In this document: one piece after another, positions 1-21,860 of the stretch | Numbering within the stretch: position 1 is the first letter of the stretch | Layout of the letters: each line of letters begins with the position of its first letter | Source of the DNA: a virus | Virus record (IMG/VR): IMGVR_UViG_3300050343_000055 | Span: 1 to 21,860 of that record | DNA: 21,860 nucleotides | Reading direction: 5' to 3' (one strand) | Notes under the pieces: model-generated | The model's input: the letters and a program-made list of their open reading frames with translations, nothing else | Databases searched by the model: none | Told to the model about the DNA's origin: nothing | Translations under genes and position numbers: made by a program

Positions 1-483
1 AGAAAATGTATCTCCACCATCTGTAGATTTTTGTAACACGTTATCATCTGAAATGTAAACAGTTGTACCAACTATAGCTAAAGCATTGTCATCATCTGTA
101 GATGAAAAAGCTGTACTAGCTGTTATCTGTGTAGTGTGTAGTAATTGTAAATCATAGGAAGTTCCTCTATCTTTACCAAAGACTTCTACACCTTTACTAT
201 CCCAAAATCTATTGATGTCATTTGGTCCACCATTTCTTCTATGTGCTACATCTAAATTACTACCACCAGAAAAATCATTACGTGAATATATACGACCTAA
301 GTTTCTTGTAAAGTCTTCTGCATTTTGTCTAACATCTATCTCCTGTCCTTTAACATCTGATGACTCTATAGTCATCTGTCTGTTAGGACCTACTGCTGCT
401 CTAAATAAAAAGTCATCAATACGAAAATCGTATCCTTTTCTTTTTGGATTAGAGACGTCTCCTCGTGTTGCTATTCTTGGCAT
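1..483 (-). CDS. Tail protein with Asp-box (BNR) repeat, 3' end outside window
   Basis: The reading frame starts at ATG 483 and stays open for 161 codons to the left edge, so the gene is truncated by the window and not broken. The N-terminal part is basic and polar (MPRIATRGDVSNPKRKGYDF). The last visible residues (about 153-160) read STDGGDTF, which fits the Asp-box S-x-D-x-G-x-T-F/W found in BNR beta-propellers, and a strand-like stretch (ALAIVGTTVYISDDN) precedes it. The start overlaps the stop of the adaptor gene by one base (TAATG), so translation is probably coupled. Position directly after the adaptor suggests a tail or tail-hub protein, perhaps a propeller that binds the host surface. 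I see the Asp-box directly; the tail role is inferred from gene order. Confidence 0.72.
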   Translation of the reverse strand, partial: MPRIATRGDVSNPKRKGYDFRIDDFLFRAAVGPNRQMTIESSDVKGQEIDVRQNAEDFTRNLGRIYSRNDFSGGSNLDVAHRRNGGPNDINRFWDSKGVEVFGKDRGTSYDLQLLHTTQITASTAFSSTDDDNALAIVGTTVYISDDNVLQKSTDGGDTFS

Positions 484-1493
484 TATGCCTGTATTCCATA
501 AACCAGACCATCTACAGATACTGATTCAGGATATTTAGCTCTGAGATATTTCCTTGCTTGATTCAATAATAACTGTTGATATTGCAGTAAAGAGTTTCTA
601 ATACTGTTACTAGAACCAATAGGGTATCCAGATATTGACATTTGTTCTGTAATATATTGTGACGTAGCTGAAGGTATATCTCTACCAGACATCATCTGTG
701 CTGCTACACCTGCCATAATAATTGGCTCGTATTCATTCTCTAAACCAACTGTTGCTAGAGTTGTTGACTCTGCTGTTGGTTCTATAAACTTCTTTTTAAA
801 AGTTACGTATGCTGTATGACCTTGTGATATACCTGAGAATTGTACGGCATGTACAACGCTAGGTCCTGTTGTATACGTTACTGTTCTCTCTACTCCATCA
901 GCATCATTGTATACAAATGGATTAGGTAACTCTACAAGTGAACAAGTTACAGGTGCAAAGTTAACTCCTGTAGTATCGCTACCTGCTGAAAAATCTGTGA
1001 ATTGTGAAATAGCACTTAGTATAGATACTAAATAATTAGCATCGCCAGGACTAGAGTAATCAGCAACTAAGGTATAACCTGTAGAAGCTGTCATTGTTTT
1101 TGTTTCTACTGCGAATAGCGTAGGAAATAAATTATTAATCTGGTCAATGATTGCATTAAATACAGCTAGTCGTGTAAACGCAGGAGCAATCTTTACAATC
1201 TTACCTGTAGTATGTTCTGCTGCTGTAGTTCCACGTACTCCTCTAACAACTGTAACAAAGTTATTAACTGTATCAAGACCAGTACAATACATAAGTTCTT
1301 GTTCGCACTCTAGTATTGTTCCTGCATCCATAACATCTTCTTCTTCTTGTGTAAGAAGTGATGCGTCAAATGATAACGTTGTTGCACTTGATGATAATGT
1401 TGAAGCTACTGCTGTATATGAATTAAGTTCATCAGCAGGTTCTAAGTATTCTCTAAATACTCTATCTACTAACGCTCCTATATTTGCACTCAT
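483..1493 (-). CDS. Head-tail adaptor (connector) protein
   Basis: This 336-residue protein has the layout of a common phage adaptor family. An N-terminal helix (ALVDRVFREYLEP) is followed by a small beta domain with the pattern 'aGTILECEQELMYCTG ... VVRGVRGTTAAEHTTG' (about residues 55-102), in which RG-x-RGTTAAEH is the most recognisable signature. Next comes 'FTRLAVFNAIIDQINNLFP', the helix that usually lies against the portal. The C-terminal half is beta-rich and ends in a helical segment (LLQYQQLLLNQARKYLRAKYP). Such proteins sit below the portal and join the tail to the head. It follows the decoration-like gene and a 61-codon gene and precedes the tail gene, as expected. Both ends overlap a neighbour by one base. 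The family is recognised by pattern only. Confidence 0.7.
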   Translation of the reverse strand: MSANIGALVDRVFREYLEPADELNSYTAVASTLSSSATTLSFDASLLTQEEEDVMDAGTILECEQELMYCTGLDTVNNFVTVVRGVRGTTAAEHTTGKIVKIAPAFTRLAVFNAIIDQINNLFPTLFAVETKTMTASTGYTLVADYSSPGDANYLVSILSAISQFTDFSAGSDTTGVNFAPVTCSLVELPNPFVYNDADGVERTVTYTTGPSVVHAVQFSGISQGHTAYVTFKKKFIEPTAESTTLATVGLENEYEPIIMAGVAAQMMSGRDIPSATSQYITEQMSISGYPIGSSNSIRNSLLQYQQLLLNQARKYLRAKYPESVSVDGLVYGIQA

Positions 1494-1678
1494 TAAGCAC
1501 CTCTCTCAATCTCTTTAGCATAAGCAGATATACCGAAGGTAGCCATTGTGAACTCGCCACTCTTCTCTGCCTCATCTTCTATAAGAGATATAGATGATTC
1601 TATTTCATCGGTACCTTTAGAGTCTATATCAATTTTAAATTGATTCTTACCCTCTTTGAGCATTATGAGCATACCCAT
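1493..1678 (-). CDS. Small acidic protein of unknown function
   Basis: This encodes 61 residues. The start at ATG 1678 is supported by a good ribosome binding site (AGGAG six bases upstream) that overlaps the TAG stop of the preceding gene. The N-terminus is short and hydrophobic (MGMLIMLKEGKNQFKIDID), and an acidic helical region follows (DEIESSISLIEDEAEKSGEF). The stop shares one base with the adaptor start, so the gene sits inside a coupled capsid-neck block. I do not recognise the family. The position between decoration and adaptor genes suggests a minor head or neck role, but nothing in the sequence shows a mechanism. Confidence 0.65.
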   Translation of the reverse strand: MGMLIMLKEGKNQFKIDIDSKGTDEIESSISLIEDEAEKSGEFTMATFGISAYAKEIERGA

Positions 1679-1686
1679 AATTGCTC

Positions 1687-2025
1687 CTAAGCGTCTCTAA
1701 GTAATACTGTAATTGCTGAAGATGTGTCTTCTGTTGAACCTGATACAAACCTAATAGAACCTGCTGATGCAAAAGCCCAACCCGATGGGTCAACTCTTGT
1801 TAGTTTGTCAGCAGCTACTGTGTAAGTTACTGCTGTACCATCTGTTTCTTTTATATCTATAAATGTGCCACCACCGTCTTGGTCTGGCGACCATTGAAAG
1901 GTAACGGATGTTCCATTGAAAGCTGAATTAGGTATGAATCCTGCTAGTAACATTCCATCCGTTGGTATTCCAGGACTTTGTGTTTGACTACCAGAGTAAG
2001 TTACACCTACTAATTTATTTGCCAT
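1687..2025 (-). CDS. Capsid decoration-like protein
   Basis: This 112-residue beta-rich protein matches a layout often found just after phage capsid genes. A first strand near 'LLAGFIPNSAFNGTSVTFQWS' is followed by a DGGGTFIDI turn, 'DGTAVTYTV', and a closing 'SIRFVSGSTEDTSSAITVLLRDA'. That series (x-F-x-W-S-x-D-G, then DG-x-x-V, then I+F-SG) resembles small head-decoration or spike proteins with an immunoglobulin- or jelly-roll-like fold. The start is supported by AAGGA about ten bases upstream. It is separated from the capsid gene by 83 bases that hold a hairpin, which may lower its expression relative to the capsid protein. The decoration role is inferred from fold pattern and position. 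Confidence 0.55.
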   Translation of the reverse strand: MANKLVGVTYSGSQTQSPGIPTDGMLLAGFIPNSAFNGTSVTFQWSPDQDGGGTFIDIKETDGTAVTYTVAADKLTRVDPSGWAFASAGSIRFVSGSTEDTSSAITVLLRDA

Positions 2026-2068
2026 TAAATCTTTTCCTTATATATTTATCTAACTATAGCAGAACAAT

Positions 2069-2090
2069 GGGAGCAGGTGGAGCTACTCCC
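2069..2090 (-). promoter_or_regulatory. Intergenic hairpin between capsid and decoration genes
   Basis: On the minus strand GGGAGTA pairs with TGCTCCC across an eight-base loop (seven pairs, one T-G wobble). A T-run does not follow, so it is not a standard intrinsic terminator. It could stabilise the capsid mRNA 3' end, be an RNase processing site, or weakly attenuate the downstream genes. Confidence 0.45.
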
Positions 2091-2108
2091 AAAGTTCCAA
2101 TCTTAACT

Positions 2109-3230
2109 TTAGCTATTTGTTTGTTCAAATAGTAAGTGATATGAAGGAGGTCCGAAATCGAATCCCATCTCCATGTAAATTGCTTTACCAACTCTTGCGT
2201 TAGCATCTTGGTCAATGTCTCTTACAAACACTGTTCCCTTACCAGGGATGTTTGTGAACACTGGCTTAATGAAAGCCATGTCTAAGATGTAAGCTGTTCC
2301 TGAAGGCATGATATTAGGGTCAATGACCATCATACCAATAGAACCGAATGGTGTAACAACGGTATCAATGTCGACACCTGCAATGTTTCTATCTCTTGGA
2401 AGAATAGCTGCAGCCAACCCTATGGTTCCTTTAGCTAATTCTTTGTTAAGAGCTAGTAATTGCTTTGGTGTAACTACCAATACAGGTTGCTTCATTGGGG
2501 CATGAGCGTCATAAAGACGTTTCATACCATCAGCGATAGCATCCCATGTAAGGTCACGAGCTGTTGAAGTTGCATCTCCGTCAGCATCGCAATAATGAAT
2601 GTTACCACCAACGTATGTTGGAGCTACTGTATTGTTAGCATTTGCATTTAAACCAATCCATTGTTTAAGACCACGCATTTCACGTGTTCCTGCACCTGGA
2701 GTAGTGTTTGCACCATCAGCGAATGTTCCGTTAAATGCGAACCATTCTACTTCTCTTGCTACTTTTTCTAACGCTAATTCTAATTGATTAGCGAATTCGT
2801 CAGTCACTGGATTACCACCAAAAAGTCCAAGTTTGTCTCCTGCTGTTGTTGTTCCGTCTCCGTCTGAAGAGTTCGCAATGTTTGCAGATAAGTCAAATGG
2901 GTTTTGGTTCATGTAACTTGCCAAAGCTGTGTAAGTCATTTGTACACCCTTATGGAATACTTGTGTTGTGAAAGTATAAGCTACTCTATCACGACCTAGG
3001 TATTCTGTTGGAGCTGCACCTTCTTGACCTTTAGTAGGTTCTGAAGATACTGTCGCATTATCAGCTGCTTGGATTTGAAAGAAGGTTGACTGTATTGCAG
3101 TTCCTCCGTTTAAACCACCAACGGCTGATAGAAAAGGTGTTCTTTGACCACCAACTTTAAACAATTCGCCAGTGAAGTTGTTAATGTTTTGAGCATAAAT
3201 GCTACTGTTTGTTAGGGATATTGCTCCCAT
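2109..3230 (-). CDS. Major capsid protein, SU10/DUF5309-like HK97 fold
   Basis: This 373-residue protein follows the scaffold gene and has the hallmarks of the SU10-type major capsid family. An N-terminal arm (about 1-60) precedes 'RDRVAYTFTTQVFHKGVQMTY' near residue 80, comparable to the R-x-x-N-x-x-Q-I-F-x-x-x-V-x-V-S segment of that family. 'ELALEKVAREVEWFAFNGT' is the long spine helix, followed by 'MRGLKQWI'. Then come 'PVLVVTPKQLLAL', 'VTPFGSIGMMVIDPNIMP', 'AYILDMAFIKP' and a final beta segment 'ARVGKAIYMEMGFDFGPPSYH'. The start has AGGAG eight bases upstream. No long cleaved propeptide is evident, in line with a separate scaffold. It forms the icosahedral shell. Assignment is by pattern, order and length. 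Confidence 0.85.
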   Translation of the reverse strand: MGAISLTNSSIYAQNINNFTGELFKVGGQRTPFLSAVGGLNGGTAIQSTFFQIQAADNATVSSEPTKGQEGAAPTEYLGRDRVAYTFTTQVFHKGVQMTYTALASYMNQNPFDLSANIANSSDGDGTTTAGDKLGLFGGNPVTDEFANQLELALEKVAREVEWFAFNGTFADGANTTPGAGTREMRGLKQWIGLNANANNTVAPTYVGGNIHYCDADGDATSTARDLTWDAIADGMKRLYDAHAPMKQPVLVVTPKQLLALNKELAKGTIGLAAAILPRDRNIAGVDIDTVVTPFGSIGMMVIDPNIMPSGTAYILDMAFIKPVFTNIPGKGTVFVRDIDQDANARVGKAIYMEMGFDFGPPSYHLLFEQTNS

Positions 3231-3293
3231 ATTAATCTTCTCCTGTATAAATTATCTATTACTTTTATTATTAAGAAGAAGTAAAAGCTACTA

Positions 3294-3752
3294 TTAGTCG
3301 TTCTTTTTTGCTTCTTCTTGGGCTGCAAGTTTTAGACGCATAGAGTCTCTTACGCTGCCAGTCGCTTCTGTTTTAGCAATGGCTTCCATTAGGTCGTCAT
3401 TACTGAAGCTGTCGACTACAGAGTTTTTATTAATATTGTTTAACTTGTTTTGGCTCTCTTGAACTTGTTCACGAATACCGTCTTGTTGCCCAACATTAGT
3501 GTTTAAATCAACTCCGTATTCTTCTGCTGCAAAAGATTGTATTGCTTCGACATTTATGTCTCCACTATACACCTGGCTTATAGCCTTACCGATACCAGTT
3601 GTAGTATCTAGTCCTGCATCTTTAAATACAGAAACTTTGGCTTGTGCCTTAAAACCTTCTAGCTCATCTTTGAGAGATTTATTTTCCTCTCGAATCGCTT
3701 TCCAATTCTTATCTCCATTAGCTTCAGAGTTTAACTCTTGTTCTTCTGTCAT
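3294..3752 (-). CDS. Capsid scaffolding protein
   Basis: This 152-residue, highly charged, mostly helical protein has an N-terminal coiled-coil-like stretch (NWKAIREENKSLKDELEGFK, about residues 16-35). A small domain follows, 'VFKDAGLDTTTGIGKAISQ' then 'YSGDINVEAIQSFAAEEYG', which resembles the 'FxKAGxDxxxGxGxxxxxxYxGxxxxEAI' part of scaffold proteins seen in actinobacteriophages. The C-terminal tail is basic (LKLAAQEEAKKND) and could bind capsid subunits. The gene lies immediately upstream of the major capsid gene, the normal place for a scaffold. Its ribosome binding site is weak. The preceding leader is structured and carries its own promoter-like sequence, so expression may be controlled separately from the ejection genes. 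Confidence 0.75.
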   Translation of the reverse strand: MTEEQELNSEANGDKNWKAIREENKSLKDELEGFKAQAKVSVFKDAGLDTTTGIGKAISQVYSGDINVEAIQSFAAEEYGVDLNTNVGQQDGIREQVQESQNKLNNINKNSVVDSFSNDDLMEAIAKTEATGSVRDSMRLKLAAQEEAKKND

Positions 3753-3921
3753 ATTTACTTGTCCGTTTCTCTAATGTTTTTTTTGCGAGAGGTTATTAGG
3801 TTGCCTCTGTTTTTTTTACACTACTTTTTTTATTTGGCAGGTCTTGTTAGTAGGCATCAAGACCGTATTCGTATATCTAGGTCAAGTTTAACCCCCAGAC
3901 CTTAGTACAGGGTCAAGGATA
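3753..3921 (-). promoter_or_regulatory. Structured leader upstream of scaffold and capsid genes
   Basis: This stretch between a candidate promoter and the scaffold start codon has no ORF of note and holds three successive inverted repeats. At 3877-3905 CTAAGGTC pairs with GACCTAG (one bulge). At 3840-3864 GGTCTTG pairs perfectly with CAAGACC across 11 bases. At 3788-3808 AGAGG pairs with CCTCT. On the minus strand none is followed by a T-run. Possible roles are mRNA stabilisation, processing or attenuation for high capsid expression. Confidence 0.5.
3788..3817 (+). terminator. Terminator-like hairpin facing the plus strand
   Basis: AGAGG and CCTCT flank an 11-base loop and are followed on the plus strand by G and eight T residues (3810-3817). 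The stem is only five pairs, so strength is uncertain. On the minus strand the hairpin is followed by CGC and an A-run and would not terminate. It would therefore act against antisense transcripts entering the ejection genes from the capsid side. Confidence 0.4.
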
Positions 3922-3930
3922 ATTATAACA
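3922..3930 (-). promoter_or_regulatory. Extended -10 promoter for the capsid module
   Basis: The minus strand reads TGTTATAAT, a perfect -10 hexamer (TATAAT) with the TG-n extension, in the gap after the 286-codon gene. I see no convincing -35 hexamer. Transcription would start near 3915 and give a leader of about 160 bases ahead of the scaffold start. The same TGTTATA-x-T pattern recurs upstream of the first late genes near 21035. Confidence 0.5.
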
Positions 3931-3956
3931 GAATTATATAAATGTATAGTTTAGAT

Positions 3957-4817
3957 TTATATTTCTTCTAAACCTGAGTACTGTCCTGTTTGACTTCTTA
4001 CGGCACCTGTTTGTGCTGATGATAGACCTGCTTGTTGTCCTAATATTCTTTGTATTCTTTTTTGTTCGTCAGGGTCTCCACTTAATCCACCAACTATATC
4101 TACAACATCTGAAGTTCTACCTTGTTGTTCTGCTAAAGATTGTATTTCTCCTGCTTGTCTAAAAGATTGTCTAGCTGTTTGTGCAGTTAGTCCTTGCTGT
4201 CTTAATGATTCAGCTTGAGTCAAAGATAAACTGACACCTTCTGCTGCAGCAAGACCACCTATCTGTCCTCTGACAATATTCTGCGATACAACTGAAGCTG
4301 CATCTATTGCACCAGATGCTAGTTGTTGACTTATGTTAGGGTCAATAGCACTAGCTATAATCTCTGCGTCTGTCAATTCTTGTCCAAAATTTAATTGATA
4401 ATATTCTTTTACTTCTGGCAAAGCAGTTAGAACATTCTGATATATAGACTGTACTCTTTCCCCAAACTCTTGAGGAGAAACTACATTCTCTATTAATGTT
4501 TCTATTCTGTCATTAGTAATAATAAGTTCAGCATTAACGCCAAGACTTTCTACTTTTCTTTTATAAGAATCTACTATCTGTAAGTATTCACTTTCAGAAA
4601 ACTTAACACTTATACCGTCAGGATTTAAGTTACCAGGAAAGGCATCTGCATACGCAGTGCTTTGTCTCATAACATTACCTGCTTCTGTACCATCATTACC
4701 ACTATCTATATATGCGTCAATGTATATTGACAACAGTGCGTCAGGAAAGTTTGGACCAAATTTTGCTTTAGCTTCAGAGATAATTAATGCTCTAGCTGAT
4801 GATGATAGTGTTGCCAT
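3957..4817 (-). CDS. Probable internal virion (ejection) protein, 286 aa
   Basis: I do not recognise a named family. The 286-residue protein looks almost wholly helical. It begins with 'LSSSARALIISEAKAKFG' and has a central unit 'VLTALPEVKEYYQLNFGQELTDAEIIASAIDP' (about residues 129-160). A long Gln/Ala/Ser-rich helical C-terminus follows (SLTQAESLRQQGLTAQTARQ; IQRILGQQAGLSSAQTG). Such Gln/Ala-rich helical proteins are typical of particle-internal proteins ejected with phage DNA, and this is the last gene of the block between portal and scaffold. Its start shares one base with the stop of the 593-codon gene, and AAGGA lies a few bases upstream. The internal role is inferred from context and composition. 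Confidence 0.65.
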   Translation of the reverse strand: MATLSSSARALIISEAKAKFGPNFPDALLSIYIDAYIDSGNDGTEAGNVMRQSTAYADAFPGNLNPDGISVKFSESEYLQIVDSYKRKVESLGVNAELIITNDRIETLIENVVSPQEFGERVQSIYQNVLTALPEVKEYYQLNFGQELTDAEIIASAIDPNISQQLASGAIDAASVVSQNIVRGQIGGLAAAEGVSLSLTQAESLRQQGLTAQTARQSFRQAGEIQSLAEQQGRTSDVVDIVGGLSGDPDEQKRIQRILGQQAGLSSAQTGAVRSQTGQYSGLEEI

Positions 4818-6598
4818 TATGTTCCTTGTCCTCTTACTATGCCTCTAGTTTGTGGTCCTGTTCCTAAAAAAGAACCTACGTCATCTGTAACTTTATCCAT
4901 TATAGTTTTGTTACCATTGTTAAGTCCATGTGTTGTAAGTACTTGTGTTGCTTTCGCCTGGTCATTAGCGTTTAATACTTCTATCCAATCTGTACTTTTC
5001 TCATCTACTCTTTCTCCAAGTAATTGAAAAGAAAAGTTTCTCCAAGGCTGTGCTATTTCTTCATAGGTTAAGTTCTCATCATAAACATCAGTACTAAATA
5101 ATACTTTCCTGATGTTCTTTAAACTGTCTCTAACTTGTTGAGCACCTACTTCTGGACTTTCAGCGTTACGAATTATGCCTGCGTATTTATCGATATCTGC
5201 TTGTTCGAAGGTACCATACAAAGGTCCTAGCCATTCTTCTGTTAATGCCTGTGCTGTTGCATATCCTGCTTGTGTTTCTGTAGGTTGTGCTTCAGAACCT
5301 TCTAACCAAGATGTCAAAGCATCTTCTCTTTGTATTCCTGATAACGGGTCTCCTAATGCTTTAGCTTGATTTAACCATGTTAGTTCTGTCCAGGTACCTG
5401 TAGTTAGTTTATTACCAAACCATTGTGTTAATGTTTCTCCATTAAATGTAACTTGGTCAGGATTACTAACGCCATTCTGTCTAAGAGTTTCTCTTGCTTT
5501 TATACGATTGTTCTTTAGTAATGCTTCAGCATCTGCAGGTAACTTAGATAAATCTTTATCTTGTGAAAGCAGTAACCAACTTCTTTCTTCTTGAGTGTGT
5601 GTCTGCCACCACTCTGTACCTTCCCATTCAAAATCTGCTATCTCTCTATTCTCAACAATACTTTCTAGCCATAGTGAATACATCTCATCATCTTCCATCC
5701 ATGGTCTTACTTCTTTTACTTTGTCAAAGTTAGAGGCTATCTGCTCAAAGAAACCACCTATACCAGATGCTTCCATATTATCTACATCTACTTCTACAAT
5801 ATTTCCTGATTGAAATGTACTATTCCATTTCTCAGAGTTTAAATCTATTGTTTGTTCTTGTGGTTTATCTACAGTAAAAAAGTTATTTATCTGTTCGTCT
5901 GTTGCAGTATATGCCATAGACAAACCTGTTTGTGGTATATCAAATGCTACATATTTTTGTCCACCAACATTCCATATCTGTCCACCTAATCTACCAAATA
6001 ATGTGTCATCTTCTACAACTACTGGGTCTTCTACAACTACTGGGTCTTCTACAACTACTGGGTCTTCTACAACTACTGGGTCTTCAACATTTGTAGATTC
6101 AGTTGTTGTTGTTTCAGGTACTGTGCCAGTAGCTCTTTGTTCTATAGTTTCTTTAGCTTTTTCTGCTGCTTGTTCTAAAGTTTCATTGGTAGCATTGATA
6201 GCTTTAAATTTGTCTATACGTGGCATACCTTCAGTCTCTGTTGTTTCTTCTTTAAGTTGGTCCATTCTGTAGTTTTCTAAATCTTCTTGGTACTCATCAG
6301 AAACAAGATAATCTATCTTTTGTTTTGCTTCTGCTTGTGCTTTTCTAGCATCAGATACATCTATAACACCATCATTTTGTTCTAGACTTGTAACTAACTT
6401 GTCTCGTTGTTCTTGTTCAATAGCTTCTAATGTAAGATAACCTTGACCAGGTACTGTATATTTAAAAGGATTTTGTGCAACTTCTTCTGGTGTTGTTTCA
6501 ACAGGTCTAAGTTTTGCTACTTCACTTTCATAAGTATCTTTATCAATATAACCATTAATTAGCTGTACTAATAAGTTACGTTCTTGTGCGTTTGCCAT
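4817..6598 (-). CDS. Probable internal virion protein with VVEDPV repeats, 593 aa
   Basis: This is a modular 593-residue protein of unrecognised family. Residues 1 to about 165 are charged and helical, with many E, K and Q. Residues about 170-197 are four tandem VEDPVV units, an acidic proline-containing spacer. A small beta-containing unit follows (GQIWNVGGQKYVAFDIPQTG). Residues about 300-345 are rich in W and E (WMEDDEMYSLWLES, FEWEGTEWW, ERSWLLL). The C-terminal third is helical ('AQALTEEWLGPLYGTFEQADIDKYAGIIRNA'). It sits among probable ejection genes and overlaps both neighbours by one base. A structural, virion-internal role is likely; an enzymatic site is not visible. The spacer probably acts as a flexible or extended linker. 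Confidence 0.65.
   Translation of the reverse strand: MANAQERNLLVQLINGYIDKDTYESEVAKLRPVETTPEEVAQNPFKYTVPGQGYLTLEAIEQEQRDKLVTSLEQNDGVIDVSDARKAQAEAKQKIDYLVSDEYQEDLENYRMDQLKEETTETEGMPRIDKFKAINATNETLEQAAEKAKETIEQRATGTVPETTTTESTNVEDPVVVEDPVVVEDPVVVEDPVVVEDDTLFGRLGGQIWNVGGQKYVAFDIPQTGLSMAYTATDEQINNFFTVDKPQEQTIDLNSEKWNSTFQSGNIVEVDVDNMEASGIGGFFEQIASNFDKVKEVRPWMEDDEMYSLWLESIVENREIADFEWEGTEWWQTHTQEERSWLLLSQDKDLSKLPADAEALLKNNRIKARETLRQNGVSNPDQVTFNGETLTQWFGNKLTTGTWTELTWLNQAKALGDPLSGIQREDALTSWLEGSEAQPTETQAGYATAQALTEEWLGPLYGTFEQADIDKYAGIIRNAESPEVGAQQVRDSLKNIRKVLFSTDVYDENLTYEEIAQPWRNFSFQLLGERVDEKSTDWIEVLNANDQAKATQVLTTHGLNNGNKTIMDKVTDDVGSFLGTGPQTRGIVRGQGT
6011..6082. repeat. 18-bp tandem repeat, four copies, inside the 593-codon gene
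   Basis: The unit TTCTACAACTACTGGGTC is repeated four times without change at 18-bp spacing, with degenerate edges. It is in frame and encodes the VEDPVV units. Identical copies at the nucleotide level point to recent expansion by slippage. Confidence 0.9.
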
Positions 6599-7878
6599 TA
6601 TAAAATTCTTACTCTTCCTCCACCACTTGCACCAACAGGTGTCTTAGGTGTTTCAGCTATTGTACCATAGACATTATCAAATAAACTGTTATGTATTTCT
6701 TTACTTAATTTATAACTAAGTGAATACTTATCAGATACAGAGTCTTCTGTAAAGCCTTGCCAAAAATCTTTACCATAACTACTAAAGTCTGCTTGTTGAT
6801 AAGCAACATCTCTACCGTCTATTGTTTGACCACCAGTAAAAGAATAGCCTGTAAAATCTTCACTTTTGTTTGCACCTATACCTGCTTTTTTATTAGCTTC
6901 TTGCAAGCCACTAACTGCGTCTGAAAGCAGTAAAGCTCCTTCGTATATTGCATACAATGTTAAAGCACCTGCAGATAAAGAACCAACTCCTAACCCTGCA
7001 AGTAATTTAGGTATCGATTTAGTTATGACTACATCTCCTGGGTCCAATGCTCCTACAGTTTTACCTGATACTTTTAAAGCATTTTTAGCAAACTTCTTTG
7101 CAGAGAGAACTATTGCTTCTCCTATCTCTTGACTTGACTCTAGTATCTTCGCAGCTTTTGCTGCTAACTCAGGGTCTATCAATCCTTTTAATTCTTGTGC
7201 TGCTGTAAATTTAATCATGTCATCAAACGGTCCTGTAATTAATTTTTCATTAGGTATTTCACTACCCATAAACGCCATGCCTGGAGGTTGTATATCTACA
7301 CCACCAACGCCCTTTGGCATAACAAAATCATCAACATATTCTGTAACGTTTTTAACTTTAGTGTTTACATAATCTTCAAAGTTTGTATTGCTATCAAAGG
7401 TACTATCAAATATGCCTATTTGAAAATCGTCAAATTCATTAACAGAGTCTTTTATACCATACATACCAGGTTCTCTAATCTCTTTTAATTCGTCAAAAAG
7501 CCTTTCAAGATTGTTTGTTCCTTCTTCTAATGTTTTAACTGTATCCATAGATAAAGGCATTCTTAGGTGTGCCTTCACTAAATTGTTAAATGCGTTTTGA
7601 AAATCTATAACTCTTTCCCCTATTTGTTTTGAGCCTCTAAGTATACTTTTAAACATCTGAGACTCAGGAACCATACTCTTTAATTCAAAAATTAATGCTT
7701 CTTGAATTTCTCCAATTAAATCTATAGGTATTTTTTTCTTTTCTAAGTATCTGCTTACATCTCCTAATATAACTGTTGAATGAGTAGCATCTCCATTAGT
7801 TAATAATCTACCTAATGAATACTCTTTTAATATTTTACCGTTAAGACCTACTTTACGTAGTATCTCTTCAGGAGTCAT
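6598..7878 (-). CDS. Probable internal virion protein with membrane segment, 426 aa
   Basis: The family is not recognised. The 426-residue protein starts with a helical, charged domain and has a mainly acidic middle (FDDFQIGIFDSTFDSNTNFE). A clear hydrophobic stretch follows at about residues 288-320 (LLAGLGVGSLSAGALTLYAI and the next residues YEGALLLSDAV), long enough to cross a membrane. The C-terminus is polar and ends SGGGRVRIL. In a coding block that also contains a transglycosylase, a hydrophobic segment would suit a protein that inserts into the host envelope during DNA ejection. Its start overlaps the end of the transglycosylase gene by 11 bases. A holin is unlikely, because the protein is too long and has a single hydrophobic segment. 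The ejection role is inferred. Confidence 0.62.
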   Translation of the reverse strand: MTPEEILRKVGLNGKILKEYSLGRLLTNGDATHSTVILGDVSRYLEKKKIPIDLIGEIQEALIFELKSMVPESQMFKSILRGSKQIGERVIDFQNAFNNLVKAHLRMPLSMDTVKTLEEGTNNLERLFDELKEIREPGMYGIKDSVNEFDDFQIGIFDSTFDSNTNFEDYVNTKVKNVTEYVDDFVMPKGVGGVDIQPPGMAFMGSEIPNEKLITGPFDDMIKFTAAQELKGLIDPELAAKAAKILESSQEIGEAIVLSAKKFAKNALKVSGKTVGALDPGDVVITKSIPKLLAGLGVGSLSAGALTLYAIYEGALLLSDAVSGLQEANKKAGIGANKSEDFTGYSFTGGQTIDGRDVAYQQADFSSYGKDFWQGFTEDSVSDKYSLSYKLSKEIHNSLFDNVYGTIAETPKTPVGASGGGRVRIL

Positions 7879-8890
7879 TGCTATCTGAACCTAGTTTATC
7901 TCTAATTTTTTTAGTAATAGGACCTACTGGTAACTCAGAAAAGAATTCATTTCCTCTCTCTACTAGGCTTTTACCTTCTTTGCTATCTTGCTTGTTATCT
8001 GATACGCCTCTTAAAACGTCAATAGCTTCACGGAAACTATCTGAACCTGACATGTAAACATTCTGTTCTGCTACTTGTCTTTTAACAGGACCCATTCCAT
8101 TCATAGCTCTTTGAGCATTTATCTGTGCTTCTACTAAATCTACCATTTGATTATATGATTTCTCAAATGTACCTGAACGCACTTGTTCTACAAACTTACT
8201 TTTAGGATTATATCTATTCCTAAATTCCATTTCTCTTTGAGTTCTTTTTGTAGGGTCTGTTGTTTCTACCACATCATCTCCGTTGTCTACCACTGTTGTT
8301 GTTGTCGTACTAGGTATTGTAGTCGTTGTTGAAGGTGGTGTCATAGACATTTCACTTTCTATCTTTGCCTTTAATTGTTGTGCATCTGTATTTTCTGGGT
8401 CATTAAACTTTTCAATAGTTAAAACATACAATTCATTCATTGCAATTCTAAAGTCGTCTGTTTTTTTATCTTTTAACTTTTGTTCTAGCATGTATTTAAA
8501 TACGAGTGCATTGTCATTTAGGTCTGCTTGTTGTGCAAACCAATTTGCTACAAACTCTTTTTGTTTTGTAGTAAATTTTAATAAAGGTTTTTGTCCTGGT
8601 TGTGCAGTATTGGTTACTAATACTTTGTCTTGTTCTGCACTAACACCTGGTACTACTACACCTAACTCTTTCATAGCCTTGTATATGCCTGGAGCCATTG
8701 AATTTAAATTAGCCTGGAAGATACCCCATGATGGAGATTCTTTATCTAAAGCATCTCTAGTAAACGGTACACCATCTACTCTTGATTCATAACCTGCAAT
8801 AGGAACAAGATATTCAACTATTTCTTCTGCGATACCAACACTTTGTAATGCTTCAATTACTTCTTGCGTTGTATATGAATCAGGTTCCAT
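7868..8890 (-). CDS. Virion-associated lytic transglycosylase (lysozyme-like fold)
   Basis: This 340-residue protein carries a lysozyme-like signature near its N-terminus. 'IAGYESR' supplies a candidate catalytic Glu (E35) followed by Ser, and 'SPSWGIFQANL' (residues 52-62) matches the S-x-G-I/L-F-Q-x-N motif of SLT/goose-type lysozymes. These enzymes cut the glycan strand of peptidoglycan. A Thr-rich linker (PPSTTTTIPSTTTTTVVD, about residues 185-202) separates the enzyme from a charged helical C-terminal part. There is no signal peptide. The location between probable ejection proteins suggests that it opens the cell wall during DNA entry and is not a late-lysis enzyme. Thr-rich linkers of this type are frequent in actinobacterial proteins. 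Confidence 0.72.
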   Translation of the reverse strand: MEPDSYTTQEVIEALQSVGIAEEIVEYLVPIAGYESRVDGVPFTRDALDKESPSWGIFQANLNSMAPGIYKAMKELGVVVPGVSAEQDKVLVTNTAQPGQKPLLKFTTKQKEFVANWFAQQADLNDNALVFKYMLEQKLKDKKTDDFRIAMNELYVLTIEKFNDPENTDAQQLKAKIESEMSMTPPSTTTTIPSTTTTTVVDNGDDVVETTDPTKRTQREMEFRNRYNPKSKFVEQVRSGTFEKSYNQMVDLVEAQINAQRAMNGMGPVKRQVAEQNVYMSGSDSFREAIDVLRGVSDNKQDSKEGKSLVERGNEFFSELPVGPITKKIRDKLGSDSNDS

Positions 8891-9870
8891 TACCTATTTA
8901 CAGCTCTTCTGCTTAATGAAGTAAGACTGTTTATTGTGTTTGCTGCTCTAGCACCAATTTGTCCTGCAGCTTGTGATTGTTTTTCTAAGTCTTCTCTACC
9001 TTCAAATACTTCATCGACTACTCCACTAATATCTTCTTGCAATCCCTCTACGTCTGGTTCTTGTGCTGCTGTGCCTGGAGTAAACGTTTCTTGTGCCATT
9101 GTGCTTGGAGTACTTACTGTTAAGTCTCCTTCTATAACTCTAGTGCTTCCTTCTCGTGCAGCAACATAACCGAATTCTGCAGGTGTACCTTGTCCTAGGT
9201 TTGCACTTGTTCTATTAAATTGACCAACTATTCCTGTTACCCTACTAGATATATAGTTTCTTTCTTCCGTGCTTAATGCACCACCTTTTCTAGCTTTTGC
9301 TTTTGTTAAAGTATCATTAAGTAACTCATCTATTTCTTCTTTTTCTATTTTAGGAGAACCTGTAGTCATTGCTTTACGTGCATTGTAATCAGAACGTACA
9401 GCAGATAAAGCTCCTAGCCAACTTATCTTGCCACCAGTATTCATACTAAACTCCATTAATTGTTTAATACCTTTAATAAATTCTTCGTCTACAGCAAGAC
9501 CAATAGTCTTACTTGCATCCATAATTCCTACGTTAGACATCTGTGTTTTTAAAAGTGCTATGTTATCTTTATTTAAATCTCTTGCCACTTCTCCTGCATC
9601 TCTAGCAAAATATACATGACGATATCCTTGTTGTGTTAAATATTCTTCTGCACCAACAGGTTTAATTATTTGTGTTCCATCAGGTCCATCAACTTGCATA
9701 TCATAATTAGACTGAAATCCTGTACCTAAAGGTTTATTTCTATCAGGGTCAGTTAATAAATCAATAATTAATTGTGTTGTATCTTTATCTTCTCCGTCTG
9801 GTACTACATTATCTGTATCAATAATATCTGATACGCTTCCAGTCCTTGGTATATATATGCTACTTACCAT
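8890..9870 (-). CDS. Probable internal virion protein, 326 aa
   Basis: The family is not recognised with confidence. The N-terminal 60 residues are acidic and probably flexible. A central helical region, 'KDNIALLKTQMSNVGIMD' through 'KGIKQLMEFSMNTGGKISWLGAL' (about 99-160), has the spacing of short repeats found in some phage structural proteins and loosely recalls peptidoglycan-binding helices, but I would not assert that. The C-terminal part is low-complexity (VSTPSTMAQETFTPGTAAQE) and ends in a helical, basic tail (ANTINSLTSLSRRAVNR). One-base overlaps on both sides tie it to the giant gene and the transglycosylase gene, so it is most likely a virion component made in step with them. Confidence 0.6.
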   Translation of the reverse strand: MVSSIYIPRTGSVSDIIDTDNVVPDGEDKDTTQLIIDLLTDPDRNKPLGTGFQSNYDMQVDGPDGTQIIKPVGAEEYLTQQGYRHVYFARDAGEVARDLNKDNIALLKTQMSNVGIMDASKTIGLAVDEEFIKGIKQLMEFSMNTGGKISWLGALSAVRSDYNARKAMTTGSPKIEKEEIDELLNDTLTKAKARKGGALSTEERNYISSRVTGIVGQFNRTSANLGQGTPAEFGYVAAREGSTRVIEGDLTVSTPSTMAQETFTPGTAAQEPDVEGLQEDISGVVDEVFEGREDLEKQSQAAGQIGARAANTINSLTSLSRRAVNR

Positions 9871-12800
9871 TAATTTTCAACTCCATACTTAACTACTTCA
9901 TTATAGAACACTTCTTCAAAGACTACACCAAACATAGGTTCTTTTACTATAATCTCTGATGCTTTCTGATATAACAAATCTCTTATTGCTTGTGCTTTTG
10001 CACTGTTAGTATTTGCTACCCACAACGCTGCGTCTTCTTTTGTAACTTTTTTTTGTCCAATTCTTACACCTTCTAATACATCATCTCTGTAATCTGTATA
10101 CTCTTTTATTACAGGTGTTATAGGAAAGTCTGCATACATAGGGTCATTAACAGCTTTAGTTATTAACTCTGCATTTGCAGAACGGTCTCCACCTTCTGTA
10201 GTTTGATAACCTGGTAGCTTAGCTAACTCTCCTGCTTTTGTTACAGGGTCTCCATAAGCTAAAGGAAACATTTTTGCTAAGACAATATCTACTTTTGCCA
10301 TTTCAGCTTGTAAACTTCCTTGTATCTCTCCTTCTTCATGTTTTCTTTTTTTCTCTGCTTTAGCTGCACGTTCTACTATTGATGCTGCATAGGTTGCACT
10401 TCTGTAATAAAACTCTTCTTGAGTTAAAGGAGTTACCATACCCATTCCTTTTAACGCACCATAAGCTGAGAAATCAACTTCTCCTTGTCCAAGACCTTCA
10501 AAGAAATATAAAGCATTGCCACCAATGTCAGCGAATAGTTCTGGATTTTCTAAATAGAAATCATACTCTGGTTTTGTTCTTGGTAGTTTACCTGATTCAG
10601 TAATTGATTTGCCTTTAACTTGCATTGAAGCAGAAGTAAAACTATCTTCTAAAGAATACTTATCTAATCCTAAAAACCTTACAAGGTCTTTAGTTGCCTG
10701 AAAGTCTGCTTCTTTAACACCCATAGTTGTTGCATACTCTGTTTTAATGTCTCTCCAAAAACTATGTATAACAGATAACTCTACAAAACTGTTCCAAACT
10801 AATCCACTGCTTTCGCCTTCTGCTCCATACCATTCTTGAAACGTGCTATCTTCTAAGTCTGCTCTATACAAAACATTCATCTTTGGTACTAATGGGTTAA
10901 TGTTTCTGTCCCACGCTTTTATCTGATAAATGTTATCTCTTATAATTGCAGCTTTATCAAATAAAAATTCTGGGTCTTGTACATCTTCTGGAAATAATAT
11001 AGAAGCTATTTGTGTTGATTGTGTAGTAGCTAATAAATACAAGTCTTCATCTAAACCTGTGAAGCCTAACTTAGAAGCAACTGAGTTAAGTATATTTTTA
11101 CCTGTAGCAGGTAACGTTTCTTCAAGTAACACTTCTCCAACAAAACTTTTTAAATCTCCTGCACCACCTTCAAACGGTAAACCGAATTGAAATATAGTTC
11201 TCTCTAATACTCTTCTTGCTTCTGGATTGTCTGCTGTTAATAAACCTACAGGTATAGCTACAACTGGTCCTAATGGTGGAAACAATCCACCACCTGCAAC
11301 GCCTAATGCTGATGTAGGAAAACTTCTTTTAAGTATAATTCCACTTTCATCAATACTCATGTCATCTGTCCACAATCCTTCTCCACCACTTTGTACATAA
11401 GATTCTAGAGGTGTGCCACCAACAGGCATAATTAAATAATTTTCTCCAAAACTATCTGTATAGATGATATTTTCTTCTACGCCTTTTCTATATGCAAATG
11501 CAACTTGTGCTGCAGCTCTAGTGTTTGTAGTTCCTAATTGAAACCATCGACCAAGAACTTCTCTATACGCTTCAAAGAATGGTAATCCTACTCTGTATGC
11601 TTCAGCAACATAACCTCTTTCAAGTAAGTTGTATAACAATCTGTTGTGTATTTCAAATGCTGCTTCTGCTGCTCTTCTATCTAAATCATCGTATGTCATG
11701 TTTCTTGTTATGTCTGCTCTGACATCAGCTCTATCTAACATTGTGTGATAATCTACTTCTGTCAGTTCTTGTACAATAGGACTTTGTTTAGGATTGTTAA
11801 TTATAAACTTACCTGTTTTCTCATCTAAGAAAGATTGCAACCCACCACGTTGTGCTAGTGTTACAACATCTTCATATTTCATGTTGCCTAGTTTTAATTG
11901 TGTTCTTAACTCTTTAACACTAGGTGTTGGGTTTTCTTTTAGATATGTTTCAAAATCTTTTAATACAGCATCTATATCTTTTTTAGTATTAGCACCGTAT
12001 GTTTCTCTTAACACTATACGCAAAGATGCTTTCTGTTCTGTTAATAACTTACCGTTAACAACTACTTCTTGTTTGTTTACATTGGAGTAGTACGAACCAA
12101 TCTTAGTATTTTCATCGCCTAGTCTTATGTTGGCAATGTTTTTGTCTGTAGTGTATGCTGTTCTTTCTGCGTTCTGTAAATTTACATTTAGTTCTAACTG
12201 ATGTTTAGTTGTTGCACCTAATATTCTTGGTGTGTGAATACCATCTGCATGATAAGCAACTAATGTTAGACCGTCATCTTTTTGAGTTACAGACTGCTTA
12301 ACTACTTTAGTCATTACATTATCTATTTCATCTTGGTCTAAACGTTTGTCATCTAATAATCTCTTAGCTTTTTTAACTAAATCATCTGATAGGTTAACTG
12401 GTACGTTAGGGTCATAATGATTTTTTAACATATCTGCTAATGCGTTTCTTTGTGCAAACACCATGTTGGCATCTATGTAATGTAAGTACGCTTGTTTGAA
12501 TGTAGGTATACGAACAAGTGCTGCTTCTGACTGACCTACTGTAAAAAACAATGCGTCAGTAAATGCTTTAAATTTACTTATCATTCCTTTAGGACTTACT
12601 TTTTCTATGCCAGGTACAGTAGTTGGTAAGTTTTCTGCATTTCTATTTATGAGTGGTGTCAATGTATTCTTAACACTTTGTGAGTTCATAGTTCTTAATA
12701 CTTCAAAATCACGTATGTCAACTTTTCCAACTTTACCTTGAGCTATAACATTAATTAAATCATCAGATGCTCCTGTAAAGTTATTAATAGTCATACGATG

Positions 12801-15800
12801 ATGTTTAACAAAGTCTAAAAAATCTTTATCGTTTCTAATTACAACTATGTTTGATGCTCTACCATCAACGTTTTGTCTTGACATAATTTTCCTATTTAAA
12901 GAAGCTATCTCATCCATTAAATATTTATTATTTTGTATTGCTTTTACAATATCAGCATCAGACAATCCCTGTCTCATAGCACCTGCAACTATAGGCATAA
13001 ATGGGTCATGTGCCATTTGAGTAACTAAATAATCAATATACGTTTCTATATAGTCATCATTTAATTTAAAAGCTAATGTACTTCCATCTGTTTGTGCTAC
13101 ATTCTTTTTTACTGTTTTTTGTACGTCAACGTATTTACCATTATCTTTTCTAAAGACAGAAGTAAACTTAGGGTCTCTTTCATACAGGTCTCTAACTTCT
13201 GGTACACCAAATTCTGAATTACCTTCTGTCAAAGCACCTAATGATTTTCTATATTTAAGTGGCAATTTTTCTGACAACTTACCACCTTCAATTGGTTTAG
13301 TAACTCTAAAAGGTCCACGCAAACTTGTAAGAGGAGTTACATCAATACCTTTAGTCTCCAAGTAACGTATCATAAGACCGTCAGGGTCATTAAATATCAT
13401 CTTCATGTATTCTGCAGGGTCTCTAAATATAGAAGCTAAACCTTTTGTAGATACTCGCAACATACCGTCTGTAGTTATTTTAAGTGGAAATGCAATACGT
13501 GTTATTAACTGTAGGGGCATCCATACTCTTGATATTAAACCAAAAGTTATATCTTCTGCACGAGATGGTACATCCATCACTAATTTTTTATACAAGAATG
13601 ATTCATCTGGTAAATCAGAAAAAGCATCTTTAGTTATTTGACCTAATGGAGTATCTGGGTCAAAGAAAGTACCCTTTGTTCCTTTATCTGCTTCTGCTCT
13701 AATTAGAGCTACGCTTTCATCTACCTGTTGAGAACCTACTAATTTATTTCTAAGTCTTTTTCTAATACCAGTATGTCTTAACGTGGCACGTAAATCAGGT
13801 ATGTTAATAGTCAAGTCCATAGCTTGTCCTGCTAGCCCTATAGATTTCTGTGACCATTGTGCTAACTCTTCTTCGTTAATAATCTGGTCAGCATACTGTG
13901 CTCTAGTTAAAGGGTCTACAAAACCTTCTTCATAAAATTTAGAATTTTGTGCTGCTCTATATGTTTTACCCTGGTCAGTAAATCCTCTTACGTCGTCTAA
14001 ATTGTTTTGGAAAAAATCTTGTAACTCTGCGTCTGACAAACCAAACACTGCTTTAAGTTGTATAGCACCTTCTCGCATAATTAATTCGTCATAATAAATA
14101 CTCTGTGCTAATTTATATTGTTTGTTTTGTATTGCTACATAAAACTGTTTAGACAAATCTTCTATAACAGGTGTAGGTATACTCATCATTCTTCCTGTTT
14201 TAGTAAACGTATCTACTGAACGTGAAGTGTCTGTTAGATATGCAAACGGTCTTGAAGGCAACCTAACATCAGAACCTAAGAAAATATCTTTAATACTTGA
14301 TGTAGCTGTTCTTATCCTACCTTTATCTTTAACACCACCACCTCTAATGTAGTTAGCAGTTATAGTATCGCCTGTCATGGTGTCAGCTATGTTATCAAGA
14401 AAGTTATCGCTAAATACTTTTGGTTGTAAGTGTACGTCTTTAGCTGCTGTATTCATTTTACCGTTAACACGTATGTCAGATATATAACCTTTAGTTAAAG
14501 AATTTTTTATAATATCAAAATATCCTTGTGGATTGTTTTTAGGATTATCTACTATGCGAAAAGCTACTTCAGGACTAAATCCTCTAAGTGTTAGTTCTGT
14601 AAACAATGGTGCATCTGCTTGTGCTAACTCAGCAACTTTATCAGAAAGTATTCTGATTGCATCATCTTGTCCGTTAGCAAAAAAATCTGCAGCAGTTCCT
14701 CCTGCTTGTAAGTGTTCATCTAATTGTTTGCCAACTCCAGTTAACACTTCTTCACTGGCTACGGCTCTACCACCTGCACCTACTCCTCTTGATGCCATAA
14801 GAAAAGGGTCTGTTTTTGCCATTGCATATAGATTAGAAGTAAAACCAATCCAAGCATTGAAACCATGCTTAGGGTCAAACTCCATATCACTAAGTTGTTC
14901 TTGTTCTAGTTCTTCAACTTTTTGTTTAGCAACTTCGTAATCATCTTTTGTAATTTGTCCTAAGTCGTATGCTGACTGTAATAAAAATAAATTAGTATCT
15001 GCTTCATCTTGTATTTCTGTACGGACTGCCATTTTAGGACTGTACTCTCCAGACAATGAACCAGTTAATGTATACCTAACTAAGTCTCCAAAGTTTGATG
15101 CAACACTAGCTTTTTTAAAACCTTCTCGTGTTTGTTCTGCTTCTTCTAAATATTTACCACGACCGAACCATCCTGCTAAACCTTCAGAGCTACCAGAACT
15201 AAGTACTTCGTTAAATGATTCTGTGTACACTTCTACAGCTTCGTTAAGTGTTAATTTTCTTTCTATACCACCAGTTTTTAATTTTATTTGTTCAGATAAC
15301 ACATCTGGAAATGCTTCTTCTATTGCTTCTAAATCTGTTTGTTGCAACATAGGATAACCTAAATCATCAACTAAATTTTTACTCATTAAAAAGTTTCTAG
15401 CTCTATCTGATATGTATGGTGCTTCTGTCGCTGCTTCTTTATTAATAAGAGAATTTATAAAGTTTCTTTGTGTTCTGTCAAAGTTTTCAGAAAACGAACC
15501 TACACCTGCAGCAAATGATTTAATTTTTATACCTAAAGGTATTTCATTTTTATCTGTATCTTTGTCTCCTACGTATCGTGCAAAGTCTTTGTCTATGTCT
15601 AAACCTTTACTTGCTGCCCATTCAGCTTGATATGCTTTCTGTTCTATACCAATATTATTGACAAACTGCGTACCGATACTTTCGAACAAACTGTTAAGTG
15701 TTAGTAAGGCTGCATTAATAACAGTACTTTTTCTTAGTTGTGCTTCTCCAAATAAATCTAACTGTGTTTGTCTCTGTATTTCTTTTGTGTTATTTACACC

Positions 15801-16124
15801 ATCTTTTATTCTGTTAAAAAACTTTTTAGAAAATTCTACAGTAGGAGATGTTTCTCCACTTGCATAGGTATATTCAATAGGTTTAGTTTGCATATATAGC
15901 TGTTGATATTGCTGAGTTGTTAAGTTCATAGTTGCAGAAGCAATAGCTAAATCATCTGTTTCGAATGGATTCATAGCTTTAAATGTTTCTGTTTTGTTAG
16001 CTAGTGCATCTATGCCTTCATCGCCAAGCATATCTTTTTGTACGGCAAGAGCTTGTTCTTCTGCTGCTAGTTGATTAGCTTCTTCTAATCTTTCTTCTCC
16101 CCACTTCAAGTAATATGAAGCCAT
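9870..16124 (-). CDS. Giant internal virion/ejection protein, 2084 aa
   Basis: The largest gene, about 29 percent of the window, encodes an uninterrupted 2084-residue protein. The N-terminal 500 residues are charged and helical. Around residue 865 'SRVWMPLQLITRIAFPLKIT' is followed by helical stretches, and near 1200 'FFTVGQSEAALVRIPTFKQA' recalls segments seen in very long structural proteins of marine and actinobacterial phages. At about 1287-1345 a strand-rich stretch (LTLVAYHADG, TAYTTDKNIANIRL) interrupts the helices and could be a separate domain. Near 1600-1620 there is a Gly/Pro-rich hydrophobic segment (GVAGGGLFPPLGPVVAIPVG). The C-terminus is helical and charged. No tape-measure periodicity is evident. 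Position after the portal and before a transglycosylase fits a multifunctional ejected protein. I cannot assign an enzymatic activity. Confidence 0.65.
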   Translation of the reverse strand: MASYYLKWGEERLEEANQLAAEEQALAVQKDMLGDEGIDALANKTETFKAMNPFETDDLAIASATMNLTTQQYQQLYMQTKPIEYTYASGETSPTVEFSKKFFNRIKDGVNNTKEIQRQTQLDLFGEAQLRKSTVINAALLTLNSLFESIGTQFVNNIGIEQKAYQAEWAASKGLDIDKDFARYVGDKDTDKNEIPLGIKIKSFAAGVGSFSENFDRTQRNFINSLINKEAATEAPYISDRARNFLMSKNLVDDLGYPMLQQTDLEAIEEAFPDVLSEQIKLKTGGIERKLTLNEAVEVYTESFNEVLSSGSSEGLAGWFGRGKYLEEAEQTREGFKKASVASNFGDLVRYTLTGSLSGEYSPKMAVRTEIQDEADTNLFLLQSAYDLGQITKDDYEVAKQKVEELEQEQLSDMEFDPKHGFNAWIGFTSNLYAMAKTDPFLMASRGVGAGGRAVASEEVLTGVGKQLDEHLQAGGTAADFFANGQDDAIRILSDKVAELAQADAPLFTELTLRGFSPEVAFRIVDNPKNNPQGYFDIIKNSLTKGYISDIRVNGKMNTAAKDVHLQPKVFSDNFLDNIADTMTGDTITANYIRGGGVKDKGRIRTATSSIKDIFLGSDVRLPSRPFAYLTDTSRSVDTFTKTGRMMSIPTPVIEDLSKQFYVAIQNKQYKLAQSIYYDELIMREGAIQLKAVFGLSDAELQDFFQNNLDDVRGFTDQGKTYRAAQNSKFYEEGFVDPLTRAQYADQIINEEELAQWSQKSIGLAGQAMDLTINIPDLRATLRHTGIRKRLRNKLVGSQQVDESVALIRAEADKGTKGTFFDPDTPLGQITKDAFSDLPDESFLYKKLVMDVPSRAEDITFGLISRVWMPLQLITRIAFPLKITTDGMLRVSTKGLASIFRDPAEYMKMIFNDPDGLMIRYLETKGIDVTPLTSLRGPFRVTKPIEGGKLSEKLPLKYRKSLGALTEGNSEFGVPEVRDLYERDPKFTSVFRKDNGKYVDVQKTVKKNVAQTDGSTLAFKLNDDYIETYIDYLVTQMAHDPFMPIVAGAMRQGLSDADIVKAIQNNKYLMDEIASLNRKIMSRQNVDGRASNIVVIRNDKDFLDFVKHHRMTINNFTGASDDLINVIAQGKVGKVDIRDFEVLRTMNSQSVKNTLTPLINRNAENLPTTVPGIEKVSPKGMISKFKAFTDALFFTVGQSEAALVRIPTFKQAYLHYIDANMVFAQRNALADMLKNHYDPNVPVNLSDDLVKKAKRLLDDKRLDQDEIDNVMTKVVKQSVTQKDDGLTLVAYHADGIHTPRILGATTKHQLELNVNLQNAERTAYTTDKNIANIRLGDENTKIGSYYSNVNKQEVVVNGKLLTEQKASLRIVLRETYGANTKKDIDAVLKDFETYLKENPTPSVKELRTQLKLGNMKYEDVVTLAQRGGLQSFLDEKTGKFIINNPKQSPIVQELTEVDYHTMLDRADVRADITRNMTYDDLDRRAAEAAFEIHNRLLYNLLERGYVAEAYRVGLPFFEAYREVLGRWFQLGTTNTRAAAQVAFAYRKGVEENIIYTDSFGENYLIMPVGGTPLESYVQSGGEGLWTDDMSIDESGIILKRSFPTSALGVAGGGLFPPLGPVVAIPVGLLTADNPEARRVLERTIFQFGLPFEGGAGDLKSFVGEVLLEETLPATGKNILNSVASKLGFTGLDEDLYLLATTQSTQIASILFPEDVQDPEFLFDKAAIIRDNIYQIKAWDRNINPLVPKMNVLYRADLEDSTFQEWYGAEGESSGLVWNSFVELSVIHSFWRDIKTEYATTMGVKEADFQATKDLVRFLGLDKYSLEDSFTSASMQVKGKSITESGKLPRTKPEYDFYLENPELFADIGGNALYFFEGLGQGEVDFSAYGALKGMGMVTPLTQEEFYYRSATYAASIVERAAKAEKKRKHEEGEIQGSLQAEMAKVDIVLAKMFPLAYGDPVTKAGELAKLPGYQTTEGGDRSANAELITKAVNDPMYADFPITPVIKEYTDYRDDVLEGVRIGQKKVTKEDAALWVANTNSAKAQAIRDLLYQKASEIIVKEPMFGVVFEEVFYNEVVKYGVEN

Positions 16125-16420
16125 TAGAACCTACTTGTTAATGTGGGAAATTTCTCCAATAAGATTTGTTTAACAATTTCTATGTCATTTTGTGCAGTAA
16201 ACATTGTCTCATCCCCAGTAACGTTACCTGCTTCTTGTGGTTTTTGTGTAGGTGTAGCAAAGATATCCTGTACAGGTTGTGGTGTAGCAACTTGTGGAGT
16301 AGGTTGTGCTATTTCTTGTCCTGGAGACACTGCATCTATTTGTTCTTGTAACATTTGTGTCTGACCTGTTGGGTCGCCTTCTGCTCTAGTAGGAACTTCT
16401 ATCTTTTTTTTTCTTACCAT
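16124..16420 (-). CDS. Small Pro/Gln-rich protein, unknown function
   Basis: This encodes 98 residues. The N-terminus is basic (MVRKKKIEVPTR), the middle is low-complexity and rich in P, Q and T (QPTPQVATPQPVQDIFATPT), and the end looks helical (NDIEIVKQILLEKFPTL). A GAGG sequence about eight bases upstream supports ATG 16420. The start overlaps the preceding gene by seven bases and the stop shares one base with the start of the giant gene. The disordered middle with a short terminal helix suggests an adaptor or linker peptide in the particle. The family is not recognised. Confidence 0.6.
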   Translation of the reverse strand: MVRKKKIEVPTRAEGDPTGQTQMLQEQIDAVSPGQEIAQPTPQVATPQPVQDIFATPTQKPQEAGNVTGDETMFTAQNDIEIVKQILLEKFPTLTSRF

Positions 16421-16620
16421 GTGTCATCCTCTATTTCGAAACTTAAGTTTAAGTGTATCCATACACCAGGAATAGGAGTAGGTATAAGTATATCTCCTAA
16501 TGGTACATCTCCTTCTTGTACTTGTGTTTGTGGACGTTCAGGAAAACCCATGTCATCCCAATCTTCTCCATTAACTATGTCATAAAATTGTTTTTTAAGT
16601 TCTTGTTCTGGACTAGCCAA
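16414..16620 (-). CDS. Small acidic protein, unknown function, TTG start
   Basis: I choose TTG 16620 as start because a strong ribosome binding site, AGGAGG, lies five bases upstream, inside the end of the portal gene; this gives 68 residues beginning MASPEQELKKQFYDI. A longer reading from GTG 16650 (78 residues) is possible but has no clear binding site. The start overlaps the portal stop by eight bases. The protein is acidic, begins with a helix (SPEQELKKQFYDIVNGEDW) and continues with a Pro-rich, hydrophobic part (PLGDILIPTPIPGVWIHLNL). The family is not recognised. Being coupled to the portal, it may be a minor neck or portal-associated protein. Confidence 0.6.
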   Translation of the reverse strand: MASPEQELKKQFYDIVNGEDWDDMGFPERPQTQVQEGDVPLGDILIPTPIPGVWIHLNLSFEIEDDTW

Positions 16621-18376
16621 CTGGACCTCCTGGTTGTGGTGGCTGACCACCTGCTAATCCTGCTAAGACAGAAGCAATATCTTGTGGTCCTTGTGGACCT
16701 ACTGGACCTTGTGGTCCACCAATAACTGCTTCTTCTTCAGGACTTGTTTCTTCTTCTGCTGTATAAAATTTATCTAGTATCTTTGTCATTTGTGCAGGAT
16801 TCTTTCGTATCTCTGCTGCTGCCATAGTAGCTTTAGGGTTACCTTGTGCTGCTTGTGCCATTAATGATTCAAACAATACGTTCTCTGCTTTTTCAGAGTT
16901 AATTCTATTTTGTATGTTTGTAATATTATCTAGACCGTCTAAGTTTTCTTGCAATGTTTGTGTGTCAATAATACCTTGTTGTTTTAATTGCAATCCAGTA
17001 ATAACTTTTTGTGGTTCATCAAACCCTGCCATAACTCCATACACTCTACGTGTCTTATACATTTCAGAAATATCTGAACTAGGAGTATAGGTTTCTTTAT
17101 ATGCTGTTCCATTGTGCATACCTGCAATAGGTTTTCTTTTATTAGGATACATAGTTTCGTCAAACTCTAATCGTTTAGCATCTACTTCTTGCAACGCATC
17201 TCTAAGTATTACTTGATACTCTCTAACGTGCATAGATGCAGATTGTCCTAACTCTTCTAATCCTCTACCAGTTACAAAACTGTTAGGAGATTGTCCATCA
17301 TCAGATACTGGATATGCAGAACCAAGTCGTAAGTGTCGTTCTAATCTATCTACTTGTTGAAATAATTGATATGGGAGATTGTTTACAGGTTTAGAAACTT
17401 GTGAGCCTGGAGCTAAATAGTTTACAGCAAATCTACCTTTACGATATTTACCTGATTCTATCTCTCCGACTATATTTGTTTCTGTAAACACTGCATCTTC
17501 CATAGCAATAGTTCCAAGAATATTTATTTTTGCCATGTTAGCCATTAAACCTATAACATGTTGAAACTGACTTTGCATTTGGTCAAAGGCAAATCTTTTT
17601 GCTATAACATACATAGGACCACTGGTTAGTGGGTTAGGAATAAAGTCTATAATCTTTCTACCTTCTGGTAAAAATATATATGTTCCATCATCATCCATAT
17701 ACTCAACAACAACTTTGCCATCGCCATTTTGATTTGACCAACTAGCTTCTCCACTGTTGTAGTAAAGACTAGACATGTCATTAGCATCTTCGTTATTGTC
17801 TCCAATAATTGCATTTTTATGTTCTGGGTATTGTTCTATTAAAGAAGATAAAGGAACTCTAGTAATGATTGCTAAATCTTTTGGTTGTTGGTCATTGCCA
17901 AACGGTCCTGGATAACAAGTAAAAGGGTCTCGTAACATTGCACAAGGATATGGATTGTTGTCTTTGTCATACTTAGTATTAATAACCCATACAACAAAAC
18001 CATAGCCAGGCAACCATCTGCCTATCTGTGGTAGTTGTAAATGTAGTTTCTGCATATCATCGTATGCACCTACAATACGTTCTAGTTTTTCTGATTTCTT
18101 TTTAGCTCGTTCTGAATCTTTAGCATTAATAACGTCTATTTTTAAATCAGGACTTCTACCTAGCTTTTGTGCAAATCGTTCTAGTGCTGATAAAAACATA
18201 TTCGGTGCAGGTAACTCGTGAAAATCTAAACTAGATTTCTCTCCAAGTAATGCTCGTACTGCTGCTTCTCCACCATTGAGGATGTCACGTATTCTAGCTC
18301 TGTCCATCATACCGTTTTGATTTATGTTTCTTAAATAATCTATTCTGTCATAAAGTTCGTCTTTAGACTTTACCAT
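16613..18376 (-). CDS. Portal protein
   Basis: This 587-residue protein follows the terminase with a seven-base overlap, the classic order. Typical portal features are an N-terminal helical region, the segment 'LPAPNMFLSALERFAQKLGR' near residue 55, and a wing-like part with 'VVWVINTKYDKDNNPYPCAM' and 'DPFTCYPGP'. A helical core follows ('DQMQSQFQHVIGLMANMAKI'), then the long crown-type helices ('SASMHVREYQVILRDALQEV'). The C-terminus is unusual: after an acidic stretch (EEETSPEEEAVIG) it has four collagen-like triplets (GPQGPVGPQGPQ) and ends in Pro/Gly-rich sequence. Twelve copies form the DNA channel at the head vertex. Family identity rests on length, segment pattern and neighbourhood. 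Confidence 0.85.
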   Translation of the reverse strand: MVKSKDELYDRIDYLRNINQNGMMDRARIRDILNGGEAAVRALLGEKSSLDFHELPAPNMFLSALERFAQKLGRSPDLKIDVINAKDSERAKKKSEKLERIVGAYDDMQKLHLQLPQIGRWLPGYGFVVWVINTKYDKDNNPYPCAMLRDPFTCYPGPFGNDQQPKDLAIITRVPLSSLIEQYPEHKNAIIGDNNEDANDMSSLYYNSGEASWSNQNGDGKVVVEYMDDDGTYIFLPEGRKIIDFIPNPLTSGPMYVIAKRFAFDQMQSQFQHVIGLMANMAKINILGTIAMEDAVFTETNIVGEIESGKYRKGRFAVNYLAPGSQVSKPVNNLPYQLFQQVDRLERHLRLGSAYPVSDDGQSPNSFVTGRGLEELGQSASMHVREYQVILRDALQEVDAKRLEFDETMYPNKRKPIAGMHNGTAYKETYTPSSDISEMYKTRRVYGVMAGFDEPQKVITGLQLKQQGIIDTQTLQENLDGLDNITNIQNRINSEKAENVLFESLMAQAAQGNPKATMAAAEIRKNPAQMTKILDKFYTAEEETSPEEEAVIGGPQGPVGPQGPQDIASVLAGLAGGQPPQPGGPVG

Positions 18377-20310
18377 CGTTTTCTATCCCATATTCCTTCG
18401 TCAAAATCTGTTGCTTCGTAGTTAGCAAAACTAGGTTCGTAATCTGTACTTAGTTCAGCTAATCGTTCTTTTTGCATACGTCTAATTGCTCTCATTGGAA
18501 ACCAACTAGCCATAACAATATCAGTCTTTGTACCTACTGTCTTGCTTTTGTTTTTAGCAGAACTAAAATACACTAACTGACTTGTATATAAGTTTACCTT
18601 TTCTTGAGCTTCAAAGCCCATGTATGGTAAATTAATTATACCTTCTTGAAACGCAGGTCGCATAGCAGTAACACCAAAAATAGGGTCAAACTTATTAGAG
18701 TACGTTTCATGTCCTTCTAGAAATATACCATGTTGTGAGGCAAAATCACGTATAGATTTATCTTGTCGTATAGCTTTTTGAAAACCGTTTTCTTCTATAA
18801 CCCAATGCGAACAATTATATTTTTTCCACCAGTCTTTCATTACACTGAGAGCTTCTGGAATACCACCACCTAAATTGTTTGACATATCTACCATATACAT
18901 AATGCCGTCAGCAGGACCATACGCCCATAAAAATGCAGCTTGATAACCAGTTGAGGCAGGGTCAAGTCCTGCGATAAGGCGTGTGCCTCTAGGTATCTGC
19001 CCTATGTCCCTCTTCTGGTCACGACATGATTCTATTTCTTCTCGACTAAACAAAGTTAAACCTTCTGGCATTGCAACATTAAGATATACCATTTCGTATA
19101 TAGCTCTACCACCTGTAGTTTCTGCTGCACGTTTTCTATCCATTAACCATTTGTATGTACGTTTACTTGCCCACAACATACAATCTTTATGGTCTTGTTC
19201 TTCCCAATCTGTTTTAACACAAGCTGTGTCATGTGCCTCTTCGACTTGTGTTGTCCAAGATTCGTTATCTAAAAGATGTGAATATATATCGTCATAGTGT
19301 TGTCGTGAACCAATAGTAACCATAGCTGTATGTTCCTCTTTACGACTAGACAGTGTTGTAGTCCACCAGTTTCTGGTGTTCTCTCTTGATGCAGGTTGCA
19401 TTGTAGAGCTGTGGTCTTCAATGTCATCTGCAATAATTATGTCGCAGTCACGTGATAAGATTTTACCACCACGTCCAATGCCTACCATAGTCGGACTCTT
19501 GATACCAGTAACCGTTCTCGTACCAACAGTAAAACCACTTTGTGACCAAGACTTAGCAGATTTAGTTTTAGGTTTAAACTTAATGCCTGGTCCACATATC
19601 TCTTCTATTAATAATTCGTTAAACTCTAACTGGTCAATAACAGAACCCATAGCGTTCTTAGCAATGTCTTCGTTACCACCTACCCATAAAATTCTAATGT
19701 TAGGATTGTTGCATATAAGCCATATAACAAAATGTATAAGCAAGTCTGTTTTGCCGTGTCGTGGTGGAGACAATATCATGTGCTGTCCACCTGTCTCTAT
19801 TGTGTGCATAATCTGTTCTATCCATTTTTTATGGAACTCTGGTGTTTCGTATGGAATACCCTGTTCAGTTCTAAAATATCTTGCTCTAAACTTATCAAAG
19901 TCTTGTAATGTAATTTCTGCTACTTGAGGTACTGTCCAGTTTTCTTGTTGATTAGCAATACTTATATCTTCTAGGTATGCCTGGTATGCCATAGAAACAG
20001 CAGCATCAGTTGTGCCAAGTATCTTAGCTACACCAGATATAGTATTAGTCTTATCAAAAATCTCAAGTGCTAGTCCAGATTCTTTAATATCGTCATACAC
20101 TTGACCACGTCTAGAGGAGACATTTTTTTTGTGGCTAGGTATTTCTAGGGTGTCTTCTTCTTGTGTCCAGGTAGTGCCTAGTTTTTTTGCACGTTTCTTT
20201 TGTTGTGCTATTCGGTTCGAACATCGGTCACTACAAAACTTAGAACGTCCTTTAGGTAAAGGTCTATGACAACCTGCTGCATAACAAAGTTTACTTGACA
20301 TAACCGTCAC
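18370..20310 (-). CDS. terL: Large terminase subunit with N-terminal zinc finger and HTH
   Basis: This is the DNA-packaging motor, 646 residues from GTG 20310; ATG 20301, three codons later, is an equally likely start. Residues 9-30 hold a zinc-finger pattern (C-x4-C, then C-x3-C in FCSDRCSNR). Residues about 86-117 form a helix-turn-helix-like segment (TISGVAKILGTTDAAVSMAY). The ATPase has Walker A PPRHGKT (182-188) and Walker B DIIIADDIED (290-299). The RNase H-like nuclease shows 'LDPAS' (D450), 'VIEENG' (about 505) and 'TDIVMASW' (about 593), the usual acidic triad positions. The N-terminal additions are not part of the core motor and could do the DNA-recognition work of a small terminase. 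No separate small terminase gene is visible in the window. Confidence 0.93.
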   Translation of the reverse strand: MTVMSSKLCYAAGCHRPLPKGRSKFCSDRCSNRIAQQKKRAKKLGTTWTQEEDTLEIPSHKKNVSSRRGQVYDDIKESGLALEIFDKTNTISGVAKILGTTDAAVSMAYQAYLEDISIANQQENWTVPQVAEITLQDFDKFRARYFRTEQGIPYETPEFHKKWIEQIMHTIETGGQHMILSPPRHGKTDLLIHFVIWLICNNPNIRILWVGGNEDIAKNAMGSVIDQLEFNELLIEEICGPGIKFKPKTKSAKSWSQSGFTVGTRTVTGIKSPTMVGIGRGGKILSRDCDIIIADDIEDHSSTMQPASRENTRNWWTTTLSSRKEEHTAMVTIGSRQHYDDIYSHLLDNESWTTQVEEAHDTACVKTDWEEQDHKDCMLWASKRTYKWLMDRKRAAETTGGRAIYEMVYLNVAMPEGLTLFSREEIESCRDQKRDIGQIPRGTRLIAGLDPASTGYQAAFLWAYGPADGIMYMVDMSNNLGGGIPEALSVMKDWWKKYNCSHWVIEENGFQKAIRQDKSIRDFASQHGIFLEGHETYSNKFDPIFGVTAMRPAFQEGIINLPYMGFEAQEKVNLYTSQLVYFSSAKNKSKTVGTKTDIVMASWFPMRAIRRMQKERLAELSTDYEPSFANYEATDFDEGIWDRKRW

Positions 20311-20383
20311 ATGTTTTGTTTTTACACTTCATAGCGTCCTTAGGTAATAAAACCTCTCCACACTTGGGACAAGGAACTTTCAT
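20291..20383 (-). CDS. 30-residue zinc-ribbon protein
   Basis: This very short frame encodes MKVPCPKCGEVLLPKDAMKC followed by KNKTCDGYVK. C5-x2-C8-G and C20-x4-C25 form a zinc ribbon almost without other sequence. It starts six bases after the stop of the 46-codon gene and overlaps the terminase start by 11 to 20 bases, depending on which terminase start is used. The motif argues that it is real. It may bind nucleic acid or a protein partner. Its small size makes its separate function uncertain, and it could also be a translation-coupling peptide for the terminase. Confidence 0.6.
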   Translation of the reverse strand: MKVPCPKCGEVLLPKDAMKCKNKTCDGYVK

Positions 20384-20389
20384 TTTTAA

Positions 20390-20530
20390 TTACTTTTTTT
20401 TACGTGCTTTTTTCTTTTTAGGAAACCCTGCCTTCATGTTGGCATAGGCTTTAGGACTTATAGTAGAGTTTTTCTTTGACCTACTTGTTCCTGCTTTTTT
20501 TCTTGCGTTAATGTTTTTATATAAACTCAT
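20390..20530 (-). CDS. 46-residue Lys-rich basic protein
   Basis: The frame starts ATG 20530, one base after the stop of the preceding gene, and encodes 46 residues. It begins MSLYKNINARKKAGTSRSKK and ends in a poly-basic tail (FPKKKKARKKK). Short proteins beginning M-[SG]-L-Y-x-N-I are common hypothetical proteins near the terminase genes of marine phages, which is recalled knowledge and not shown here. The extreme positive charge suggests binding to DNA or RNA, perhaps inside the head. No catalytic feature is present. Confidence 0.65.
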   Translation of the reverse strand: MSLYKNINARKKAGTSRSKKNSTISPKAYANMKAGFPKKKKARKKK

Positions 20531-20531
20531 A

Positions 20532-20813
20532 TTACCACTTTACCTTATTTGCCCAGTACGCTGCAGAACTAGGACCTTTTTTTATATTTTTTGCATGTCT
20601 TGCTTTAAATGCTTTGTTACGCTTTGTGCCATCAGGACTACCTTTTTTTCCTGCTTGACCAAATCTAATTAGTTTGTACTCGCTACCATAATGTGCCATA
20701 ACGACATGCGAGTGTCCACCTTGTGTAGATGCTTTAGGTTTGTTAACTCCTTGCAGCCCCAGGCGTTTCATAGTCGACTTGACTCTATCTGGTGTTGGTC
20801 CTCCGTGTGGCAT
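20532..20813 (-). CDS. 93-residue basic protein of a conserved marine-phage type
   Basis: The protein is basic. It contains 'HSHVVMAHYGSEYKLIRFGQ' followed by the core 'GKKGSPDGTKRNKAFKARHA' and the ending 'SAAYWANKVKW'. The series IRFGQ-x-G-x-x-G-S-x-D-G-T-K, then KARHAKNI, then SAAYWANK-x-KW is a pattern I know from hypothetical proteins of marine phages. Its function is not known. It overlaps the 42-codon gene by one base (TAATG) and precedes the 46-codon gene by one base. The strong basic charge and compact motif suggest a nucleic-acid-associated role. Confidence 0.8.
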   Translation of the reverse strand: MPHGGPTPDRVKSTMKRLGLQGVNKPKASTQGGHSHVVMAHYGSEYKLIRFGQAGKKGSPDGTKRNKAFKARHAKNIKKGPSSAAYWANKVKW

Positions 20814-20941
20814 TATCTTTTTGCCGTCTTATACAAACGCTTACTATTTTTAGTATGTTTTTTACCTGTATGAATTTGTCCATTAGGCATCTTATGATGT
20901 GAGCCTTTGTACTCTTTACCTGCTTTTGTATATACTTTCAT
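20813..20941 (-). CDS. 42-residue basic protein
   Basis: This frame reads MKVYTKAGKEYKGSHHKMPN then GQIHTGKKHTKNSKRLYKTAKR. The pattern KEYKG-x-x-HKMPNG-x-x-HTG-x-x-HT-x-x-SK is familiar from small hypothetical proteins next to the 93-residue type in marine phages. The His residues (15, 16, 24, 29) could bind a metal, but this is a guess. Start and stop each share one base with a neighbour. Confidence 0.65.
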   Translation of the reverse strand: MKVYTKAGKEYKGSHHKMPNGQIHTGKKHTKNSKRLYKTAKR

Positions 20942-21009
20942 TAGTATTTAGTTTTTTTCTTTTTTTTCTTAGTATTCTTTTTTGGTTTACTCTTCATTTT
21001 TCCGTACAT
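20941..21009 (-). CDS. 22-residue poly-lysine peptide, first gene of the late cluster
   Basis: The shortest gene called here encodes MYGKMKSKPKKNTKKKKKKTKY; 12 of 22 residues are Lys. It has a good ribosome binding site (TAGGAG, five to six bases before ATG 21009), lies about 20 bases downstream of a candidate extended -10 promoter, and its stop shares one base with the next start. These features support translation, although a low-complexity peptide of this size could also be a leader that mainly couples translation into the cluster. Confidence 0.5.
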   Translation of the reverse strand: MYGKMKSKPKKNTKKKKKKTKY

Positions 21010-21034
21010 AAATACTCCTACATTATTTTTCTTT

Positions 21035-21043
21035 AGTATAACA
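21035..21043 (-). promoter_or_regulatory. Extended -10 promoter for the terminase cluster
   Basis: The minus strand reads TGTTATACT, a TG-n-TATACT extended -10 element (five of six matches to TATAAT). Transcription would begin near 21028, giving a short leader that holds the TAGGAG site of the first gene. No -35 match is seen; that place is occupied by a hairpin. Confidence 0.45.
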
Positions 21044-21076
21044 CAAAACCCCGTTCGGGCAGGAACAGGGCTGTGT
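21041..21076 (-). terminator. Terminator-like hairpin just upstream of the late promoter
   Basis: ACACA/TGTGT, CCC/GGG and GTTC/GAAC pair in nested order with small internal mismatches around a six-base loop. On the minus strand the inner stem is followed directly by TTTTGTGTT, a weak U-tract. It could stop upstream transcription before the late promoter, or alternatively be a regulatory RNA stem. It abuts and slightly overlaps the promoter. Confidence 0.45.
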
Positions 21077-21114
21077 AAATTAAGATATCCTATAATCTAA
21101 TTATTACTTGTACT

Positions 21115-21134
21115 ATAACAACTTGTTGTGTTAT
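21115..21134. repeat. Inverted repeat, operator-like
   Basis: ATAACAAC and GTTGTGTTAT form an imperfect inverted repeat around TT (one bulged base). It lies about 75 bases upstream of the late promoter, so it could be a protein binding site, but the sequence is simple enough to arise by chance. Confidence 0.3.
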
Positions 21135-21139
21135 GGAGG

Positions 21140-21216
21140 AAAAAAAAATTTTTATTAGGTAGGAGGATGCCGTTGCTCTTGCGAGTTCTAACATCCCTGG
21201 TCTAAGACGTCCTACC
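21140..21216 (-). ncRNA. Candidate small structured RNA with three-way junction
   Basis: Read on the minus strand, GGTAGGA (21216-21210) pairs with TCCTACC (21164-21158) over seven perfect pairs. Inside are a small hairpin GTC-TTA-GAC and a second arm in which GGATG pairs with CATCC, continuing through an internal loop to CTC-GCAA-GAG, a GNRA tetraloop. The GCAA loop is on the minus strand, which favours that strand. After the closing stem come nine bases and then nine T residues (21148-21140), a possible but poorly spaced terminator. A promoter-like sequence lies about 45 bases upstream. I cannot match it to a named RNA family. Confidence 0.45.
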
Positions 21217-21258
21217 ATCAATCGAGATACATAATACAAAGGGAATGTATATGTTTTT

Positions 21259-21285
21259 ATTATACTACATTGTGCATTTAGTCAA
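21259..21285 (-). promoter_or_regulatory. Promoter-like TTGACT / TATAAT
   Basis: The minus strand has TTGACT and a perfect TATAAT separated by 15 bases, shorter than the preferred 17. The start would be near 21252, in front of the candidate structured RNA. Confidence 0.42.
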
Positions 21286-21293
21286 GAGAAACC

Positions 21294-21354
21294 TGAGGGC
21301 TACGTGAGAATACTAGGCGAAAGGAGGAAACTCCTAGAAAAAACGCAACCCTCA
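21294..21354 (+). other. Structured element closed by TGAGGG/CCCTCA, GAAA-capped hairpin
   Basis: TGAGGG (21294-21299) can pair with CCCTCA (21349-21354). Inside, AGGAG pairs with CTCCT around a GAAA tetraloop (21327-21330), and CTAG at 21313 can extend the stem with CTAG at 21334 by looping out GCGAAAG. The GNRA loop is on the plus strand, opposite to the genes, so strand assignment is tentative. Confidence 0.35.
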
Positions 21355-21464
21355 CTATTAATACTACACTTAACATCTCGACCTGCTATAGTAAGTTTTA
21401 ACAAATATTTTTATTAAGTACTTTGTTACAAGTAAAGTTGCCATCGAGGGGCAGAAAGTTAGGG

Positions 21465-21480
21465 ATACTTAACCAAGTAT
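21465..21480. repeat. Perfect short hairpin
   Basis: ATACTT and AAGTAT pair over six bases around AACC. No T-run follows on either strand and no gene is nearby. Confidence 0.3.
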
Positions 21481-21694
21481 ACAGCAGAAACACAAACCTA
21501 ATACTCAAGGACCTAGGGACAATAAAGATTAGACTCCAATAGCTTTTTAAGCAGTGTGGCTCGTTATAACCATCCGACCAGTAACCAGGTACTAACCAAT
21601 AAACAATACCTACCGTTACTGTACCTCTTTTATAGAGTGAATAACTAGGTATAAATTAACAGATATCTCTAAGGGATTACATACTATATAACTA

Positions 21695-21715
21695 TGGGGT
21701 GCACATTTAACCCCA
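21695..21715. repeat. GC-rich hairpin in AT-rich surroundings
   Basis: TGGGGT and ACCCCA pair perfectly around nine bases that include GTGCAC. It is not followed by a T-run on either strand, so it is not a terminator. Confidence 0.35.
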
Positions 21716-21860
21716 CCAAATTATATATAGGCTCTATCATTCTTAGACATTCTTATTTATTCTCTACCTGCCTTACTCTATTATTGTTCTGTTCTCCTAT
21801 GGCTCTAGATTGTCTAATTATGTACCCGTTTTAAATCTTTCTAAGAGGGTGGATGGGTGT

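Follow-up and report, generated by a model that had tools for sequence, protein, structure and literature searches.

Small RNAs with anti-Shine-Dalgarno (anti-SD) loops have been described in a few bacterial families; the alpha-r14 sRNAs are related to the cuckoo/CcsR RNAs. NfeR1, an alpha-r14 RNA of Sinorhizobium meliloti, is described as carrying ultraconserved, unpaired anti-SD motifs on variable stems, and as silencing ntrB through pairing where its translation begins (PMC10746234). In Staphylococcus aureus, RNAIII and RsaA mask the Shine-Dalgarno (SD) sites of mRNAs with an unpaired C-rich motif, which is reported as a short UCCC seed in larger RNAs, alongside a second loop-loop contact and RNase III (PMC3961350). 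Phages, too, are described as blocking translation with RNAs of their own, among them the antisense RNAs c4 (P1/P7), sar, and DicF (PMC12197685), and the Yfr2 family of cyanobacteria as having a conserved, exposed motif, GUGUGUAGGAG (PMC2518516).

Here we analyse one stretch of viral DNA (the window, 21,860 bases, comprising the whole virus record), and describe within it a small RNA structure, designated M2. The alpha-r14 RNAs and M2 are alike in having an unpaired, conserved anti-SD motif on differing stems (PMC10746234). They differ in that the motif is CCUCCUCCC in alpha-r14 and AGUUUCCUCCUUUCG in the M2 loop of the window and nearly all of its relatives, in that alpha-r14 RNAs are depicted with three hairpins, each bearing the motif, whereas M2 has one anti-SD hairpin inside one outer stem, and in their location on a bacterial chromosome and in phages respectively; moreover, silencing at the translation start is reported for alpha-r14, whereas for M2 complementarity is computed only. 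RNAIII and RsaA share with M2 a C-rich loop able to cover SD sites (for M2, by complementarity alone), although they are not known to have a conserved 15-nt loop of the M2 kind. The c4, sar and DicF RNAs are, as summarized in their source, specific to one or a few messages, whereas M2 is a single hairpin common to unrelated phages. Yfr2, like M2, is a small RNA with a conserved exposed motif, but its motif is SD-like and the M2 loop is anti-SD; homology with Yfr2 is ruled out on this basis, the M2 loop lacking GUGUGUAGGAG.

The gene-free region beside the late genes

An earlier note on this DNA had pointed to an unusually long gene-free stretch in a compact phage genome, and the stretch is real: no ORF of credible length is present in 21010–21860, where ORFs of 46 and 49 aa coincide with conserved noncoding elements, and the genes at its left, all on the minus strand and reading leftward, abut or overlap by about 1 base as far as 20941. 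The first ORF of this late block encodes a very basic 22-aa product (20941–21009, minus strand), has an SD-like TAGGAG upstream, and is conserved in relatives; because it closes the late block at 21009, the left boundary at 21010 is correct. The right end of the window falls inside the gene-free region, and the note had proposed extending the contig in that direction. The near-identical locus L007, whose 1,550-nt upstream region is 99.5% identical to that of the window, allows this: its next ORF is divergent and ends 77 nt past the right edge of the window, such that the true gap is roughly 0.93–1.0 kb, followed by divergent genes. The gap separates the late block (terminase, major head protein, and tail genes) from oppositely oriented small genes and has several conserved elements inside, which supports the note's suggestion of a control region between gene blocks. 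'Early' and 'late' are used here according to the direction of the genes, the small divergent block being presumed early.

The terminase large subunit (18370–20310) belongs to phrog_38. A comparison by terminase identified no close named relatives, the best named phages having well below 60% identity and at most 70% coverage, and 80 IMG/VR loci with terminase relatives were retrieved for comparison. When the upstream region was compared with these 80 loci by blastn, the noncoding block was seen to be kept beyond the nearest relatives, with its core still present at about 76% terminase identity; in a seven-sequence alignment about 590 nt are conserved in the nearest relatives, with nearly invariant runs. 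The folding energy of the whole stretch is by itself unremarkable (z 0.07 for the plus strand; z -2.05 for the minus strand, with 1 of 20 shuffles as good), and the evidence is comparative. Two other parts of the window are of note. Positions 20532–20813 encode a small phrog_7595 protein whose DNA is 72–77% identical to Roseobacter and Celeribacter phages (Cobavirinae) and others, the rest of the region queried with this gene having few matches in those phages, and positions 9870–16124 encode a protein of 2084 aa for which neither PHROG nor Pfam gave a match.

A decayed gene, which the note had raised as an alternative to be recognised by an intact gene in homologues, is ruled out: relatives with the RNA retain covarying noncoding structure and have no ORF there. 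In four relatives without M2 (L053–L056) this place, some 1850 to 270 nt before the terminase, is occupied by a gene of about 525 aa, which in L055 encodes a C-5 cytosine methylase; this is a different gene and no intact form of the window's sequence.

GOLLD and ROOL are large noncoding structured RNAs found in phage genomes, as M2 is a small one, and both are included in Rfam 15. The note had considered a large RNA of this type, and the conservation of about 590 nt in the nearest relatives is what such an RNA would be expected to show, but that the whole stretch is one is extremely unlikely. A search of the window with Rfam 15 gave nothing at gathering score and nothing above chance at E≤10, no tRNA, tmRNA or known RNA family was found in it, and 14 related loci gave no match except one tRNA. 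Furthermore, M2 occurs without a neighbouring module, M1b, and in either orientation to it. Because one module is inverted relative to its neighbour in several relatives, the modules do not form one large RNA, and a single RNA of about 590 nt is ruled out by these orientation flips.

The six hairpins that the note had listed each map to an element of the region. The hairpin at 21041 is the minus-strand, intrinsic-terminator-like hairpin before the late genes (21047–21072), reported by a consensus scan, and that at 21158 is M3 (21158–21216, minus strand), a conserved element with a GGTAGGA ... TCCTACC hairpin and then an A/U-rich run. In L016, a ferredoxin-type gene (6340–6585; Pfam Fer4_15) lies between M3 and the late terminator-like hairpin, and a near-identical copy of this stretch is present in L027. 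The hairpin at 21294 is the covarying RNA M2, and that at 21465 is a covarying helix of M1b (21430–21506), which has three such helices, with 25 double-change cells versus 7 in shuffles (10 sequences). M1b is placed provisionally on the minus strand, the strand test having given 10 G-U cells, every one at a single invariant pair, and 8 cells that are A-C or C-A; the module is present in only part of the window family. The hairpins at 21622 and 21695 both fall in element E1 (approximately 21594–21717; GGGTTWAAT ... CTGTTAA ...), which is conserved whether or not a relative has M2, and which in many relatives is followed by two or three tandem palindromic TACTATATATAGT-like boxes. E1 is a putative regulatory DNA site, and the boxes are perhaps operator or origin repeats.

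Structure, strand and boundaries of M2

M2 (21288–21363, minus strand) is matched by covariance model R1 with 71.3 bits. Its outer stem is formed by 21343–21354 paired with 21294–21305, and encloses an inner hairpin with a conserved 17-mer (21317–21333) that includes the 15-nt loop. In distant loci nhmmer found the same core, the hairpin TAGG-AGTTTCCTCCTTTCG-CCTA within an outer stem GAGGG.../...CCCTC. Across relatives the stems vary on both sides and the loop stays. In a seed of 12 sequences, 16 of the 18 pairs have changed on both sides and 98.1% of cells are paired, compared with 35–49% in a control with slid partners; these are 12 of 15 sequences, L037, L165, and L117 having been left out for a one-column shift, and all three were recovered by the model. 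With 63 distinct sequences, in an alignment that was fitted to R1, 97.9% of cells are paired and there are 194 double-change cells versus 45 in shuffles. A MAFFT alignment of 46 sequences (A1) misaligned the 3' arm. G-U cells outnumber A-C cells by 74 to 7 in alignment A5 and by 27 to 3 in alignment A4, and the folded strand is therefore the minus strand of the window. The plus-strand reading, in which the loop would be GAAAGGAGG, a perfect Shine-Dalgarno sequence, is ruled out by the A5 counts, and other groups, whose terminators are on the opposite strand, contradict it as well. We are thus almost certain that M2 is a real, conserved, and strand-specific RNA structure. The loop hardly varies, whereas the stems, flanks, and gene contexts around it change completely; it is not absolutely fixed, as L076 has one extra C and L029/L032 have a more divergent loop.

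A promoter-like site lies at the start of M2 (21361–21389, minus strand), with TAGTAT at 21361–21366 and ATAGCA at 21384–21389 separated by a 17-nt spacer. A -10-like hexamer is positioned 2–9 nt before the outer stem in all 46 window-family representatives, which is partly expected by chance since several hexamers were allowed in AT-rich DNA; by eye, ATANCA usually lies about 17 nt before it. Behind the outer stem is a terminator-like U-rich tail, weak in the window itself (21286–21293, minus strand): in the 46 representatives the ten bases after the stem have a mean of 5.8 T, versus 3.5 further upstream. A consensus terminator scan, whose loop limit is 8, did not report M2, in spite of its stem and, on average, its U-rich tail; a conserved loop is no feature of intrinsic terminators. 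A second promoter-like site, TTGACT-15-TATAAT (21259–21285, minus strand), which has a short spacer and is conserved in the seven-sequence alignment, lies between M2 and the late genes, and a sigma-70 consensus scan reported neither site. The promoter-like site and the U-rich tail suggest that M2 may be transcribed as its own small RNA, with a predicted length of about 70 nt from their positions.

A nearly invariant loop on free stems, occurring in inverted copies, also resembles the DNA hairpins of mobile elements, and DNA, too, tolerates G-T pairs, both of which would suit a single-stranded DNA hairpin acting in recombination, replication, or packaging. This is very unlikely given the promoter-like site and U-rich tail, and a recombinase was seen only in L200 among the neighbouring proteins scanned.

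Distribution and gene contexts

R1 matches the window and 33 of the 80 terminase-scan loci, a set chosen independently of the motif. Among 95 further loci it matches 90, these being all 90 loci found by pattern and none of five named phage regions; the 95 (L002–L006 and L087–L176) are drawn from 118 loci outside the terminase scan that are not genome loci, with L177–L199 left out. Because the 90 were picked by the 17-mer, their inner-hairpin count follows by construction, and independent evidence comes from the outer stem. Allowing one W position, the 17-mer is present in at least 119 viral DNA stretches, compared with none in the viral collection for a permuted 17-mer and one for the C-G closed form. 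In bacterial and archaeal contigs (257 Gb), the plain 17-mer occurs 19 times. At least four flanking pairs are present beside the 17-mer at 111 of 113 new viral loci, many of which are close relatives of each other, versus 2 of the 19 genome loci. The stronger of these two, L200, is on a contig that also encodes an integrase, a terminase, and a major head protein, and its hairpin follows the head gene, on the same strand, at a distance of about 60 nt. The pair adjoining the 17-mer is purine-pyrimidine, with A-T in 38 stretches and C-G, A-C, or G-T in none, G-C not being tallied separately. Two short queries against named phages gave chance-level matches only, and a query with L147 gave none. 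A PMC full-text search, whose scope excludes most subscription journals and bioRxiv, revealed no published description of the loop (0 papers for GUUUCCUCCUUUCG and UUUCCUCCUUU).

In the window family, M2 lies near E1, usually in the same orientation. E1 is in view in 53 terminase loci; M2 accompanies it in 31 of these and is absent from the other 22, and is therefore not essential. It is convergent with M1b in L067/L068, L089, and L106, and in tandem with it in L138. Elsewhere the hairpin is located behind a 645-aa gene adjoining an AAA ATPase gene, with a terminator next (L147), after a gene for ribonucleotide reductase (L093), downstream of one for a helicase (L131), between two same-strand genes (L179), or in gaps between opposite-strand genes (L088, L119, L142, and L101). 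M2 is thus common to phages with different gene sets and in unrelated contexts.

In the L147, L093, L131, and L200 groups the hairpin is behind same-strand protein genes, where a cis role is just as natural. The put and nut hairpins of other phages are cis-acting transcription elements, and M2 might similarly act on RNA polymerase or a nuclease as a nascent hairpin, in antitermination or 3'-end processing, as could be suggested by the intrinsic terminator that directly follows it in the L102/L147/L154/L183 and L131 groups and by its position behind the capsid gene in L200. We nonetheless regard this explanation for M2 as quite improbable, as in the window family M2 comes with a promoter-like site and a U-rich tail of its own, it is inverted with respect to the adjoining module in L067/L068, L089, and L106, and its match to the SD sequence would have to be a coincidence.

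The anti-SD loop and its possible targets

The loop contains CCUCCUUUC, the anti-SD sequence of 16S rRNA, and CCTCCTTTC is an exact match to one 16S 3' end (L222). Patterns for 16S ends matched four places in three of five genomes, of which only L222 reads as a 16S 3' end, as judged by its resemblance to the general 16S end sequence; they had no match in the Pelagibacteraceae genome behind L214. The identity to L222, together with conservation of the whole 15-nt loop beyond what SD pairing needs, raises the possibility of a decoy that mimics the anti-SD tail and binds a ribosomal protein, a maturation factor, or a toxin nuclease, but the remainder of the loop (AGUU..., ...G) differs from the 16S tail and a decoy seems improbable.

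The predicted pairing of the loop with translation starts differs strongly between the two gene blocks. For divergent-side genes the mean duplex energy is -9.85 kcal/mol (n=410; -5.97 when shuffled), whereas for late-side genes it is -4.91 kcal/mol (n=226; shuffled -4.53; Mann-Whitney p 1.7e-41), and perfect complementarity of at least 7 nt is found for 40% of 410 divergent-side versus 1.7% of 237 late-side genes. Relatives without M2 have the same contrast (-8.75, n=72, versus -4.60, n=52), which is therefore permissive and not proof, and may reflect ordinary SD usage. There is no sign of co-adaptation beyond GGAGG, an A being first in 94 of 122 cases with M2 and 10 of 13 without. Matches of at least 8 nt are found for 64 of 410 genes with M2 versus 3 of 72 without (Fisher p 0.009), a comparison that is confounded by relatedness and carries no weight.

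A plausible model is that the 15-nt loop is presented by the outer stem and inner hairpin, and would pair in trans with strong SD sites and so block ribosome loading. The likeliest targets would be the phage's own divergent, presumably early, genes, because their start sites pair well with the loop and the late ones poorly, and expression would in this way be switched from early to late at the level of translation. We favour, tentatively and at slightly less than even confidence, this reading of M2 as a trans-acting anti-SD small RNA that represses the phage's own early translation; both targets and effect are inferred. Host messages with strong SD sites could be affected too, and it is conceivable that they are the main targets, with M2 generally lowering host translation during infection. 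The loop matches the most general SD complement and the hairpin is common to phages that differ in gene sets and contexts, but the strongest SD sites are those of the phage's own divergent genes, which would suffer as well, and we consider the host an unlikely principal target.

A more speculative proposal than repression of the phage's own early translation is that the module has been passed between unrelated phages as a portable anti-SD copy on a fixed 15-nt loop, acting as a general switch that shuts off SD-led messages, early or host, and favours the late ones with weak SD sites. Many uncultured viruses have this nearly invariant anti-SD loop, whereas bacterial genomes, except for one phage contig, have it at about the level expected by chance. 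Its 17 letters and stem provide a clear handle for finding the RNA in metatranscriptomes, and M2 offers a test of whether phage genes are timed through SD strength. If the proposed role is true, it would give phages a new means of controlling translation.

Follow-up and report, generated by a model that had tools for sequence, protein, structure and literature searches.

The minus strand of the window, by which we mean the whole 21,860-base stretch of viral DNA analysed here, almost certainly encodes a structured RNA at positions 21216-21158. This three-way junction (3WJ) is, as far as promoter spacing, folding and comparison of relatives tell, the 3′ domain of a longer RNA, designated RNA B, which has its own conserved promoter (P2) and is probably regulatory, one of the options raised in an earlier reading of the sequence alone. 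We lean towards the interpretation that RNA B is a trans-acting phage small RNA (sRNA) that represses leftward genes by base pairing. According to this model, RNA B would be made from P2, within a control region between two divergent gene sets, and its proposed seed UUCCCUUUGUAUUAUG would pair with the Shine-Dalgarno region of leftward (probably early) phage mRNAs, thereby blocking their translation. The segment UUCCCUUUGUAUU would remain unpaired while the 3WJ forms, and the junction itself would most likely protect RNA B or serve as a protein handle. The features discussed below are collected in Table 1.

Table 1. Positions of RNA B, RNA A and neighbouring elements in the window, and predicted target leaders in two related genomes
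Feature	Position	Strand	Sequence or basis
Putative leftward promoter -10 (opposite gene set)	21384-21392	plus	TGC TATAGT; TGnTATAGT conserved in many relatives
Putative RNA A -10	21366-21361	minus	TAGTAT; TGGTAGTAT or TGGTATTAT in many relatives
RNA A, long hairpin	21354-21294	minus	UGAGGGUUGCGU/ACGUAGCCCUCA around CUAGG/CCUAG; comparison, folding
RNA A loop, 15 nt, anti-Shine-Dalgarno-like	21332-21318	minus	AGUUUCCUCCUUUCG
Promoter P2 of RNA B	21285-21259	minus	TTGACT 21285-21280, 15-nt spacer, TATAAT 21264-21259
RNA B, predicted transcript	21252-21158	minus	start ~21252 from promoter spacing and fold
RNA B 5′ hairpin	21250-21227	minus	AUACA(U)/(A)UGUAU, loop with UUCCCUU(UGUAUU); fold
RNA B proposed seed	21245-21230	minus	UUCCCUUUGUAUUAUG; complementarity to leftward leaders
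3WJ, 59 nt	21216-21158	minus	sequence, fold, covariance model
3WJ stem P1	21216-21210/21164-21158	minus	GGTAGGA/TCCTACC, 7 pairs
3WJ arm P2	21208-21206/21202-21200	minus	GTC-TTA-GAC
3WJ arm P3	21196-21190/21171-21165	minus	GGATGTT/GGCATCC, leads into P3b
3WJ P3b	21185-21183/21178-21176	minus	CTC-GCAA-GAG; GCAA loop 21182-21179
A5T9 tract (includes the T-run of the earlier reading)	21153-21140		sequence, conservation
Intrinsic-terminator-like hairpin, before late genes	21072-21047	minus	terminator scan; conserved GGGGTTTTGTGTTATA context in relatives
Putative late promoter -10	21041-21036	minus	TATACT after TGT; sequence
Predicted target leader of RNA B	G018		TAATACAAAGGAG
Predicted target leader of RNA B	G002		ATACTAAACAAAGGAG

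Structure and covariation of the three-way junction

The sequence-only reading had proposed a 59-base minus-strand element with a seven-pair closing stem, two inner arms and a GCAA tetraloop, and we found this element as described. RNA folding gave -21 kcal/mol for the minus strand (z = -2.7 relative to shuffled sequences) and a weaker fold for the plus strand (z = -1.7). A covariance model trained on 11 near-identical copies also recovered L135 (E = 1e-13) and L096 (E = 3e-9); these two independent members are the only aligned sequences outside the training set. In the joint alignment of 13 distinct sequences, all 258 of the 258 scored cells were standard pairs, while slid controls of the same alignment reached 34-63% pairing. 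Compensatory changes, which the earlier reading had suggested looking for among homologues, were indeed present: six pairs are changed on both sides (shuffled mean 1.3), and none of 500 shuffles reached the observed covariation score. Arm P2, for example, changes from GUC/GAC to GCG/CGC in L135, and P3b from CUC/GAG to CUA/UAG. The stems also show U-G/U-A and A-U/G-U alternations consistent with the minus strand. In L096, the whole distal arm was replaced, including the GCAA loop and with loss of the internal loop, and in L135 the P2 arm was changed; both preserve the stems.

In L109 and L186, the same place is occupied by another 3WJ, an assignment made by eye and by folding alone; it has a GCAA loop, but its stem sequences (GGUUGGG/CCCAACC) are unrelated. 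When the search was relaxed to find more relatives of the junction, it returned mostly chance matches in coding sequence and one further L135-type copy. The Infernal search suggested earlier was performed against Rfam 15: in the whole window, cmscan with E values up to 10 produced nothing but chance matches below the gathering score, so that no known family was matched, and ten related loci (107 kb) contained no family match either. The packaging RNA of phi29, for which Rfam presumably includes a family, had no match in the window when the whole library was used.

Promoter and layout of RNA B

The promoter TTGACT-N15-TATAAT was present as the earlier reading had it, and its 15-nt spacing is conserved: the pattern TTGhhy-N15-TAnnnT occurred in 53 of 70 related neighbourhoods, compared to a mean of 1.9 and a maximum of 6 after shuffling. 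Promoter spacing, folding and the same layout in relatives place the start of RNA B at about 21252. The suggestion that the junction might be part of a longer RNA is thus supported, whereas the description as a self-contained small RNA gene holds only in part, because the 3WJ makes up just one domain of the predicted transcript and a second structured RNA lies nearby. The candidate 3′ ends of RNA B are the end of the 3WJ, the A/T tract, or the terminator near 21047. Over its full 98 nt, the window's RNA B exceeds shuffled sequences in stability by a small margin only (z = -1.3).

A counterpart of the 5′ hairpin stem, AUACAUA/UAUGUAU, can be read from the sequence of L176. Throughout the wider family, RNA B consists of a 5′ structured part, followed by a pyrimidine-rich segment and a hairpin domain of the GCAA type, in which a third arm may be present or absent. 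Both sequence and fold differ strongly between subfamilies, and the corresponding seeds of relatives read CCUCCUUUCUUUGUUUGU, CCUCCUUUCUGAUUGA and others.

RNA A and the divergent control region

Directly upstream of P2 lies a second structured element, RNA A. The virus collection contains 98 stretches with its nearly invariant 23-nt core, which was absent from every genome of a set of 84,980 prokaryote species. The inner stem shows compensatory changes (GUAGG/CCUAC to GUAAG/CUUAC, CUAGG/CCUAG and CAGG/CCUG). Since the outer stem was too variable for MAFFT, RNAalifold saw the inner stem only, and we compared the folding energies of cognate and swapped arms instead: outer arms gave -21.3 kcal/mol with their own partner vs -13.4 kcal/mol with swapped partners. 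These outer stems folded better on the minus strand in 65 of 69 sequences. One copy of the core, in L219 (2153-2243, minus), which is a 54% relative by TerL, resides in a different gene context and is accompanied by a promoter-like sequence and a textbook terminator hairpin, which supports the view that RNA A is a free-standing sRNA.

The long genes of the window, encoding the terminase large subunit (TerL), an SU10-type major capsid protein and their neighbours, are all located on the minus strand. In the related locus L082, the region described here falls within about 900 bp of noncoding DNA, flanked by rightward structural genes on one side and, on the other, by small non-structural ORFs that run leftward; by analogy to other phages, the latter are probably early genes. 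TerL shares less than 30% identity with that of any isolated phage. In the search for a host, relatives of TerL turned up only on two contigs of metagenome-assembled genomes, one from a Gammaproteobacterium and one from a Rhodobacteraceae bacterium, and nothing indicated that either organism is the host. An actinobacterial host had been suspected, but 18 contigs contained no WhiB. The window further encodes a 2,084-amino-acid protein without a PHROGs match (9870-16124, minus), in a short phage genome, and a predicted protein with tandem VVVEDPVVVEDP repeats (4817-6598, minus).

Complementarity between RNA B and the leaders of leftward genes

Leaders of leftward genes are rich in Shine-Dalgarno sequences and late leaders are not, as reflected by the pairing energy of the RNA A loop (-9.5 vs -4.9 kcal/mol, p = 6e-26). 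The 16S tail gave the same contrast, and the preference of RNA A for leftward leaders did not exceed that of this tail. Whereas the RNA A loop hardly varies, the RNA B segment changes from one subfamily to the next, which makes RNA B the more informative of the two with respect to co-variation of seed and target.

Among 21 genomes, the RNA B segment paired better with the leftward leaders of its own genome than with those of swapped genomes (residual -1.31 kcal/mol, p = 0.0002 by permutation), the seeds having been picked by a pyrimidine-motif rule after the first matches were seen. The signal persisted without the two strongest genomes, G002 and G018 (p = 0.004), and with one genome per distinct segment (p = 0.0004), and there was no signal in the controls, with p = 0.15 for coding windows and p = 0.78 for late leaders. 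When an 18-nt window was moved along RNA B, the signal peaked exactly at the pyrimidine segment (p = 0.001), with no peak in the 3′ domain. Part of the complementarity to leftward leaders reflects a generic anti-Shine-Dalgarno character. Both the better match to the own genome and the peak at the segment would be expected of an sRNA that acts in trans and is protected by its 3′ domain.

On the leftward strand of G002, the longest stretches complementary to RNA B are two perfect 14-nt matches, which cover the Shine-Dalgarno region in the ribosome-binding sites of two leftward genes. G018, a close sister nearly identical to the window (locus L082, 99% identity over the region described here), contains an 11-nt perfect complement of CCUUUGUAUUA (21242-21232), located 18 nt before a start and over the ribosome-binding site of a leftward gene. 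We found no single conserved target gene: two protein families recurred, each in two or three genomes, and in the subfamily to which the window belongs, the best predicted targets are small proteins unrelated to one another. A repeated leader motif, GAGTCTAAGTA, precedes leftward genes (L082 3800-4400, G002) and overlaps the predicted RNA B target sites.

A broader and more tentative idea is that, in a widespread family of uncultured marine phages, two tandem sRNAs partly run the switch from early to late gene expression, with the invariant anti-Shine-Dalgarno loop of RNA A and the co-evolving seed of RNA B together silencing early translation. The selectivity of such a switch for early genes would follow from the leftward genes being rich in Shine-Dalgarno sequences and the late genes not.

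Alternative explanations

The main rival to a trans-acting sRNA, which we consider unlikely, is that RNA B acts in cis, as the leader of the late transcript that carries the structural genes. In this case, the 3WJ and the GCAA hairpin could affect the polymerase that has just transcribed them, through antitermination as with nut of lambda or put of HK022, or could influence the leader downstream, allowing transcription from P2 to pass the hairpin at 21072-21047. The arrangement is compatible with this, since the RNA follows directly after a promoter and precedes both this hairpin and the whole structural operon, and in some relatives it is directly followed by an ORF. The put RNAs of HK022 comprise about 70 nt and two stem-loops, with putL located just after its promoter (PMC9378689). 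But a cis-acting leader does not predict a genome-specific complementarity to leaders on the opposite strand, and the strong variation of RNA B between subfamilies argues against it as well. We regard it as improbable that the region acts at the DNA level, for instance as an origin of replication or as an operator present in several copies, with inverted repeats and shared motifs that resemble RNA stems and complementarity. The conserved A5+T6+ tract does look like a DNA element, and the complementarity to leftward leaders amounts to a DNA motif repeated in one orientation, so that it could mirror a shared motif of double-stranded DNA. However, only one of the two strands shows G-U wobbles in the stems, the RNA A outer stems fold better on the minus strand in most sequences, and the shared motif lies over the Shine-Dalgarno region before starts, with flat controls elsewhere.

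The earlier reading had also considered a ligand-binding element. A riboswitch or aptamer would be in line with the compact junction and with the conserved GUCUUAGACCA and GRAA/CAAC internal loop within the window's subfamily, but it appears highly improbable, given that L096 loses the GCAA and internal loops and L135 alters arm P2 while the stems are kept. Moreover, relatives share no gene downstream, where a small CxxC ORF, a ferredoxin ORF or no ORF at all follows, and no Rfam riboswitch was matched. Least probable of all, and in our view close to negligible, is that the conservation is due to a small protein. It had been stated that no coding frame sensibly overlaps the element. A 42-codon ORF (MVGRLRPGMLELARATASSYL...; 21218-21090) does overlap the 3WJ, and its first 20 or so codons are open across the window's subfamily, but relatives with an intact fold have lost the frame: in L135 a stop follows after seven codons, and in L096 the start codon is missing and a stop comes early, while double changes maintain the base pairs. 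Nor is the ATG preceded by a Shine-Dalgarno sequence. We therefore rejected the coding interpretation.

Comparison with known RNAs

Phage-encoded sRNAs are a known class, but the RNA families described here, their tandem arrangement and the co-varying seed appear to be new: nothing resembling RNA A or RNA B was found in the literature searched, and neither has an Rfam match. The cyanobacterial Yfr1, a short RNA as well, likewise combines two structured parts with a pyrimidine-rich segment that is conserved (ACUCCUCACAC), and its helices probably keep this segment free and the RNA stable (PMC2190773). In contrast to RNA B, Yfr1 is cellular and its motif invariant, whereas RNA B is phage-borne, has a segment that varies with the matched leaders, and has a 3′ domain that appears to be a junction or GCAA hairpin rather than a terminator. 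The Yfr1 undecanucleotide between two hairpins was absent from RNA A and RNA B. RNA A shares a fixed anti-Shine-Dalgarno loop on a variable, covarying stem with the Rhizobiales sRNAs SmelA075 and SmelA099, whose hairpin loops carry CCUCCUCCC (PMC3927594). The latter are cellular and form three or four hairpins, while RNA A is a single long hairpin with the loop AGUUUCCUCCUUUCG and occurs in phages.

The trans-acting phage sRNAs PreS (lambda), VpdS (VP882) and 24B_1 (Phi24B) are likewise small phage RNAs regulating post-transcriptionally, in several cases by base pairing (PMC12197685). They derive from cultured temperate phages, while RNA B belongs to an uncultured marine family, contains a 3WJ domain and has its apparent targets among the phage's own leftward genes. 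HK022 put RNA is, like RNA B, a structured RNA directly after a phage promoter, but it is a two-stem cis element acting on polymerase (PMC9378689), and the evidence for RNA B points to a pairing segment. Few phage sRNAs have a known function, and those covered in a review are mostly from cultured phages (PMC12197685). Here, sequence comparison alone led to a new RNA family with a seed and predicted targets, whose pairing co-varies between genomes and is thus testable. If the model is correct, an RNA-borne, global post-transcriptional switch from early to late genes would be a new layer of phage timing in an abundant group of uncultured viruses.

Elements downstream of RNA B

The nine-T run (21148-21140) had been listed as part of a candidate self-contained small RNA gene. 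It is separated from the 3WJ stem by 9 nt (TAATAAAAA) and preceded by A5, forming an A5T9 tract rather than a canonical terminator. Of 71 relatives, 63 carry an A5+T6+ tract no more than 700 nt downstream of RNA A, and the remaining 492 kb of these loci contain none. Because an ORF, encoding either a small CxxC...CxxC protein or a 4Fe-4S ferredoxin (L135), intervenes between RNA and tract in relatives, the tract is probably a separate element acting at the DNA level. Its distance from the stem, the preceding A5 and its retention even beyond an intervening ORF speak against a function as terminator of RNA B, and we set this interpretation aside. Across the family (the window, L157, L128, L116 and many others), A5-9T6-9 adjoins RNA B and is very rare elsewhere in these loci; bent DNA or a recombination or packaging signal may be considered. 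The slot between RNA B and the tract is either empty or filled by a CxxC...CxxC ORF (L169, L111 and others), a ferredoxin gene (L101; L135, 527-770) or a tRNA-like sequence (L155, about 5750-5850), in which ARAGORN called no tRNA.

The terminator-like hairpin lies 86-111 nt beyond the 3WJ. In L109, the closing stem of its own 3WJ leads straight into CUUUU. Close relatives repeat TGTTATA after a hairpin of the 21072-21047 type. Finally, in L157, L188 and others, tandem hairpins (ACCTAAG..CTTAGGT and ATCGTGTA..TACACGAT) are located downstream of the A/T tract, after a TATAAT-like site and before the late genes, where they could act as an mRNA 5′ stabiliser.
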